A stretch of 64,000 bases of DNA, taken from positions 1 to 64,000 of the forward strand of contig JAGBBV010000015.1 of the NCBI GenBank assembly GCA_017938315.1. Direction: 5' to 3'. The position numbers and the translations under genes are program-made. Source of the stretch: Lachnospiraceae bacterium (lineage in GTDB: Bacteria; Bacillota; Clostridia; Lachnospirales; Lachnospiraceae). Below the pieces are notes generated by a model. That model was not told where the DNA came from. It saw nothing but the letters and a program-made list of their open reading frames with translations, and did not search any database. Of the stretch, positions 1 to 64,000 are shown in pieces. Within the stretch, counting starts at the first letter, position 1. Each line of letters begins with the position of its first letter.

Positions 1-11
1 TAGAAAAATCT

Positions 12-110
12 AATCAGCAGACTTTAAAGATGTAATAAATAGCTCATTCCAAAACTTGCTTCGCTTCGAACAGTTGGAATGAGCTATACATTTTTTAAAG
101 TCTGCTGATT
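12..110. repeat. Nested 99-bp inverted repeat
   Basis: Outer arms of 16 bp (12-27, AATCAGCAGACTTTAA, and its exact complement at 95-110) enclose a second perfect 14-bp pair (39-52 and 74-87, ATAGCTCATTCCAA). The central loop holds TGCTTCGCTTCGAA. It lies about 170 bp beyond the typA stop and could act as a bidirectional terminator, but it is larger and more symmetric than an ordinary one and has no pure T-run directly after the outer arm. A similarly nested structure follows prfA at 60495-60635. Confidence 0.8.
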
Positions 111-280
111 GATTTTTTACAAAAGCTTTTAAAAGGCGTTTAAGCACAAGTTGCAATTAAGCGGTTTTGAGTTCTTGTGACGGACAGCTAATAGGCATAT
201 GAAAAAGATATTTCAAAAAATCCCGAAAGATGATATAAGCTTTCTAAACGCAAAATAAATCGTCGGAGATTTTTTAGAGA
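111..280. other. Non-coding stretch downstream of typA
   Basis: I see no gene, RNA motif or convincing terminator here apart from the inverted repeat that ends at 110. It is the AT-rich 3' flank of typA. Confidence 0.5.
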
Positions 281-2116
281 CTAGTTACCGGAGCGCATAG
301 CGGCTCTTTTACGCATCGTAGGGTCAAGTATTTTTTTGCGGATACGAAGGGACGTAGGAGTTACCTCAAGCAGTTCGTCAGTATCAATAAATTCCAGTGC
401 CTGCTCTAAACTGAGAACCTTGGGTGGTGTCAGTCTTAAGGCTTCGTCTGCGCTGGAGGAACGGGTGTTGGTAAGCTGCTTTTTCTTACAAACATTCAGT
501 TCAATATCTTCGCCGCGTCCGTTTTGTCCTACAACCATACCGGAATATACTTTTTCACCGGGACCGATAAAGAGGGTTCCCCTTTCCTGGGCATTATAAA
601 GCCCGTAGGTGATGGCTTCCCCTGCCTCGAAGGCGATGAGAGAGCCTTGTTTTCTATATTGGATATCTCCCTTATAAGGACCATAACCGTCAAAAATACT
701 GTTCATGATACCATTTCCCTTGGTATCTGTCATAAATTCTCCACGATAACCGATTAAACCTCTGGAGGGAATGGAAAACTCAAGACGGGTATAGCCGCCG
801 GAGGCAGCTCCCATGTTCTGAAGTTCCCCTTTTCTTTGACTCAACTTTTCAATAACAGAACCGGAAAATTCTTCTGGAACATCAATGTAGCAAAGTTCCA
901 TAGGCTCCAGTTTCTTTCCTTTTTCATCTTCTTTATAAAGAACCTCTGCTTTGCTGACAGCAAATTCATAACCTTCCCGGCGCATATTTTCAATTAATAC
1001 AGAAAGGTGCAGTTCACCTCTGCCGGAAACCTTAAACGCTTCTGTAGTATCGGTTTCTTCTACGCGTAGCGAAACATCGGTGTTTAACTCACGGAATAAA
1101 CGGTCCCTAAGATGCCTGCTGGTAACATATTTTCCTTCCTGCCCTGCGAGAGGGGAGTCATTAACAATAAAATGCATGGCAATGGTGGGCTCCGATATTT
1201 TTTGGAAGGGGATGGGATTTACATTGTCAGGTGCACATAATGTATCTCCGATATGAATGTCAGCAATACCGGAAATAGCTACAATAGAGCCAATGCCTGC
1301 CTGTGTGACTTCTACCTTATTTAAACCATCAAATTCATAGAGTTTGCTGATTTTCACTTTTTTTTGTTTGTCAGGTTCATGGTGGTTGACAATGACTACT
1401 TCCTGATTGACCTTGACAATGCCGTTGTCTACTTTTCCCACACCGATTCTTCCTACATACTCATTATAATCAATGGTACTGATTAAAATCTGACATCCTG
1501 CATCGGGATCACCTTCCGGAGCGGGAATATAGTCTAAAATGGTTTCAAATAGGGGCACCATGTTTGTCCCCTGCTCATTGACATCTAGGGAAGCAATTCC
1601 GGATTTGGCAGATGCAAAGATAAAGGGACAATCAAGCTGCTCTTCACTGGCATCCAATTCGATAAATAATTCCAGCACTTCGTCAATAACTTCATTGGGA
1701 CGGGCTTCCGGTCTGTCTATTTTATTGATGCAGACAATAACAGGAAGCTTTAGTTCCAGTGCTTTGCGGAGAACGAATTTTGTCTGTGGCATGGCACCTT
1801 CGAAGGCATCTACCACAAGGACAACACCGTTTACCATTTTAAGGACACGTTCTACTTCTCCACCGAAGTCAGCATGCCCGGGGGTATCGATAATGTTGAT
1901 TTTCGTATTTTTATATGTGACTGCAGTGTTTTTGGAAAGGATGGTGATACCGCGTTCCCTTTCTATATCGCCGGAGTCCATAACGCGTTCAGCCACATCC
2001 TGATTGGCACGGAAAACACCGCTTTGCTTTAGTAACTCGTCGACCAATGTGGTTTTACCGTGGTCTACATGGGCAATAATTGCAATATTTCTTACATCTT
2101 CTCTTTTTTGTTTCAT
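281..2116 (-). CDS. typA: Ribosome-associated GTPase TypA/BipA
   Basis: GTPase of the TypA/BipA family, an EF-G relative that binds ribosomes and supports ribosome assembly and stress growth. The 611 residues match the usual family length. The G domain (residues ~7-200) shows the P-loop AHVDHGKTT, switch II DTPGH and the guanine-specificity motif NKID. Domain II, EF-G-like domains III and V and the BipA-specific C-terminal domain follow without gaps. The ATG at 2114-2116 is preceded on its strand by GAAAGG at normal distance. The gene is single and divergent from the OB-fold gene across 253 bp. No key residue is missing, so the call is firm. Confidence 0.97.
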   Translation of the reverse strand: MKQKREDVRNIAIIAHVDHGKTTLVDELLKQSGVFRANQDVAERVMDSGDIERERGITILSKNTAVTYKNTKINIIDTPGHADFGGEVERVLKMVNGVVLVVDAFEGAMPQTKFVLRKALELKLPVIVCINKIDRPEARPNEVIDEVLELFIELDASEEQLDCPFIFASAKSGIASLDVNEQGTNMVPLFETILDYIPAPEGDPDAGCQILISTIDYNEYVGRIGVGKVDNGIVKVNQEVVIVNHHEPDKQKKVKISKLYEFDGLNKVEVTQAGIGSIVAISGIADIHIGDTLCAPDNVNPIPFQKISEPTIAMHFIVNDSPLAGQEGKYVTSRHLRDRLFRELNTDVSLRVEETDTTEAFKVSGRGELHLSVLIENMRREGYEFAVSKAEVLYKEDEKGKKLEPMELCYIDVPEEFSGSVIEKLSQRKGELQNMGAASGGYTRLEFSIPSRGLIGYRGEFMTDTKGNGIMNSIFDGYGPYKGDIQYRKQGSLIAFEAGEAITYGLYNAQERGTLFIGPGEKVYSGMVVGQNGRGEDIELNVCKKKQLTNTRSSSADEALRLTPPKVLSLEQALEFIDTDELLEVTPTSLRIRKKILDPTMRKRAAMRSGN

Positions 2117-2255
2117 ATAAAAGCCTTTCTGAATCTGTGATTACTCAAAACTGTATTAGTATAGCACCAACAGCCTTTTTTTGTAAAGACAGACAGCGTA
2201 AATAACCGTGAAAAGCCGCCACAAAAAACAAAAATCCAAATTTTTTCGACAAAAA

Positions 2256-2261
2256 TTGACA
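2256..2261 (+). promoter_or_regulatory. Possible -35 box for the OB-fold gene
   Basis: A consensus TTGACA lies 108 bp before the gene at 2370 in the typA/OB-fold divergent gap. No good -10 box sits at 17 bp; the nearest, GATAAA at 2281, gives 19 bp. Only the -35 element is supported. Confidence 0.3.
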
Positions 2262-2369
2262 AATTCGGGGAAAAGCGTGCGATAAATGACAGTTCTTTAT
2301 TCCATAAAAAAGTGATATACATATCTCATACAGGAAAAAATTCTTAAAGTGTAAGAAGGGAGAACAACA

Positions 2370-3023
2370 ATGACAGATAAGGTAATTGAAAACAACCAGG
2401 TGGTAATTATGGGGGAAATCGTAAGTGATTTCGTATTCAGCCACGAGATTTTTGGGGAAGGCTTTTACATGGTAGATGTAAAAGTGGCACGTCTAAGCGA
2501 TTCAAATGACATCATTCCGTTAATGGTATCCGAGCGTCTTTTAAATGTGGATGCAGATTATAAAGGAAGCAACATTATGGTGACGGGCCAATTCCGATCC
2601 TACAACAGACATGAAGAAAGAAAAAATAAATTGGTACTTTCTGTGTTTGCAAGAGAAATTGAGTTTGTGGATGAGATTGAAGAGAGTGCAAAATCAAATC
2701 AGATTTATTTAGACGGATATATTTGTAAGGAGCCTATTTACCGAAAAACACCTCTCGGAAGAGAAATCGCAGATTTGCTTCTTGCCGTAAACAGACCTTA
2801 TGGAAAGAGTGATTATATTCCTTGTATCTGCTGGGGAAGAAATGCCAGATATGCAAACAATTTTCATGTAGGAACCAGATGTGAAATTTGGGGCAGAATC
2901 CAGAGTAGGGAATATATGAAAAAGCTCTCAGAAGAAGAGGTGGAAAAAAGAATAGCTTATGAAGTATCTGTGAGCAAACTGGAACTCTCCGAAAATTATG
3001 ATGAAGATTCTATCCGTGCATAA
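2370..3023 (+). CDS. Tandem OB-fold single-stranded DNA-binding protein
   Basis: A 217-residue protein of the single-strand-DNA-binding type built from two OB-like halves. Residues ~8-95 have a first OB pattern (VVIMGEIVSDF ... IMVTGQFRSYN), and residues ~108-205 a second that looks more like canonical Ssb (IYLDGYICKEPIYRKT, then DYIPCICWGRNA and a GTRCEIWGRIQSR strand). Normal Ssb has one OB fold and an acidic tail; here the C-terminus is short and lacks the DDDIPF-like tail that recruits partners. It is therefore probably a specialised paralogue and not the housekeeping Ssb. The ATG is preceded by AGAAGGGAG. The gene stands alone before the CobO-like gene. The binding activity is inferred from the fold. 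Confidence 0.7.
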   Translation: MTDKVIENNQVVIMGEIVSDFVFSHEIFGEGFYMVDVKVARLSDSNDIIPLMVSERLLNVDADYKGSNIMVTGQFRSYNRHEERKNKLVLSVFAREIEFVDEIEESAKSNQIYLDGYICKEPIYRKTPLGREIADLLLAVNRPYGKSDYIPCICWGRNARYANNFHVGTRCEIWGRIQSREYMKKLSEEEVEKRIAYEVSVSKLELSENYDEDSIRA

Positions 3024-3102
3024 AGTGAGGGAATATTGATTTTTAAACACTTCTGTGATATGATAAGCAACGTACTTTTGAAATTTTCATGAGGTGTTTT
3101 AT

Positions 3103-3609
3103 ATGAAGCAGGGATATGTACATATTTACAGCGGAGACGGACATGGAAAGTCACCGGCAGCTCTGGGAAAAGCAGTAATGTCTGCTGCAGCAGGAGAAAA
3201 AGTTGTAATCATTCAGTTTTTGAAGGAAAAGGGAGTCAGTGAATCCGAGTTTATAAGCAGATTAGAGCCGGAAGTTAAAATATTCCGTTTTGAAAAGTCA
3301 GAAGTGAATTTTGATGAGCTTTCCGAAGAAAAGAAAACAGAGGAAATTATCAATATTAAAAACGGACTTAATTTTGCCAAGAAGGTTCTGACTACAGGTG
3401 AATGTGATCTTCTTATTTTGGATGAAGTGTTGGGCCTTATAGATAATAACATCATTTCAGCAGAAGATTTAAAAAATCTTCTTAGCGTAAGGGATGAACA
3501 AACTGATGTGATTATGACAGGAATCTCCATGAGCGACGAAGTATGTGTGCTGGCGGATGAAGTGTCTAAAATAGAAACAATGAAGTTTAAACGTTGGGAA
3601 AATATATAG
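3103..3609 (+). CDS. CobO-like P-loop protein (cobalamin adenosyltransferase family)
   Basis: P-loop protein of the CobA/CobO/BtuR family, whose known members move the adenosyl group of ATP onto cob(I)alamin. Visible features are YVHIYSGDGHGKSPAALG at the N-terminus (P-loop variant GDGHGKS, where most members have GNGKGKT), the VVIIQFLK strand, and the Walker B-like LLILDEVLG near residue 105. I start at ATG 3103, which has GAGGTG 6 nt upstream, and not at the upstream GTG 3094, which overlaps that ribosome binding site. At 168 residues it is slightly short for the family. No other cobalamin gene is nearby, so the substrate is unproven. Confidence 0.72.
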   Translation: MKQGYVHIYSGDGHGKSPAALGKAVMSAAAGEKVVIIQFLKEKGVSESEFISRLEPEVKIFRFEKSEVNFDELSEEKKTEEIINIKNGLNFAKKVLTTGECDLLILDEVLGLIDNNIISAEDLKNLLSVRDEQTDVIMTGISMSDEVCVLADEVSKIETMKFKRWENI

Positions 3610-3615
3610 TTTATT

Positions 3616-3650
3616 ATAAGGAGCAAATCGTTGGATTTGCTCCTTATTTT
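3616..3650 (+). terminator. Intrinsic terminator after the CobO-like gene
   Basis: A perfect 14-bp stem (3616-3629 with 3634-3647) and a GTTG loop are followed by TTTT. It starts 7 nt after the stop codon. Confidence 0.85.
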
Positions 3651-3690
3651 GGGGGCAGTGACATTTTTACCACTGACCATTTTTTTACAC

Positions 3691-3717
3691 TTGACGAATA
3701 CCCCTAGGGGGTATAAA
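3691..3717 (+). promoter_or_regulatory. csoR-copA promoter with CsoR-type operator
   Basis: TTGACG (3691-3696) is followed by the GC-tract palindrome ATACCCCTAGGGGGTAT (3698-3714) and TATAAA (3712-3717, spacing 15) or a further TATAAT at 3719-3724. The C-run/G-run palindrome is the classic operator shape for CsoR-family repressors, and it sits inside the promoter of a csoR-copA operon. Autoregulation released by Cu(I) is therefore the expected control. Confidence 0.8.
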
Positions 3718-3769
3718 TTATAATAAGAGATTAAGAATCATAAGACATAGGTGAAGAAGGAATATATAC

Positions 3770-4060
3770 ATGATGCATGAAAAGAAAAAACACACGCCGA
3801 GAAGCGACGAGCAACAAAAACTTTTACAAAACAGATTAAGCCGAATGATAGGCCAGCTAAATGGTATCAGCAGAATGCTTGAAGAAAACAGGTATTGCGG
3901 AGATGTCTTAACGCAGGTGGCTGCAGTGGAAAGTGCCCTTCAAAGTTTTGGATATATTATTTTGCAGGAGCATTTGGAAAGTTGTGTGACGGAAGGCATA
4001 CGACAAGGAAATGAGAATATGATGGGAGAAGTCATTGACCTTGTGAAAAAACTGAAATAA
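3770..4060 (+). CDS. csoR: Copper-sensing repressor CsoR
   Basis: Small all-helical metal-responsive repressor of the CsoR/RcnR (DUF156) family, 96 residues. The Cu(I) ligand pattern of CsoR proteins is present: Cys in RYCGD in the second helix, then His and Cys in EHLESC in the next helix, giving the C-H-C set that separates copper sensors from nickel or persulfide sensors. The N-terminus is rich in Lys and His. It is the first gene of the operon, 27 bp before copA, and a matching operator lies in its own promoter. Two ATG codons are adjacent at 3770 and 3773; either may be used. Confidence 0.93.
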   Translation: MMHEKKKHTPRSDEQQKLLQNRLSRMIGQLNGISRMLEENRYCGDVLTQVAAVESALQSFGYIILQEHLESCVTEGIRQGNENMMGEVIDLVKKLK

Positions 4061-4087
4061 ATCAGTGCCAAGAGAGGAAAAGACAGA

Positions 4088-6643
4088 ATGAAAAAGGAAA
4101 AATACGCAGTTACGGGTATGACATGTTCAGCCTGCTCTTCCCATGTGGAAAAGAGTGTGGGCAAACTTAAGGGAATGCAGAAAGTTACAGTGAATCTTCT
4201 GACAAACAGCATGCAGGTGGAATATGATGAAAGCATTTGTAGCAAAGAGAAGATAATAGAAGCCGTGGAAAATGGCGGGTATGGTGCAAGGCCTATGACA
4301 GAGGGGACCGGGGAAAGTGAGCATAAGGGAAACAGAAATACCCAAGCCTTGCAGGAAAGCAAAGATATGAAAAGAAGGCTGATAATATCAATTGTCTTTA
4401 TGATATTATTGATGGCTGTTTCTATGCACCACATGTTTTTTATGTGGTTTCAAATTCCCATGCCGGCTGTTATTCATAATTTGTTTCATGGGAATGAAAA
4501 TGCCATTACCTTTGCTTTCACCCAATTTTTGCTGACACTTCCTATTATATATATGAACAGGAAGTTCTTTCAGGTGGGATTTAAGGCATTATGGCATTTA
4601 AGTCCGAATATGGACAGCTTAGTTGCTGTGGGTTCCGGCGGAGCTCTTTTGTATGGTGTCTTTGCCATTTACCGTATGGGATATGGATTAGGATACGGGG
4701 ATATGGAACTGGTGAGTGATTATGTATCTAACTTATATTTTGAGTCATCCGGGATGATTTTGACCCTGGTCACAGTGGGAAAATATTTAGAAACCCGTTC
4801 TAAAGGTAAAACAGGTGAAGCCATAGAGAAACTGATGGACTTATCACCCAAAACGGCAATTCTTCTTAAAAATGGAGAGGAGAACGAAGTTCCAACAGAA
4901 TTTATACAGAAGGATGATTTGTTTGTGGTAAAACCGGGAAGCCTGATTCCTGTTGATGGTGTTGTAATAGAAGGCACATCCGGTGTAAATGAGGCTGCCA
5001 TTACGGGCGAGAGTATTCCCGTAGAAAAGGGAGTGGGTGACAAGGTAATTTCAGCTACAATGAATAAGGCTGGAAGATTGATTTGTAAGGCTGTGAAAGT
5101 GGGAGAAGATACCACACTGTCACAGATTATTAAGCTAGTAGAAGAAGCATCTGCTTCTAAAGCACCGATTGCAAAACTGGCAGATAAGATTGCCGGAGTT
5201 TTTGTTCCTGCAGTTATGGTAATTGCTATGGTCACTTTTGTGATATGGATGTATGCAGGCGGGGAGTTTGAGATGGCAATGCAATGTGCCATTTCTGTCT
5301 TGGTGATATCCTGTCCCTGTGCTCTTGGCCTTGCCACGCCGGTAGCTATTATGGTGGGAACCGGTGTGGGAGCAAAGCATGGTATACTGATTAAATCCGG
5401 TGATGCACTTCAGGCGGCCCGGGATGTGGATACGGTTGTACTGGATAAGACAGGAACCATTACGGAGGGTGAGCCAAAACTGACGGATATTTTCGGTTAT
5501 GAAAAAGGTGTTGGGACAGATGAGATACTTGCACTGATAGCTGCTTTAGAAAAGCCCAGTGAGCATCCCCTTGCAGAGGCCATTGTGCGGGAGGCAGAAA
5601 AGAATAAAATTAGGATTCCTAAGGTGGAAGACTTTCAGGCGGTATTCGGTAAGGGCGTGATGGGAGTCTATGAAAAAGAACGGCTTTTAGCCGGTAACCG
5701 TAAGTTTATGGAAGAGAACAAAATTATGCTGCAGCAGGAACATCTGCAGGCCATAGAAGAACTGGCACTGGAAGGGAAAACACCACTTTTATTTGCCAGA
5801 AACGAACATCTTTCTGCGATTGTCGCAGTTGCGGATACGGTTAAAAGCTCTTCAAAAAAAGCAATCAGAGAATTCCGTAATAGGAAAATAGATGTAGTTA
5901 TGTTAACCGGTGACAACAGTAATACAGCAGAGGCGGTTAGGAAAAAACTTAATATTGACCGGGTAATTGCGGAGGTTTTGCCGGAGGATAAAGAAAAGGA
6001 AATCAGAAGACTACAGGCAGAAGGCCGTAAGGTTGCCATGATAGGGGACGGTATTAACGATGCACCGGCGCTTGCGGCGGCAGATGTAGGGATAGCAATA
6101 GGCGCAGGGACAGATGTTGCCATTGACAGTGCAGATATTATTTTAATGAAGAGCGTATTGACAGATGCCATTACGGCGATTGACCTAAGTAAAGCAGTCA
6201 TTCAAAACATTAAACAGAATCTGTTTTGGGCATTCTTTTATAATGCAATCTGTATTCCCCTGGCAGCAGGGGCTTTTTACCCGATGCTTGGTATTAGGTT
6301 AAGTCCCATGATTGGTGCCGCTGCAATGAGCATGAGTAGTTTGTTTGTGGTAGGAAATGCACTCAGATTAAGGAAATTCAAGGCAACAGAAAAGAAAAAC
6401 ATTCATAAGGAAATGCATAAGGAGGAAAAAGAAATGAAGAAAACCATGATAATTGAAGGGATGATGTGCGGACATTGCACAGGAAGGGTTCAAAAAAACT
6501 TGGAAGCCATAGAAGGAGTAGCAAATGTAACCATGAGTCTGGAAAATAAGAGCGCAGAGCTTGTTTTAAATGCAGAAGTGGCAGATGAGATATTGAAAAA
6601 CGCAGTGACGGAAGCAGGGTATGAAGTGTTGGAAATAAAATAG
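4088..6643 (+). CDS. copA: Cu(I)-exporting P1B-type ATPase with C-terminal CopZ-like domain
   Basis: Membrane copper exporter of the CopA type, 851 residues. Order: N-terminal heavy-metal domain with GMTCSACS (Cys13, Cys16), membrane helices from residue ~95, actuator motif TGES (306-309), transmembrane metal motif CPC (409-411), phosphorylation motif DKTGT (Asp453), the SEHPLAEA nucleotide motif, TGDN, GDGINDAP, and final membrane helices. After about residue 755 come a Lys/His/Glu-rich linker and a second heavy-metal domain with GMMCGHC (residues ~783-851), which looks like a fused CopZ chaperone. Most CopA proteins have metal domains only at the N-terminus. It is co-transcribed with csoR. 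A strong ribosome binding site lies inside the reading frame before the C-terminal domain (separate entry). Confidence 0.96.
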   Translation: MKKEKYAVTGMTCSACSSHVEKSVGKLKGMQKVTVNLLTNSMQVEYDESICSKEKIIEAVENGGYGARPMTEGTGESEHKGNRNTQALQESKDMKRRLIISIVFMILLMAVSMHHMFFMWFQIPMPAVIHNLFHGNENAITFAFTQFLLTLPIIYMNRKFFQVGFKALWHLSPNMDSLVAVGSGGALLYGVFAIYRMGYGLGYGDMELVSDYVSNLYFESSGMILTLVTVGKYLETRSKGKTGEAIEKLMDLSPKTAILLKNGEENEVPTEFIQKDDLFVVKPGSLIPVDGVVIEGTSGVNEAAITGESIPVEKGVGDKVISATMNKAGRLICKAVKVGEDTTLSQIIKLVEEASASKAPIAKLADKIAGVFVPAVMVIAMVTFVIWMYAGGEFEMAMQCAISVLVISCPCALGLATPVAIMVGTGVGAKHGILIKSGDALQAARDVDTVVLDKTGTITEGEPKLTDIFGYEKGVGTDEILALIAALEKPSEHPLAEAIVREAEKNKIRIPKVEDFQAVFGKGVMGVYEKERLLAGNRKFMEENKIMLQQEHLQAIEELALEGKTPLLFARNEHLSAIVAVADTVKSSSKKAIREFRNRKIDVVMLTGDNSNTAEAVRKKLNIDRVIAEVLPEDKEKEIRRLQAEGRKVAMIGDGINDAPALAAADVGIAIGAGTDVAIDSADIILMKSVLTDAITAIDLSKAVIQNIKQNLFWAFFYNAICIPLAAGAFYPMLGIRLSPMIGAAAMSMSSLFVVGNALRLRKFKATEKKNIHKEMHKEEKEMKKTMIIEGMMCGHCTGRVQKNLEAIEGVANVTMSLENKSAELVLNAEVADEILKNAVTEAGYEVLEIK
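6434..6643 (+). CDS. copZ: Possible internally initiated CopZ-like copper chaperone
   Basis: Inside copA and in the same frame, AAGGAGG at 6419-6425 stands 8 nt before ATG 6434, ideal spacing for a translation start. Initiation here would give a free 69-residue protein starting MKKTMIIEGMMCGHC, the length and motif of a stand-alone CopZ Cu(I) chaperone. The linker just upstream is rich in K, E and H, and part of the Shine-Dalgarno match could simply reflect its KEEK codons. That makes separate production plausible but unproven. Confidence 0.45.
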   Translation: MKKTMIIEGMMCGHCTGRVQKNLEAIEGVANVTMSLENKSAELVLNAEVADEILKNAVTEAGYEVLEIK

Positions 6644-6650
6644 GAACATA

Positions 6651-6688
6651 AAATCGGTGCCATTTTGGTTGATGGCACCGATTTTTTA
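6651..6688. terminator. Bidirectional terminator between copA and the DUF362 gene
   Basis: A 12-bp stem (6651-6662 with 6673-6684) ends in a T-run on the + strand and is preceded by an A-rich stretch that serves as a T-run for the - strand. It separates two converging genes and overlaps the last codons of the - strand gene. Confidence 0.85.
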
Positions 6689-7801
6689 TAAAGCTCTTTT
6701 GACAGAGATGGCTTTCATAGGGCACATTTCCTGACAACAAAAACAGGAGATGCAACCTTTCTTCTTAAATACGGCTTTTTTGTTCTTTATATTAATGATA
6801 TGTGCAGGACAGCTCTCTGCACATTTGCCGCAACCGACACATAAGTCTTTGTGTACCTGTGGATAAGATTTTAGAACTTTTGCTGCTATTTTAGCAAAGT
6901 ATTTTCCCAGTTTTCCGGGAAGAACGCCGGAGAAATCAAGGTTTTTGGTATCAGGCACCTGAAAGGGAGTTAAGTTTTCAGGGATAGAATCACCATGCAG
7001 GTGTATATCCGAAGGGTTAGCAAGACCTAAGTCAACGGCTTGCCTGATCATTTCGATTTCCATAGGCTCAAGTCCCATCAATCCGGCTGCAAAATAATCC
7101 TGAGTATAAAAATCCCGTGCGGCCATAATCATATGAAGGGGATGGGAAGTTCCGCCGGTAGGGCCGTTCCCTTCCATGGCATCAATGGCATCTATAATGG
7201 TTAGATTTGGCTTTACCGTTTGTGCCAGTTCTAAAAGCATGCGGGAAAAATCTTTAATATCGGGCCACCGGTAATGCATTTGCGGCTTCTCAAGCCCTGG
7301 AATGACACCAAAGAGATTTTTAATCCCACCGGAGTATCCTGTCATGGCATGGGTTTTTAGTTTACATATATTAATGATATAATCTGCCTCTGCAATTGGC
7401 GTGATAACGGAAAATGAGCGGTTATAAAAATCTTCTTTTGTGTGAATGGTTTTTGAACTGAAATCCATATTTAACGCCAAATCCGGTTCCAGTTGTTTCA
7501 TGCCACAAGTAGTGTAAATGGCGTTCATGTGCTCTGCATTATACAGACCACCGGAACTTTCGGCTAGAGTAATGTCTGTAATTTGATGCTCTCTAAGCCA
7601 GCGGACCACAGCTTTGATTACAAGAGGATGAGTGGTTACAGGAAACTCAGGACTTTTAGCAGTTACAAGATTGGGCTTTATGGCAACCTTTAGTCCGGGT
7701 TTCATATCACCGGCAACGCCAAGTGCTTCAAAAGAGTTGCAAATAGCCTGATAAATAAGTGATTCATCATATGTGCTGACATGATACAGTGTTTGTAACA
7801 T
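6686..7801 (-). CDS. DUF362 protein with C-terminal 2[4Fe-4S] ferredoxin domain
   Basis: A 371-residue cytoplasmic protein. Residues ~15-290 form a DUF362 domain (VAIKPNLVTAKSPE, then ITLAESSGG and KTHAMTGYSGGIKNLFG). The C-terminus (about 320-371) carries two clusters of cysteines, CVGCGKCAESCP and CISCFCCQEMCP, the spacing of a bacterial 2[4Fe-4S] ferredoxin; the second CXXCXXC contains an extra Cys. Such fusions are common in anaerobic Firmicutes and probably move electrons, but the reaction is not known to me. It is a single gene, divergent from the LytTR regulator. The ATG at 7799-7801 has AAGGAAGG upstream. Confidence 0.85.
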   Translation of the reverse strand: MLQTLYHVSTYDESLIYQAICNSFEALGVAGDMKPGLKVAIKPNLVTAKSPEFPVTTHPLVIKAVVRWLREHQITDITLAESSGGLYNAEHMNAIYTTCGMKQLEPDLALNMDFSSKTIHTKEDFYNRSFSVITPIAEADYIINICKLKTHAMTGYSGGIKNLFGVIPGLEKPQMHYRWPDIKDFSRMLLELAQTVKPNLTIIDAIDAMEGNGPTGGTSHPLHMIMAARDFYTQDYFAAGLMGLEPMEIEMIRQAVDLGLANPSDIHLHGDSIPENLTPFQVPDTKNLDFSGVLPGKLGKYFAKIAAKVLKSYPQVHKDLCVGCGKCAESCPAHIINIKNKKAVFKKKGCISCFCCQEMCPMKAISVKRAL

Positions 7802-7854
7802 AAATAACCTTCCTTATATGTAGTGTCAGGTTATTTTAACATAAATAATATTAT

Positions 7855-7884
7855 TTGAAAACGGGTAGTATGTTGTGATAAAAT
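7855..7884 (+). promoter_or_regulatory. Promoter of the LytTR regulator
   Basis: TTGAAA (7855-7860), an 18-bp spacer and TAAAAT (7879-7884), with TGA directly before the -10 box giving an extended -10. It lies 28 bp before the start codon. Confidence 0.6.
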
Positions 7885-7912
7885 AAAGACGTGTAAGAAG
7901 GAGGTCCTGGAG

Positions 7913-8626
7913 ATGAAGGTTTATATTTGTGATGATTCCAAGAGTGATTTGTTGCGATTGCAAAGGTACATACAGAAATATGCCCAGGAAGAAAATTTGC
8001 AAATAGAGACAGAAGAATTTACAACAGCAAAAGAAATGCTTATGGCACATAATGCAGCGAAGGAAAAACCTGTGCTTTTATTTTTGGACATTTACATGAG
8101 CCAGATAGACGGAATGGAAGCGGCCAAGAAACTTCGTAAAGCAGGGATTAAGACAAGTATTCTGTTTACCACATCTTCAGGTGAACATGCGATGGAGGCA
8201 TTTATGGTCCATGCAGACGGATATTTACAAAAGCCCTATGATTATGAAATGTTTTGTCATGCCATGAGTAAGGTCAGCGGCCAGTTTCAAAGGGAGTACA
8301 AGACAATTGATGTCCGGATAGACCGTATGAACCGGAAGTTTCAATTAAAGGATATCTGCTTTGCAGAAACAGATAATCATGGCATACAGATTTACTGTAT
8401 GGACAATGTATATCGGACCAACCTTAGTATGGAAGGATTTAAAGAGCAGATAGGAGATGAACCGGCATTTGTTTCTTGTGGACGCAGTTTTATCATTAAT
8501 CTTGCCTATGTGGAAGAAATAGATGCGGAGATGATTTACATGAAAAATAAGGAAATGATTCCTATTCCGGTCCGTCTTCGCAAACAAATGAAAGAAAAGT
8601 ATCAGGAATATTTGCAAAATAAATAA
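7913..8626 (+). CDS. LytTR-family response regulator
   Basis: Two-domain DNA-binding response regulator of the AgrA/LytR type, 237 residues. The receiver domain (1-125) has the acidic pocket DD at residues 7-8, the phospho-acceptor Asp59 in LFLDIYM, the TTSS switch and the KPYD lysine loop. The C-terminal LytTR domain (about 135-237) has the CFAETDNHGIQIY and FVSCGRSFIINLAYV stretches typical of the family. The ATG follows AGGAGGTCCTGGAG. No dedicated histidine kinase is adjacent. A terminator separates it from the HPt gene, so its partner could be elsewhere. Target promoters cannot be read from this window. Confidence 0.92.
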   Translation: MKVYICDDSKSDLLRLQRYIQKYAQEENLQIETEEFTTAKEMLMAHNAAKEKPVLLFLDIYMSQIDGMEAAKKLRKAGIKTSILFTTSSGEHAMEAFMVHADGYLQKPYDYEMFCHAMSKVSGQFQREYKTIDVRIDRMNRKFQLKDICFAETDNHGIQIYCMDNVYRTNLSMEGFKEQIGDEPAFVSCGRSFIINLAYVEEIDAEMIYMKNKEMIPIPVRLRKQMKEKYQEYLQNK

Positions 8627-8628
8627 AA

Positions 8629-8656
8629 ACCTGCGGCTTTCTGCCGTAGGTTTTTT
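8629..8656 (+). terminator. Intrinsic terminator after the LytTR gene
   Basis: A stem of ACCTGCGGC with GCCGTAGGT (one G-T pair) and loop TTTCT is followed by six T. It begins 3 nt after the stop codon. Confidence 0.85.
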
Positions 8657-8673
8657 AGAAGGGATAAAGAAAT

Positions 8674-9039
8674 ATGGAAGAGAAAGAAGGTTTGGCATAT
8701 TTAAGAGAACATGGAATTGATGCAGACGCCGGCATGCGGTATGCAGATACGTGTTATGAATTTTATGGACAGCTAATTTCTATTTTTATAGAGGAATATC
8801 AGGAAAAAAGAGAAACGGCAGAGAAAGAAGCAAAAAAGGAAGGCCGTGAATATACCGTGTTGGTGCATGGATTGAAAAACAATGCCAAGGCATTAGGTGC
8901 ATTTTCCCTGTCAGAACTTGCGTATGAACATGAAAAAGCTTCCAAGGCAGGGGACGGGATTTATATTTTGGAACACCTTGAAGAGCTCCTTACAGAGTGG
9001 AAAAAAACGGTTGAAATTTTCAAAAAAATCAACAATTAG
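8674..9039 (+). CDS. Stand-alone HPt phosphotransfer protein
   Basis: A 121-residue mostly helical protein with the histidine phosphotransfer signature VHGLKNNAKALGA; His65 would be the phospho-carrier, followed by the usual LK and the small residues of the four-helix bundle. The rest of the helix pattern (AYEHEKASK, then a final amphipathic helix) fits an HPt domain of normal size. There is no kinase or receiver in the protein. It sits between a LytTR regulator and a wall-protein gene, with a receiver-GGDEF protein and a hybrid kinase 3-9 kb downstream, so it may relay phosphate among these. That link is inference. Confidence 0.75.
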   Translation: MEEKEGLAYLREHGIDADAGMRYADTCYEFYGQLISIFIEEYQEKRETAEKEAKKEGREYTVLVHGLKNNAKALGAFSLSELAYEHEKASKAGDGIYILEHLEELLTEWKKTVEIFKKINN

Positions 9040-9149
9040 GAAAAAAAAACGACAATTAGGAAGAAACGGTTGTTAAAAAAAAGCATAGACGATATGTTAT
9101 ACCCAGATAAACAAAAAACACTTTTTCAGAAGGAATTAGGAGAGAAGAA

Positions 9150-12100
9150 ATGAGAAAAAACAATCTGGGAAACACAATCGTAAAGAAGGCAATCACATGG
9201 GCAATGGTGGTAGCAGTAGCGGGAACTTCCATAGGAGGAAATGCCGGTACTTTGACAGTTTATGCATCAGAACAATCTGAAGTAGTAACAGAAGTACCTG
9301 ATATGCTTAAGGAAGATGTAAGAGCAGCTGTAGATGCGGCAGCAGAAGCAACAGAAGAAGCCCAGGCAGCAGCAAATACTGCAACAGAAGCAGTAGAATC
9401 TATTGAAAACATTAATATTGCCCCGGCACAGAGTGATCTTTCAGATGCAAAAGAAAGCATGACAGAAACCACTACAAAAGCAAATAATGCAGCAACAGAT
9501 GCAGGTGTTGCAAAAGATACAGCAACCGGTCAGGCAACTGCAGCCAAAGAAGACTTAACGGAAGCAGAAACAATTGTAGCGGAATCCGGGACTAAGGTAG
9601 CAGAAGAACAGGCAAAGGTAGATGCAGCAGCCCAGGCAGTAACTGATTTGGCAGAAGGCAAAACAGAAGAAGTTAAGAAAGCGGTTGCGGAAAAAGCAGA
9701 GGCAGCACAGATAGCAGCAAACGAAGCAAAAGCAGCATTGGAAGAAGCACTTTTGAAAGATAACGCAGCAGCAGCCCAGACTGAAGTAGATAAAGTAAAT
9801 GAGGCAGCACAGAAGGCAGCACAGGCAGTAGGTGATGCAGAAGCAATCGTGGAAGCTGCTCAGGCGGAATTAGATACGAAGAAGGCAGAATTTGAAGCAG
9901 TAAAAGAAGCAGCTAAGGAAGTGGAAGCAGGTTATGAAGAAAAACTTGCGGCAAAGCAGAAAGAAATAGCAGATTTGGAAGCACTTTTAGCAGATGCAGA
10001 AAATAAATATGCGGGAGCGGTAGAAGCAGCTAAGGCAGCAGAGACAGCAGCGACAGAAGCCCAGGCGCTTGCAGCAGATGCAAACAATAAAATCCAGACA
10101 GAAAGCCAGACGGCGTCTGAGGCAGCAACAAGCGCAACCCAGGCAAGCACAACAGCAAGCAACAAGGCAGATCTTGCAGAAGAAAAAGCAGAAGCAGTAG
10201 CAAATATGCATGTGACACCTGCGCAGAAAGAAGTAGATGCAGCCCAGGCAGTAGCAGATGAAAAAGAAACGAAGTACAATGTAGCAGTCACACAGGAAAC
10301 AGCAGATAAAGAAGCAGCAGATAAAGCATACAATCAAACAGTAAGCAATGCAGCAACAGCAAAGGCTAGTGCATACAGCAACGCAGAAACGGAACGTGCT
10401 GATAAAAAAGTACAGATTGAAGCGGATTCCAAATATGCTAAAAATATAAACGAAGCAACACAAAATTATAATAGTAAAAAACATGAACAGTATTGGTTCT
10501 TTGGTTGGCACTGCTACTCAGATTGTGACAAGTGTGCAGCATACGATGAATTAAAGGCAGCACAAGGAGCAAAGAAGAACGATCTTGATGCGGTTGATAA
10601 AGCATATAATGACGCAGTAGCAGCTGCAGATAAAGCATATAATGACGCAGTTACAAAGGCAGAAACAGCAAAGTCAAATGCATATAGCACAGCAGAAAAC
10701 AATACATTAGCAGCCCAGAATGAAATGAATGCGGCAAAGGTAATCGTAGAGGAAAAAAGAATTCCGTTAGACAAAGAAAAAGGAACCCGTGATGCCATAC
10801 TTTCCGCAATGACAGATGATGTGGAAGCTAACCAGACAGTCATTGATACAGTAAGTGCACAACTGGGAACAGAAGGCGCACAATACCTTGAATATATGAA
10901 TGACTTGAATGCTTACATCTGGGCAACAGAAGAGAGAAACGGCAGCTGGTTGTGGGAAGGCTCATGGTGGAGTGGAGAAGACTTAAAGACTAAAATCGAA
11001 ACGAAATATGGCGATGGTTTCTGGGAAGATTTATGGAATATTATTGCAATTGATAAAGTAAAGAATGAGTTAACAGACAGCAAGGCAACAGCAGAGAGAT
11101 TGGTGAAAGAGTTACAGGAAAAGGAAGCAACCTTACAGTCCAAACAGTCAGCAGTTGAGGCGGCAAAGGCGGCAACAACAGCAGCAGACGCAGCCCAGAC
11201 AGCAGCAACAAAGGCAACGGCAGTTGCAAATGCAGCAGAAGCAGCTCAGACAGCAAAAAACGAAGTTGATGCAGCAGTTGCAAATGTAACAACAAAGAAA
11301 GCAGAAGTAGAAGCGTTAAAGGCACAGTTAGAAGCAGCCAGAAAGGATTATAACGCAGCAAATGAAGCAGCAAAAGCACTTGCTACAGCAAAGTTGGAAC
11401 TGACAGAAGCAGAAGCAGAAGTAAAAGCAGCCCAGGCTAAATTTGATGAAACACAGAAAAATTTACAAGAAGCAAAGGCAGCACAGACAGCAGCAGAAAA
11501 CTATGCAAAATGGGCAAATGCATTGGTAGAAACGCAATACACAAGTGCATTTGCACAGGCAACAATAGACGAAAATGGCAATAAAGTAGCCAGTGCAGAA
11601 AATTTAAAAAATTATGATTTAACAGACAAAGAAGTAGTGAGCAGACCGACTACAGACTTCATACCGGTATCAGGAAAAGAGAGCATAGAAGTTCCTTATC
11701 AGGTATACAGAGCATTTGTAGAAGCAATGTATGAACTTTCCTATGATACAATTAAAAATGCAAATCAGGGTAAGGGTATTTCCACCGGTGATACAACGAT
11801 GAACGTTCTTTATTGGAATGTAGATGAAAACGGACAGTTGACAGGTGAATATTTTACAACAGTAGAAGAACTTACAAGTGGAAGATATTTTGTAGCTTAT
11901 GTATTTAAGAGCCAGAGTGATGGATATCATTTAGATGGTGTGATGTATGATTACACAGCACCCACAGTAGACCCTACACCTGAAGATCCTACACCTGTAG
12001 ATCCTACACCTGTAGATCCCACACCCGGGGATGATACACCGGTAATCATCGAAGATGGCCCTGTAGCACTTGCAGATGCACCTGCAGTACTTGGTGCAAA

Positions 12101-12293
12101 CAGAGCAGCAGAAGCACCTGCAGTACTTGGCGCAAGAAGAGATGACTACTATGGAGTACTTGGTGAAAGAAGAAATCCTGCAACAGGCGATAGCTTATCC
12201 CTTATGCTTTGGGCAGTATCTTCTGTAGCAGCAACAGGAGTAGCTTCCGTAGCAGGAACTAAGATTTTCAAGAGAAGAAAAAAAGATAATTAA
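9150..12293 (+). CDS. Large alanine-rich coiled-coil cell-wall protein with NPATG sorting signal
   Basis: A 1047-residue secreted surface protein. Residues 1-40 are a long signal peptide (basic start, hydrophobic core, cut near VYAS). Residues ~45-800 are Ala/Glu/Lys-rich heptads (AAEATEEAQAAANTATEA style), a predicted extended coiled coil, broken by two odd inserts: a Trp/Cys patch near 444-463 (YWFFGWHCYSDCDKC) and a Trp-rich patch near 598-625 (GSWLWEGSWW). A non-coiled domain (~800-940), a proline-rich PTPxD spacer, and three VLGxxR repeats (~977-1006) follow. The C-terminus has NPATGD (1009-1014), a hydrophobic span and RRKKDN, the layout of a sortase substrate. Ligand unknown; adhesin or wall-spanning stalk is the best guess. 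Confidence 0.85.
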   Translation: MRKNNLGNTIVKKAITWAMVVAVAGTSIGGNAGTLTVYASEQSEVVTEVPDMLKEDVRAAVDAAAEATEEAQAAANTATEAVESIENINIAPAQSDLSDAKESMTETTTKANNAATDAGVAKDTATGQATAAKEDLTEAETIVAESGTKVAEEQAKVDAAAQAVTDLAEGKTEEVKKAVAEKAEAAQIAANEAKAALEEALLKDNAAAAQTEVDKVNEAAQKAAQAVGDAEAIVEAAQAELDTKKAEFEAVKEAAKEVEAGYEEKLAAKQKEIADLEALLADAENKYAGAVEAAKAAETAATEAQALAADANNKIQTESQTASEAATSATQASTTASNKADLAEEKAEAVANMHVTPAQKEVDAAQAVADEKETKYNVAVTQETADKEAADKAYNQTVSNAATAKASAYSNAETERADKKVQIEADSKYAKNINEATQNYNSKKHEQYWFFGWHCYSDCDKCAAYDELKAAQGAKKNDLDAVDKAYNDAVAAADKAYNDAVTKAETAKSNAYSTAENNTLAAQNEMNAAKVIVEEKRIPLDKEKGTRDAILSAMTDDVEANQTVIDTVSAQLGTEGAQYLEYMNDLNAYIWATEERNGSWLWEGSWWSGEDLKTKIETKYGDGFWEDLWNIIAIDKVKNELTDSKATAERLVKELQEKEATLQSKQSAVEAAKAATTAADAAQTAATKATAVANAAEAAQTAKNEVDAAVANVTTKKAEVEALKAQLEAARKDYNAANEAAKALATAKLELTEAEAEVKAAQAKFDETQKNLQEAKAAQTAAENYAKWANALVETQYTSAFAQATIDENGNKVASAENLKNYDLTDKEVVSRPTTDFIPVSGKESIEVPYQVYRAFVEAMYELSYDTIKNANQGKGISTGDTTMNVLYWNVDENGQLTGEYFTTVEELTSGRYFVAYVFKSQSDGYHLDGVMYDYTAPTVDPTPEDPTPVDPTPVDPTPGDDTPVIIEDGPVALADAPAVLGANRAAEAPAVLGARRDDYYGVLGERRNPATGDSLSLMLWAVSSVAATGVASVAGTKIFKRRKKDN

Positions 12294-12328
12294 TCATTGA
12301 TATAATCTCCAAATTCTTTATCTGAACG

Positions 12329-12362
12329 GAATCGTTCCCCGCAGGCGTGCAGGGAACGATTC
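12329..12362 (+). terminator. Hairpin after the wall-protein gene
   Basis: A perfect 11-bp stem (12329-12339 with 12352-12362, GAATCGTTCCC) encloses a 12-nt loop. The following bases are AT-rich but not a clean T-run, so termination may be partial. Confidence 0.6.
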
Positions 12363-12427
12363 TGATAATTATAGAAGAAACAAAATAGAATGCAGAATGT
12401 GAGAAGTGATTGGTAGAGGAAAGTATT

Positions 12428-13822
12428 GTGGAAAACGTATTAACAAAAATGAAAAAAATTCTCATGGTAGAAGATGAGATTATGAATATTGCCTTAGGAA
12501 AACATGCGCTTTCCGGTAAATATGAGGTAACTAGTGCTACATCGGGAGAGGAAGCGTTGCAATTTCTTGAGGAAGAAATTCCGGATATGCTATTGTTAGA
12601 CATAGGATTACCCGGCATTGATGGGTTGGAAGTGGCAAGAATCATGAAAGAAGACGAACGCTTCAAGGAAATTCCCATTGTTTTTCTGACAGCAGATACG
12701 GAGCCGGAAACAGAGGCGAAATGTCTTGAGATAGGAGCAGATGACTTTATTATCAAACCTTTTGTACCTATTGTTATGCAAAGGCGCATCGGAAGAATTT
12801 TTGAATTGCGGGATTTGAGGGATGCATTAGAAGTACAATTGGTGCAAAAAGAAAAACAAATTGCGGATGTTACCAAAATTTCTATAACAGATTCCTTGAC
12901 AGGTGTTTTTAACAGAAGTTATATTGAACATAAGATCACAGAACTGATTTCTGAAAATCATGTAGGTACCATGTTCATTATGGACATTGACAATTTTAAA
13001 AAGGTCAATGATACCCTGGGACATATTGCAGGAGATAAGACACTGCAGCTTTTTGCGGATATTTTGAGGGAAAATACCAGGAGAATAGATGTGGTGGGAA
13101 GACTTGGCGGTGATGAGTTTGTCATTTTCTTTATGGATATGACAACCCGTGAGATTGCCCTGGAAAAGGCACGGTCCATAATCAACACATTTTGGGAAAA
13201 ATTCAGGAATACTTATGCGTTGGAAGAGGTCTCTATTTCCATAGGGATTGCTTCTTGTCCGACAGATGGAAAAACCTTTGAAGCCTTATATAAGAATGCT
13301 GATAAAGCCCTTTATTATATCAAGAATAAAGGAAAGAATTCCTACCATTTCTTTGAAGATGAAAAGAATGGTTATTTTGAACTTTGCAGCACGACAGTTG
13401 ACTTAAACAATGTCCGTGACATGATTGAAGGAAATACGGACATGAAAAAAGGTGCATTTCAGGTATCCTATGGTGAATTCAGAAATATATACGACTTTGT
13501 TCTCCGGTGCGTGGAAAGAAAGCAACAGATGGTACAGACGGTGTTACTGACTCTCTGTGTAAAGGATGAGACGGAGTTTTTGCTGGAAGAAGTTGAAAAG
13601 GCCATGAGAGATTTACAGATGGCAATAAAGGATTCTTTAAGAGCAGTGGATGTAGGGACGGAATACAGTAGCCGGCAGTATGTATTACTATTAATGGATG
13701 CCGATACCACAAGCGGAATGATGGTAGTAGAGCGCGTGATCCGGAAATTCTATGAAAATTATGGACAAGATAAAATTGAACTGACATATGATATTCAGGC
13801 AATGCGTCCGGGGATAAAATAA
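12428..13822 (+). CDS. Response regulator with GGDEF diguanylate cyclase domain
   Basis: A 464-residue receiver-GGDEF protein expected to make c-di-GMP when phosphorylated. The receiver (~8-125) has EDE acidic residues, acceptor Asp58 in LLLDIGLPG and the KPF lysine loop. The GGDEF domain (~155-310) has the intact catalytic loop GGDEF at 227-231, MDIDNFKKVND upstream and the SIGIA strand. Residues ~319-464 form a third domain whose pattern (RAVDVGTEYSSRQYVLLLMD) resembles a second, degenerate GGDEF domain lacking the catalytic motif. The start is GTG 12428, 8 nt after GAGGA; upstream TTG 12410 has no good site. It is 9 bp before the first BMP gene and probably co-transcribed with it. Confidence 0.9.
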   Translation: MENVLTKMKKILMVEDEIMNIALGKHALSGKYEVTSATSGEEALQFLEEEIPDMLLLDIGLPGIDGLEVARIMKEDERFKEIPIVFLTADTEPETEAKCLEIGADDFIIKPFVPIVMQRRIGRIFELRDLRDALEVQLVQKEKQIADVTKISITDSLTGVFNRSYIEHKITELISENHVGTMFIMDIDNFKKVNDTLGHIAGDKTLQLFADILRENTRRIDVVGRLGGDEFVIFFMDMTTREIALEKARSIINTFWEKFRNTYALEEVSISIGIASCPTDGKTFEALYKNADKALYYIKNKGKNSYHFFEDEKNGYFELCSTTVDLNNVRDMIEGNTDMKKGAFQVSYGEFRNIYDFVLRCVERKQQMVQTVLLTLCVKDETEFLLEEVEKAMRDLQMAIKDSLRAVDVGTEYSSRQYVLLLMDADTTSGMMVVERVIRKFYENYGQDKIELTYDIQAMRPGIK

Positions 13823-13831
13823 GGAGCCGAT

Positions 13832-14929
13832 ATGAAAAGATTTTCCTTTATAGCAGGAATAATGGTTACAGTGATTATATTGGGTATTTTTCTGATTTCA
13901 ACAGATGATGGGGAAACAGAAATTACGAGAGATGTAACGAAAGTGGGTCTGATATTAAACGGCAGTAAAATGGATGACAATTGGGGAGAATCTCACTATC
14001 AAGGATTGATTTCTTGCGAAGAATCATTAAATTTACAGGTTGTCTGTATGGAAAATGTGCCGCAAGACGACGAATGCCTAAATACAATTGAAAGTCTTAT
14101 TCAGGATGGATGCAGGATTATTATTTGTAATTCTTTTGGATTTGGCGAATATGTTTCACAGATGGCGGAAAAGTATCCGGACATTTATTTTTTTCATGCC
14201 ACGGGTACAGAGCAAGGCGATAATCTGGTTACTTATTTTGGAAGAATATATCAGATGCGATACCTAAGCGGTATCGTGGCAGGTATGCAGACAGGAACTG
14301 ATAAGATTGGCTATGTAGCAGCATTTCCCATAGATGAAGTAAACAGAGGAATTAATGCTTTTACGCTGGGAGTACGTGCGGTCAATAAAGATGCAGAAGT
14401 TTATGTACAATGGAGCGGATCGTGGACTGATGAAACCATGAATAGAGAAGCAACGCAGAAACTGCTGCAAGCACATGAGATTGATGTTGTCGCCATGCAT
14501 ACCGATTCTAATGAACCTTTAAAGGTGGCAGAAGAACAGAAAATATGGTCTATCGGTTACAATATTGATAACAGTGAATTGTATCCGGACTCTTATCTGA
14601 CGGCACCAATCTGGCGCTGGGAAAACTTTTATGAGCCTCATATCCTGTCCTGCTTACAGGATAAATTCATAGGAAAACATTATTGGCTGGGTGTGGAAAG
14701 CAATTTGATTTCACTCGCTCCGTTTACATCCAATGTAAGGCCGGGGATTGATGCGGTAGTACAGCAGGAACTGTTAAAGCTTCAAAGCGGAAACTATGAT
14801 GTTTTCTATGGACCGATAGAAGATAATACGGGAAAGATACGGGTTCCGGAGAATGAAAGTATGTCAGATTACTCTATGCTGAATGAATTTGACTGGTACG
14901 TGAAGGGAGTTGTCCTGAATGAAGAATAA
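13832..14929 (+). CDS. Membrane-anchored BMP-family binding protein 1
   Basis: A 365-residue protein of the BMP/PnrA-like periplasmic-binding fold, whose known members bind nucleosides for ABC import or act as sensors. It has an N-terminal membrane anchor (~5-24) but no lipobox Cys. The body carries family features: VGLILNGSKMDDNWGESHY (first lobe, ligand strand), the repeated YLSGIVAGMQT helix, [19 protein letters not shown], and SIGYNIDNSELYP. No ABC permease or ATPase is nearby. The next gene is a close paralogue overlapping it by 11 bp, then a hybrid kinase, so a sensing role is more likely than transport. The ligand is unknown. Confidence 0.82.
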   Translation: MKRFSFIAGIMVTVIILGIFLISTDDGETEITRDVTKVGLILNGSKMDDNWGESHYQGLISCEESLNLQVVCMENVPQDDECLNTIESLIQDGCRIIICNSFGFGEYVSQMAEKYPDIYFFHATGTEQGDNLVTYFGRIYQMRYLSGIVAGMQTGTDKIGYVAAFPIDEVNRGINAFTLGVRAVNKDAEVYVQWSGSWTDETMNREATQKLLQAHEIDVVAMHTDSNEPLKVAEEQKIWSIGYNIDNSELYPDSYLTAPIWRWENFYEPHILSCLQDKFIGKHYWLGVESNLISLAPFTSNVRPGIDAVVQQELLKLQSGNYDVFYGPIEDNTGKIRVPENESMSDYSMLNEFDWYVKGVVLNEE

Positions 14930-16028
14930 AAACTGGCATCATATTTTTTTGCTGATATCCGGCACATTTGTGCTTATACTTATTTTTGTAATTATAATTT
15001 TATTTGGAAGAAAAAAAGAAAATGAGATTGTTGTAGGGTTTATTATGTCCGGGGAAAAAACGGAAAGCGGCTGGAATGAGATGCAGTATAAGGCCATAAA
15101 AAAAGTGGCAGATTCCTCTGATATTAGCTTGATATGTAAAGAAAATATTGCAGAATTTTCAGGAGAATGCAAGCAGGCAGTAGAGGAACTTGTGGAAGAC
15201 GGTGCAGGTATGATTATTCTGTCCAGTTATGGATACTCAGAAGAACTTAAAGATATTGTTGCTGAGTATCCGGAGATTGTTTTCTATGGGAATTCTTCCG
15301 AATATCATGCGCCCAATATGACTTCTTACTTTGCAAGAATGTATCAGGTAAGATATCTGTCCGGGATTATTGCCGGAATGAAAACAAAAAGTGATGTAAT
15401 CGGCTATGTGGCAGCGATGCCCAATAATGAAGTAAACAGGGGAATCAATGCATTTACACTGGGTGTACAGAGCGTGAATGAAAATGCAAGTGTTTATGTT
15501 TATTGGACAGGCGCATGGGACGACAAGGAGAAGGAGATGTCGGCTGTGCACACATTGATTGAGCAGACAGGTGCGGATGTTTTTACCTATCACCAAAATC
15601 AAAATTATGTGATACAGGCAGCTGAAGAAGCCGGTGTTTATTCCATAGGCTACCACAAACCTTACATTAATTATTCAGAAAAACATTTGACCTCTGCAGT
15701 TTTTGACTGGTATCCCGTTTACAAGGAATTATTAACGGAATATAGAAGAAACCAGGGGAATTCCCAGGATAATTATTGGATAGGCATCGAAAAAGAAGCA
15801 GTATATCTGTCCGATTATTCGTCGGAAGTGACAAGGGAAATACGTCATGAAGTTGAAAGGGCAAGGGAAGAAATTCTTTCCGGAAAGGATGTTTTTTCAG
15901 GGGTGATATATGATACGGAAGGAAACCTACAATGTGGCGAAAACGAGATGATTAGCGACGAACAATTGCTGGAAGAACATAATTGGTTTGTAGAGGGCGT
16001 AAAATTTTATGATGAAGAAAGTCAGTAA
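14919..16028 (+). CDS. Membrane-anchored BMP-family binding protein 2
   Basis: A 369-residue paralogue of the preceding protein with an N-terminal anchor (~8-29, very hydrophobic) and again no lipobox Cys. It shares [34 protein letters not shown] and the [17 protein letters not shown] run with its neighbour, while the lobe around the binding cleft differs ([24 protein letters not shown]). That pattern suggests tandem duplication followed by change in ligand or partner. Its start overlaps the upstream gene by 11 bp and its end overlaps the kinase gene by 20 bp, which implies translational coupling of all three. Confidence 0.82.
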
Positions 16029-18495
16029 AAAACAATTAATAAGTGTACTTGCTTTTGTTTTATTGATAGGAAGTATTGGTGTACTGATGCATTTTAAAAT
16101 GCATAGTATTGTGAATGAATATATGGAGAAGAAGGTGGCGACGCAGGCAGAATCCATTGCCGGGATTTACAATGCAAAATTGACTATGGAATTGAGCCGT
16201 TTGCAAAGCATTGCATCTTATGTTGAGTGGGAGCAGCTTGATGAAGAAAGCTTAGCCAGAATAAAAAGGGCTTTGGAGCAATTTTCAGAAGGTGTGTCTT
16301 ACGGTATTGTGGGTGTAGGCGGCAATACCATATACGGAGAGAAAATAGAGTATGCTGCTTTTCCCAGTATACAGGATGCGTTTCGCGGAAACAGCGGGGT
16401 CTGCTATGACAAAGAAAGGGGGATGCTGCTTAGTACTCCTATCTTTCATGACAAAAATATCAAGTATGTTTTATATGAATTGTTTTCATCAGAGCTGGTG
16501 GATTCTTCTGTCGTGATGAATAGTTATTCAGATGAAGAGCGGGTGATTATTGCCTCAAAAAGCGGACAGTCTATTTATTCCATGGAGGATGAAGAGTATA
16601 TCAGTTTATTTGAGTCTAAGCAGGCGGAGAAAGCATTTAAAGAGATCCGGCTAAACATGGATACATCTGTTTCTGCGGCAGCACATGAAGGTTCCTATTT
16701 TTATTTTGTATCAGAAATTGAAAAAACAGATTTGTATATAGTAGGGGTAGTTCCAAGCGAAGTGGTAACCGAAGGCATCGATGGTATTTTTACACTTGTA
16801 CTATGGGTGTTTGGCTTGCTTTTGGTACTTTTTGGAATTATCATATTCTATTTCTTCAGTGCACAGGAGAAAGCAAGAGAAAGCGAAGAACTCCGTTCGG
16901 CCAAGGAAGTTGCGGAAATGGCGAACCGGGCAAAGAATGATTTCATGGCTAATATGTCACATGAAATCAGGACACCCATTAATGCCATATCCGGAATGAA
17001 CGAAATGATTTTGCGGGAATGCAAGGATGACAATATCAGGCAATATGCCTTGAGTATTAAACAGGCAGGACATACACTTCTTACACTGGTAAACGATATT
17101 TTGGACTTTGCCAAAATAGAAGCAGGAAAGATGGAAATTGTAGAAGAAAAATACGATTTGGATTCTATGCTAAGTGATGTCCTTAGTATGGTACAGGAAC
17201 TTGCGGATAAGAAAGCACTTTCCGTAGAGGTGGATGTATATTCCGAAACACCCAATCAGCTTTATGGCGATTCGTTGAAAATCCATCAGATTATTTTAAA
17301 CCTGTTAAGCAATGCAGTAAAGTATACACAAAAAGGAACAATTTCCTTAAAAGTAGAAAGCTTTGCACAGGATAATGATGTTGTTTTATTGACAATTTCT
17401 GTAGCGGATACCGGTATGGGAATTAAAAAAGAAGATGCCGGCCGGCTCTTTGAAGGCTTTGAACGTCTTGATATTAAGGGCAACCGTCATATCCAGGGAA
17501 CCGGACTTGGTCTTGCCATTACGGACCGTTTGATTAAGCAGATGAACGGAACCATTAAAGTAGAAAGTGTTTTTGGAGAAGGTTCTGTCTTTACCATTAC
17601 ATTATTCCAAAAGATTGTCGGGGATGAAGTGATTGGTGACTTTAACAGCCGCTATTTAAAGGGAAGGGTGGATGTGGCAACTTATCGCGAAAGCTTCACT
17701 GCACCGGAAGCATCTATTTTGGTGGTTGATGATAATGAAATCAACCTGTCCGTAGTAGAAAATCTCTTGAAAAAGACAAAGATGGAAGTGGTTCTTTGCA
17801 AAAGCGGTATAGAGAGTCTTTTATTAATGAAAAAGCAGGCATTTGATGTGATTTTAATGGACCACATGATGCCGGAAATGGATGGAATAGAAACCCTGAA
17901 GCGTTCCAAAATGATGGTGGACAGCATGTGCCTTAATACACCTGTTGTTGCACTGACGGCAAACGTTATGCCCGGAATCCGCGACGTATACCTAAAAGAG
18001 GGATTTGACGATTATCTGGGCAAGCCAATTGAAGGAAAACAGTTGGAAGAGATGCTGATGAAGCATTTACCGCCGGCAAAAGTTTATAAAACCTGTCTGC
18101 AGGAAGAACAGAAAACTGAGCCAGTTGAAAAAAAGCAGGATAGCGGTGAAGAAAATTATCTGCAGGTTTCCGTTGGAATGCAGTACTGCGGTAATAGTGA
18201 AGAGGTATACCGAGAAATGCTGAAGATGTTCTGTGACCTGAAGGAAAAGAAACAGATACAGATAGAAGAAAGCTTTCAGTCACAGGATTATGAAAAGTAT
18301 GCGGTGTATGTACATGCCTTGAAGTCCTCGTCTCTAAGCATTGGCGGAAAAGTGGTTTCAGCTATGGCTGCCAAGCAGGAAAAAGCTGCAAAGCAGGGCG
18401 AGTATGGGTATGTAAAGGAAAATCATGAGGAAGTCATGAAACTTTACGAACTTACGGTACAAGAAGCGAGAGCCTATTTAGGGGAATCTTCTTGA
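16009..18495 (+). CDS. Hybrid sensor histidine kinase with receiver and HPt domains
   Basis: An 828-residue membrane kinase with a full phosphorelay in one chain. TM1 (~8-29) and TM2 (~259-285) flank an extracytoplasmic sensor of about 225 residues without a recognised motif. The kinase core has the H box [12 protein letters not shown] (His318), N box [10 protein letters not shown], and G boxes DTGMGI and GTGLGLAI. The receiver has Asp618 in [11 protein letters not shown]; the C-terminal HPt has His769 in VHALKSSS. The two overlapping upstream genes encode anchored BMP-fold proteins that may present a ligand to the sensor domain. The final His could hand phosphate to the receiver-GGDEF protein of the same operon. 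The kinase call is firm; partners are inferred. Confidence 0.93.
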
Positions 18496-18520
18496 CAAAT
18501 GCAAAAAAGCCGACTAAGAT
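18492..18520 (+). promoter_or_regulatory. Promoter of the valS T-box leader
   Basis: TTGACA (18492-18497), 17 bp, TAAGAT (18515-18520). The -35 box overlaps the stop codon of the hybrid kinase gene. Confidence 0.7.
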
Positions 18521-18540
18521 GATAATAATTAAAGAGAAAA

Positions 18541-18820
18541 GGCGTTGAAGAAGAGGAGTACATATTACCCCACCGTCAGAGAGTAAACCCTGTAGAGTAG
18601 TCTATAGTGCTGTGAGGTTTTCGGTAGAGGAATAAGGAAGGTAGCTTTGGAGCCGGAATGCTGAACGATTGATTTTTAGTAGGTGTTCACGAATTATCCC
18701 CGTTACAGGATAGGATTTTAAGCAAAAATATTTGCTGAAATCATTGAGTGATAAATGAAGGTGGTACCGCGTATATAACGCCCTTCACAGATGATACGTC
18801 TGTGAAGGGTATTTTTTTGT
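18541..18820 (+). promoter_or_regulatory. T-box riboswitch (valine) controlling valS
   Basis: The leader has the conserved T-box sequence GGTGGTACCGCG at 18760-18771, a stem III-like hairpin at 18721-18736 and a strong terminator immediately after. Stem I spans roughly 18541-18665. A GTA triplet at 18641-18643, in the position expected for the specifier loop, matches a valine codon and the downstream gene. Uncharged tRNA-Val would be expected to stabilise the antiterminator. The specifier assignment is by eye. Confidence 0.92.
18781..18818 (+). terminator. Regulated terminator of the valS T-box
   Basis: An 11-bp stem (CCCTTCACAGA with TCTGTGAAGGG, 18781-18809) and a T-run follow the T-box motif; this is the arm switched by tRNA binding. 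Confidence 0.92.
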
Positions 18821-18866
18821 TCATCACAGCGTACCGATTGAAAAATAGAAAAGGAGATTAGCAAAC

Positions 18867-21524
18867 ATGAGCAAAGAACTCGCAAAGACTTATGATCCGC
18901 AAGGGATTGAAGACAGACTTTATGAAAAGTGGCTTGAAAAGAAATACTTCCATGCGGAAGTAGATCATTCCAAAACACCCTTTACCATTGTAATCCCGCC
19001 CCCAAATATTACGGGACAGCTTCACATGGGACATGCCCTTGACAATACCATGCAGGATATCTTAATCCGTTACAAGAGAATGCAGGGATATAATGCCCTA
19101 TGGCAGCCGGGTACAGACCATGCAAGTATTGCTACAGAGGTTAAGATTATCGAAAAGATGAAGGAAGAAGGCATCTCCAAGGAAGATCTTGGCAGAGAAG
19201 GCTTTCTTGAAAGAGCATGGGACTGGAAGAGAGAGTACGGCGGACGTATCATCAGTCAACTTAAAAAGCTTGGCTCCTCCTGTGATTGGGACAGAGAACG
19301 CTTTACCATGGACGAAGGCTGTAACAAAGCAGTAACAGAAGTGTTCTGCAAGATGCATGAAAAAGGCTGGATTTACAAGGGAAGCCGTATCATTAACTGG
19401 TGTCCTGTTTGTAATACTTCTATTTCTGATGCAGAGGTAGAGTATCAGGAACAGGCAGGTCATTTCTGGCATATCAAATATCCCATGATTGAAGATGACG
19501 GCAGTGTAAGCACCACACGCTTTATCGAGTTTGCAACAACCAGACCGGAAACTATGCTGGGGGATACTGCGGTAGCAGTAAATCCTGAGGATGACAGATA
19601 TAAGGATATGATTGGTAAGAAGCTGATGCTTCCTATTATCAACAGAGAGCTTCCCGTTGTTGCGGATTCTTATGTTGATATGGAATTCGGTACCGGTGTT
19701 GTGAAGATTACACCCGCCCATGACCCTAACGACTTCGAAGTAGGAAAACGTCATAACTTACCCGAAATTAATATTATGAACGATGATGCTACCATTAATC
19801 AGAATGGCGGCAAGTTCTGCGGTATGGACCGTTATGAAGCAAGAAAAGCAATTGTAAAAGAACTTGACGAAATGGGGCTTCTTGTCCGTATTGAAGACTA
19901 CAGCCATAACGTTGGTACTCATGACAGATGTAAGACTACCATTGAACCCATGATTAAACAGCAGTGGTTCGTTAAGATGGATGAACTGATTAAACCCGCA
20001 GTAGAGGCAGTAAAATCAGGAGATATTCAGTTAATTCCTAAGCGTATGGAAAAGACCTACTTTAACTGGACGGACAATATCCGTGACTGGTGTATTTCAA
20101 GGCAGCTCTGGTGGGGACACAGAATTCCTGCATATTACTGTTCTTGCGGTGAAATCGTTGTTTCCGCAGATGCACCTGAAAAGTGTCCTAAGTGTGGAAA
20201 CACTCATTTAGAGCAGGATCCCGATACCTTAGACACATGGTTTTCATCAGCACTTTGGCCTTTCTCTACATTGGGATGGCCGGAGATGACAGAAGATTTG
20301 AAATACTTCTATCCTACAGATGTATTGGTAACCGGATATGATATTATTTTCTTCTGGGTTATCCGTATGATTTTCTCAGGCTTTGAGCAGATGGGAGAAA
20401 GACCGTTTAAGACTGTATTGTTCCATGGATTGGTAAGAGACTCCCAGGGACGTAAAATGAGTAAGTCCTTAGGAAACGGTATTGATCCTCTTGAAATTAT
20501 TGAGCAGTATGGTGCCGATGCACTTCGTCTGACACTGATTACCGGTAATGCACCGGGTAATGATATGCGTTTCTACTATGAGAGAGTAGAGGCAAGCAGA
20601 AACTTTGCGAACAAGATTTGGAACGCTTCCCGATTCATTATGATGAACATGCCTGAGGACGGATTAAATGTTACAAATCCCGCACTTGAGCCTGTTGACA
20701 AGTGGATTCTTTCCAAGTTAAATACACTTGCCAAAGATGTGACCGACAATATGGACAGCTTCGAACTTGGTATTGCGGTTCAGAAGGTTTATGACTTTAT
20801 CTGGGATGAGTTCTGTGACTGGTATATCGAGATGGTAAAACCCCGTCTTTACAACTCTGACAATCAGGCAAGCAAAGACGCAGCTCTTTGGACCTTAAAG
20901 ACGGTACTGATTGATGCCCTTAAATTATTGCATCCTTATATGCCTTTTATTACAGAGGAAATCTTCTGTACACTTCAGTCCGAAGAGGAATCCATTATGA
21001 TTTCCAAGTGGCCTGAGTATCAGGATGAGAGGAACTTTGCAAAGGAAGAAAAAGACATTGAAATCATCAAGGAAGCGGTAAGAGGTATCCGTAACGTCCG
21101 TACGGAAATGAACGTTGCACCCAGCAGAAAAGCCTTTGTTTATGTAGTAAGTGAAAACGAAGACATTATCAATGCATTTACGGAAGGTAAGCTGTTCTTT
21201 GCATCCCTTGCCTATGCATCTGAGGTTTCTGTTCAGAAGGATAAAGCAGGTATTGCAGAAGATGCGGTATCCGTTGTGATTGCTAACGCAACCCTTTATA
21301 TTCCTTTTGCAGAGTTGGTTGACCTTGCACAGGAAATCGAGCGTCTTGAAAAGGAAGAGAAAAAACTTATGGGTGAGCTTGCCCGTGTAAACGGTATGTT
21401 AAATAATGAGAAGTTCATGTCCAAGGCGCCGGAAGCAAAGGTGGCTGAGGAGAGAGCGAAACTTGAAAAATATACCCAGATGATGGAGCAGGTAAAAGAA
21501 AGACTTGCACAGCTGAAGAAGTAG
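18867..21524 (+). CDS. valS: Valyl-tRNA synthetase
   Basis: Class I aminoacyl-tRNA synthetase that charges tRNA-Val, 885 residues, the normal bacterial length. The HIGH motif appears as HMGH in [16 protein letters not shown] (~residues 44-59), and the KMSKS loop as [12 protein letters not shown] near residue 530. The CP1 editing domain lies between (~150-350), with a zinc-binding-like CSCGE and CPKCG stretch near 420-445. The anticodon-binding domain and the C-terminal coiled-coil arm specific to ValRS ([20 protein letters not shown]) are complete. It is controlled by the T-box immediately upstream and followed by its own terminator. Confidence 0.98.
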
Positions 21525-21539
21525 AAAATAAGAATATAT

Positions 21540-21600
21540 AAAGAGGTAAATGCTTATGTACGGAAAATATCCGGCTTGAGAGTTTACCTCTTTTGTCTTT
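21540..21600 (+). terminator. Terminator after valS
   Basis: AAAGAGGTAAA (21540-21550) pairs with TTTACCTCTTT (21584-21594); T-rich sequence follows. The loop is long, but the position just after valS supports the call. Confidence 0.65.
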
Positions 21601-21741
21601 TGTATTATTGACATTTTAAAAGTAGTTGAATACACTTAAATAGTGAATTATCAAAGATGACGTGCGAGTCGCACATTCGGACAATGTCTGTCAAGATTTC
21701 ATTACAGAAAATTATAACTTGATAAAAGTCTCAGAGGTTTA

Positions 21742-21770
21742 TTGACAATATGGCATATTTGCCATAAAAT
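21742..21770 (+). promoter_or_regulatory. higBA promoter with embedded operator palindrome
   Basis: TTGACA (21742-21747), 17-bp spacer, TAAAAT (21765-21770). The spacer contains the perfect palindrome ATGGCATATTTGCCAT (21750-21765; 6-bp arms, 4-bp centre), well placed for repression by the HigA-type antitoxin. Confidence 0.75.
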
Positions 21771-21800
21771 AAACATGGAGACGGAACGGAGAGAAAACGG

Positions 21801-22169
21801 ATGTCTCGATTTACAGTATTATTTTATGAAGATTTGAATGGTAATAAACCAGTAGAAAAATTTTTATTACAATTAGATAAGAAAATGCGAGCAAAAGTGT
21901 TGGGGCTTTTAGAAATCCTGCAGGAGAATGGTTATCAACTGCGTGAACCTTATAGCAAGCATCTTGAAGATGGAATATTTGAATTACGTGGGAAATTTGG
22001 AAGTGATATTAGCAGAGTGTTATATTTTTTTTATAATAACGGAGAAATAATATTAACTAATGGTTTTATTAAGAAAACAAATAAGACACCGCGTAATGAA
22101 ATTGAAACAGCAAAAAAGAGAAGAATGGATTTTGGGAATAGGAGGGGGAAAAGTGAAAACGTTAAATGA
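21801..22169 (+). CDS. higB: HigB/RelE-type toxin
   Basis: A 122-residue protein of the HigB-like (Gp49/DUF891) branch of the RelE superfamily, ribosome-dependent mRNA endonucleases. Typical stretches are FYEDLNGNKPVEKFL at the N-terminus, the LREPYSKHLEDGIFELR strand-turn, SRVLYFFYNNGEIILTNGFIKK, and the late ETAKKRRMDF helix. Toxin first and antitoxin second is the HigBA order. It overlaps the antitoxin gene by 17 bp, giving coupled translation. The basic residues needed for RNA binding are present and the gene is intact. Confidence 0.88.
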   Translation: MSRFTVLFYEDLNGNKPVEKFLLQLDKKMRAKVLGLLEILQENGYQLREPYSKHLEDGIFELRGKFGSDISRVLYFFYNNGEIILTNGFIKKTNKTPRNEIETAKKRRMDFGNRRGKSENVK

Positions 22170-22443
22170 CTTTTTAGATGAACAATTGCAGGATTCAGAG
22201 TTTAGAGAAGAGTATGAAAAAATCCAACCTGAGATAGAAATTATTAAGGCATTGGTTAAAGCAAGAATTTCACAAAATATGACACAACAGGAATTGGCAG
22301 AGAAAACCGGAATTAATCAAGCTGATATTAGTAAGATTGAAAACGGAAATAGAAATCCGTCATTAAAACTATTACAGAAACTTGCAGATGGTATGGATAT
22401 GATATTGAAAGTTGAATTTGTTCCCAAACCATTGAAAAGGTAG
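22153..22443 (+). CDS. higA: HigA-type XRE antitoxin
   Basis: A 96-residue helix-turn-helix antitoxin. The XRE domain (~35-90) reads ISQNMTQQELAEKTGINQ followed by ADISKIENGNRNPS, a textbook Cro/CI fold. The N-terminal ~30 acidic residues likely wrap the toxin. The start is GTG 22153 with GGAGG at 22141-22145 inside the end of the toxin gene; longer upstream frames lack a ribosome binding site. It probably binds the palindrome in the shared promoter and represses the pair. Confidence 0.9.
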   Translation: MKTLNDFLDEQLQDSEFREEYEKIQPEIEIIKALVKARISQNMTQQELAEKTGINQADISKIENGNRNPSLKLLQKLADGMDMILKVEFVPKPLKR

Positions 22444-22544
22444 TAATTTGCTCTTTTATCTGTTAAAATGTCACTGTATGCATTCAGTCACACATTGGTA
22501 GTCATACAGAAGATTGACAAGAAAATCAAAGGAGCCTGCAGTTT

Positions 22545-23876
22545 ATGTTGGCAGATGTTAATTATAATAAAATAGAACAGTATATTTTGGATATTCCAAA
22601 GTTTGCCGGTAAGCATACTTTGGAGGACACACGTAAGCTCTTGGGAAAAGCGGTGGGAAGTCCGATACACAGCAAAGTAATTCATATCGCAGGCACAAAC
22701 GGAAAAGGCTCCGTTTGTGCTTATTTGCGTTCCATTCTAATGCAAAGCGGTTGTAGTGTAGGGATGTTCACTTCACCACATTTGGAATCAATGCGGGAGA
22801 GAATTTGCCTTGGAGAAGAAATGATTTCAAAAGAGGACTTTACAAATGCTTTTGACAAGGTAATCCGGGCATGGAAAGAATTGACAAGAGAAGAGGATGA
22901 AGAAGAAAAGAATAGACTGCATCCTTCTTTTTTTGAATTCGTATTTTTGATGGCAATGGTTTATTTTGATGAAAAAGCGCCGGATTATATTATTTTGGAA
23001 ACAGGACTGGGCGGAAGACTTGATGCGACAAACTGTATTGAAAAGCCAGTAGCCAGTGTTATTACGGAAATCGGATTTGACCATATGCAATATTTAGGTG
23101 ATACCCTAAAAGAGATTGCCATGGAAAAAGCCGGAATTATAAAACCCGGTGTTCCCGTAGTTTTTTTTGATAAAAGAATAGAAGTGACAGATATTTTAAA
23201 AGATTGTGCGAAAAAAGTACAATCAGAGGCAAACATCGTCGAAAAAAACAGTATTTTGAAAGTGAATATCGATAATAAAACCATTGATTTTTCGTTTCAT
23301 AGTGGTTATTATAAATATGATAGTCTTTTTCTTGACACAACAGCACTGTATCAGACAGAAAATGCTTCGCTTGCAATAGTGACAGCTGAGATTTTGAAGA
23401 AGACGGATAAAAGAATTACGACAGATAGTATCAGGCAAGGATTAAGAGAGGCTCATTGGCCGGGGCGGATGGAAGAAATTTTACCCGGAGTATATTTGGA
23501 TGGGGCTCATAACGAGGACGGAATAGAAGCATTTTTAAGTACAGTCAGAGAAAGCAGACTTCAAGGAAAGAAGTATTTACTTTTTGGAGTGGTGGCTGAC
23601 AAGCAGTATGAAAAAATGATAAAAATGATAGCAGAGGAAGGACTGTTTACAGAAGTGGCAGTGACGACCCTTAGCTCAGACAGAAGTACGTCCATAGATA
23701 GATTAAGGGAAATATGGGAGCAATATGACGTTTGTTGCAGTTTCCATTCGGATGCAGAGGAAGCGTTTCGCTATTTGATGAGAGTAAGGAAACCTACGGA
23801 TATCGTCTATATTGCAGGTTCGCTTTATCTGGTAGGACAGATAAGATCCCTGGTAAGGAGAATATCAGATGATTGA
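22545..23876 (+). CDS. folC: Folylpolyglutamate/dihydrofolate synthase FolC
   Basis: Mur-ligase-family enzyme that adds glutamate to folates (and to dihydropteroate in bifunctional forms), 443 residues. The ATP P-loop is GTNGKGSVCAYL near residue 49, followed by FTSPHLESMRERI, the VITEIGFDHMQYLG stretch and EKAGIIKPGVPV, all diagnostic of the family. The glutamate-ligase C-terminal domain begins near HWPGRMEEILPGVYLDGAHN. Length is normal. The final bases overlap the start of a 47-residue gene. The ATG is preceded by AAGGAGCC. Confidence 0.96.
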   Translation: MLADVNYNKIEQYILDIPKFAGKHTLEDTRKLLGKAVGSPIHSKVIHIAGTNGKGSVCAYLRSILMQSGCSVGMFTSPHLESMRERICLGEEMISKEDFTNAFDKVIRAWKELTREEDEEEKNRLHPSFFEFVFLMAMVYFDEKAPDYIILETGLGGRLDATNCIEKPVASVITEIGFDHMQYLGDTLKEIAMEKAGIIKPGVPVVFFDKRIEVTDILKDCAKKVQSEANIVEKNSILKVNIDNKTIDFSFHSGYYKYDSLFLDTTALYQTENASLAIVTAEILKKTDKRITTDSIRQGLREAHWPGRMEEILPGVYLDGAHNEDGIEAFLSTVRESRLQGKKYLLFGVVADKQYEKMIKMIAEEGLFTEVAVTTLSSDRSTSIDRLREIWEQYDVCCSFHSDAEEAFRYLMRVRKPTDIVYIAGSLYLVGQIRSLVRRISDD

Positions 23877-24012
23877 TTTTGAAGAGGAATTAAAGAAATT
23901 TCATCCCAGTTTAGAGGTGGAAGATGCGGCGGAAGCCATTTATAACGAAGATTTGACCGATATGGCTGATATATTAATAAAGATGGTTGCAAAGACAAAG
24001 ACGGAAGAATAG
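23869..24012 (+). CDS. Small acidic protein of 47 residues, unknown function
   Basis: A short reading frame whose ATG overlaps the last 8 bp of folC and has AAGGAG at 23855-23860, 8 nt upstream. The product is acidic, starts MIDFEEELKKFHPS, continues LEVEDAAEAIYNEDLTDMAD and ends in a basic-acidic tail. It is predicted to be helical with no Cys, signal or membrane segment. It ends 9 bp before the ATG of the zinc-ribbon/TPR gene, so it fills the gap between two coupled genes exactly, which supports a real gene. I do not recognise a function. Confidence 0.7.
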   Translation: MIDFEEELKKFHPSLEVEDAAEAIYNEDLTDMADILIKMVAKTKTEE

Positions 24013-24021
24013 GAGAACGGC

Positions 24022-25434
24022 ATGGTATGTTATAACTGTGGATGCCGTTTGTCAGAACACGATTTTTGTACAGGCTGTGGAGCAGATGTGGGCCTTTACA
24101 AAAAAATCATCTATATGTCCAACCGTTTTTATAATGATGGATTAGACAAAGCATCCGTAAGAGATTTGTCGGGAGCAATTACAAGCTTGCGGCAGAGTTT
24201 AAAATTTAATAAAAACAATATTGATGCACGTAACCTCTTAGGACTCGTGTATTTTGAAATGGGAGAAACTGTTTCTGCTTTAAGCGAATGGGTTATCAGC
24301 AAAAATTTGCGTCCCAAAAAGAATATAGCTGATGATTATATTGATATGTTGCAAAATAACCAATCAAGATTGGACGCTATTAATCAGACGATTAAGAAAT
24401 ATAATCAGGCACTTGCTTATTGCTATCAGGATAGCCAGGACTTGGCGGTGATACAGCTCAAAAAAGTTCTTTCTTATAATCCGAAATATATAAAAGCCCA
24501 TCAACTTTTAGCACTTTTATATATTAATATGGAGGAATGGGAAAAGGCAAAACGTGAATTGCAGAAATGTAGCCAGATAGATACGGGTAATACGATTACC
24601 TTAAGATATTTAAAAGAAGTGGAACATATGCTGATGCCTGAAGAACCGGTGAAAAATGCACCAAAGAAGAAGGCTCATTCCGAGGATGTCATCAGATATC
24701 AAAGCGGTAATGAAACCATTATTCAACCGGTAAATGCATATGAAAAGAAAGGCGTGACTTCCCTTCTTAATTTGGGAATCGGACTTCTGATTGGTATCGC
24801 TATTGCATGGTTTCTCATTTTGCCGGCACAGATCCAGAATGCAAAAGCAGACATTAATGATGACTTGCGGGTAGTAAGTGAACAGTCAGATGCTAAGACG
24901 GCAACAATTGATGAACTTAGGCAACAGGTGCAAAGTCTGACTGATGAAAATGCTCAGCTGACAGAAGATTTATCTTCCTATCAGGGTACTGACGGAGCAC
25001 TGAAGGCGACAGACGGACTTATGATGGCTGTGGGTGCATATCTTGCTAATCCGGAAGATATTGCAACAATTGCCCTTTATATGGAGACGTTAGAGACAGA
25101 AGAAGAGGTTGTAAACAGAACAGCATCCTTTGATACTTTAAAGGAAAACTTCCTTACTCTTGTAGGCATGAACCTTGCAACATATTACTATGATTTGGGA
25201 TATGAAAGCTATCGTGATGATGACTATGAGGCGGCAATTCCAAATCTGGAAAGAGCCTACAAGTATGATGTAACCAATGGAGATGCCCTGTTTTACCTTG
25301 GAAACTGCTACAGACGGACGGGTGATAATGATAAGGCAAAGGAAATATATGCAAAAGTGATTGATGATTTCCCCGGAACAGAAAAGGCAAGAAGTTCCGA
25401 AACCCATTTGGCAGAGATTAATAATGAAAATTAA
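24022..25434 (+). CDS. Zinc-ribbon, TPR and coiled-coil membrane protein
   Basis: A 470-residue protein of unknown role. Order: N-terminal zinc ribbon (CYNCGCRL and CTGCG, residues 3-19), TPR-like helical repeats (~45-200; SLRQSLKFNKNNIDARNLLG and LKKVLSYNPKYIKAHQLLA), one membrane span near residues 250-270, a coiled coil (~280-320; ELRQQVQSLTDENAQL), and a further pair of TPR repeats (~390-460; AIPNLERAYKYDVTNGDALF). The membrane span divides it into a cytoplasmic zinc/TPR half and probably an external half. It follows folC and the 47-residue gene closely and ends at a terminator before the sigma-F operon. A scaffold role is inference. Confidence 0.78.
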   Translation: MVCYNCGCRLSEHDFCTGCGADVGLYKKIIYMSNRFYNDGLDKASVRDLSGAITSLRQSLKFNKNNIDARNLLGLVYFEMGETVSALSEWVISKNLRPKKNIADDYIDMLQNNQSRLDAINQTIKKYNQALAYCYQDSQDLAVIQLKKVLSYNPKYIKAHQLLALLYINMEEWEKAKRELQKCSQIDTGNTITLRYLKEVEHMLMPEEPVKNAPKKKAHSEDVIRYQSGNETIIQPVNAYEKKGVTSLLNLGIGLLIGIAIAWFLILPAQIQNAKADINDDLRVVSEQSDAKTATIDELRQQVQSLTDENAQLTEDLSSYQGTDGALKATDGLMMAVGAYLANPEDIATIALYMETLETEEEVVNRTASFDTLKENFLTLVGMNLATYYYDLGYESYRDDDYEAAIPNLERAYKYDVTNGDALFYLGNCYRRTGDNDKAKEIYAKVIDDFPGTEKARSSETHLAEINNEN

Positions 25435-25454
25435 ATAGACAGTAACGAATACAA

Positions 25455-25485
25455 AAGAGAACATGGAGACATGTTCTCTTTTTTT
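25455..25485 (+). terminator. Intrinsic terminator before the sigma-F operon
   Basis: A perfect 12-bp stem (AAGAGAACATG core) with GAGA loop is followed by a run of T ending at 25485. It ends only 17 bp before spoIIAA. Confidence 0.9.
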
Positions 25486-25502
25486 GATAGAAAGGGGAAA
25501 AT

Positions 25503-25811
25503 ATGGAAGAGGATTTTAAAGTAATTGACAACTACCTAATGGTAAAGATGCCGGAGGAGGTGGATCATCATAAGTCCGGTGTTATAAGCAAAACTGCAGA
25601 TAAGTATATAATTAATACAGGTGTGGGCAATGTTGTGTTTGATTTTGAAGATACCAGATTCATGGATAGCTCCGGAATTGGAATTATTCTTGGGAGGTAT
25701 AAAAAAATAGCTTGCTTTGGCGGAAAAGTATTTGCAATAAATGCTGACAGCAGAATCAAACGGACATTGATGATTTGTGGTTTACATAAAGTGATTGAAA
25801 TATTGGAGTGA
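25503..25811 (+). CDS. spoIIAA: Anti-sigma F factor antagonist SpoIIAA (STAS domain)
   Basis: A 102-residue STAS protein. In the forespore pathway, unphosphorylated SpoIIAA binds SpoIIAB and frees sigma F. The phospho-acceptor region reads DTRFMDSSGIGIILGRYK, with the Ser pair at the helix start that SpoIIAB phosphorylates. The length and the gene order spoIIAA-spoIIAB-sigF are as in other endospore formers. The ribosome binding site is AAAGGGG. The stop is followed 14 bp later by the chosen spoIIAB start. Confidence 0.95.
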   Translation: MEEDFKVIDNYLMVKMPEEVDHHKSGVISKTADKYIINTGVGNVVFDFEDTRFMDSSGIGIILGRYKKIACFGGKVFAINADSRIKRTLMICGLHKVIEILE

Positions 25812-25825
25812 AAAGGAGAATGAGA

Positions 25826-26335
25826 ATGGAAGCAGAAAAAGTGCTGAAAGAAACAGTGAGGAGCAAAAAGGAACTAAAAAATGAAATGAGACTGGAATTT
25901 GATGCGGTTTCTGAAAATGAAGCATTTGCCAGAGTGGCTGTAGCAGCCTTTGTGACACCTCTAAATCCTACTATGGAGGAGATTTCAGATATAAAAACAG
26001 CCATATCAGAGGCTGTTACAAACGCCATTATACATGGCTACGATACTGAGAGCGGATATGTGGAAGGTGAGAGAAAAGTATACATACATTGTTTGGTCTT
26101 ACATGATGTATTGCATGTAGAAGTTATCGATGAAGGAAAGGGAATTGAGAATATTGAGCAGGCAATGGAGCCACTATTTACTACAAAACCCGAAATGGAC
26201 AGGTCAGGGATGGGATTTGCTTTTATGGAAGCATTTATGGATGACCTTGAAGTGATTTCCGAGCCGGGAATGGGAACGACTGTACTTATGAAGAAAAAAC
26301 TGGGAACATCGTCATGGATACAATGTGAGGAGTAG
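25826..26335 (+). CDS. spoIIAB: Anti-sigma F factor SpoIIAB (serine kinase)
   Basis: GHKL-fold protein kinase that holds sigma F inactive and phosphorylates SpoIIAA. Motifs: N box EAVTNAIIHGY, G1 box DEGKGIENI, and G2 DRSGMGFAFM. The start ATG 25826 stands 7 nt after AAGGAG; GTG 25808 and ATG 25820 are worse placed. With this start it has 169 residues, about 20 more than usual at the N-terminus (MEAEKVLKETVRSKKELK), a charged extension before the conserved NEMRLEF. It ends 2 bp before sigF. Confidence 0.95.
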   Translation: MEAEKVLKETVRSKKELKNEMRLEFDAVSENEAFARVAVAAFVTPLNPTMEEISDIKTAISEAVTNAIIHGYDTESGYVEGERKVYIHCLVLHDVLHVEVIDEGKGIENIEQAMEPLFTTKPEMDRSGMGFAFMEAFMDDLEVISEPGMGTTVLMKKKLGTSSWIQCEE

Positions 26336-26337
26336 AT

Positions 26338-27066
26338 ATGGCGGAAATAACAGTACTAATCAGGCAGGCACAGGAAGGAGAAAAAGAAGCAAGAGAAGTA
26401 CTGATAGAACAGAACCTTGGTCTGGTGCATCATATTGTAAAACGATTTGCAGGCCGGGGCTATGAAGCAGAAGATTTATTTCAAATAGGTGTAATTGGCC
26501 TTATGAAAGCAGTGGACAAGTTTGATATTGCGTATGATGTTAAGTTTTCTACTTATGCGGTTCCCCTTATAACGGGAGAAATAAAAAGATTTATAAGGGA
26601 TGACGGAATGGTGAAAGTATCAAGAACCTTAAAAGAAAACGCGGTTAAGGTAAAATATGTGCAGGAAAAGCTGAGTAAGTTATATGGCAGGGAACCGTCG
26701 TTAGAAGAAGTGTCGAGAGAAACTTTGCTGCCAACTGAAGAAATCTTATTATGTATGGAAGCAAATATTCCTGTTGAATCTATTTATAAAACAGTATATC
26801 AGAGCGATGGAAGTGAAATCTGCATGGTAGATCAGCTTACAGATGATAGAAAGAATGAACAGGAAAAACTTCTTAACCATCTGCTGATAAGACAGCTTTT
26901 AGACGGGCTTTCAGAAAAGGAACAACAAATCATTATACTGCGGTACTATAAGGAAAAGACCCAGACAGAAGTAGCAAGGATGCTGGGGATTAGTCAGGTA
27001 CAGGTTAGCAGGATGGAAAAGAAGATTTTACTGTATATGAGAGAAAAAATAGTGAATGACAATTAG
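26338..27066 (+). CDS. sigF: RNA polymerase sigma-F factor
   Basis: Forespore sigma factor of the sigma-70 group-3 family, 242 residues. Region 2 shows NLGLVHHIVKRFAGRGYEAE and DLFQIGVIGLMKAVDKFD with the STYAVPLITGEIKRFIRDD element shared by SigF/SigG; region 3 follows, and region 4 has the QTEVARMLGISQVQVSRMEK helix-turn-helix. It is third in the spoIIA operon, 2 bp after spoIIAB. Its presence shows that at least the sporulation gene set is retained in this lineage. Confidence 0.96.
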   Translation: MAEITVLIRQAQEGEKEAREVLIEQNLGLVHHIVKRFAGRGYEAEDLFQIGVIGLMKAVDKFDIAYDVKFSTYAVPLITGEIKRFIRDDGMVKVSRTLKENAVKVKYVQEKLSKLYGREPSLEEVSRETLLPTEEILLCMEANIPVESIYKTVYQSDGSEICMVDQLTDDRKNEQEKLLNHLLIRQLLDGLSEKEQQIIILRYYKEKTQTEVARMLGISQVQVSRMEKKILLYMREKIVNDN

Positions 27067-27095
27067 TTGACATAATTATATCACTATAGTAAAGT
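27067..27095 (+). promoter_or_regulatory. Promoter of the glucosaminidase gene
   Basis: TTGACA (27067-27072) is followed after 17 bp by TAAAGT (27090-27095). The -35 box starts directly after the sigF stop codon. Confidence 0.5.
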
Positions 27096-27144
27096 AAAAT
27101 TAGGTAAAATTCAAATAATCTGCTAAAAAACAGAGGAAATACGA

Positions 27145-30100
27145 ATGAAAAAGTGTAAATTTACAATTCTGAGTTTATGGATGGCAGGCGTTCTGTTTTG
27201 TAACAGTATGTCTGCTTTTGCTACGGAAAAAACAGGGGAAGAAAATGTAAAAGGGGAAAACATAATCACGGAATTTGCTGAGGTGGAAGAATCATATTTT
27301 GAACTTTCCGTAAGGCCATCATTAGATGAAGTGCTTAAAATGTTTCCGGATACACTTACGGTAATCATAGAGGAAGAAGAAAAAGAACTTTCCGTGACAT
27401 GGGAATGTACGGATGATTATGAAGAAACCAATTATGATATGTACGAGTTTACGCCGGTGTGGGATGAGGACGAATATGTCCTGGCAGATTCGGTCAACAG
27501 GTACTGGGGAATCCCTTGCATGCTTATAGTTGTTCCGGTGGAAATGACGGAAGAAGAAAAGGCATATCTGGAAGAGGCAAGAGAGAAACTTGAGGATATT
27601 CTTGCAGAAGAAACCGTACTTGCCCTTGTTTATCTGTGTGATGAGTATGAATTAAGAGAAGAAGCGAATGCTAATAGCGATGCCATAGTAGATTTACAGA
27701 CAGGTACAACAGTAGAGATAAAAGATGTAGCAATAGACGGTATGCGTAATATCTGGTACGAAGTTTCCTGCGTACTGGGAAATGATACTTATACCGGATA
27801 CATAGAAAAAAATCACCTTGCCTATTCTAATGAGTCGTTTAAAAATTGGGAGGCAGAGTATCTTTCTGCATATGGTATGCAGATGGTTACTTATGGACTG
27901 TCTTATCAGGATATAGAACAATTCCCTGAGTCCTATCAGGAAGACCTCATAAAGCTGAAAAGAGCCCATCCTAACTGGGTATTTGTAAGACAAAATACCA
28001 ACCTGAACTGGCAGAGTGTGATAAATGCGCAGAACTCAAATGTTAGAAGTCTGATTAGTTCTTCCATGGCCAGCGCTTATAAGGGAGAAAACTATGGAGA
28101 CGGATGGCACTATGCATCTGAAGCGGCCATTAAATATTATATGGATCCGAGAAATTTCTTAGATGAAACTGCGATTTTCCAGTTTGAACTCTTGACATTT
28201 AATGCTTCTTATCATACAAAGAGTGCCGTGCAGAATATTTTAGACAATACATTTATGTCCGGTAATATTCCGGATGACAGCAAAACATATGCACAGGCAT
28301 TTTATGAAATAGGTTCTTCATTGGGAGTAAGTCCGTTTCATTTGGCAAGCCGTGTCTATCAGGAGCAGGGAAAAGGTACATCTTCCCTTATTTCAGGAAA
28401 ATATGAGGGATACCAGGGGTATTATAATTACTTTAATGTAGGCGCATCTGGGAAAACAACAACTGAAATAGTTGTTTCAGGATTGGAATATGCCAAAAGT
28501 AAAAATTGGAATACCAGATATAAGTCGCTGAGTGGAGGTGCCTCTGTTTTATCAGCAGGTTATATTTTGAAAAAGCAAGATACACTATACCTGCAAAAAT
28601 TTAATGTGGACGGAACCTATCATGGTTTATACAACCACCAATATATGCAAAATGTACGGGCTCCTTACACAGAATCAATCAAAACAAAAGCGGCTTATGC
28701 GAGTGCAGGAGCAATTGATAACGAGTTTGTGTTCAGAATACCGGTGTATAATAATATGCCTGCCACAGCGTGCCCGATTCCCACATCAGTAAGCACAGCT
28801 ACACCGACGCCGACGAAGTCGCCTACACCAACACCGACACAGTCGCCGACGGCAAGTCCGACACAGACTCCGACGGCGAGTCCGACAGCGACACCGACAA
28901 AGTCACCGACAGCGACACCGACGACAAGCCCAACGGCGACACCGACAAAGTCACCCACGGAAAGCCCCACAGCTACGCCGACAAAGTCGCCGACAGCAAG
29001 CCCCACAGCTACGCCAACAAAGGAACCTACGGCGAGCCCTACAGCTACGCCAACAAAGGAACCCACGGCAAGCCCAACGGCAACGCCAACGGAAAGTCCG
29101 ACAGCGACACCGACAAAGTCACCGACGACAAGCCCAACGGCAACGCCGACAAAGTCGCCGACAGCAAGCCCGACGGCAAGTCCGACGGCAAGTCCGACAG
29201 CGACACCGACAAAGTCACCGACGACAAGCCCAACGGCAACGCCGACTAAGTCGCCGACAGCGACGCCAACAGCAAGCCCGACAGCGACACCGACTCAGTC
29301 GCCGACAGCAAGCCCGACGGCAAGTCCGACAGAGGCACCGACTAAGTCGCCGACAGCAAGCCCGACGGCAAGTCCGACAGAGGCACCGACTAAGTCGCCG
29401 ACAGCAAGCCCCACAGCTACTCCAACAAAGGAACCTACGGCAAGCCCCACAGCTACTCCAACAAAGGAACCTACAGTAAGTCCGACGCAGTCACCTAAGA
29501 AGACATCTGAAAATCAGTCACAGGGTGAACAATTAATTACAATATTGCCGCAACCGACACAAGAGCCGCAGACTACTGTAAAGGAAACTGAGAAGCCGCA
29601 AGAAACTACGGAACCGCAGCTAGTACAGCAGCCTCAAGAAACGATGCAGCAAAGTACAGAAACAGCGAGCACTGCGATACCTGAAGTTACTCCAAAGGCG
29701 GAGCAGACAGGAACAGTTGCTATGGAGATGGAAGAAAACACTAAGGTATATGCACAAACATTAGAAAAAATAAGAGAAGATAAGACAGAAGTACTTCTGA
29801 CGATGAGTGAGAATGTAGCATGGACCATAGACGGAAGTCAAATGATGGAAGGACCTCTTGAGGATATGGACTTTGGAGTAACCCTTGGCGAGAGTGAAAT
29901 ACCGGCTCAGAAGGTTACAGAACTGCTTGCTGGAGAAAGCAGATATGTAGAAATGTCACTTGCTCATGAAGGTGCATTTGGATTTGATGCGATACTTACA
30001 ATCAAACTGGAGGAAGCAAAAGCCGGAGAATATGCAAATCTTTTCTACTACAATGAAACCACAGATGAATTTGAGTTTATGTGTGCGGTACTTGTAAATG

Positions 30101-30369
30101 ATAATCATGAAGCTGTCTTTGGATTTAAACATGCATCTGATTATGTTATAATTATCAGTGAGCATACCATGGAAGAGCGTGTGGAAGTGATGCTGGAAGA
30201 ACGTAAACAGGAAGAATTACAGAAGAAGGCTGAAAAAATGGCAGCAATAGAGGAGAGAGAAGCACCTACCAAGAAGCCGGAAAAAGCACTTTTAGTAATT
30301 GCTCTTATTCTGATTGCAAGTATGATTGCAGTAAGTGGTATTTATCTATTAATAAGCAGAAAGAAGTAA
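27145..30369 (+). CDS. Surface glucosaminidase with long PT-rich linker and C-terminal anchor
   Basis: A 1074-residue exported cell-wall hydrolase. Signal peptide 1-27 (cut near AFA). Residues ~35-130 form an acidic domain, and ~155-215 an SH3-like segment ([15 protein letters not shown] ... [10 protein letters not shown]). The catalytic glucosaminidase domain of the LytG/GH73 type spans ~270-520, with [10 protein letters not shown] giving the likely catalytic Glu and [10 protein letters not shown] later. A linker of about 230 residues (~546-779) repeats [10 protein letters not shown]-like units. A second folded domain (~860-1005) and a final membrane span (~1047-1070) with RKK anchor it. No sortase motif is present. 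It precedes the PHP gene by 7 bp. Confidence 0.85.
28800..29490 (+). repeat. Degenerate tandem repeat encoding the PT-rich linker
   Basis: About 690 bp of imperfect 6-30 bp repeats (CCGACAGC, ACACCGACAAAGTC and similar) encode [10 protein letters not shown]-type units within the glucosaminidase gene. Longer blocks of 60-100 bp recur almost exactly, for example around 29150-29260 and 29320-29410, suggesting recent slippage or unequal recombination. The unusual base pattern also makes open frames on other strands, which are not genes. Confidence 0.9.
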
Positions 30370-30376
30370 GGCGGAT

Positions 30377-31123
30377 ATGTTACAAAATAGCGATTATCCA
30401 TATTTATATGAAACACATTTGCACACCTGCACAAGTAGCAGGTGTGCAAAGAATACCCCAATTGAAATGATGAAAGCTTGCAAGGAAGCAGGATATACAG
30501 GAGCCATTATTACGGAACACAACTGGTATGGAAATCATTGTGTAGATGAAGAATTGGCATGGGCAGATTGGATAACAGTTTTTTGCAAAAGCTATGATGA
30601 AGCAAAAATATGGGGTGAAGAAAATGATTTTGATGTTTTCTTTGGATATGAAGCCTTCTATGGCGGAGCTGAGTTTTTAATTTATGGTGTGAATAAAGAA
30701 TGGCTGATAGCACATCCTGAAATAAAAGATGCTTCCACAAGTGAGCAATATAAACTGATTCATGAAGCTGGCGGAATTATAGTGCAGGCTCATCCGTTCC
30801 GCGAAGCTTCCTATATACCTGAAGTACGATTGTTTCCGGAATGGGTAGATGGTGTGGAAGGAATTAATGCAGCACATTCAAATAGGAAAAGTGGTAATGC
30901 AGGGCATGAACAATGGGATGAAAAGGCGATAGCGTATGCAAAGAAACATCGTCTTCCCATGACTGCCGGTTCGGATGTGCACAGTACCAATATTTTTGGT
31001 GGCGGAATGGCTTTTAAACGAAGGTTGCATTCCATACAGGATTTTTGTAAAGCTATTAGGGAAGATGATTATCTGTTGACCAATGGAGATGATTGGTTTA
31101 ATAAACAGGGAGAAAATTTGTGA
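30377..31123 (+). CDS. PHP-domain metal-dependent hydrolase
   Basis: A 248-residue PHP (polymerase and histidinol phosphatase) domain protein. Metal-ligand motifs: ETHLHTCTSS at the N-terminus, ITEHNWYG near residue 50, QAHPFR near 138, and TAGSDVHS near 198, the usual His/Asp/Glu set for a trinuclear site. Proteins of this type hydrolyse phosphoesters, but the substrate cannot be told. An insert with the paired Trp/Asp stretch ELAWADWITVF lies after the second motif. It is probably co-transcribed with the upstream glucosaminidase gene and ends at a clear terminator. Confidence 0.88.
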   Translation: MLQNSDYPYLYETHLHTCTSSRCAKNTPIEMMKACKEAGYTGAIITEHNWYGNHCVDEELAWADWITVFCKSYDEAKIWGEENDFDVFFGYEAFYGGAEFLIYGVNKEWLIAHPEIKDASTSEQYKLIHEAGGIIVQAHPFREASYIPEVRLFPEWVDGVEGINAAHSNRKSGNAGHEQWDEKAIAYAKKHRLPMTAGSDVHSTNIFGGGMAFKRRLHSIQDFCKAIREDDYLLTNGDDWFNKQGENL

Positions 31124-31135
31124 AGGAATTTTAGT

Positions 31136-31168
31136 AAGGGATGAACCTATGGGTTTGTCCCTTTTTTT
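31136..31168 (+). terminator. Terminator after the PHP gene
   Basis: AAGGGATGAACCTA pairs with TGGGTTTGTCCCTT (31136-31163, one mismatch and one wobble pair), followed by a seven-T run. Confidence 0.85.
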
Positions 31169-31176
31169 ATGTTGGA

Positions 31177-31297
31177 TTAAAGTGTCCTTGACATGGGGTA
31201 CACTTTAAATAAATCAATTTGATTATAACGGATGGGATGTGTGTAGTAGACGAAACCATCACCTTAATAACATTGAGCCTGATACAGGCTCTTTTTT
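31177..31297 (+). ncRNA. Possible small RNA or leader with its own terminator
   Basis: Between the PHP terminator and sbcD lies a 9-bp inverted repeat (31177-31185 with 31200-31208) enclosing TTGACA (31188-31193), a TATAAC box at 31224-31229, and then a perfect terminator (GAGCCTG-ATA-CAGGCTC, 31275-31291, with T-run). No protein-coding frame with a ribosome binding site lies between them. A short non-coding transcript ending near 31297 would explain this, but no RNA family is recognised. Confidence 0.35.
31275..31297 (+). terminator. Isolated intrinsic terminator upstream of sbcD
   Basis: A perfect 7-bp GC-rich stem with ATA loop is followed by seven T. There is no coding gene between it and the previous terminator. 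Confidence 0.85.
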
Positions 31298-31320
31298 CAA
31301 TGCAAGAAACGCCTTACTAT

Positions 31321-31328
31321 GCTATAAT
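31321..31328 (+). promoter_or_regulatory. Extended -10 promoter of sbcDC
   Basis: TGCTATAAT is a consensus extended -10 element (TATAAT at 31323-31328), 60 bp before sbcD. No convincing -35 box is needed for such promoters, and none is seen. Confidence 0.6.
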
Positions 31329-31388
31329 AGAAACTGTGCCATAACATGAAGGAAAATAGCATTGTAGTAAGCAGGACGGGGGAATGAA

Positions 31389-32528
31389 ATGAAGTTTTTG
31401 CATACGGCAGATCTCCACATCGGTAAAGTAGTAAATGATTTTTCCATGTTGGAGGATCAGAGATATATATTGAAACAAATAAGTGAGATTGCAAAAGCAC
31501 AAGAGGTAGATGCGGTTTTGCTTGCAGGTGATATTTATGATAGGGCAATTCCTGCAGGGGAGGCAGTGCTCTTATTAGATGAATTCCTGACCGGACTTTC
31601 CGGGGAAGGCATATGGGTTTTTATGATTAGCGGAAATCATGATTCACCTGAGCGTCTTAGTTTTTTGCAAAATTTGCTTTCCGGGCAGAAGATTGGAATC
31701 GGAGGAGTTTACAAGGATAAATTGCCAGTTTTCCGGCTGAACACAGGAGAGGAAAAAAACGAAATTGTGTTGCTTCCCTATGTGAAACCTTCCCAGGTGA
31801 ATGCCAGAACTTCTGAAGAAACAGTTGAAAAACTTTTGCGGAAATATTGGGAAGAGGCCGATAAAGACGAGAACATACAAAGGCTTTTGATAACACATTA
31901 CTTCGTAACACATAAGGGGGCAGAACCGGATATGTCAGACAGTGAAACAACGGTTCATGTAGGTGGTCTTGATAATGTGGAGGCCTCCTTGTTTGAAGGT
32001 TTTGATTATGTAGCACTTGGACATATACACAAGATGCAGCAGATAGGAGATATGTCGGTATATTATGCAGGTTCCCCTCTCAAATATTCCTTTGGGGAAG
32101 TAAACACCAAAAAGGCTGTTTACTGTGTGGAACTGGAGAAAAACCATCCGGCAGAGGTGAAAGAAATACCGCTACGTCCAATGCGAGAGATGCGGAAAGT
32201 AAAGGGGACACTGCAAGAAATATTGGATCAGGCAATGACAGAAGGGGATATGAGAAAGGATTATATACAGGCAATCCTGACAGATGAGAATGAATTGATT
32301 GATCCCATAGATACGCTTCGCACGGTTTATCCCAATATTATGCAAATTGTTAAGGAAGAAAAGGGAACAGATAAAAATGCATCTTTTCAGAGCGTTGTTA
32401 TCAAGCAAAAGGATCCGGTTACACTGTTTGAAGATTTCTATGAATTGGTGAAGGACGAAAAACTTAAGGAGAAGGAAAAGGAACTTATTATTGATGTGAT
32501 GAAGAGCATTTCTTCCCGTGAAAGATAA
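31389..32528 (+). CDS. sbcD: DNA exonuclease subunit SbcD (Mre11-like)
   Basis: Metallophosphoesterase subunit of the SbcCD nuclease, which cleaves hairpins and protein-blocked DNA ends; 379 residues. Phosphoesterase motifs are complete: HTADLHIGK, LLAGDIYDRA, SGNHDSPERL, then ITHYFV and LGHIHK. The C-terminal cap and the SbcC-interacting region follow. It is 18 bp before sbcC in the usual order, and has its own extended -10 promoter. Confidence 0.97.
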   Translation: MKFLHTADLHIGKVVNDFSMLEDQRYILKQISEIAKAQEVDAVLLAGDIYDRAIPAGEAVLLLDEFLTGLSGEGIWVFMISGNHDSPERLSFLQNLLSGQKIGIGGVYKDKLPVFRLNTGEEKNEIVLLPYVKPSQVNARTSEETVEKLLRKYWEEADKDENIQRLLITHYFVTHKGAEPDMSDSETTVHVGGLDNVEASLFEGFDYVALGHIHKMQQIGDMSVYYAGSPLKYSFGEVNTKKAVYCVELEKNHPAEVKEIPLRPMREMRKVKGTLQEILDQAMTEGDMRKDYIQAILTDENELIDPIDTLRTVYPNIMQIVKEEKGTDKNASFQSVVIKQKDPVTLFEDFYELVKDEKLKEKEKELIIDVMKSISSRER

Positions 32529-32546
32529 GAGAAAGGAAAGTATTAT

Positions 32547-35168
32547 ATGAAGCCCATAAAGCTGACCCTTTGCGGGTGGGGACCTTATAAAGATAAGCAG
32601 GAAATCGATTTTGAAAAATTTAATAACAGAGGGCTTTTCTTGATTACAGGTGCCACCGGTGCCGGAAAAACCACAATTTTTGACGGAATCGCATATGCTT
32701 TGTATGGAAACATGAGCGGCATGGTAAGGGAAAAAAGTAGTGTGAGAAGTGATTTTGCAAAAGCCGACACACCTACCTATGTGGAGCTTTCCATGACACA
32801 TGCAGGTGAACAGTATCATATATACAGAAACCCGGAGTACTTGCGCCCCAAAAAAAGGAAAACGGCTTCGCAGGATATGACCAAAGAAAAGGAGAGGGCT
32901 GTTCTTACGCTTCCCACAGGGGAAACTGTGGAAGGCAGCAGTGAAGTGAACCGGAAAATACAGGAGCTGCTTCGTTTAGATTACAGGCAGTTTAAACAGT
33001 TATCCTTAATTGCCCAAGGCGAATTTGCAAAAATGTTAACGGCAACTTCATCAGAAAAGACGCGTATTTTCAGAGAAATATTTAATACAGAAATCTATGA
33101 AAAAATGACAAGCGAATTGCGGCTTAGGTCTGGCACATTGTATAAGCAGGTCATGGAATATCGCCATAAAATGGAAGAGGACGTCAGTTTTTTTATGCCG
33201 GGGAATGAACATAAGCAGGCATGGCAAGAATTGGTAGGTGAAAAGAACTACCGGTATGAGCAGGTGATAGACTTCTTAAACATTGCAAATAAGCAGCAGG
33301 AAGCGGAGAATATTATTTTAAAACAAGAGGTTCTGAAAGCGGAAAAACAGGCAGAAGAAGCGGCTGCTTTATATACAGAATGTGAAAGAATAACGGAATT
33401 GTTTGATAAACTTGAAAAAGAACAGATACGCAAAGAATCACTTGCCTTAAGGGAAAAAGAGGTGGCAATCCTCGCGGAAAAGTTAAAACAGGCAGAAAAA
33501 GCCTTGGTGGTATACAGGAATGAGCAGGAGTGGAAAATGCTCCTGTTACAGTTGCAGGAAATGAAAAAGGCTACCGCAAATCTGAAGGAGGAAATCAAAG
33601 ACTTACAACAAAAGCAAAATAAAGAGAAAGAACTATATGAAAAACGGGAATTGCTGGAAAATGCTTATGAGGAAGAAGAAAAGAATCAGGAAGCGAAAAG
33701 ACAAAAGGAACAGTGCGACTGCTTATTTGTTGAGCAGAGGGAAAGATTAAGCAGACTTCAGCAAGCATTTTTGGATGCAGAACAAAAGGAAACTGAAGCA
33801 AAGAGGGAATATGAAAGTGCCGATAGGACATACCGCCATGCCGTGGCGGGGATATTGGCATCGGAACTTACGCCGGGAATGCCATGTCCGGTATGCGGTT
33901 CTACAGAGCATCCGCAAAAAGCAGGACTTTCAGAAAATATGCCTACCAAGGCCGAAGTAGATGCAAAGAAGAAAGTATTTGAAAGATGCCGGATGGAAAG
34001 TGAACGTATTCACCTTGATACAGCTGTCTGTAAAGACAAAACGGATGCCATAAAAGCAGAGTGTCAAAAGTGGGATAATGAAATTATAAGATATACGGAA
34101 AATAGAGAAAAAAGAGATCCCTTCGTAGCCGTGACAATAGATACGTTTTCAAAGAAACAGTATGCGGAGAAGAAAACACAGTATCAGGAAATAAGTGTAA
34201 GATTGCAGGAAAAGAGTAAATTGTTGATAAAGCAGGAAGAGGAAGTGCAAATAAAGACAAGCACAAGCGATGGGGCAAAAAAACAATTTATGGAAATGCT
34301 GGCAGAAAAGAATTTTGGTGATGAAGCAGAATATAGGCTGGCTTTTTTGGAAGAAGAAGAGATAAACCGTATCAGGGAAGAAATTTTTGCACACAGGGAA
34401 GAGGTGCAGGTAAATGAGCAGCTGATTGCCCATATACAAAAGCAGCTGGAAGGAAAAGAAAAGCCAGATGCTTTGGCAGTAAAAGAAGCTTTGGAAGAAG
34501 CAAAAGAAAAACGGGATGTCATCCGGGAACAGTATGTAGAGAAGACACATTATGAGAGAGACATCAAACGGCTGATGGTGTCTCTTAAGGAAAAATTAGT
34601 CCGGGAAAAACAGCTGGAAGAAGAATATGGTATGATAAAAAAACTTGAGGACGCGGCATCGGGAAATAACAGACTCCGCCTGGTTTTTGAACAATATGTG
34701 CTTGCTGCTTATTTTGAGGAAATATTAAAGGCAGCCAACATAAGATTAAGGACCATGAGCATGGGGCGCTATGAGCTGAAACGTGCCGAGAGTGTGGGAG
34801 ACGGACGGACAAAAGACAGCTTGGAAATGGAAGTATATGACTATTACACAGGAAAGTACCGCTCAGTAAAAACACTGTCAGGGGGAGAAACCTTTAAAAC
34901 ATCGCTAGCCCTTGCACTTGGAATGAGCGATATTGTACAAACCCTTTCGGGGGGATTGCGCGTAGAGGCATTATTTATCGATGAAGGCTTTGGAAGCCTT
35001 GACAGTGAATCCCTAGAGCAGGCTTGTCTGACGTTGCAATCACTTGTAGAAAAGGACAGGTTGATTGGAATCATTTCCCATGTTCCGGAACTTTCTGAGA
35101 GAATTAATAATCAAATCAGAATTAGAAAAACTAATGTGGGAAGTGATATCGAAGTTGTGGTATCATAG
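32547..35168 (+). CDS. sbcC: DNA exonuclease subunit SbcC (Rad50-like ATPase)
   Basis: SMC-like ATPase partner of SbcD, 873 residues. Walker A is GATGAGKTTIFDGIAY near residue 36. Long coiled-coil arms (~180-440 and ~480-690) surround the zinc hook PCPVCGSTEHP near residue 450. The C-terminal lobe has the ABC signature LSGGETFKTSLALALG, Walker B ALFIDEGFGSLD and the switch ISHVPEL. At 873 residues it is shorter than E. coli SbcC but normal for Clostridia. It lies in one operon with sbcD and is followed after 19 bp by the parvulin lipoprotein gene. Confidence 0.97.
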   Translation: MKPIKLTLCGWGPYKDKQEIDFEKFNNRGLFLITGATGAGKTTIFDGIAYALYGNMSGMVREKSSVRSDFAKADTPTYVELSMTHAGEQYHIYRNPEYLRPKKRKTASQDMTKEKERAVLTLPTGETVEGSSEVNRKIQELLRLDYRQFKQLSLIAQGEFAKMLTATSSEKTRIFREIFNTEIYEKMTSELRLRSGTLYKQVMEYRHKMEEDVSFFMPGNEHKQAWQELVGEKNYRYEQVIDFLNIANKQQEAENIILKQEVLKAEKQAEEAAALYTECERITELFDKLEKEQIRKESLALREKEVAILAEKLKQAEKALVVYRNEQEWKMLLLQLQEMKKATANLKEEIKDLQQKQNKEKELYEKRELLENAYEEEEKNQEAKRQKEQCDCLFVEQRERLSRLQQAFLDAEQKETEAKREYESADRTYRHAVAGILASELTPGMPCPVCGSTEHPQKAGLSENMPTKAEVDAKKKVFERCRMESERIHLDTAVCKDKTDAIKAECQKWDNEIIRYTENREKRDPFVAVTIDTFSKKQYAEKKTQYQEISVRLQEKSKLLIKQEEEVQIKTSTSDGAKKQFMEMLAEKNFGDEAEYRLAFLEEEEINRIREEIFAHREEVQVNEQLIAHIQKQLEGKEKPDALAVKEALEEAKEKRDVIREQYVEKTHYERDIKRLMVSLKEKLVREKQLEEEYGMIKKLEDAASGNNRLRLVFEQYVLAAYFEEILKAANIRLRTMSMGRYELKRAESVGDGRTKDSLEMEVYDYYTGKYRSVKTLSGGETFKTSLALALGMSDIVQTLSGGLRVEALFIDEGFGSLDSESLEQACLTLQSLVEKDRLIGIISHVPELSERINNQIRIRKTNVGSDIEVVVS

Positions 35169-35187
35169 TGTTAAAAGGTAACAGAAA

Positions 35188-36258
35188 ATGAAAAAAGGAT
35201 TTATGGAAATGCGAAAAAAAAGTGTTATTGTGGCTATGATGTGCCTTGCATGCCTGCTGGCCGGATGCGGTAAAAATACAAATGTGGAAAAAGTTGTGCT
35301 GACTGCAGGTTTTCAGGCAGATGAAGTATTCCGTATAGAGGACATATCCTGTAGCAAAACAGAAATCATGCTTTTGCTTACAAACACGCAAAATCAATAC
35401 AAAAGCGTTTACGGAGAAGAAATTTTGGAAAAAGACTTTAACGGAATCACGCTGGAAGAACAAATAAAAGAAAATATTTTGGCGCAGATTTCCCAAATAA
35501 AGACAATGAATTTGCTTGCCCGGGAACAAAACGTCAACCTTGATGAAGAAGAAATAGAAAAGGTGAAGGAAGCTGCAGAGGCGTATTATGCGTCACTAAA
35601 CGAAACTGAAAAAGAGAAAATGCAACTGTCACAGGAGATAGTGGAAAACCTGTATTATGAGTATGCACTTGCACAAAAGGTGTACCGGTATATCATTAGG
35701 GATATTAATCCCGAGATAAGTGATGATGAGGCAAGAACGGTGACGGTTCAGCATATTCTGTTTAAAACCTATGAAGTGGATGGTACCGGACAGAAAGTAG
35801 ATTATTCGGAGGACGCAAAGGCAGATACTTATATGCAGGCACAGGAAGTTCTAAGGATTGCAAAGTCTGAAGACGGCGATTTTGAACAATTAATGGTAGA
35901 TTACAGCGACAGTGAGGAGGGGACAATTTCCTTCGGAAAGGGGGAGATGGAAACCGCCTTTGAAGAGATTGCGTTCAATCTTGAAACCGGTGAAATAAGT
36001 GAAATTATTGAAACATCTTACGGATATCATATCATAAAATGCATGAATACTTTTAACAGGGAAGAGACTGATGCAAATAAGATAAAAATAGTGGAAAAAA
36101 GAAGGCAGGAAGTGTTTGGGCAGGAATATGAAACCTATGCACAGACACTTACCAAGAAACTGAATGAAGATTTATGGGATGATATTACGCTATTTCGGGA
36201 AGAAGCAATAACAACCCGGAATTTCTACGAAATTTATGAAGAATACATTCAAAAATAA
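35188..36258 (+). CDS. Parvulin-type peptidyl-prolyl isomerase lipoprotein
   Basis: A 356-residue exported foldase of the PrsA/SurA type. The signal peptide ends in the lipobox LLAGC (Cys near residue 27), so it should be anchored outside the membrane. A SurA-like helical N-domain (~45-180) precedes one parvulin domain (~185-290) marked by TVQHILFKT, YSDSEEGTISFGKG and ETSYGYHIIKC, complete for catalysis. The C-terminal tail is helical. ATG 35188 and ATG 35209 are both plausible starts, the second giving a more typical signal peptide. It follows sbcC closely and may share its transcript. Confidence 0.92.
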   Translation: MKKGFMEMRKKSVIVAMMCLACLLAGCGKNTNVEKVVLTAGFQADEVFRIEDISCSKTEIMLLLTNTQNQYKSVYGEEILEKDFNGITLEEQIKENILAQISQIKTMNLLAREQNVNLDEEEIEKVKEAAEAYYASLNETEKEKMQLSQEIVENLYYEYALAQKVYRYIIRDINPEISDDEARTVTVQHILFKTYEVDGTGQKVDYSEDAKADTYMQAQEVLRIAKSEDGDFEQLMVDYSDSEEGTISFGKGEMETAFEEIAFNLETGEISEIIETSYGYHIIKCMNTFNREETDANKIKIVEKRRQEVFGQEYETYAQTLTKKLNEDLWDDITLFREEAITTRNFYEIYEEYIQK

Positions 36259-36330
36259 AAAGAATAATGTCTTTTTATAAAAATTTAATAATTTGAAAAA
36301 CCTTGAAAAATCAAGCTTTTCAGCCTAAAA

Positions 36331-36357
36331 TTAGCACTCTAAACAGAAGAGTGCTAA
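36331..36357 (+). promoter_or_regulatory. CIRCE operator (HrcA binding site)
   Basis: TTAGCACTC, nine bases, GAGTGCTAA: an exact match to the CIRCE consensus. It ends 7 bp before the -35 box of htpG, so HrcA repression of htpG is expected. Confidence 0.95.
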
Positions 36358-36364
36358 TTTTGCC

Positions 36365-36393
36365 TTGACATTTAAAGACTGTGGAATTAGACT
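36365..36393 (+). promoter_or_regulatory. htpG promoter
   Basis: TTGACA (36365-36370), 17 bp, TAGACT (36388-36393). It lies directly downstream of the CIRCE operator; transcription would begin near 36400. Confidence 0.75.
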
Positions 36394-36444
36394 TGTTTAT
36401 GTCAGATGAATTTTAATATAATTTATACAGAAGGAGTGATTAAC

Positions 36445-38400
36445 GTGGCAGAGAAACACGGCAGTTTATCAATTAACAGTGAAAACATATTTCCGATTAT
36501 TAAGAAATGGTTGTATTCAGACCATGATATTTTTTACAGAGAGTTAATCTCTAACGGATGTGATGCGATTACCAAGTTAAAGAAACTTGATATGATGGGG
36601 GAATATTCTCTTCCGGAAGGATATAAGGCGAAGATTCAGGTGGTGGTTAATCCTGAACAGAAAACACTGAAGTTTATAGATAACGGTGTTGGTATGACGG
36701 CGGATGAAGTAGAGGAATATATCAATCAGATTGCTTTTTCCGGTGCCACCGATTTTATTGAAAAATATAAAGATAAGACTAATGAAGATCAGATTATCGG
36801 GCATTTTGGATTAGGATTTTATTCAGCATTTATGGTGGCTGATGAAGTGCACATCGATACATTGTCATGGCAGAGTGGTGCCACTGCAGTTCATTGGGAA
36901 TGCGACGGTGGTACAGAGTTTGATATGAAGGACGGAGATAGAACAGAAGTGGGTACTACTATTACCCTTTTCCTAAATGAGGATGTTCTTGAATTCTGTA
37001 ACGAGTATAAAGCAAGAGAAGTGATTAAGAAATATTGTTCCTTCATGCCCACAGAGATTTATCTTTCAAAAGAAAATGAAACCGATGAGGAAAAAAAGGA
37101 AGAACTGTTAAACGAAACACTTCCTCTCTGGGCAAAGCATCCCAATGAATGTACGAAGGAAGAATATCTTGAATTTTACCGTAAAGTATTTCAGGATTAC
37201 AAAGAGCCGTTATTCTGGATTCATTTAAATATGGATTATCCATTTAATTTAAAGGGAATTTTGTATTTCCCCAAGATTAACATGGAGTATGAATCCATTG
37301 AAGGTGTCATCAAATTATATAATAATCAGGTGTTTATTGCAGATAACATCAAGGAAGTAATTCCGGAATTTTTAATGCTTTTAAAAGGTGTGATTGATTG
37401 TCCGGATTTACCCCTTAACGTATCAAGAAGTGCACTTCAGAACGATGGATTTGTAAAGAAAATATCTGATTATATTTCCAAGAAGGTGGCTGATAAGCTG
37501 GCCGGAATGTGTAAGACAGAAAAGGAAGAATATGATAAATACTGGGATGATATCAGTCCCTTTATCAAGTTTGGCTGCTTAAAGGACGACAAGTTCTGTG
37601 AAAAGATGACAGACTATATCTTGTTTAAGAATCTTGATGGCAAGTACATGACATTGCCTGAGTGCCTTGAGGTGAATAAGACAGATCCTGACGAAGAAGA
37701 AGAAAATACCGATGAGCAGGCGGCAGAAGTACTTGATGCAGATGGTAATATTGTGACGGATGAAGAAACTGCTTCTGAAGAAGCAAAAGAAAAGATTATT
37801 TATTATGTAACCGATGAAAAACAGCAAAGTCAGTATATCAATATGTTCAGAGCAGCAAAGATGGATGCTGTTATTCTGACACATAATATAGATCAGCCTT
37901 TTGTTTCCCAATTGGAAGCAAAGAATGAAGGCATTAAATTCCAGAGAATTGATGCAGATCTTACCGAAACTTTTAAAGCCAAAACAAGCAAAAAGGTGGA
38001 AAAAGAATTCGAGGCAGCGGCTGAAAATATCGGAAAGGTTATGAAAAAAGCAATTAAAAAGGACAAAATTGCCATCAAGGTAGAGAAATTAAAGAACAAA
38101 AAGATTTCTTCCATGATTACCCTTTCCGAAGAAAGCAGAAGAATGCAGGATATGATGAAGATGTATTCCATGCCCGGAATGGATATGGGAGATTTTGGCA
38201 AGGAAGGTGAAACACTTATTTTAAATGCAAACCACCCCCTTGTACAGTATGTTATGGAACATACGGAAGGTGATAATGTGGGTATGATTTGCGAACAGCT
38301 TTACGATTTGGCGCTCATTCAGCATGCACCCCTTGAACCGGAGGCGATGAGCAAGTTTGTGGCGAGAACCAACGATATCATGTTATTACTTACAAAGTAA
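36445..38400 (+). CDS. htpG: Molecular chaperone HtpG (Hsp90)
   Basis: Bacterial Hsp90, an ATP-dependent dimeric chaperone. I start at GTG 36445, with AAGGAG at 36431-36436 and 8-nt spacing, giving 651 residues; the ATG at 36406 falls almost at the transcription start and has no site. The GHKL ATP pocket shows ELISNGCDAITK, DNGVGMTADE and GHFGLGFYSAFMVAD. The middle domain holds LPLNVSRSALQND with the catalytic-loop Arg. An acidic insert (DEEEENTDEQAAEVL, ~410-450) is longer than in E. coli HtpG, and the C-terminal dimer domain is complete. It has its own CIRCE-controlled promoter. Confidence 0.97.
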   Translation: MAEKHGSLSINSENIFPIIKKWLYSDHDIFYRELISNGCDAITKLKKLDMMGEYSLPEGYKAKIQVVVNPEQKTLKFIDNGVGMTADEVEEYINQIAFSGATDFIEKYKDKTNEDQIIGHFGLGFYSAFMVADEVHIDTLSWQSGATAVHWECDGGTEFDMKDGDRTEVGTTITLFLNEDVLEFCNEYKAREVIKKYCSFMPTEIYLSKENETDEEKKEELLNETLPLWAKHPNECTKEEYLEFYRKVFQDYKEPLFWIHLNMDYPFNLKGILYFPKINMEYESIEGVIKLYNNQVFIADNIKEVIPEFLMLLKGVIDCPDLPLNVSRSALQNDGFVKKISDYISKKVADKLAGMCKTEKEEYDKYWDDISPFIKFGCLKDDKFCEKMTDYILFKNLDGKYMTLPECLEVNKTDPDEEEENTDEQAAEVLDADGNIVTDEETASEEAKEKIIYYVTDEKQQSQYINMFRAAKMDAVILTHNIDQPFVSQLEAKNEGIKFQRIDADLTETFKAKTSKKVEKEFEAAAENIGKVMKKAIKKDKIAIKVEKLKNKKISSMITLSEESRRMQDMMKMYSMPGMDMGDFGKEGETLILNANHPLVQYVMEHTEGDNVGMICEQLYDLALIQHAPLEPEAMSKFVARTNDIMLLLTK

Positions 38401-38424
38401 AAGACAAAAGAGTGACAGGATAGA

Positions 38425-38471
38425 ATACCTTTGCATATGTTAAAAGTAAATGCATATGCAGGGGTATTTTT
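38425..38471 (+). terminator. Hairpin ending htpG that also covers the next ribosome binding site
   Basis: A 15-bp stem (38425-38439 with 38453-38467, complete if two G-U pairs are allowed) is followed by five T, the shape of an intrinsic terminator for htpG. Its 3' arm contains AGGGG, the only ribosome binding site for the ATG at 38472. The same structure can therefore stop transcription or hide the start of the next gene. Confidence 0.75.
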
Positions 38472-39734
38472 ATGTTTGAAAAAAATCTGCGAAGTACACA
38501 GAGAGATAATACAGATTTAGGAAAACTTCAAATCAACGTCACATCATCCATAGGCCTGATTCCAATACAGGATGCAACAGTTACCATATCCTATACCGGT
38601 GTGCCTGATACAACAATAGAGAGGATAAGTACAGATTCTTCAGGGCAGACTCAAGTGATAGATTTGCCGGCACCACCCATTGAATACAGTGTGGAACCAT
38701 CAAGTGAGATGCCTTATTCCGAATATAATATTCAGGTAGAAGCACCGGGGTATGAAACCGTTAATATAACAGGAACGGAAATTCTGCCTGATGTAACAGC
38801 ACTGCAACCGATTTCCATGAATCCTCTTGCACGAACACAAGTGCCGGAGGAAACCATTGTGATTCCGGAACATACATTATACGGAGAATATCCGCCTAAA
38901 ATTCCGGAGGATGAAATTAAGCCTATGGATGAGAGCGGAGAAATTGTTTTAAGCAGAGTGGTGATACCGGAGTTTGTGGTAGTACATGATGGTGCACCTC
39001 AGGATTCTACGGCACAAAACTATTATGTGAGATATAGGGATTATATTAAAAATGTGGTATCTTCTGAGATATATGCTACATGGGATGAAAATGCCATATA
39101 TGCCAATACGCTGGTGATTATGTCATTTACATTAAACAGGGTGTATACGGAATGGTATCGAAGTAAAGGGTATAATTTTACAATAACGTCTTCCACTGCT
39201 TATGATCAAAAATGGATTTACGGTAGAAATATATATGATAACGTAGGAAGAATAGTGGATTCCATATTTGCAAACTATTTGTCAAGACCGGGTGTAAGGC
39301 AGCCTATTTTTACATCCTATTGTGACGGACAGCGGGTGACCTGTGACGGACTGAGCCAATGGGGGTCGCAGTACCTGGCAAATGAAGGATATACGCCTAT
39401 AGAGATTATCAGATATTATTATGGAAATGATATGTACATTAATTCGGCAGACAGTATTTCAGGTGTTCCTTCTTCTTGGCCCGGATATGATTTGACAATC
39501 GGATCTTCAGGAGATAAAGTGAGGCAATTGCAGCAACAGCTTAACAGAATAGCAAGAAATTATCCGGCAATTCCTACTATATCGGCAGATGGAATTTATG
39601 GGGCAAGAACAGCAGAGGCAGTAAGGACATTTCAAAGGGTGTTTAATTTGCCCCAGACAGGTATAACGGACTATCCCACATGGTATAGTATTTCGAATAT
39701 TTATGTAGGAGTATCCAGAATTGCAGAACCGTAA
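38472..39734 (+). CDS. SpoIID-like protein with peptidoglycan-binding domain
   Basis: A 420-residue protein. Residues ~17-115 form a beta-sandwich resembling carboxypeptidase-regulatory/PEGA repeats (DATVTISYTG ... YNIQVEAPGYETVNI). Residues ~180-335 match the SpoIID/LytB pattern (VVSSEIYATWDENAI, then GLSQWGSQYLANEGYTPIE and IIRYYYG), although the usual catalytic surroundings are altered. Residues ~340-415 are a PG_binding_1 domain (GDKVRQLQQQLNRIA, then DGIYGARTAEAVRTFQRVF). No signal peptide or membrane anchor is visible, unusual for a wall enzyme. It may act during sporulation, where loss of a signal is tolerated in the mother cell, but that is inference. Expression may depend on the hairpin over its ribosome binding site. 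Confidence 0.75.
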   Translation: MFEKNLRSTQRDNTDLGKLQINVTSSIGLIPIQDATVTISYTGVPDTTIERISTDSSGQTQVIDLPAPPIEYSVEPSSEMPYSEYNIQVEAPGYETVNITGTEILPDVTALQPISMNPLARTQVPEETIVIPEHTLYGEYPPKIPEDEIKPMDESGEIVLSRVVIPEFVVVHDGAPQDSTAQNYYVRYRDYIKNVVSSEIYATWDENAIYANTLVIMSFTLNRVYTEWYRSKGYNFTITSSTAYDQKWIYGRNIYDNVGRIVDSIFANYLSRPGVRQPIFTSYCDGQRVTCDGLSQWGSQYLANEGYTPIEIIRYYYGNDMYINSADSISGVPSSWPGYDLTIGSSGDKVRQLQQQLNRIARNYPAIPTISADGIYGARTAEAVRTFQRVFNLPQTGITDYPTWYSISNIYVGVSRIAEP

Positions 39735-39762
39735 GAAATTGCAAAATTTATGAGATAGTCCG

Positions 39763-39792
39763 TTGCAGAAAAGGTTTGAATAATGGTATACT
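39763..39792 (+). promoter_or_regulatory. Promoter of the four-gene block
   Basis: TTGCAG (39763-39768), 18 bp, and TATACT (39787-39792) preceded by TGG, an extended -10. Transcription would start near 39800. This places TTG 39801 outside a useful leader and supports GTG 39849 as the first start. Confidence 0.65.
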
Positions 39793-39848
39793 ATAAGTAA
39801 TTGAGTTTTATTTCAGAAACACAAGAAATATTCGGAGGAATACAAAAG

Positions 39849-42800
39849 GTGCACAGCGCAGTAGAGAAAATCCTGGCAGGAGAATTTAATCAGAATATGC
39901 ATTCTTTGGATTTTTCGGTTCCGAGGATTGAGTTTTCCGTTCATCCCGGTGAAAAACATGAGGGTAGTTTTCTTATTATTGGACCGGACAATTTGCTCAC
40001 TGAAGGTAATGTGTTTACTAACAGACTTCGTATGAAATGTCTGACGGAGAGGTTTTCCGGTGTGCAGGAGGAAATTGGTTATTGTTTTGATGCTGTGAAC
40101 ATGGAAGAAGGAGAAACGGTCAAAGGGGAATTTTGTATTGTCTCAAACAGGGGAGAATATATGATTCCCTTTGAAGTAACTGTGCGGGCAGAAAGTCTGA
40201 CATCAAGTCTGGGAGATATCAGGAATTTATTTCACTTTACAAATCTGGCAAGGACCAATTGGGACGAAGCCGTAAAACTTTTTTACACAAAGGAGTTTAC
40301 ACAGATATTTAAAGGCACCGATAAACAGTATTATGCTGTTTATAAGGGGCTTTCTCAGGGTGTGAAAAGTGAGCAGAATGTAGAAGAATTTTTGCTTGAG
40401 ATTAATAAAAAACAAGAGATTGATTTTATATTGGAAGAAGAGGAAATCCGCATTCCGGACCCAAGGGACGATGCAGAGTACAAAATAGTGCTTAACAGAA
40501 ATGGATGGGGATTTTCCAAGTTGCAGGTAGATGTTAGCGGGGACTTTATCATCATAGAGAAAACCATGCTCTGTGATGATGACTTTTTGGGCAATTATGC
40601 AAGATTACCCTTTTATATTGCAAAAGAAAAATTGCACGGCGGAAAGAATTATGCAGAAATACATATCCACAATGCGTATTTTTCAAAGACAGTTAAAGTA
40701 ATTGTACATAGTCAGGGTATAAAAACAAGGGTTCCTGGAGTCCGTATACGGAAGAAACATTTAGTCATGGAACTGATGCAGTACTATGAAGGTTTTAGAA
40801 CTAAGAAGATTAATGCCCAATTATGGATGAAGGAAACAGCAGGTATTTTAGAGCGTCTTTCCGAGACGGACGAGAGGGATATCCATACCAAATTGTTTCA
40901 GGCACAATTGTTGATTACACAGGAAAGGTTTAATGAAGCAAAATGGCTGTTAGACCAAATAAAAGACTATGTGGATGCAGATGAACCGGCAGTATATTGC
41001 TATTATTTATATTTAATTACACTTATTATTACAGATGAAGAATTTGTGGAGGAAACAGCAGCACAGGTAGAGCGGATTTTTGTGCAAAACTCGGACAATT
41101 GGAGAATAGCATGGCTTCTGCTTTATCTGTCAGATGAATATACCAAAAGCCCTTCCCGTAAGTGGGTATTTTTGGAGGAACAGTTTAAAAAAGGATGTAG
41201 CAGCCCTGTTTTGTATCTGGAAGCGTATAACCTGATTATGCAGAATCCAACTTTACTCATGAGATTGGAAAGTTTTGAAAAACAGGTGCTTACCTATGCG
41301 GCCAAAAAAGAAATTATTACACCTGTAATTGCACAACAGGTTGTATATTTAGCTGCAAGAGAAAAGGAATATTCCGACAGTGTGTTTTTCTTGTTGGAAA
41401 AATGCTATGATGTAGTGCCGGAAGATGAAACCCTGCAGGTGATATGTACTCTTTTAATCAAGGGGAATCTTGCGGGAGAAAAGCAATTTAAATGGTACGC
41501 CTTGGGAATCGAGAGTAAACTCCGTATTACCAGATTATATGAATATTACATGATGTCATGTGCCATGAGCGATGATATGGAAATACCTAAAATTGTATTG
41601 ATGTATTTTGCTTTTGACAGCAGCCTTGACAGCTTGCATAATTCATATCTATATGCATATATCAATACACACAAGAATGATTTTTCGGAATTATATGATA
41701 GCTATAGGTCTCAGATAGAGCGTTTTGTGATAACCCAAGCTATGCAGGGAAAAAATAACAAATGGCTGGCATCTTTATATCGTAGCGTGCTCACGCCGGC
41801 ACTTATGACGCCGGAGATTGCAAGCGGTCTTTCAAAAGCATTGTTTGTGCATCAGATTAAAATAAAGAGATCGGATATTCAGAAGGTTATTCTTGTTTAT
41901 GAAAAAAGACAGAGCGAAATTGTAATTCCCATCTACGGAAAAGAGATATATACACCAATATATAGTTCGGATGTGCGCGTGCTATTAGAAGATGGTATGG
42001 GTAACCGTTATTGTAGGGAATCTGATTATCAAATGGATAAACTGATGATTCCTGATAAAATTTTGCACATGGCGGAACCTTATTTGACAGGGAATCTGGA
42101 CATTGCATTTTGGCTTTGTGAAAATGGACGCAGCATAGCACCTGTGAGTCACGAAAATGTTTCACAGATGAAATTGGTGGTTGATGCTGATATATTAAGC
42201 GACTCCTTGCAAAAGGAAATGCGTCTTAGATTATTGCACTATTTTTATGACAATGATTATATTGAAGAATTGGACATCTTTTTAAATCGACTTATGTATC
42301 ATCAAATTTCCAGCGCAGATTTTGCTCAAGTGGTACGTTTTCTTGTTGTCAGAGGAATGCATGAAAAAGCCTACGAGTGGATTAGATTAAGTGGTGGGGA
42401 AGGAATTGATGCGAAGCTGACCATGAGACTTTGCAGCCAGATAATTGCAGTGGAAGAAGGATGCGCGGACGAGGTGCTGTCTAATTTGACATTTCGTGCA
42501 TTCAGTGCCGGAAAATACGACGAAAATGTACTTAATTATTTGGTGAAATATTATTCCGGAACTTTAAAGGAAATGAGGGATGTTTGGAAAGCAGCCCGTG
42601 CTTTTGGTGTAGACACTTATGAGATATGTAACCGTATGTTGGTGCAGATGCTTTACACAGGAGCGTATATTGGTGAAAAGATAGAAGTGTTTAAAGATTT
42701 TATTGCCGGTGGAGGCAGATGCGATGTGGAACTGGCATTTCTGGCACAAAGCTGCTTTGATTATTTTGTGGGCGAGAAGATTACGGATGACTATATTATG

Positions 42801-43403
42801 CAAGAACTGCAGAGAGTCATAGAAAGAGAAGAAGAAATTCCTTTGGTTTGTAAACTTGCCTATACCAAATACTACTCCGAGAATAAACAGTCAATTAATG
42901 AGAAGATATCTGTACATTTGGTAGTATTCTTAAGAGAACTTCTTGCAGAAAAAATGTATTTTCCGTATTTTAAAGAGTATTGTGACAGCATTGGATTTAT
43001 GAGGTGTTTTGCGGACAAGACCATGATACAGTATAAGCTGGAAGAAGGCGATAGTGCCGTTATTCACTACCTCATGGAAGAAGAAGGAAGCAGCCGTGGA
43101 GAGTATGCACAGGAAGAAATGGAAGACATGTTTTACGGTATTTGTGTGAAGCAATTTGTTTTGTTTTTTGGGGAAAGATTGCAGTACTACATTACCGAAA
43201 ACAGCACAGGAGCAGAAATTCTTACAGGTAGTGGTACATTGGGACGCAGCGATACCGACAGGGAGCAGAAGGAAAGTAAATATAGCTTAATCAATGATAT
43301 TGCTATCGGAAGGGCGCTTAGGGATGACAATACCGTAGAACGCTTACTGCATGAATATTATGAAAAAGAATTTATCGTGAAGGAGCTATTCCATATTTTA
43401 TAA
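39849..43403 (+). CDS. Large beta/alpha-solenoid protein (DUF5717-like)
   Basis: A 1184-residue protein of unknown function. GTG 39849 has GGAGG at 39834-39838; the frame is open from TTG 39801 but without a site. The N-terminal ~350 residues look beta-rich (FSVHPGEKHEGSFLII, VKVIVHSQGIKTRVPG), possibly Ig-like modules. The remainder is a long run of amphipathic helices in TPR-like pairs (LFQAQLLITQERFNEAKWLL, VYCYYLYLITLIITDE), an alpha-solenoid. I believe it belongs to the Lachnospiraceae family DUF5717 from memory. There is no signal peptide, membrane span or catalytic motif. It is the first of four tightly packed genes, the next being Hsp70/actin-like, so a large scaffold or client-binding subunit is a reasonable inference. 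Confidence 0.75.
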   Translation: MHSAVEKILAGEFNQNMHSLDFSVPRIEFSVHPGEKHEGSFLIIGPDNLLTEGNVFTNRLRMKCLTERFSGVQEEIGYCFDAVNMEEGETVKGEFCIVSNRGEYMIPFEVTVRAESLTSSLGDIRNLFHFTNLARTNWDEAVKLFYTKEFTQIFKGTDKQYYAVYKGLSQGVKSEQNVEEFLLEINKKQEIDFILEEEEIRIPDPRDDAEYKIVLNRNGWGFSKLQVDVSGDFIIIEKTMLCDDDFLGNYARLPFYIAKEKLHGGKNYAEIHIHNAYFSKTVKVIVHSQGIKTRVPGVRIRKKHLVMELMQYYEGFRTKKINAQLWMKETAGILERLSETDERDIHTKLFQAQLLITQERFNEAKWLLDQIKDYVDADEPAVYCYYLYLITLIITDEEFVEETAAQVERIFVQNSDNWRIAWLLLYLSDEYTKSPSRKWVFLEEQFKKGCSSPVLYLEAYNLIMQNPTLLMRLESFEKQVLTYAAKKEIITPVIAQQVVYLAAREKEYSDSVFFLLEKCYDVVPEDETLQVICTLLIKGNLAGEKQFKWYALGIESKLRITRLYEYYMMSCAMSDDMEIPKIVLMYFAFDSSLDSLHNSYLYAYINTHKNDFSELYDSYRSQIERFVITQAMQGKNNKWLASLYRSVLTPALMTPEIASGLSKALFVHQIKIKRSDIQKVILVYEKRQSEIVIPIYGKEIYTPIYSSDVRVLLEDGMGNRYCRESDYQMDKLMIPDKILHMAEPYLTGNLDIAFWLCENGRSIAPVSHENVSQMKLVVDADILSDSLQKEMRLRLLHYFYDNDYIEELDIFLNRLMYHQISSADFAQVVRFLVVRGMHEKAYEWIRLSGGEGIDAKLTMRLCSQIIAVEEGCADEVLSNLTFRAFSAGKYDENVLNYLVKYYSGTLKEMRDVWKAARAFGVDTYEICNRMLVQMLYTGAYIGEKIEVFKDFIAGGGRCDVELAFLAQSCFDYFVGEKITDDYIMQELQRVIEREEEIPLVCKLAYTKYYSENKQSINEKISVHLVVFLRELLAEKMYFPYFKEYCDSIGFMRCFADKTMIQYKLEEGDSAVIHYLMEEEGSSRGEYAQEEMEDMFYGICVKQFVLFFGERLQYYITENSTGAEILTGSGTLGRSDTDREQKESKYSLINDIAIGRALRDDNTVERLLHEYYEKEFIVKELFHIL

Positions 43404-43406
43404 TCC

Positions 43407-44771
43407 ATGGAAGAAGCTGCTAAGCGGAAGTATGGGGTTAAAGTAATGAGTATGTTTGCCGGGCAAAGAGAACAGACCGAAAAAAAGAATATTGGAAAAA
43501 TTATGGTAGGATATGATTTGGGAAAAACATCATCCCAAATCAGTTACTGTACGCCCGATGCATCTCTTGCTGAAACAGTTTCCAGCGTGGCGGGAACAGA
43601 GCAGTTTAATATTCCCACGGTTCTGTGTAAACGAAACGGTGTAAACCAGTGGTATTACGGAAAAGAAGCTTTAAAGTATGCACAAAGCGGGGAAGGTGTC
43701 ATTGTAGAAGACCTTTTGACATTGGCAGTAAACGGTGAGGATGTGCTGGTAGAAGAAGAATGCTATGATCCGGTGGCTTTGCTTACGCTTTTTGTAAAAA
43801 GAAGTTTATCATTGCTTAATATGCAGGTGCCTCTAAAAAATATGGAAGCCATTATGTTTACAGTGGAAGATTTGTCACCCAGAATGGTAGATGTCTTATC
43901 AAAAGTGGCGGCAGGTCTGCAACTTAAGATAAAAAATATATATTTCCAAAGTTATGTAGAAAGTTTTTATTATTATGTTTTGCATCAACCTGCAGAATTA
44001 TGGAAAAATAAAGTTCTGATTTTTGACTATAACCATGACATGAAAAGTTATTGCTTTGAGTGTAACAAAAAAACTGTCCCCCAGGTAGTTTTTATTACAG
44101 GAAAACAATACCCTATTATGCCAAGGGTAACGTTTCCGGAAGAACCTGAAGCGCAAGAGGCATTCAAAAGAGAGATGGATGAGAAATTCATAAGGATTGT
44201 GGAGGGCGAAGTATCTGAGGATATGATCTCTACGGTTTATTTGCTGGGTGATGGATTTAAAGGGAACTGGACAACCCAGTCGCTTAAGATGATTTGCAGG
44301 AACAGAAGAGTTTTTCAAGGAAATAATTTATACAGTAAGGGCGCCTGTTACGGAGCGGTTGAGCGCATATCGCCCAGTGAAGCGGGGAAAGAGCATGTGT
44401 TCCTTGGGAAAGATAAACTTAAGGCTAATATAGGAATGAAAGTGCTCAGACAGGGTGAAGATTCCTATTTTGCTGTTTTAGATGCGGGCACCAACTGGTA
44501 TGAAGCAAAAGCGGATTATGAAGTGATTTTGGATAATGATAATGTTCTTGAGTTTTTGATAACACCGTTAACAGGTGAAAAATTGATAAACCGGCAGATT
44601 ATTTTGGAAGGATTACCGGAGAGACCTAAGCGATGTACAAGGCTGCGGATACAGATTGAAATGACAACTGTAAATCAGGCATCACTAACAATAGAGGATT
44701 TGGGATTTGGTGAAATCTTCCAAAGCAGTGGTAAAGGATGGAGTCAGACCATAAGTTTGTCTGATAAATAA
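43407..44771 (+). CDS. Degenerate Hsp70/actin-fold protein (DUF5716-like)
   Basis: A 454-residue protein with the layout of the Hsp70/actin superfamily. Phosphate-1 loop: VGYDLGKTSSQISYC (~34-48), close to the IGIDLGTTNS of DnaK. A DnaK-like helix region (MVDVLSKVAAGLQLKIKN) follows. The phosphate-2 strand reads VLIFDYNHDMKSY (~203-215), without the glycines normal there, and the adenosine region is VYLLGDGFKGNW (~277) then NLYSKGACYGA. ATP binding is therefore plausible and hydrolysis doubtful. The C-terminal ~110 residues are beta-rich, where Hsp70 has its substrate domain. The start is unsure: ATG 43407 has its AAGGAG 21 nt away, while ATG 43446 has GGGG at 8 nt. It lies 3 bp after the solenoid gene. 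Confidence 0.75.
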   Translation: MEEAAKRKYGVKVMSMFAGQREQTEKKNIGKIMVGYDLGKTSSQISYCTPDASLAETVSSVAGTEQFNIPTVLCKRNGVNQWYYGKEALKYAQSGEGVIVEDLLTLAVNGEDVLVEEECYDPVALLTLFVKRSLSLLNMQVPLKNMEAIMFTVEDLSPRMVDVLSKVAAGLQLKIKNIYFQSYVESFYYYVLHQPAELWKNKVLIFDYNHDMKSYCFECNKKTVPQVVFITGKQYPIMPRVTFPEEPEAQEAFKREMDEKFIRIVEGEVSEDMISTVYLLGDGFKGNWTTQSLKMICRNRRVFQGNNLYSKGACYGAVERISPSEAGKEHVFLGKDKLKANIGMKVLRQGEDSYFAVLDAGTNWYEAKADYEVILDNDNVLEFLITPLTGEKLINRQIILEGLPERPKRCTRLRIQIEMTTVNQASLTIEDLGFGEIFQSSGKGWSQTISLSDK

Positions 44772-44795
44772 TAAGAAAAAGGAAAGGAGATAGCA

Positions 44796-45629
44796 GTGGG
44801 AAAAGTTTTATTATGTACCGGTGAGTATGCAAAGAAGCCATATTATTTTGAAAATGTATGTGTGAATGTCTATTGTATAGAAGAACTCTGCTGTCTGCTT
44901 GCGGCCAATCCTTTTATGATTGATGTAAGTATTATGGATAAAAGTCTGGCAGAATGGATTGAGACAGAATGCGGACTAAAAGATTTAGGGCGTGAGTTGT
45001 TATTGCTACTTAGGAGAGGAATGCAGCCGGGAATCTTTGTAGATACCATAATGGATTATGTAAAATACAATGAAGTTTTGGAAAGAAAGAAAATTAAAGA
45101 TACACTTACGGACAGCGCAGGGCTGTCGGAATGTGAGCGGAAAAAGAAGCAGGGGGATTTCTTACTTCAAAACGGAAAATACCAGATGGCTATTACAGAG
45201 TATGACAAAATTTTAAGAGAACTGGAAGATGGGCAGGAGAATTTTGGAGCCGGTATTTACCATAATATGGGTGTGGCATACAGTAAACTCTTTAGATTTG
45301 AGAGTGCTGCTAAGTATTTAAAGAAAGCTTATGAACTTGGCGGCAATAAAGAATCAGGCATACAGTATCTGATTGCAAAAAGGGAAACAATGAGCGAGAG
45401 TGAATATATTTCTTTTCTTGCTGAGAATGGGCAATACTATGAACTTTCATTGGAAGTTGAGGCGCGGTATAAAGAAGTAGAGACACAGTTTGAAGCGACC
45501 AGGGAAAGCAGAATGATATCGGCACTATCCATTTACAAAGAGGAAGGTAATACGGCTTCCTACTATGAAGAAATTGACAGAGTAATTACCGGATTAAAAG
45601 AAACTTACAGGGGAATTGTTGTCAGTTGA
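44796..45629 (+). CDS. TPR-containing protein of the four-gene block
   Basis: A 277-residue cytoplasmic protein of unknown function, GTG start with GGAGA 7 nt upstream. The N-terminal ~110 residues form a domain with CTGEYAKKPYYFEN and CIEELCCLLAANPFMID, probably specific to this family. From ~115 on are TPR-like helix pairs: KKKQGDFLLQNGKYQMAITE, then IYHNMGVAYSKLFRFESAAK, followed by a long helical tail. In eukaryotes and bacteria TPR proteins often serve as Hsp70 co-factors, and this gene is 24 bp after an Hsp70-like one, so a co-factor role is suggested but not shown. Confidence 0.75.
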   Translation: MGKVLLCTGEYAKKPYYFENVCVNVYCIEELCCLLAANPFMIDVSIMDKSLAEWIETECGLKDLGRELLLLLRRGMQPGIFVDTIMDYVKYNEVLERKKIKDTLTDSAGLSECERKKKQGDFLLQNGKYQMAITEYDKILRELEDGQENFGAGIYHNMGVAYSKLFRFESAAKYLKKAYELGGNKESGIQYLIAKRETMSESEYISFLAENGQYYELSLEVEARYKEVETQFEATRESRMISALSIYKEEGNTASYYEEIDRVITGLKETYRGIVVS

Positions 45630-45676
45630 TTGACCGGGAACAATAGAACAACCGGTGAAAGGGAAAGCAAAGGCGA

Positions 45677-46861
45677 ATGGGAATTATAAAGAAATTTCTG
45701 ACATGGAAAAAGAATAGGGAAAATCCGCTTTATGAAATAGATGATTGGAATGAGATTGTCTATGACAGGGATGACTTGCAGATTGATGATAAAAGTCAGA
45801 GAGAGGACTATATAAAAGGCTGTCTTGAGCAGATTGCGGAGGCATCCAAAGAACTGGAAACATTACAGTTTGAATACAATATGGTTACATCCCACTTAAA
45901 GGACATGGAAGAGATTGAAGTGTTGCCGGAAGAGGAAAAAGAATTACTGCGGGAATGTGCCAAAAAGATAGAGCATTTGGAAAAGCAACAGTCCGGTTAC
46001 AAGTCGCGTAAAACCAGAATGGATGAAAGCAAATACCGGCAAATGGAACGAATGGAAGAAGAGGTCCAGGAAGGCTGTAAGAAATTAAATGATGCCGAGG
46101 AATATCAAGATTTGATTAAACGTGACCTAAGAAGGTTAGATGCGGAAAAGCAGGCTTATTTATATAGAAGAAGAGAACTGGTACATGTCCTGGAAGATAC
46201 AAGAGCTATGGCGATTGTCTGTAGTACGGCGGTTGTAGTGTGTATTTTAGCGCTTATGGTGATGCAGTTTGGATTTGAAATTAATGCAAAGCTTGGTTAC
46301 CTGGCGGCAGCAGCACTAGGTGCACTTGCAATCACTCTCATTTTTGTAAAACATAATAATGCGATATCAGAGCTTTCCCGTGTGGAAAAAGGAATCAGCA
46401 GACTGATTCAGTTACAGAACACAGTTAAGATCCGATATGTGAACAATACCAATTTACTGGATTATTTATATTTAAAATATAATGTTTCCAGTGCAGGTGA
46501 GCTTAGCGAGCATTGGAAGCAATATATTACCGAAAAAGAAGAACGGGAAAAGTACAAACAGGCTGAAAAGGAGCTTGACCGTCATCAACAGGATTTGCTT
46601 CATGAATTGCGCAGATATCAGGTGAAGGATCCTATGGTGTGGCTTCATCAGATACCGGCTCTTCTTGACAAGAAAGAAATGGTAGAAATCAGGCATAATC
46701 TGATTATCAGAAGACAGTCACTTCGAAGGAGAATGGATTATAATAAAGAAGTGATTGCAGCAAAAGCACAGGCGGAAATCAAAGATTTAGTGGAAAAGTA
46801 CCCGAGATATGCACGGGAAATTTTAGATATTGTGGATGACTATGAAAAAGATTTTTCTTAA
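45677..46861 (+). CDS. Coiled-coil protein with central pair of membrane spans
   Basis: A 394-residue protein of unknown function. Residues ~45-170 are a charged coiled coil (EELLRECAKKIEHLEKQ style), two membrane spans follow (~177-198 and ~205-225, with a short outside loop), then a second coiled coil (~230-385; EKEEREKYKQAEKELDRHQQ). The two arms would lie together on the cytoplasmic side, a hairpin-like membrane anchor. There is no enzymatic motif. It closes the four-gene block after a 47-bp gap; the next gene has its own promoter. It probably tethers the other three products to the membrane (inference from order only). Confidence 0.75.
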   Translation: MGIIKKFLTWKKNRENPLYEIDDWNEIVYDRDDLQIDDKSQREDYIKGCLEQIAEASKELETLQFEYNMVTSHLKDMEEIEVLPEEEKELLRECAKKIEHLEKQQSGYKSRKTRMDESKYRQMERMEEEVQEGCKKLNDAEEYQDLIKRDLRRLDAEKQAYLYRRRELVHVLEDTRAMAIVCSTAVVVCILALMVMQFGFEINAKLGYLAAAALGALAITLIFVKHNNAISELSRVEKGISRLIQLQNTVKIRYVNNTNLLDYLYLKYNVSSAGELSEHWKQYITEKEEREKYKQAEKELDRHQQDLLHELRRYQVKDPMVWLHQIPALLDKKEMVEIRHNLIIRRQSLRRRMDYNKEVIAAKAQAEIKDLVEKYPRYAREILDIVDDYEKDFS

Positions 46862-46876
46862 CCATATTCTAATCCC

Positions 46877-46905
46877 TTGACGAAATAAAATTGCCGTGTT
46901 AGCAT
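46877..46905 (+). promoter_or_regulatory. Promoter of the amino-acid ABC operon
   Basis: TTGACG (46877-46882), 17 bp, TAGCAT (46900-46905); a further GATAAT follows at 46906-46911. Confidence 0.5.
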
Positions 46906-46967
46906 GATAATCGTACAGAATATACTTTAATGTGTTAATAGAATGTTGTGGTAAAGAGGAGAAAAGT

Positions 46968-47768
46968 ATGAAAAAATTTATGGCTATAGGGTTGTCTGTA
47001 GTGATGATAATGGGACTTCTTACAGGTTGCGGAAGCAAAAAAGAAGCAGAAGCACAACCTGCTGAAGAAACAAAAACATTTACAGTAGGTTTTGACGCGG
47101 AATTTCCGCCATACGGATATATGGATGAGAATGGTGAATATACCGGCTTTGATTTAGAGCTTGCACAGGAAGTTTGCGTGCGTAACGGTTGGGAACTTGT
47201 AAAACAGCCTATTGATTGGGATGCTAAGGATATGGAACTGTCATCAGGAGCCATTGATTGTATCTGGAACGGATTTACCATTAACGGACGTGAAGATGCC
47301 TATACATGGAGTGTTCCCTATGTAGATAACAGCCAGGTGTTTGTGGTAGCAAAGGAGTCCGGCATTACTACATTTGCAGACCTTTCCGGAAAGACAGTAG
47401 GTGTCCAGAAGGATTCTTCCGCACTTGCCGCACTTGAGGGAGACGGAGCTGACCTTGCAGCTACTTTTGCAGATTTAATCCAGTATGCGGATTACAATAC
47501 AGGTTTTATGGATTTGGAAATGGGAGCCATTGATGCCATTGCAATTGATATCGGTGTAGCAGATTATCAGATTGCATCCAGAGGTGACGCATTTGTAAAA
47601 TTAGAAGAAAAATTGGCAACCGAGCAATATGGCATTGGTTTTCTTCTTGGTAATGATGAACTGAAAAATCAAGTAGAAAAGACACTTCTTGAAATGGCAG
47701 AAGATGGAAAGTTTGGAGAAGTTGCAGAAAAATATGGATTGACAGACAGTGTGTGTCTGGGAAAATAG
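46968..47768 (+). CDS. Amino-acid ABC transporter substrate-binding lipoprotein
   Basis: A 266-residue polar amino-acid binding protein (SBP family 3). The signal peptide ends in the lipobox LLTGC (Cys near residue 22). Family motifs are FDAEFPPYGYMDENGEYTG, GFDLELAQEVC, CIWNGFTI, VGVQKDSSA and the domain-swap strand YGIGFLLGNDEL. ATG 46968 follows AAGAGGAG and is preferred over an upstream in-frame start. It is the first gene of a binding protein-permease-ATPase operon; the amino acid cannot be named, though the acidic and Tyr-rich pocket fits polar substrates such as Cys or Gln. Confidence 0.93.
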   Translation: MKKFMAIGLSVVMIMGLLTGCGSKKEAEAQPAEETKTFTVGFDAEFPPYGYMDENGEYTGFDLELAQEVCVRNGWELVKQPIDWDAKDMELSSGAIDCIWNGFTINGREDAYTWSVPYVDNSQVFVVAKESGITTFADLSGKTVGVQKDSSALAALEGDGADLAATFADLIQYADYNTGFMDLEMGAIDAIAIDIGVADYQIASRGDAFVKLEEKLATEQYGIGFLLGNDELKNQVEKTLLEMAEDGKFGEVAEKYGLTDSVCLGK

Positions 47769-47802
47769 TATAACCGGGGAACCGGTTCATAGGTAATCGA
47801 CA

Positions 47803-47830
47803 ATAAGGCAGAGATTTTTTTCTGCCTTAT
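47803..47830 (+). terminator. Stem-loop between binding-protein and permease genes
   Basis: A perfect 10-bp stem (ATAAGGCAGA with TCTGCCTTAT) around an 8-nt loop. No T-run follows, so it more likely stabilises the upstream mRNA or lowers read-through, giving more binding protein than permease. Confidence 0.6.
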
Positions 47831-47852
47831 TACTTTGCAGACGGAGGATGAG

Positions 47853-48503
47853 ATGAGTATTACAGTAATGCTGACACAATTGGGACAGGGAATGATAGTG
47901 ACTACGGAGATTTTTTTTCTTACACTTTTGTTTTCCTTACCACTGGGACTGATTATTTCCTTTGGCCGTATGGCTAAAAACCCGGTTATTAATTTGTTGA
48001 GTAAATTTTATATTTCCGTTATGCGTGGAACACCGTTAATGCTTCAGCTTATCGTGGTGTATTTTGCACCTTATTATGTGTTTGGAATCAGAGTGTCAAA
48101 TGCCTATCGTTTTCCAGCAGTCATTATTGCATTTTCACTCAACTATGCAGCTTATTTCGCTGAGATTTACCGTTCCGGTATAGAGTCTATGCCGGTAGGG
48201 CAGTATGAGGCCGCAAAGGTGCTGGGATATAACAAAGCACAAACATTTTTTAAGATTATCCTACCGCAGGTGATTAAGAGAATACTGCCGCCTGTAACAA
48301 ATGAAACAATCACACTTGTGAAGGATACATCTCTAGCATTTGTTCTTGCTTATGCGGAAATGTTTACAATGGCAAAGCAGATTGCGGCAGCAGAGACAAA
48401 CATTATGCCTTTGATGATAGCAGGCGTGTTTTATTATGTTTTTAATCTGGTGGTGGCAGCCGTTATGGAGCGGATTGAACGGGCAATGGGTTATTACCGC
48501 TAA
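47853..48503 (+). CDS. Amino-acid ABC transporter permease
   Basis: A 216-residue integral membrane protein of the HisM/GlnP permease family, about five spans. The family signatures are visible: FYISVMRGTPLMLQLIVVYF and the EAA loop YEAAKVLGYNKAQTFFKIILPQ, which contacts the ATPase. The start is ATG 47853 with GGAGG at 47843-47847; the earlier in-frame TTG lacks a site. It is the middle gene of the transporter. Confidence 0.94.
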   Translation: MSITVMLTQLGQGMIVTTEIFFLTLLFSLPLGLIISFGRMAKNPVINLLSKFYISVMRGTPLMLQLIVVYFAPYYVFGIRVSNAYRFPAVIIAFSLNYAAYFAEIYRSGIESMPVGQYEAAKVLGYNKAQTFFKIILPQVIKRILPPVTNETITLVKDTSLAFVLAYAEMFTMAKQIAAAETNIMPLMIAGVFYYVFNLVVAAVMERIERAMGYYR

Positions 48504-48551
48504 TGAATGTTTAAAAGGTAAAAACAGAGAGAAAGGATATCGGCTGTAGGA

Positions 48552-49316
48552 ATGAAAGATAAAATTTTATTAAATATTAATCATATGCGTAAGGACTTTG
48601 GGGAAGTAGAAGTGATTAAAGATATCTCACTTTCCGTAAAAGAGGGGGAAGTGGTTTCTGTTATCGGGCCTTCCGGTTCAGGAAAGTCTACCTTGCTCCG
48701 CTGTGCAACCATGTTAGAGAAGATGGATGGCGGAGAACTGATTTATCTTGATGAAAAAGCAGTGTGGGAAGAGAATGGGAAGTGTGTTTACGCTTCAAAA
48801 GCAAAGATGAAAGAAATCCATAAGCATTTCGGACTTGTCTTTCAGAACTTTAATTTATTTCCTCATTACAGTGTGATGAAAAACATTATAGATGCTCCTA
48901 TGACAGTGGAAAAGATTTCCAAGGAGGAGGCTGTACAAAGAGCAAACAAGCTTCTCATGCAGTTGGGGCTTGCAGATAAAGCGGATGCATATCCCTATCA
49001 GCTTTCGGGTGGACAGCAGCAGAGGGTTTCCATTGCAAGAGCATTGGCACTTCAGCCGAAGATTCTGTTTTTTGATGAGCCTACGTCGGCACTTGACCCG
49101 GAACTTACAGGGGAGGTCTTAAAAGTTATAAAAGAATTGGCAAAAGAGCATATGACAATGATTATTGTGACACATGAAATGCAGTTTGCCAGGGAACTTT
49201 CCGACCGGATTATTTTTATGGAACAGGGAGTAATTCAGGCAGAGGGAACACCGGATGAAATATTCCATTCAGACAATGAACGAGTGCGTGAATTTATCGG
49301 TAAATTTCAATCGTAA
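48552..49316 (+). CDS. Amino-acid ABC transporter ATP-binding protein
   Basis: A 254-residue ABC ATPase of the GlnQ/HisP type. Walker A GPSGSGKST, Q-loop VFQNFNLFPHY, signature LSGGQQQRVSIARALALQP, Walker B ILFFDEPTSALDPE and the H-loop VTHEM are all present. A small insert (VWEENGKCVYASKAKM, ~63-82) sits between Walker A and the Q-loop, common in this subgroup. It closes the transporter operon, 27 bp before purB. Confidence 0.95.
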   Translation: MKDKILLNINHMRKDFGEVEVIKDISLSVKEGEVVSVIGPSGSGKSTLLRCATMLEKMDGGELIYLDEKAVWEENGKCVYASKAKMKEIHKHFGLVFQNFNLFPHYSVMKNIIDAPMTVEKISKEEAVQRANKLLMQLGLADKADAYPYQLSGGQQQRVSIARALALQPKILFFDEPTSALDPELTGEVLKVIKELAKEHMTMIIVTHEMQFARELSDRIIFMEQGVIQAEGTPDEIFHSDNERVREFIGKFQS

Positions 49317-49343
49317 TAAAATAGTATGAGTGAAAGGAAAAAT

Positions 49344-50795
49344 ATGAGGACAGACAGATATATCAGCCCCTTGTCAGAGAGATATGCAAGTAAGGAAATG
49401 CAATATATTTTTTCACAGGATATGAAATTCCGTACCTGGCGGAAATTGTGGATTGCTCTTGCTGAAACAGAAATGGAATTGGGACTTTCCAGAGAGGGGA
49501 AACCTGTTATTACCAAAGAGCAGATCGATGAACTGAAAAGTCATGCAGAAGATATTAATTATGATGTGGCAAGAGAAAGAGAAAAGATAGTCCGTCATGA
49601 CGTGATGAGCCATGTCTACGCTTATGGACAGCAATGCCCAAAAGCAGCCGGAATTATCCACTTGGGGGCGACTAGCTGTTATGTAGGTGATAATACCGAT
49701 ATTATTGTAATGGCACAGGCACTGAAGCTGGTGAAGAAGAAACTGGTAAATGTCATTGCAAAGCTAGCCGGTTTTGCGGACAAGTATAAGGAACAGCCTA
49801 CGCTGGCATTTACCCATTTTCAGCCGGCACAACCTACTACTGTAGGGAAAAGGGCAACCTTGTGGATGCAGGAGTTCTGTCTGGATTTAGAAGATTTGGA
49901 TTATGTGCTTTCGGGTATGAAGCTTCTCGGTTCCAAGGGAACTACAGGAACCCAAGCCTCGTTTCTGGAGCTTTTTGACGGTGACCATGAAACCATTGAT
50001 AAAATTGATCCCATGATTGCAAAAAAAATGGGATTTACAGAATGTTATCCCGTTTCGGGACAAACTTATTCCAGAAAAGTGGATACCAGAGTACTGAATG
50101 TACTTGCAGGCATAGCAGCCAGTGCACATAAGATGTCCAATGATATCCGTTTGCTGCAACATTTAAAAGAAGTGGAAGAGCCTTTTGAAAAAAGCCAGAT
50201 TGGATCTTCTGCCATGGCGTATAAAAGAAATCCCATGCGGAGCGAACGGATTGCATCTCTTGCCAGATATGTCATGATTGACGCTTTAAATCCGGCAATT
50301 ACTTCGGCCACCCAGTGGTTTGAAAGAACCTTGGATGATTCGGCAAACAAGAGAATTTCCATACCGGAAGGATTTTTGGCTATTGACGGCATTTTGGATT
50401 TGTGCTTGAATGTAGTGGATGGTCTCGTGGTTTATCCAAAAGTAATTGAGAAGAGACTTTACAGCGAACTTCCGTTTATGGCAACCGAGAATATTATGAT
50501 GGATGCTGTAAAAAAAGGTGGAGACAGACAGGAACTGCATGAAAAAATCAGGGAACTTTCCATGGAAGCAGGAATGAATGTAAAGGTGGAAGGCAAAGAG
50601 AACAATTTGCTGGAGCTGATTGCGGATGCCCCTGAATTTTGCATGCCCTTAGAGGATTTGTTAAAGACAATGGAACCATCCAGGTATACCGGGCGTTCCA
50701 AAGAACAGGTGGAAACGTTTCTTGCAAATGTAATAAAACCTATTATAGAAGAAAATGCGGAACTTCTAGGAGTGGAAACAGAAATTAATGTATAA
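49344..50795 (+). CDS. purB: Adenylosuccinate lyase
   Basis: Purine-pathway lyase acting on SAICAR and adenylosuccinate, 483 residues from ATG 49344 (AAGGA 6 nt upstream; ATG 49326 has no site). Typical stretches are DRYISPLSERYASKEMQYIF at the N-terminus, HLGATSCYVGDNTD, THFQPAQPTTVGKRA with the catalytic His, and the fumarase-superfamily signature SSAMAYKRNPMRSERI. The C-terminus is complete. The stop lies 36 bp before the likely start of the PurF-like gene, so the two are probably co-transcribed. Confidence 0.96.
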   Translation: MRTDRYISPLSERYASKEMQYIFSQDMKFRTWRKLWIALAETEMELGLSREGKPVITKEQIDELKSHAEDINYDVAREREKIVRHDVMSHVYAYGQQCPKAAGIIHLGATSCYVGDNTDIIVMAQALKLVKKKLVNVIAKLAGFADKYKEQPTLAFTHFQPAQPTTVGKRATLWMQEFCLDLEDLDYVLSGMKLLGSKGTTGTQASFLELFDGDHETIDKIDPMIAKKMGFTECYPVSGQTYSRKVDTRVLNVLAGIAASAHKMSNDIRLLQHLKEVEEPFEKSQIGSSAMAYKRNPMRSERIASLARYVMIDALNPAITSATQWFERTLDDSANKRISIPEGFLAIDGILDLCLNVVDGLVVYPKVIEKRLYSELPFMATENIMMDAVKKGGDRQELHEKIRELSMEAGMNVKVEGKENNLLELIADAPEFCMPLEDLLKTMEPSRYTGRSKEQVETFLANVIKPIIEENAELLGVETEINV

Positions 50796-50831
50796 TTGTG
50801 CATAGAAAAAATAGTTAGGAGGACAACGGAG

Positions 50832-52241
50832 TTGGGTGGATTTTTTGGCGTGGCATCAAAAAAAGATTGTGTTTTTGATTTGTTCTTTGGAACAGATTAC
50901 CATTCCCATTTAGGAACCAGACGGGCGGGAATGGCAGTTTATAGTAAGGAAAAAGGCTTTGACAGAGCCATTCATAATATTGAAAATTCTCCGTTTCGTA
51001 CAAAGTTTGATAAAGATGTAAATGAAATGACAGGTAATATGGGTATCGGATGTATTTCCGACTATGAACCCCAGCCCCTTTTGGTACGTTCCCACCACGG
51101 AACATATGCGATTATGACTGTGGGCAAGATTAACAATATGGATGATATTGTGAAGAAGATTTTCAGCATGGGACATTCCCATTTTCTGGAAATGAGCGGT
51201 GGTGATATCAATGCCACGGAACTTGTGGCTGCCATTATCAATCAAAAGGATAATTTAATAGAAGGGCTTACTTATGCCCAGGAAATTATTGAAGGCTCCA
51301 TGACCGTTGTGCTTCTTACAAACAAGGGGATTTATGCGGCGAGAGATAAAATGGGCAGAACGCCGGTAGCAGTAGGAAAAAAAGAAGATGCTTATTGTGT
51401 TTGTTTTGAAAGTTTTGCTTATTTAAATCTTGGATATGAGCCGGTAAGGGAATTAGGTCCCGGTGAGATTGTGGTCATAACACCGGAGGAGATGAGAACA
51501 CTTGTAAATCCGGGAAAGGATATGAAAATATGTACTTTCCTTTGGGTGTATTATGGTTACCCTTCTTCTTCCTACGAAGGTATCAGCGTAGAACAGATGC
51601 GCTATAATTGTGGTAGTCTGTTGGCAAAAAGAGATGATGTGAAGCCTGATATTGTGGCGGGAGTACCGGATTCCGGTATTGCTCATGCAATCGGGTACTC
51701 TAATGAGTCCGGCATTCCATTTTCCAGGCCGTTTATCAAATATACACCCACATGGCCCCGTTCTTTCATGCCGACTATACAAAGTCAGCGAAATCTGATT
51801 GCGAAGATGAAATTGATACCGGTACATGATTTAATTCAGGATAAGAGTTTGCTTCTTATTGATGATTCCATAGTAAGAGGAACACAGCTTGGTGAGACTA
51901 CGGAATTCCTATATCAGAGCGGAGCAAAAGAAGTGCATATCAGACCTGCATGTCCGCCTATCTTGTACGGATGTAAATATTTGAATTTCTCACGTTCTAC
52001 TTCAGAGATGGATTTGATTACCAGAAGAACCATCAAGGAGATGGAAGGAGATGGAAAGAATGTAAACTTAAGCGCTTATTCCAATCCGGAAACTCCGGAG
52101 TATCAGGAAATGGTAAAGAGAATCGGCGTAAAGCTTAACTTTACAACACTCCGTTACCACAGACTGGATGATATGATTGAAGCTGTGGGTATTGACAGGA
52201 GTAAACTTTGCACTTACTGTTGGGACGGTAAAGAAGATTAA
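50832..52241 (+). CDS. PurF-like amidophosphoribosyltransferase lacking the N-terminal Cys
   Basis: A 469-residue protein with the two-domain shape of PurF. TTG 50832 has AGGAGG at 50817-50822. The N-terminal Ntn-type glutaminase fold reads GGFFGVASKKDC ... YHSHLGTRRAGMAVY, where PurF has CGVFGI...: the catalytic Cys directly after Met is Gly. The phosphoribosyltransferase half is intact, with LLLIDDSIVRGTQLGET as PRPP loop. Cysteines expected to hold a [4Fe-4S] cluster are present (ICTFLW, RPACPP, LCTYCW). It follows purB. It may use free ammonia, depend on a partner, or have another role; the missing nucleophile argues against ordinary PurF activity. Confidence 0.85.
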   Translation: MGGFFGVASKKDCVFDLFFGTDYHSHLGTRRAGMAVYSKEKGFDRAIHNIENSPFRTKFDKDVNEMTGNMGIGCISDYEPQPLLVRSHHGTYAIMTVGKINNMDDIVKKIFSMGHSHFLEMSGGDINATELVAAIINQKDNLIEGLTYAQEIIEGSMTVVLLTNKGIYAARDKMGRTPVAVGKKEDAYCVCFESFAYLNLGYEPVRELGPGEIVVITPEEMRTLVNPGKDMKICTFLWVYYGYPSSSYEGISVEQMRYNCGSLLAKRDDVKPDIVAGVPDSGIAHAIGYSNESGIPFSRPFIKYTPTWPRSFMPTIQSQRNLIAKMKLIPVHDLIQDKSLLLIDDSIVRGTQLGETTEFLYQSGAKEVHIRPACPPILYGCKYLNFSRSTSEMDLITRRTIKEMEGDGKNVNLSAYSNPETPEYQEMVKRIGVKLNFTTLRYHRLDDMIEAVGIDRSKLCTYCWDGKED

Positions 52242-52263
52242 ATAGGAAATAAAACGAATTTAG

Positions 52264-52297
52264 AAAAGAACCGTTGACAATTACGGTTCTTTTTTAT
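52264..52297 (+). terminator. Terminator after the PurF-like gene
   Basis: A perfect 11-bp stem (AAAAGAACCGT, 52264-52274, with 52283-52293) and T-run. Confidence 0.88.
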
Positions 52298-52363
52298 ATA
52301 CTTTTATGGAGCAAAGCGTTAAAACTTTAAATCGTATTAGTGGAAAGTAAAGGAACAGATGAG

Positions 52364-53998
52364 ATGACAATTGTAGATGTATTGGAACAAAACAGCAGAA
52401 GTTACGGCGATGAGGTGTGCCTGGTAGAAATTAATCCTGAGGTAAAAGAAATCCGTCGTGTGACATGGAAGGAATATGAACTTATGGAGCCCAGCCCCAT
52501 GACTCATTACAGAAGAGAGATTACATGGAGGGTTTTTGATGAAAAGGCTAACCGTTTTGCAAACTTATTGATAGAAAGAGGGATTAAGAAAGGCGATAAG
52601 GTGGCGATTCTTTTGATGAACGGGCTTGAGTGGCTGCCTATTTATTTCGGAATCTTAAAGACCGGTGCTCTTGCGGTTCCCTTGAATTTCCGTTATGCCT
52701 CCGATGAGATTGAATATTGTGTGAATTTGGCAGAGGTAGATATTTTGGTATTCGGACCGGAATTTATCGGACGTGTGGAAGAAATTGCAGATTCTGTCAG
52801 CAAGAACAGACTTCTTTTCTATGTGGGAGATAATTGTCCCAGTTTTGCAGAGGATTACAATGCACTCACAAGCAACTGCTCCAGTGTGGCTCCGAAGGTT
52901 TCCCTCGCAGAAAGTGACAATGCAGCAATTTACTTTTCTTCGGGAACAACAGGATTCCCTAAAGCAATTTTACATAATCATGAAAGTTTGATTCATTCCT
53001 GCAGAGTGGAGCAGAATCATCACAGCCAGAGCAGGGATGATGTGTTCCTGTGTATTCCGCCCCTTTATCATACAGGAGCGAAGATGCACTGGTTTGGCTC
53101 CCTTTTGTCAGGAAGTAAGGCGGTTCTCTTAAAGGGAACCAAGCCCGAATACATATTAGATGCTGTTTCCAAGGAAAAATGTACCATTGTTTGGCTCTTG
53201 GTTCCCTGGGCACAGGATATTTTAGAAGCAATTGACAGCGGAAGATTAAAATTAGAAGATTACGAGCTGTCCCAGTGGCGGTTGATGCACATCGGTGCGC
53301 AGCCTGTTCCCCCCAGTTTGATTAAGCATTGGAAATCTTATTTTCCTGAGCATTTATATGATACAAACTACGGTCTTAGTGAATCCATCGGTCCCGGATG
53401 TGTACATCTTGGGGTAGAGAATATCCATAAAGTGGGTGCAATCGGAAAACCCGGTTTTGGCTGGCAGGTTAAGATTGTAGATGAACAGAGAAATGAAGTG
53501 GCCAAAGGGGATGTGGGTGAACTTGCAGTAAAAGGCCCCGGAGTCATGACCTGTTATTATAATGACGAAAAGGCAACAGATGAAGTGATGGGAGACGGAT
53601 GGCTCTTTACCGGCGATATGGCAATGGAAGATGAAGATGGTTTTATTTTCCTGGTAGACCGTAAAAAGGATGTTATTATCAGTGGTGGCGAAAATATTTA
53701 TCCGGTACAGATAGAAGATTTCCTTCGCAATAATGGTAAGATTCATGATGTGGCTGTTATCGGTATTCCTGATAAGCGTCTTGGTGAGACAACACTTGCC
53801 GTAATAGAGTTGAAGCCGGATGTAGAGTGTACGGAAGAAGAAATCGAAGAATTTTGTAAGAGACTTCCCCGCTATAAGCGTCCTCATAAAGTGATATTTG
53901 CGGATATTCCAAGAAATCCTACCGGAAAAATTGAAAAGCCGAAGCTCCGTGAAAAATATTGTGGTGCAAGACTCGTAGAGGCACAGAATAAAGGCTAA
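52364..53998 (+). CDS. Acyl-CoA synthetase (AMP-forming)
   Basis: A 544-residue member of the ANL adenylate-forming superfamily that activates a carboxylic acid with ATP and CoA. Motifs: YFSSGTTGFPKAILHNHE (P-loop, ~197-214), YGLSESIGPG (A5), WLFTGDMAMEDEDGF and DRKKDVIISGGENIYP (A8 hinge), and PRNPTGKIEKPKLR with the catalytic Lys near the end. ATG 52364 follows AAGGA; GTG 52340 lacks a site. The substrate is unknown; the adjacent sodium symporter, 23 bp away, points to an imported monocarboxylate or aromatic acid. Confidence 0.92.
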   Translation: MTIVDVLEQNSRSYGDEVCLVEINPEVKEIRRVTWKEYELMEPSPMTHYRREITWRVFDEKANRFANLLIERGIKKGDKVAILLMNGLEWLPIYFGILKTGALAVPLNFRYASDEIEYCVNLAEVDILVFGPEFIGRVEEIADSVSKNRLLFYVGDNCPSFAEDYNALTSNCSSVAPKVSLAESDNAAIYFSSGTTGFPKAILHNHESLIHSCRVEQNHHSQSRDDVFLCIPPLYHTGAKMHWFGSLLSGSKAVLLKGTKPEYILDAVSKEKCTIVWLLVPWAQDILEAIDSGRLKLEDYELSQWRLMHIGAQPVPPSLIKHWKSYFPEHLYDTNYGLSESIGPGCVHLGVENIHKVGAIGKPGFGWQVKIVDEQRNEVAKGDVGELAVKGPGVMTCYYNDEKATDEVMGDGWLFTGDMAMEDEDGFIFLVDRKKDVIISGGENIYPVQIEDFLRNNGKIHDVAVIGIPDKRLGETTLAVIELKPDVECTEEEIEEFCKRLPRYKRPHKVIFADIPRNPTGKIEKPKLREKYCGARLVEAQNKG

Positions 53999-54021
53999 GG
54001 ACATAAAAATAGGAGGCTGCT

Positions 54022-55560
54022 ATGATTATTAAAATTTTAATGTTGGTTATTTTCTTTGGCATGATGATTGGGATCGGGTTTTATTGCAGAAAGCATGCAA
54101 CCGATGTAAACGGATTCGTTTTAGGCGGTAGAAGCGTAGGACCGTGGCTTACCGCATTTGCTTATGGAACATCTTACTTTTCCGCAGTTATATTTGTGGG
54201 ATATGCAGGACAGTTTGGATGGAAATACGGAATTGCATCCACTTGGATAGGGATTGGAAATGCACTGCTTGGATCTATGCTTGCGTGGGTGATATTGGGC
54301 AGAAGAACCCGTATCATGACCCAGCATCTTGACAGTGCAACCATGCCGGAATTTTTCGGTAAGAGATTTGACTCGAAGGGATTAAAAATTTGTGCATCTA
54401 TTATTGTATTCATTTTTATGATTCCCTATACAGCATCTTTGTATAATGGTCTTTCCAGATTATTCGGAATGGCATTTGATATTGATTATACAGTTTGTAT
54501 TATTGTTATGGCACTCCTTACAGGCGTATATGTAATTGCCGGTGGATATATGGCTACCGCAATCAATGACTTTGTGCAGGGAATTATTATGCTGGTTGGT
54601 ATTGTGGTTGTAATTGCGGCCGTGCTCAATTCAAACGGTGGATTTATGGAGGCAGTAAACAGCCTTGCCATGGTTTCTGATGAGACAGTAACAACCCAAC
54701 CCGGTGCGTTTGCATCTTTCTTCGGGCCTGACCCTATTAATCTGCTCGGAGTTGTCATTCTTACATCTTTGGGAACATGGGGTCTGCCGCAGATGGTTCA
54801 GAAATTTTATGCAATCAAGAGTGAAAAATCTATCAAAAAAGGAACCATTATCTCTACGTTTTTTGCAATTGTAGTAGCAGGCGGTTGCTATTTCCTTGGT
54901 GGATTTGGAAGATTATATTCCGATAAGGTAGATATTGCAGCAGAAGGATATGACTCTATTATTCCTGCCATGCTTTCTGATCTGTCACCGGCATTAATCG
55001 GACTTGTGGTTATTTTAGTGTTATCCGCATCCATGTCCACACTGTCTTCCCTGGTGATGGCATCCTCATCCACACTTACCCTTGATGTATTAAAGGGGCA
55101 TGTGTTTAAGGAAATGAATGAGAAGAAACAGGTATTTACCATGAGAATATTAATTGTGGTATTTATTGCAATTTCTGTTGTGCTGGCTATTGTACAATAT
55201 AAGAGTAATGTGACATTTATTGCACAGCTTATGGGTGTTTCATGGGGAGCCCTTGCAGGAGCTTTCCTGGCACCGTTCCTGTATGGATTGTATTTTAAAA
55301 AGACGACCAAGATTTCCTGTTATGTAAGTTTTATCTTTGGTGCAGGACTTATGGTAGCAAATATGCTTTTTAGAAGCAGCTTTCCAGTGCTCTTACAGTC
55401 TCCTATCAATGCAGGTGCATTTGCAATGATTGCAGGCCTTGTGATTGTACCGGTAGTGAGTCTGTTTACAGCAAAACCGGAGGCAAAACTGATAGAGGAT
55501 ACGTTTGCATGTTATAACAAAAAAATAGAAGTGCCTCAAAAACAATCTTTAAGCGAATAA
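54022..55560 (+). CDS. Sodium:solute symporter (SSS family)
   Basis: A 512-residue integral membrane transporter with about 13 spans, of the SSS (PutP/SglT) family. The N-terminal GFVLGGRSVGPWLTAFAYGT is the family's first conserved region, and IPYTASLYNGLSRLF, GGYMATAINDFVQGI and SASMSTLSSLVMASSS give the sodium-site helices. It likely imports a small organic anion with Na+. It is 23 bp after an acyl-CoA synthetase, probably one import-and-activate unit, and a terminator follows. Confidence 0.92.
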   Translation: MIIKILMLVIFFGMMIGIGFYCRKHATDVNGFVLGGRSVGPWLTAFAYGTSYFSAVIFVGYAGQFGWKYGIASTWIGIGNALLGSMLAWVILGRRTRIMTQHLDSATMPEFFGKRFDSKGLKICASIIVFIFMIPYTASLYNGLSRLFGMAFDIDYTVCIIVMALLTGVYVIAGGYMATAINDFVQGIIMLVGIVVVIAAVLNSNGGFMEAVNSLAMVSDETVTTQPGAFASFFGPDPINLLGVVILTSLGTWGLPQMVQKFYAIKSEKSIKKGTIISTFFAIVVAGGCYFLGGFGRLYSDKVDIAAEGYDSIIPAMLSDLSPALIGLVVILVLSASMSTLSSLVMASSSTLTLDVLKGHVFKEMNEKKQVFTMRILIVVFIAISVVLAIVQYKSNVTFIAQLMGVSWGALAGAFLAPFLYGLYFKKTTKISCYVSFIFGAGLMVANMLFRSSFPVLLQSPINAGAFAMIAGLVIVPVVSLFTAKPEAKLIEDTFACYNKKIEVPQKQSLSE

Positions 55561-55570
55561 ATCTGATGAT

Positions 55571-55613
55571 AAACTGTCTCTCTTCGGAGTGTATCCGAGG
55601 AGAGGCAGTTTTG
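55571..55613 (+). terminator. Terminator after the symporter gene
   Basis: AACTGTCTCTCTTCGG pairs with CCGAGGAGAGGCAGTT (one or two mismatches), followed by TTTTG. The position 11 bp after the stop supports it. Confidence 0.8.
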
Positions 55614-55764
55614 TTAAAAAGATACTTTCTATTTTGTGAATAATGTTGTATAATGCACTTACAGACATTTCAAAAGACAAATCGTGATATAAATCCCACC
55701 ACAACGATAGAATGAAAAATGTTTACTATAAAGACGTTTTGAAACATAATGAATGGAGGCTATT

Positions 55765-57171
55765 ATGAGAGAAAAGTATGAGTCTTTGGCACTTGCTGAT
55801 TTGAAAGCAGTTGCAAAAGCGAGAGGACTTAAAGGTACTTCTACTATGAAAAAATCGGAATTGGTTGAACTTATGCTGGCAGCAGATGAAAAAGATAAAT
55901 CTGAAGGGAAAGCGGTGCAACCGAAATCTGTTGTAATAAACAGACCTTCTGAGAAAAGCACTGAGGATGTAAAAACAAATATAGACAGGGACACTGTAAA
56001 AGATGACAGCAAAGCTGATGAGGACAAGTATCCCGCAGAACTTGACAGTGGTATCTCTGCCCACGGAATTTTGGAAGTAATGCCCGATGGCTACGGATTT
56101 ATCCGTTGTGAAAATTATCTTCCCGGTGAGAGGGATGTTTATGTGGCACCCAGCCAGATTAGAAGATTTGGGTTAAAAACAGGTGATATATTGGAAGGGA
56201 ACACCAGAGTGAAGACTCAGGGTGAAAAATTTGCAGCACTCCTTTTCGTAAAAAGTATTAACGGATATACACCGGAAGAGGCCGCAAAGAGACGAAACTT
56301 TGAAGATATGACACCAATATTTCCTAACGAGAGACTTCATTTGGAAATGCCCGGTGCCAGCGTAGCGATGCGGGTGATGGATTTAATCAGTCCTGTGGGA
56401 AAGGGACAGCGTGGTATGATTGTTTCTCCTCCTAAAGCAGGTAAAACAACACTCCTTAAAGATGTTGCCAAGTCTATTAAGAGGAATGCACCGGAAGTAC
56501 ATCTGATTATTCTTCTGATTGATGAAAGACCGGAAGAAGTTACGGATATTAAGGAAGCAATTGAAGGACCTAATGTTGAGGTTATTTATTCCACTTTTGA
56601 TGAGTTGCCGGAACATCACAAGAGAGTTTCCGAGATGGTAATCGAAAGAGGAAAACGATTGGTTGAGCATAATAAAGATGTTATGATTTTGATTGATAGC
56701 ATTACAAGACTTACCCGTGCTTATAACCAAACAGTTCCCCCCAGTGGACGTACCTTATCAGGTGGTCTTGATCCGGCAGCACTTCACATGCCCAAGCGTT
56801 TTTTTGGTGCTGCAAGAAATATGAGAGAAGGGGGCTCCCTTACCATCCTTGCAACAGCACTTGTGGATACCGGAAGCAAGATGGATGATGTAGTGTATGA
56901 AGAGTTTAAGGGAACCGGTAATATGGAGCTTGTACTTGACCGTAAGCTTTCCGAAAAGAGAGTGTTCCCGGCAATTGATATTCCCAAGTCCGGCACCAGA
57001 AGAGAGGATTTACTGCTTTCCCAGGATGAACTGGAGGCAATCAACATTATCAGAAAGGCTCTTAACGGCTTGAAACCGGAAGAAGCAGTGGATAAGATCC
57101 TCGACATGTTTGCAAGAACCAGAAATAATCAGGAATTTGTAAACATGGTGAAAAAAATGAAATTTATATAA
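55765..57171 (+). CDS. rho: Transcription termination factor Rho
   Basis: Hexameric RNA helicase that ends transcription, 468 residues. I start at ATG 55765, 5 nt after GGAGG at 55755-55759; the earlier ATG overlaps that site. The N-terminal Rho_N helical domain (~4-40) is followed by an acidic linker of ~60 residues, an RNA-binding cold-shock-like domain with GYGFIRC, then the ATPase: Walker A SPPKAGKTT and Walker B MILIDSITRLTRAYN, Q-loop PPSGRTLSGG and the R-loop region GTGNMELVLDR. Complete. A ~110-nt untranslated leader after a TATAAT box (55649-55654) could carry autoregulation. Confidence 0.97.
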   Translation: MREKYESLALADLKAVAKARGLKGTSTMKKSELVELMLAADEKDKSEGKAVQPKSVVINRPSEKSTEDVKTNIDRDTVKDDSKADEDKYPAELDSGISAHGILEVMPDGYGFIRCENYLPGERDVYVAPSQIRRFGLKTGDILEGNTRVKTQGEKFAALLFVKSINGYTPEEAAKRRNFEDMTPIFPNERLHLEMPGASVAMRVMDLISPVGKGQRGMIVSPPKAGKTTLLKDVAKSIKRNAPEVHLIILLIDERPEEVTDIKEAIEGPNVEVIYSTFDELPEHHKRVSEMVIERGKRLVEHNKDVMILIDSITRLTRAYNQTVPPSGRTLSGGLDPAALHMPKRFFGAARNMREGGSLTILATALVDTGSKMDDVVYEEFKGTGNMELVLDRKLSEKRVFPAIDIPKSGTRREDLLLSQDELEAINIIRKALNGLKPEEAVDKILDMFARTRNNQEFVNMVKKMKFI

Positions 57172-57180
57172 GAAAAGTGC

Positions 57181-57209
57181 TTGCATACTGAGATAAGCTA
57201 TGTTACAAT
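57181..57209 (+). promoter_or_regulatory. rpmE promoter
   Basis: TTGCAT (57181-57186), 17 bp, TACAAT (57204-57209) preceded by TGT, an extended -10. It starts 10 bp after the rho stop. Confidence 0.75.
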
Positions 57210-57284
57210 TAAAAAGCTGTTTCGATTGAAGCAGTATGGATGAGAACGAATACAAGAACATAGTTTTTATAGAGAGGTGAAAAA

Positions 57285-57491
57285 ATGAAAGAAGGAATTC
57301 ATCCTGAGTACTATCAGGCAACTGTAACTTGCAACTGCGGTAACACATTTGTAACAGGTTCAACCAAGAAAGATATTCACGTTGAAGTTTGTTCTAAGTG
57401 CCATTCATTCTACACAGGTCAGCAGAAGGCTGCTAGAGCTGATGGACGTATTGATAAGTTCAACAGAAAGTATGGTGTAGAAAGCAAATAA
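57285..57491 (+). CDS. rpmE: 50S ribosomal protein L31 (zinc-binding form)
   Basis: A 68-residue L31 with the four zinc ligands C16, C18, C36 and C39 (TCNCGNTF and [11 protein letters not shown]), so the zinc-dependent C+ paralogue. The ATG follows GAGAGGTG. It has its own promoter and terminator. Confidence 0.97.
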
Positions 57492-57500
57492 GTATGTACA

Positions 57501-57535
57501 AAAAGGTTGAGGTGTTATATCTCAACCTTTTCTTC
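57501..57535 (+). terminator. Terminator after rpmE
   Basis: An 11-bp perfect stem (AAAAGGTTGAG with CTCAACCTTTT) and T-rich tail. Confidence 0.88.
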
Positions 57536-57555
57536 ATTGATACAGGAGGTACCAC

Positions 57556-58560
57556 ATGAGAAGGAAAAAGAGACGTTGTCATTATTCCGGAATCGGCGGA
57601 CAAGCGGTTTTGGAAGGCGTGATGATGAAAAATAAAGATGATTACGCAGTGGCTATCCGTAAGCCAAATGGAGAAATTGACATAGAAGTTGATGTTTTTA
57701 GGGGAACGCTTCATGGCAAGAAAATTACAAAAATTCCATTTATCAGAGGCGTATTTAACTTTATTGATTCCATGAGACTTGGCATGAAAACCATTAATCA
57801 TTCAGCATCTTTTTGCGACGATGAGGAAGTGAAGGAAACAGTGGTAGATAAAGCACTGGATAAACTGTCAGGTGGTAAAGGGGAGAAAATTATGACTGCC
57901 TTTGTCACCATTTTGTCTGTTGCATTGGCAGTGGGACTTTTTATTTTATTGCCCTATTTTCTTTCTTCCATGTTAGATGATTATGTGAGAAATGCGTCTT
58001 TGCTGGCACTGATTGAGGGTGCCATCCGAATTGTGATTTTTTTGGTGTATATCGTTGCAATCAGTTTGATGAAAGATATCCACAGGTTATATCAGTATCA
58101 TGGTGCAGAACATAAATGCATTAATTGTATTGAAAAAGGACGCCCTCTTACTGTGCATAATGTAATGAGAAGTTCCAGGATCCATAAGCGTTGCGGGACC
58201 AGCTTTATGTTCCTGGTAGTATTTGTAAGTATCATTTTGTTTTTCTTTATCAGGGTAGATAATCCCGCATACAGAATTTTATTTAGAGTTGCACTGATTC
58301 CGGTGATTGCAGGAATTTCGTATGAAATTATCCGTTTGGCAGGCAGAAGTAATAATTTCCTTGTGTTATTGATATCAGCACCGGGACTGCTTCTTCAGAA
58401 ACTTACCACAAAAGAACCTGATGAGAGTATGGTAGAAGTTGCAATCGCGTCGGTGGAAGCCATTTTTGACTGGAAAGCATTTCTAAAAAATGAGTTTGGA
58501 TATGAAGTAGATGAGTCCTGGATGCAGGATGAAGCAGGTGAAGAGAGCAGTGAAGAATAA
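57556..58560 (+). CDS. yqhQ: DUF1385 membrane protein YqhQ
   Basis: A 334-residue membrane protein of the DUF1385/YqhQ family, reaction unknown. The N-terminus shows the conserved GIGGQAVLEGVMMKNKDDYA, then about four membrane spans (~105-130, ~140-170, ~210-235, ~240-260) separated by the highly conserved HRLYQYHGAEHKCINCIE and SRIHKRCGTSFMFLV, His/Cys-rich segments that could bind a metal. In many Firmicutes it neighbours prmC-prfA, as here. The prmC start overlaps its end by 11 bp. Confidence 0.95.
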   Translation: MRRKKRRCHYSGIGGQAVLEGVMMKNKDDYAVAIRKPNGEIDIEVDVFRGTLHGKKITKIPFIRGVFNFIDSMRLGMKTINHSASFCDDEEVKETVVDKALDKLSGGKGEKIMTAFVTILSVALAVGLFILLPYFLSSMLDDYVRNASLLALIEGAIRIVIFLVYIVAISLMKDIHRLYQYHGAEHKCINCIEKGRPLTVHNVMRSSRIHKRCGTSFMFLVVFVSIILFFFIRVDNPAYRILFRVALIPVIAGISYEIIRLAGRSNNFLVLLISAPGLLLQKLTTKEPDESMVEVAIASVEAIFDWKAFLKNEFGYEVDESWMQDEAGEESSEE

Positions 58561-59395
58561 TTCATACCGTGAATTGTATCAGTGGGGCTGTGAGGAACTT
58601 GCGATAGCTAAGATAGAAGAGGCCGCGCTGGATGCAAGACTTTTGTTGGAAGAGGTATGCCATACTGACAGGAACTATCTCCTTGTACATGGCGACAATC
58701 CTGTTTTAGAGGAGCAAAGTCTTTCATATACTGCATATATTGGGCAGAGAAAAAAGCATATACCACTTCAATATATTTTAGGATATCAGGAATTTATGGG
58801 ACTTCGTTTCAAGGTAAGTCCGGATGTCTTGATTCCGAGACAGGACACTGAGGTGCTGGTGGAAGAGGTGATGCGCTATCTTCATGACGGGATGCGTATC
58901 TTAGATATGTGTACCGGCAGCGGATGCATTTTACTAAGTCTTTTACAGTATTCCAATGACTGCATAGGAGTTGGTTGCGATATATCAGATAAGGCACTGG
59001 CTGTCGCAAAAGAAAATGCAAGAGTGCTGAATAAAGAAGCAACATTTATTCAAAGTGATTTGTTTGAGAAAATAGACGGGAAATTTGATATCATTGTTTC
59101 TAACCCGCCGTACATTCCTACAAGTGTTATTGATACACTGATGCCGGAAGTAAAGGAACATGAGCCTTTTGGGGCTTTGGACGGCAAAGAAGACGGACTT
59201 TTCTTCTATAAGAAGATCGTTTTGCGGTCAGTAGATTATTTGCAGCCGGGCGGTATGCTCTTTTTTGAAATCGGCTGTGAGCAGGCAGAAGCTGTGTCGG
59301 AATGTATGAGAGAAGCCGGATATAGGGATATTACTGTGTGTAAGGATCTTGCCGGTCTTGACCGGGTAGTGTACGGAACTAAAAATATATTTTAG
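58550..59395 (+). CDS. prmC: Release-factor glutamine methyltransferase PrmC
   Basis: SAM-dependent methyltransferase that methylates the Gln of the GGQ motif in release factors, 281 residues. GTG 58550 is chosen because AGGTGA (58536-58541) pairs with the 16S tail at 8-nt spacing, within the end of yqhQ; ATG 58511 and 58529 lack such sites. An N-terminal helical domain (~5-75) precedes the SAM motif LDMCTGSGCILLSLL and the catalytic NPPY (near 185). The substrate gene prfA is next, 33 bp downstream. Confidence 0.95.
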   Translation: MKNNSYRELYQWGCEELAIAKIEEAALDARLLLEEVCHTDRNYLLVHGDNPVLEEQSLSYTAYIGQRKKHIPLQYILGYQEFMGLRFKVSPDVLIPRQDTEVLVEEVMRYLHDGMRILDMCTGSGCILLSLLQYSNDCIGVGCDISDKALAVAKENARVLNKEATFIQSDLFEKIDGKFDIIVSNPPYIPTSVIDTLMPEVKEHEPFGALDGKEDGLFFYKKIVLRSVDYLQPGGMLFFEIGCEQAEAVSECMREAGYRDITVCKDLAGLDRVVYGTKNIF

Positions 59396-59428
59396 ATAGT
59401 GTCTAATGGGCACAGAAATGAGGGAAAA

Positions 59429-60502
59429 ATGTTTGACAGATTAGAGGATATTTTAATTCATTTTGAGGAAATTATGAATGAATTAAATGAGCCTGACGTG
59501 ACAGCAAATCAGGAGCGGTTCAGATCACTTATGAAAGAACAAAGTGACTTAACACCGCTTGTGGAAGCATATAAAGAATATAAGAAGTGCAAGCAGGATG
59601 TGGAAGATTCACTTGCCATGCTGGAAACAGAATCTGATGATGATATGAAGGAAATGCTTAAGGAAGAATTAAACGGCGGAAAGAAGCGGATTGAAGAACT
59701 TGAGCAGGAATTAAAGATTCTTTTATTACCCAAGGACCCTAACGATGACAAAAACGTTATCGTGGAAATAAGAGCAGGTGCAGGTGGTGACGAGGCAGCT
59801 CTTTTTGCGGCAGAAATGTATCGTCTTTATGTGCATTATGCGGAAGGTCAGCGCTGGAAAGTAGAAACCATGAACGTGGACGAAATCGGAATCGGCGGCA
59901 TGAAGGAAGTAAACTTTATGATTTCCGGACAGGGTGCTTATTCCAAACTGAAATATGAAAGTGGTGTGCATCGTGTGCAGCGTGTTCCCGAAACGGAATC
60001 CGGCGGACGTATCCATACTTCCACTATCAGTGTGGCTGTAATGCCGGAAGTAGATGATGACATTGATATTGTGATTGATGATAAAGATATCCGTATTGAC
60101 GTAATGCGTGCATCCGGTAACGGTGGACAGTGCGTTAATACCACAGACTCAGCGGTTCGTCTGACTCATTATCCCACAGGAATTGTGGTGTACAGCCAGA
60201 CAGAGAAGTCTCAGCTTCAGAATAAGGCGAAAGCATTCGCCCTGCTGAAAGCAAAGCTCTATGATATTGAGCAGCAGCAAAGACATGATGCGGAAGCAGA
60301 ACTTAGAAGAAGCCAGATTGGTACCGGTGACCGTTCCGAGAAAATCCGTACCTATAACTTCCCTCAGGGCCGTGTGACCGACCACAGAATCGGTCTTACC
60401 CTTTACAAGCTTGATAAGATTATGAATGGAGATATCCAGGAAATCATCGATGGCTGCATTTCCGCAGATCAGGCAGCGAAGCTCGCAAAGATGAACGAAT
60501 AG
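59429..60502 (+). CDS. prfA: Peptide chain release factor 1
   Basis: RF1, which ends translation at UAA and UAG, 357 residues. The GGQ catalytic loop is in [15 protein letters not shown] (near residue 232), and the stop-codon recognition region contains [13 protein letters not shown] 59429 with TGAGGG upstream gives the family-typical N-terminus [19 protein letters not shown]; the earlier ATG is not supported. It is co-transcribed with prmC. Its stop codon lies inside the 5' arm of a nested inverted repeat. Confidence 0.97.
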
Positions 60503-60635
60503 CACGAACGCAGATTAAATATAAGGAGACACAGACAGCTTGCTGGATTGTGGCTCCTTATTTTAATCTATGTGAGTCAAACGAACACCGAGGAAATGCG
60601 AAGCATTTTCGAAGGTGGGCGTTCGTGCTATTCGT
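60495..60635. repeat. Nested inverted repeat spanning the prfA stop codon
   Basis: Outer 16-bp arms (60495-60510, ACGAATAGCACGAACG, and its exact complement at 60620-60635) enclose a terminator-like hairpin (AGATTAAA...ATAAGGAG with CTCCTTAT...TTTAATCT, 60513-60570) and a small stem (AATGC-GAA-GCATT, 60595-60607). The 5' arm includes the last codons and stop of prfA. The architecture, and a TGCTTCGC motif on the opposite strand, resemble the element at 12-110. Confidence 0.75.
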
Positions 60636-60693
60636 AACGTGATACTAGGTGAGATAGTGCGAGAAATTGTTGAGTTGAAAAAATGAAGTGCTT

Positions 60694-60732
60694 TGCCTTG
60701 ACTTTAAGTAGTTAAGGTAAGGCATTTTTTTG
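60694..60732 (+). terminator. Second terminator downstream of prfA
   Basis: TGCCTTGACTTTAA pairs with TTAAGGTAAGGCA (two mismatches), followed by a seven-T run. Confidence 0.8.
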
Positions 60733-60798
60733 TGCAGTAATATTGGTGAGTTTGAACTGGGGATTTAGGAGGACTATGCCATCCTCTTAAATAAATAC

Positions 60799-60827
60799 TT
60801 GTCACATAACAATTGTTATGTTAGAAT
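60799..60827 (+). promoter_or_regulatory. TetR-gene promoter with perfect operator palindrome
   Basis: TTGTCA (60799-60804), 17-bp spacer, TAGAAT (60822-60827). The spacer coincides with the perfect 18-bp palindrome ACATAACAATTGTTATGT (60804-60821), so a bound repressor would block the promoter fully. Confidence 0.85.
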
Positions 60828-60850
60828 GAATGCAACGTAGGAGATGGCTT

Positions 60851-61456
60851 ATGTATGAAGAAAATAGCGATGTAAAACGAAGACTAATAGAAATAGGCAG
60901 AAAAGAGTTTTTAGAGTATGGGTACTTGAAAGCATCTATGAGAAATATTAGTTCTGCAGCAAATGTCACGACCGGAGCAATTTATTTTTTCTTTCACAGC
61001 AAGGAAGATTTTTTTAGAGCAATATTGAATGAGACTGCTACTGAGTGGAAGAAACACCTACAAGATTATTCAGAAAGTGAGATTAGTGGAACCAAAACAA
61101 GTGCTGAAAACGACAGGGAGTTGATTTCATTTCTATTTACTCACAAAGAAGAGGTGAGAATCTTGTTTGAGAAATCAGCAGGTACAGTATACGAAACGTA
61201 TAGAGAGGAATTGTGCGAGATACTGGAAGAAGCGTTCCTCGAATTTTATAGGCGTTTAGGTGGAAAAGATGAGGATGCAGCAATTGTAAAAATTGTAGTG
61301 CGTATGAGGTTGCAAGGATATTCGGAATTATTACATGGAGATTATACTATGGAACAGGCAATGAGATATGCTGAACTATTGGCTTTTTATGGGGACAGTG
61401 GTTTTGCCGGAATGATGAAACAATATAACGATATGTTAGAAGGCTCAGTCGTATAG
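60851..61456 (+). CDS. TetR/AcrR family transcriptional regulator
   Basis: A 201-residue regulator. The N-terminal helix-turn-helix reads IGRKEFLEYGYLKASMRNIS then AANVTTGAIYFFFHSKEDFF, typical TetR. The C-terminal ligand domain (~60-201) has no family-specific feature. ATG 60851 with AGGAGA at 7 nt is preferred over ATG 60830. A matching operator covers its own promoter and a near copy lies before the next gene, the hydrolase, so it probably controls both. Confidence 0.92.
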   Translation: MYEENSDVKRRLIEIGRKEFLEYGYLKASMRNISSAANVTTGAIYFFFHSKEDFFRAILNETATEWKKHLQDYSESEISGTKTSAENDRELISFLFTHKEEVRILFEKSAGTVYETYREELCEILEEAFLEFYRRLGGKDEDAAIVKIVVRMRLQGYSELLHGDYTMEQAMRYAELLAFYGDSGFAGMMKQYNDMLEGSVV

Positions 61457-61468
61457 ACTGGGCTTTTT
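61443..61468 (+). terminator. Terminator overlapping the TetR stop codon
   Basis: GCTCAGTC pairs with GACTGGGC (61443-61463, one G-T pair) around the stop codon, followed by five T. Confidence 0.75.
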
Positions 61469-61478
61469 AAATAACGAA

Positions 61479-61496
61479 ATTTAACAAATGTTATGT
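61479..61496 (+). promoter_or_regulatory. Second TetR operator before the hydrolase gene
   Basis: ATTTAACAAATGTTATGT differs from the palindrome at 60804-60821 at only three of 18 positions; its 3' half is identical. It lies 18 bp before the hydrolase start. Confidence 0.7.
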
Positions 61497-61513
61497 AATA
61501 AGGAGGAAATGAT

Positions 61514-62266
61514 ATGTTATTTACTGAATTTGGTCAAAAGGAAAAACAACCGGTGCTTTTGCTGCATGGTATGATGCAGGATTGGCATACGGAGTATGAA
61601 ATGCTAAAAGACCTAGAAGAACATTATTTACTTATTATTCCTGCACAAGACGGTTTCTATGAAGGAAGTGAGGATTTTACATCATTTGCAGACCAAGCGA
61701 GACAAATTGAAGAGTATGTACAAGCAAATTACGGTGGTAAAGTAATCGGAGCTTATGGTTGTTCTCAAGGCGGACTTATGCTGACAGAACTGCTAACTAG
61801 AAATAAAATCGATTTGGGAACTGTGATAATGGATGGATGTTATGTAGCACATCAAGGAAAAATTTCCGGATGGGTAACATATAAGATGTTTTGTAAGTTT
61901 AAGAATACAGGAAAATTTCCTGCGCTTATTATGGTTACTATGAAGCTAATGGGCTTGAAAGCAGAGGATTTAGGAATGATGGATTCTCTTTATATGAAAG
62001 CTAGTGACGAAACTGTAAAGAGAAATTTCATAGAAAATTATACATATCGTACCCGCCGTGAAATTACGAAAAATGAAACAATGGTGCATATGTGGTGTGG
62101 AAGCAAAGAACCGTATGCAATTAAATCCTATAAGGAATTAAAGAAGTATTTAAAAAATTACCAAGAAGAGATTATGGATGGCTTGGGGCATGGAGAGTTT
62201 TTAATGAAGCATTCAAAAGAATGCTGTGAAAAAATACATAGAGCAATTCAAGTAAAAGAAACGTAA
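61514..62266 (+). CDS. Alpha/beta hydrolase
   Basis: A 250-residue alpha/beta-hydrolase fold protein. The oxyanion-side motif HGMMQDW lies near residue 18, the nucleophile elbow is GCSQGG (Ser near residue 83), and a late GLGHGEF supplies the catalytic His (near 234); the acid is probably in the KEP segment before it. The ATG follows AAGGAGG. The neighbouring TetR regulator and the operator copy suggest induction by a small lipophilic or ester compound. The substrate is not known. Confidence 0.88.
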   Translation: MLFTEFGQKEKQPVLLLHGMMQDWHTEYEMLKDLEEHYLLIIPAQDGFYEGSEDFTSFADQARQIEEYVQANYGGKVIGAYGCSQGGLMLTELLTRNKIDLGTVIMDGCYVAHQGKISGWVTYKMFCKFKNTGKFPALIMVTMKLMGLKAEDLGMMDSLYMKASDETVKRNFIENYTYRTRREITKNETMVHMWCGSKEPYAIKSYKELKKYLKNYQEEIMDGLGHGEFLMKHSKECCEKIHRAIQVKET

Positions 62267-62324
62267 AAATTCAGTTAGCCGAAAAGATAAAGTTAATTTG
62301 CAATATCAAGAATACCAGGCTAAG

Positions 62325-62354
62325 ATACCACACACTATAAGAGAAAGGTGGTAT
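62325..62354 (+). other. Small stem in the hydrolase-antitoxin gap
   Basis: ATACCAC (62325-62331) pairs with GTGGTAT (62348-62354) over a 16-nt loop without a T-run. Function unclear. Confidence 0.3.
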
Positions 62355-62362
62355 TACGAGAG

Positions 62363-62458
62363 ATGGAATTAAGCAAATTTGAGAACTTGGATATTACGGT
62401 TAAAATTACGATAAAACATATTGAAAAAGGGTATAATTATGGCATAATTAATCCATAG
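62363..62458 (+). CDS. Possible 31-residue peptide
   Basis: An ATG frame of 31 codons (starting MELSKFENLDITVKI, ending in Pro) with AAAGGTGG 11 nt upstream, slightly far. It overlaps the likely promoter of the antitoxin gene, so it may be chance or a remnant of a deleted gene. No family recognised. Confidence 0.25.
   Translation: MELSKFENLDITVKITIKHIEKGYNYGIINP
62421..62449 (+). promoter_or_regulatory. Antitoxin promoter and operator
   Basis: TTGAAA (62421-62426), 16 bp, CATAAT (62443-62448); a perfect TATAAT also lies at 62432-62437. The palindrome AATTATGGCATAATT (62435-62449) overlaps both -10 candidates and fits autorepression by a Phd-type antitoxin. Confidence 0.55.
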
Positions 62459-62474
62459 TTAGGAGGTGTTATTT

Positions 62475-62735
62475 ATGCCACAAATTATTCCAATTAAAGA
62501 TTTAAAGAATACATCCGAGATTTCTGATATGTGTCACAGAGCAGAAGAACCTATCTATATTACTAAAAATGGTTATGGCGATATGGTTATTATGAGTATG
62601 GAGATTTATGAGTCAGCCATGAAGCAGCTTGCTATGTATAGAGATATAGAAATTTCTGAAAAACAGAATGAAGTAGGTCAGGTAAAAGATGCCAGAACAG
62701 CACTCAGGGAAACGAGGGCAAAGTATGGATTATAA
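62475..62735 (+). CDS. Phd/YefM-family antitoxin
   Basis: An 86-residue type II antitoxin. The N-terminal DNA-binding Phd fold reads IIPIKDLKNTSEISDMCHRA then EPIYITKNGYGDMVIMSMEIY, the hallmark of the family; the C-terminal helix (DARTALRETRAKYGL) is the toxin-binding part. ATG 62475 follows an ideal AGGAGGTG; an earlier in-frame start lacks a site. Its last bases overlap the start of a RelE/ParE-type toxin frame that is broken by deletion, so it is now probably an antitoxin without an active toxin. Confidence 0.92.
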   Translation: MPQIIPIKDLKNTSEISDMCHRAEEPIYITKNGYGDMVIMSMEIYESAMKQLAMYRDIEISEKQNEVGQVKDARTALRETRAKYGL

Positions 62736-62947
62736 ATTAGTTATTTCAGAGCATGCAGATGAATTACTTGATAATTTAGTATATTACTTGTTATATCGGC
62801 TGAAAAGTGAGCAGGCTGCGAGACATCTGTTAGATGGCATTGGTGGTATTTATGATGGACTACATTGTTATTTTTGTTGTAAGAGAAGATACTGTAAATG
62901 TTGTTGGTGTTTTTCATCAATTGGAAAAATATCAAAGCAAGTTATAG
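62725..62947 (+). pseudogene. RelE/ParE-type toxin, disrupted by internal deletion
   Basis: The first 44 codons (62725-62856) encode a normal toxin N-terminus (MDYKLVISEHADELLDNLVY ... DGIGGIYD). After 62856 the frame turns into Cys-rich nonsense, but the +1 frame from 62855 encodes a typical toxin end, MDYIVIFVVREDTVNVVGVF followed by a final helix, stopping at 62947. The central ~30-40 codons that normally lie between (the basic, RNA-facing part) are missing. One deletion of a length not divisible by three explains this. The start overlaps the antitoxin stop by 11 bp as in intact pairs. Confidence 0.8.
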
Positions 62948-62982
62948 TGAAACAAAGGTAATATTATAGATGTAGAGACTTA

Positions 62983-63531
62983 TTATACAAGCTTCCTTCC
63001 GGCTTCATAAGCTCTGTCAAGTAGTTCCTTAGGAATTTCATAATCCTGGGCAGTATTTCCGTAAACCAGCAGACTTTCTATCACATCCCAACCGTAGAGC
63101 TCAAAGAATCCATTTGCAGATTTGATTGCATCAGAGAAAAGACTGCTGTCAGGGTTTGCCTGGGCGTAAACAGTCACTACCTTTTTCCCGGGAAAGCGTG
63201 GGACAAATGCATCCCCGACCATAGGATACATACGGTCTATCCATTGCTTTGCCTGTCCGTTTACAGAACCAAAATATATGGGAAAGCCGGCAACTATGCC
63301 GTCAGCGTTTTTGATATCATCATACATGGGATATAAATGATCTTTGATAGCACATTTTTCATGACTACGGCAATAAAAGCAGCCTTGACAGCCTTTGATT
63401 CCGTCTTCATTAAGATTGTAGATAACAATTTCTCCGCTTGCGGATTTGACTCCGTCTAAAACGTGGTTTACAAGTTGCGTCGTATAGCCGTTTTCTCTGG
63501 GACTGCTTAAAAAGGCAAGTATCTTACCCAT
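62983..63531 (-). CDS. Flavodoxin-fold iron-sulfur flavoprotein-like reductase
   Basis: A 182-residue NADPH-dependent FMN reductase-like protein. FMN-binding loops are SSPRENGYTTQL near the start and GFPIYFGSVNGQAK in the middle. The segment GCQGCFYCRSHEKC has Cys spaced C-x2-C-x2-C-x5-C, the compact pattern of iron-sulfur flavoproteins (Isf), so a [4Fe-4S] cluster is possible. ATG 63529-63531 (minus strand) follows AAGGAG at 8 nt; the earlier TTG at 63537 is less likely. Likely electron transfer or detoxification in an anaerobe. It converges on the broken toxin and diverges from the next gene. Confidence 0.85.
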   Translation of the reverse strand: MGKILAFLSSPRENGYTTQLVNHVLDGVKSASGEIVIYNLNEDGIKGCQGCFYCRSHEKCAIKDHLYPMYDDIKNADGIVAGFPIYFGSVNGQAKQWIDRMYPMVGDAFVPRFPGKKVVTVYAQANPDSSLFSDAIKSANGFFELYGWDVIESLLVYGNTAQDYEIPKELLDRAYEAGRKLV

Positions 63532-63667
63532 GACCAATTCTCCTTTGCACGATTGTGATGACTTGTTTCATGTATATAATTATATAATCATTTTATCATA
63601 CTTTACAATTCCCTTCCATCTGGTGTAAGATGTTCAATGTACAATGAATAAACGGAGGAGAAATACT

Positions 63668-64000
63668 ATGACTACAATCGGTATCATGGCACTTTTTTTA
63701 GGGGGATATTCCTTGTTAATGTTGAGGAAAGTTGAAGATAAGAGAAGGATTTTTTATAATATGAACGCATATGTAGGGGCGATTCTTCTTATTATAGTAG
63801 GATGTTGTGCATTACTTCGGTCAGCAGACATGGAAGAACCATTAAAACAAATGTTACTTATGCTTTTTGCAATGGCACTGAGCGTAATTTTTATATTATA
63901 TGGACTTGTGTTGGTTGCATTGCCTGTTTTCTTTGGAAAGCAGGTTGAAGCAAAACTGTTGCAGTATAACATAAAGCTGGAAAAAAATTATCACGGACTT
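63668..64000 (+). CDS. Membrane protein, cut by the window end
   Basis: An open frame from ATG 63668 (GGAGG at 63654-63658) with no stop before position 64000, so 111 residues of a longer or nearly finished protein. Three hydrophobic segments are visible: the start (TIGIMALFLGGYSLLML), ~36-51 (AYVGAILLIIVGCCALL) and ~65-90 (LLMLFAMALSVIFILYG). No family recognised. Confidence 0.8.
   Translation, partial: MTTIGIMALFLGGYSLLMLRKVEDKRRIFYNMNAYVGAILLIIVGCCALLRSADMEEPLKQMLLMLFAMALSVIFILYGLVLVALPVFFGKQVEAKLLQYNIKLEKNYHGL

What the first reader, a model, noticed from the sequence alone, without database searches (positions are those of the whole stretch)
39849..46861. Uncharacterised four-gene block: solenoid, Hsp70/actin-like, TPR and membrane coiled-coil proteins
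Seen: four adjacent + strand genes with gaps of 3, 24 and 47 bp under one extended -10 promoter (39763-39792). They encode a 1184-residue beta plus alpha-solenoid protein, an Hsp70/actin-fold protein with clear phosphate-1 loop (VGYDLGKTSSQISYC) but degenerate phosphate-2 loop, a TPR protein, and a protein with two coiled-coil arms around a membrane hairpin. Known: Hsp70s work with TPR co-factors, and actin-like ATPases form filaments tethered by coiled coils. I recall the first two as DUF5717/DUF5716 of Lachnospiraceae, without function. Inference: a membrane-tethered chaperone or cytoskeletal complex. This is my first candidate for the undescribed system.
Basis: partly seen in the sequence, partly recalled or inferred. 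Interest (0 to 1): 0.82.

Follow-up and report, generated by a model that had tools for sequence, protein, structure and literature searches.

The report
Motorless Hsp70 scaffold in Lachnospiraceae
This four-gene operon, found in nearly all sampled members of a major gut-bacterial family, looks like what is left of a larger machine built around four Hsp70 chaperones: it keeps the one Hsp70 that has lost its ATP-site motifs, together with its scaffold proteins, and its job is still unknown.

Summary
The block is real. Genes 1 and 2 are DUF5717 and DUF5716. With the TPR gene they form a core that is nearly universal in the family: gene 2 in 195 and gene 1 in 196 of 200 genomes, one per genus; 0 of 393 genomes outside the family, only one of them from the same order. 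The membrane gene is accessory, in 91 of 200.

Many sister families carry a larger cassette: the same scaffold, four tandem lidless Hsp70s (A to D; D ends in a VWA domain), a GrpE-tipped protein, a TPR protein and sometimes the membrane protein.

Gene 2 is the family's Hsp70-B (hhalign E 1e-46; tree 100/100). Its predicted structure is Hsp70-like throughout, without the phosphate-2 motif and most of the GrpE-binding lobe. In three genera it is fused to the TPR protein.

Best reading: an ATP-independent, Ssz1-like pseudo-Hsp70 on a scaffold, left after the Hsp70 motors were lost. The descent is well supported; the function is inferred.

The parts
39784..39792 (+). extended -10 promoter element TGGTATACT
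   Evidence: sequence; TGNTANNNT within 160 nt upstream in 67 of 73 loci against 14 of 72 control stretches
39834..39838 (+). GGAGG ribosome-binding site of gene 1
   Evidence: sequence
39849..43403 (+). gene 1, 1184 aa scaffold (DUF5717_N + DUF5717): two N-terminal MSP/ASH/PapD-like beta-domains, alpha-solenoid, beta-domain, second solenoid, third beta-domain, C-terminal helix
   Evidence: model; structural matches; in sister families a beta protein plus a solenoid protein, or one longer frame
43407..44771 (+). gene 2, 454 aa pseudo-Hsp70 (DUF5716), orthologue of sister-family Hsp70-B
43503..43547 (+). degenerate phosphate-1 loop of gene 2 (residues 33-47)
   Evidence: alignment; D37 nearly invariant in 69 sequences
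44424..44756 (+). beta substrate-binding-like domain of gene 2 (about residues 340-450), no lid after it
44796..45629 (+). gene 3, 277 aa: N-terminal domain followed by TPRs
   Evidence: fused to gene 2 in three genera
45677..46861 (+). gene 4, 394 aa: heptad helix, membrane hairpin, second arm; accessory member
46208..46348 (+). membrane hairpin of gene 4 (segments 178-196 and 206-224)
   Evidence: hydropathy, two segments in 78 of 78 homologues

Best explanation
The block is the reduced descendant, in the Lachnospiraceae, of a larger chaperone machine of the order. Shown by sequence or model: sister families carry the same scaffold with four tandem Hsp70s (A, B, C, D), a GrpE-domain protein and a TPR protein; gene 2 is the orthologue of B; B has lost the phosphate-2 motif in all 10 sister sequences aligned; gene 2 has in addition lost most of the stretch that forms subdomain IIB, the lobe that GrpE contacts in DnaK (contact recalled); and no separate A, C, D or GrpE protein was found in the 30 more distant family loci searched. 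Inferred: gene 2 works without an ATP cycle, in the manner of the atypical Hsp70 Ssz1. It would form a standing complex with the TPR protein (gene 3), docked on the MSP/ASH-solenoid scaffold (gene 1), holding or presenting extended segments of client or partner proteins through its lidless beta-domain, and in just under half of the genera it would be tied to the inner face of the membrane by gene 4. Where ATP-driven release is needed, the general DnaK may supply it. The near-universal occurrence in the family and partly shared flanks point to a housekeeping role in handling or assembling proteins. Which proteins is not known.
Against: Sequence alone does not join gene 2 directly to Hsp70: no PDB sequence matches at E 10, the HSP70 model lists five places in the own genome at E 1 but not gene 2, and hhalign with the two own Hsp70s gives only 40-52%. 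The L147 B protein, the closest sister, does not match HSP70 at 0.01. No J-domain partner, which Ssz1 has (recalled), was seen among the nine proteins of one cassette. Ssz1 leads the structural list only within a tie, and a shared fold shows no function. No complex was predicted; ATP binding, peptide binding and phenotype are untested. Gene 4 is missing from more than half of the genomes. Two sampled family genomes lack both gene 1 and gene 2. One hydrophobic segment passes the membrane threshold in 17 of 70 gene 2 proteins, though not in the window's. The direction of change (reduction, not growth) is inferred.
Confidence: 0.6

Rival explanations
1. A membrane-linked actin-like cytoskeletal element: gene 2 polymerises and gene 4 tethers the filament.
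For: Hsp70 and actin share the fold (recalled); gene 4 has a membrane hairpin and one heptad arm.
Against: Phosphate 2 and most of subdomain IIB are missing; hhalign with two own MreBs 0.3%; the 50 structural matches shown are Hsp70-superfamily chains; a beta substrate-binding domain follows the NBD; gene 4 is not found in more than half of the genomes.
Confidence: 0.06
2. A conflict or immunity system akin to the GAP1-N2 GTPase neighbourhoods, some of which include HSP70, GrpE and TPR or FNIII proteins (Kaur et al. 2020, PMC7159879, section 29 read).
For: Similar parts list: HSP70, GrpE, a second reduced HSP70, TPR or beta-repeat protein, with VWA in other such neighbourhoods.
Against: Found in 195-196 of 200 genera of one family, mostly once per genome, where defence genes are usually patchy (recalled); no GTPase or GAP1 among nine proteins of one cassette; PADLOC gives only weak partial matches.
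Confidence: 0.1
3. A ribosome-associated or co-translational complex, like eukaryotic RAC, in which a non-cycling Hsp70 positions a partner near nascent chains.
For: RAC/Ssz1 chains head the structural list, tied with other Hsp70s; no lid, no phosphate-2 motif.
Against: No J-protein partner in the one cassette scanned; no ribosome-binding part was recognised; the ranking by fold is a tie and shows no function.
Confidence: 0.12
4. An assembly or quality-control platform for envelope proteins at the membrane, with gene 4 as an inner-membrane receptor.
For: Two membrane segments in 78 of 78 gene 4 proteins; a SpoIID/peptidoglycan-binding gene is a frequent neighbour (56 of 80 loci); gene 1 N-terminal domains resemble PapD/MSP/ASH domains.
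Against: Gene 4 is accessory; no hydrophobic membrane segment in genes 1-3 of the window (signal peptides were not tested with a dedicated program); the SpoIID-like neighbour was counted only in the 80 closer loci.
Confidence: 0.12

Closest known systems
DUF5716 / DUF5717 (Pfam PF18980, PF18983, PF18984)
   Same: Genes 1 and 2 match far above cut-off.
   Different: Pfam gives no function.
Ssz1 of the ribosome-associated complex (atypical Hsp70)
   Different: No J-protein partner in the cassette scanned; gene 2 has lost most of subdomain IIB and goes with a TPR protein and a solenoid scaffold.
DnaK-DnaJ-GrpE system
   Same: The sister cassettes combine Hsp70s that keep the ATP-site motifs with a GrpE domain.
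   Different: Four Hsp70 paralogues in a row, none with an alpha-helical lid, one with VWA in its place, GrpE at the end of a longer protein, no J-protein seen in the one cassette scanned; the Lachnospiraceae locus keeps only the degenerate one.
GAP1-N2 GTPase conflict neighbourhoods with HSP70 and GrpE (PMC7159879, section 29)
   Same: HSP70, GrpE, a reduced second HSP70 and TPR or beta-repeat proteins in one neighbourhood.
   Different: No GAP1 or GTPase among the nine cassette proteins scanned here; nearly universal in one family.

Membership tests
Hsp70 (PF00012) | Actin-like nucleotide-binding fold followed by a beta substrate-binding domain | tested here: met
Hsp70 (PF00012) | Phosphate-1 DLGTTNS-type loop | tested here: inconclusive
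   GYDLG...SQISY: D37 nearly invariant, the TTN residues replaced
Hsp70 (PF00012) | Phosphate-2 DLGGGTFD motif | tested here: not met
   GGGT lost in 10 of 10 sister B and in the 6 Lachnospiraceae rows aligned
Hsp70 (PF00012) | Subdomain IIB, the GrpE-contacting lobe (role recalled) | tested here: not met
   span 59-79 residues in 67 of 69 gene 2 proteins against 133-180 in DnaK, the second own Hsp70, A, B, C and D
Hsp70 (PF00012) | C-terminal alpha-helical lid | tested here: not met
   15 residues after the beta-domain in gene 2; 151 in own DnaK
Hsp70 (PF00012) | Match to the Pfam model PF00012 | tested here: not met
   gene 2 not among matches at E 1; its sister B protein in L144 does match, that of L147 does not
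Hsp70 (PF00012) | ATP hydrolysis and nucleotide-driven peptide release | not testable with these tools
   needs purified protein
MreB / actin-like filament proteins | Profile similarity to MreB | tested here: inconclusive
   hhalign 0.3%, E 0.2, against two own MreB-like proteins only
DUF5716 and DUF5717 | Match over Pfam's curated cut-off | tested here: met
   362, 999 and 336 bits against 34.7, 25 and 25
Ssz1-type atypical Hsp70 | Stable heterodimer with a J-protein (recalled) | tested here: inconclusive
   no DnaJ match among nine proteins of the L144 cassette; other loci and flanks not scanned for it
GAP1-N2 HSP70/GrpE conflict systems | GAP1 and TRAFAC GTPase genes in the neighbourhood | tested here: inconclusive
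   none among the nine L144 proteins; flanks not scanned with Pfam
Known anti-phage systems (PADLOC 2.0.0) | Strong full-length match to a defence model | tested here: inconclusive
   only weak partial matches in 10 proteins (best 5.5e-9, Hsp70-C to part of PDC-M61B)

The most novel reading that the evidence does not exclude
The order to which the Lachnospiraceae belong had, and in many sister families still has, an undescribed chaperone machine: four tandem lidless Hsp70s, one of them a pseudo-ATPase and one with a VWA domain in place of the lid, served by a dedicated GrpE-tipped protein and carried on an MSP/ASH-solenoid scaffold with a TPR adaptor. In the Lachnospiraceae this machine lost every ATP-burning part and yet is nearly universal as a standing, motorless Hsp70 scaffold.
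Probability: 0.65. Interest if true: 0.85.

Novelty: new variant of a known kind. Interest (0 to 1): 0.74.

Why it matters
Lachnospiraceae are among the commonest bacteria of the mammalian gut (recalled), and nearly every genus sampled carries this operon, for which the open-access literature searched here showed no function. If the reading holds, it is a natural case of an Hsp70 machine stripped of its motors while the pseudo-Hsp70 and scaffold were kept. That makes it directly testable what a non-cycling Hsp70 is for, a question that I know mainly from eukaryotic examples such as Ssz1 (recalled). The sister-family cassette would be a new chaperone architecture, and DUF5716/DUF5717 would gain a place in the Hsp70 world.

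Tried and rejected
Direct searches of gene 2, alone and as a profile, against PDB sequences found nothing, nor did gene 1 as a profile; the link to Hsp70 needed the sister-family B proteins as a bridge. NCBIfam gave no name to genes 1 and 2 and only weak matches far below cut-off for genes 3 and 4. The Sec62 match of gene 4 (E 0.026) is below cut-off. The own MreBs were rejected as closest kin.

Flanking genes as clues: the neighbours (htpG, SpoIID-like, amino-acid-type ABC genes, purB, valS, aminotransferase) change between lineages, so no functional partner was inferred. The first clustering mixed coding and opposite-strand frames and was replaced by direct searches. A spread beyond the order was looked for with three kinds of model. 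DUF models: 0 of 393 outside the family, one of them of the same order. Solenoid model: two weak matches among 245 genomes outside the family, of which G167 was fetched and shows no cassette and G111 was not followed. Hsp70-D with VWA: in 117 other genomes no match runs past position 520 of 692, the VWA part beginning near 505. None of the 50 structural rows shown for gene 2 is named an actin; that does not exclude actins. For gene 1 the structural list is filled by the N-terminal beta-domains; the solenoids were barely tested.

Caveats on counts: the HMMs used were built from the same sister loci, except L151, L152 and parts of L147 and L148, so those matches are largely by construction; the independent support is Pfam, on L144 and on selected proteins of L142, L146, L147, L149 and L150. 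The 12 sister regions were chosen by me from the 50 strong genomes, and the 30 distant family loci from about 195 genomes, ten of them picked as odd or divergent. In one search my greedy ORF choice hid gene 2 of L128, which one search shows. Gene 4 is fast-evolving, so 91 of 200 is a lower bound. The 17 of 70 gene 2 proteins with one hydrophobic segment over threshold were not followed.
Full report
WHAT IS THERE. Gene 1 starts at the GTG at 39849, which has a GGAGG site. The extended -10 at 39784-39792 is conserved: TGNTANNNT lies within 160 nt upstream of gene 1 in 67 of 73 loci, against 14 of 72 in a control stretch. Pfam names gene 1 DUF5717_N + DUF5717 and gene 2 DUF5716_C, as recalled; gene 3 has TPRs; gene 4 has no family over cut-off. 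One paper in the library mentions either DUF, and judging by its title and the start of its abstract in the listing it is on another subject.

HOW COMMON. In 398 genomes drawn across the phylum, gene 2 and gene 1 models each match 5, the same five, all of the window's family; 0 of 393 others match, only one of which is of the same order. In 200 genomes of the family, each from its own genus, gene 2 is found in 195 and gene 1 in 196; G426 and G488 lack both. Their titles mostly name Lachnospiraceae or genera that I place there (recalled), with a few other labels on metagenome bins such as Clostridium, Bacillus and Ruminococcus. In these 80 loci, genes 2, 3 and 4 are found in 80, some cut by contig ends, and gene 1 in 79; the exception, L054, begins at gene 2. 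These 80 are the closest relatives. In 30 more distant loci genes 1-2-3 lie together in all 30, but gene 4 was found in only 9; in one of the others, L131, the contig ends after gene 3. The gene 4 model finds 91 of 200 family genomes. So the core is genes 1 to 3, and gene 4 is accessory.

GENES 2 AND 3 BELONG TOGETHER. In three genera (G422, G523, G464) one ORF of 698 to 713 residues holds both gene 2 and gene 3. The listing is cut, so three is a minimum.

THE SISTER-FAMILY CASSETTE. In 116 genomes drawn across the order, the gene 2 model matches 70 at E 0.01 or better: 11 of the family, 50 others at 1e-9 or better, and 9 weak ones (1.2e-4 or worse). A solenoid model built from sister loci matches 62: the same 11, all 50, and G600. 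So 51 of 105 order genomes outside the family carry the solenoid and 54 do not. I fetched 12 of the 50 regions. Nine show, in one order, the scaffold, Hsp70-A, protein X, Hsp70-B, Hsp70-C, Hsp70-D; in L147, D and the TPR protein are each read in two frames. L148 is cut by its contig end and shows X-B-C-D; L151 has X-B-C-D with unrelated ORFs between; L152 has only X-B. A gene-3-like TPR protein is present in 10 of 12, a gene-4-like protein in 3 of 12. In L144 Pfam finds HSP70 in all four (1.8e-77, 1.9e-16, 2.5e-57, 2.5e-95), a VWA domain at the end of D and a GrpE domain at the end of X. GrpE is over its cut-off in 6 of 6 X proteins tested. A, C and D keep the ATP-site motifs with small variants; B has lost the GGGT of phosphate 2 in 10 of 10. 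None of the four has a lid: 8-11, 4-19 and 16-22 residues follow the beta-domain in A, B and C, and 210-216 in D, which is the VWA part. Hsp70-D with VWA was not seen in 117 other genomes of the phylum nor in the own genome: no match runs past position 520 of 692.

WHAT WAS LOST. The stretch between phosphate 2 and the adenosine motif is 143 residues in DnaK, 177-180 in A, 133-152 in B, 146 in C and 153 in D, but 59-79 in 67 of 69 gene 2 proteins of the family, and 94 and 109 in two. I take the missing part to be subdomain IIB, which GrpE contacts in DnaK (recalled). No separate A, C, D or X was found in the 30 distant family loci (the 80 closer loci were not searched for them). The own genome's HSP70 matches are DnaK, one further Hsp70 and three proteins that I read as MreB- and FtsA-like. 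L147 is intermediate: whole cassette with subdomain IIB kept, but scaffold and B closest to the family's.

VERTICAL DESCENT. A PLP-type aminotransferase (my reading of the sequence) lies upstream in 13 of 30 family loci, 12 of its 14 frames in the opposite orientation, and divergently in sister loci L146 and L149; valS lies downstream in 9 of 30 and in sister locus L147. The place in the genome is therefore partly shared, which favours inheritance over late acquisition. That the change was reduction, not growth, is inferred.

HOW IT MAY WORK. Shown: homology, loss of motifs, fusion, co-occurrence, membrane hairpin. Inferred: a standing complex of scaffold, pseudo-Hsp70 and TPR protein that binds segments of other proteins without an ATP cycle. 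Near-universal occurrence in the family argues for a housekeeping task and against a defence system; PADLOC shows only weak partial matches.

KNOWN OR NEW. The nearest published neighbourhood found is the HSP70/GrpE theme of GAP1-N2 systems (PMC7159879; section 29 read; other passages). A study of DnaK duplication in bacteria (PMC11019930, passages only) does not mention this cluster in the passages seen. Further searches showed nothing on such a cassette in the rows listed; only 10 of 50, 12 of 71 and 12 of 18 papers were listed. The library is open-access only, so a description elsewhere is possible.

Noticed in passing
38472-39734: A SpoIID/LytB-like protein with a peptidoglycan-binding domain lies just upstream; a relative is near the block in 56 of 80 loci (66 have over 3 kb upstream), in both orientations (35 opposite, 21 same).
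   Followed up: partly
L134:2-3189 (own genome): A second Hsp70 (563 aa) directly follows, with a 4-base overlap, a 499 aa ORF that reads as a TPR protein: another Hsp70-TPR pair in the same genome.
   Followed up: no
L136:1078-2088 (own genome): An MreB-like gene next to an MreC-like gene (my reading) has an altered phosphate-2 motif (NVGYDTTEIS), unlike the other MreB-like gene (L135).
   Followed up: no
L131, L132, L166, L169, L171, L174, L176: Seven of 30 family loci have a gene 1 of 1090-1108 aa lacking a stretch around profile positions 750-840; none has gene 4 found next to it (L131 is cut by its contig end).
   Followed up: partly
L128, L146, L149 upstream of gene 1: A CobD/HisC-like aminotransferase (named from its sequence, not scanned) is shared by family and sister loci, mostly divergent from gene 1.
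   Followed up: partly
gene 1, residues 16-291: The N-terminal domains structurally resemble HYDIN/CEP192-type domains of the ciliary central apparatus; the Hsp70-B profile also matches the Hsp70A chain solved in that apparatus (7n6g). Probably coincidence.
   Followed up: no
36406-38400: htpG (Hsp90) lies two genes upstream; a relative is in 33 of 80 closer loci but not among the 22 neighbour families listed for the 30 distant loci, so it is probably local synteny.
   Followed up: partly
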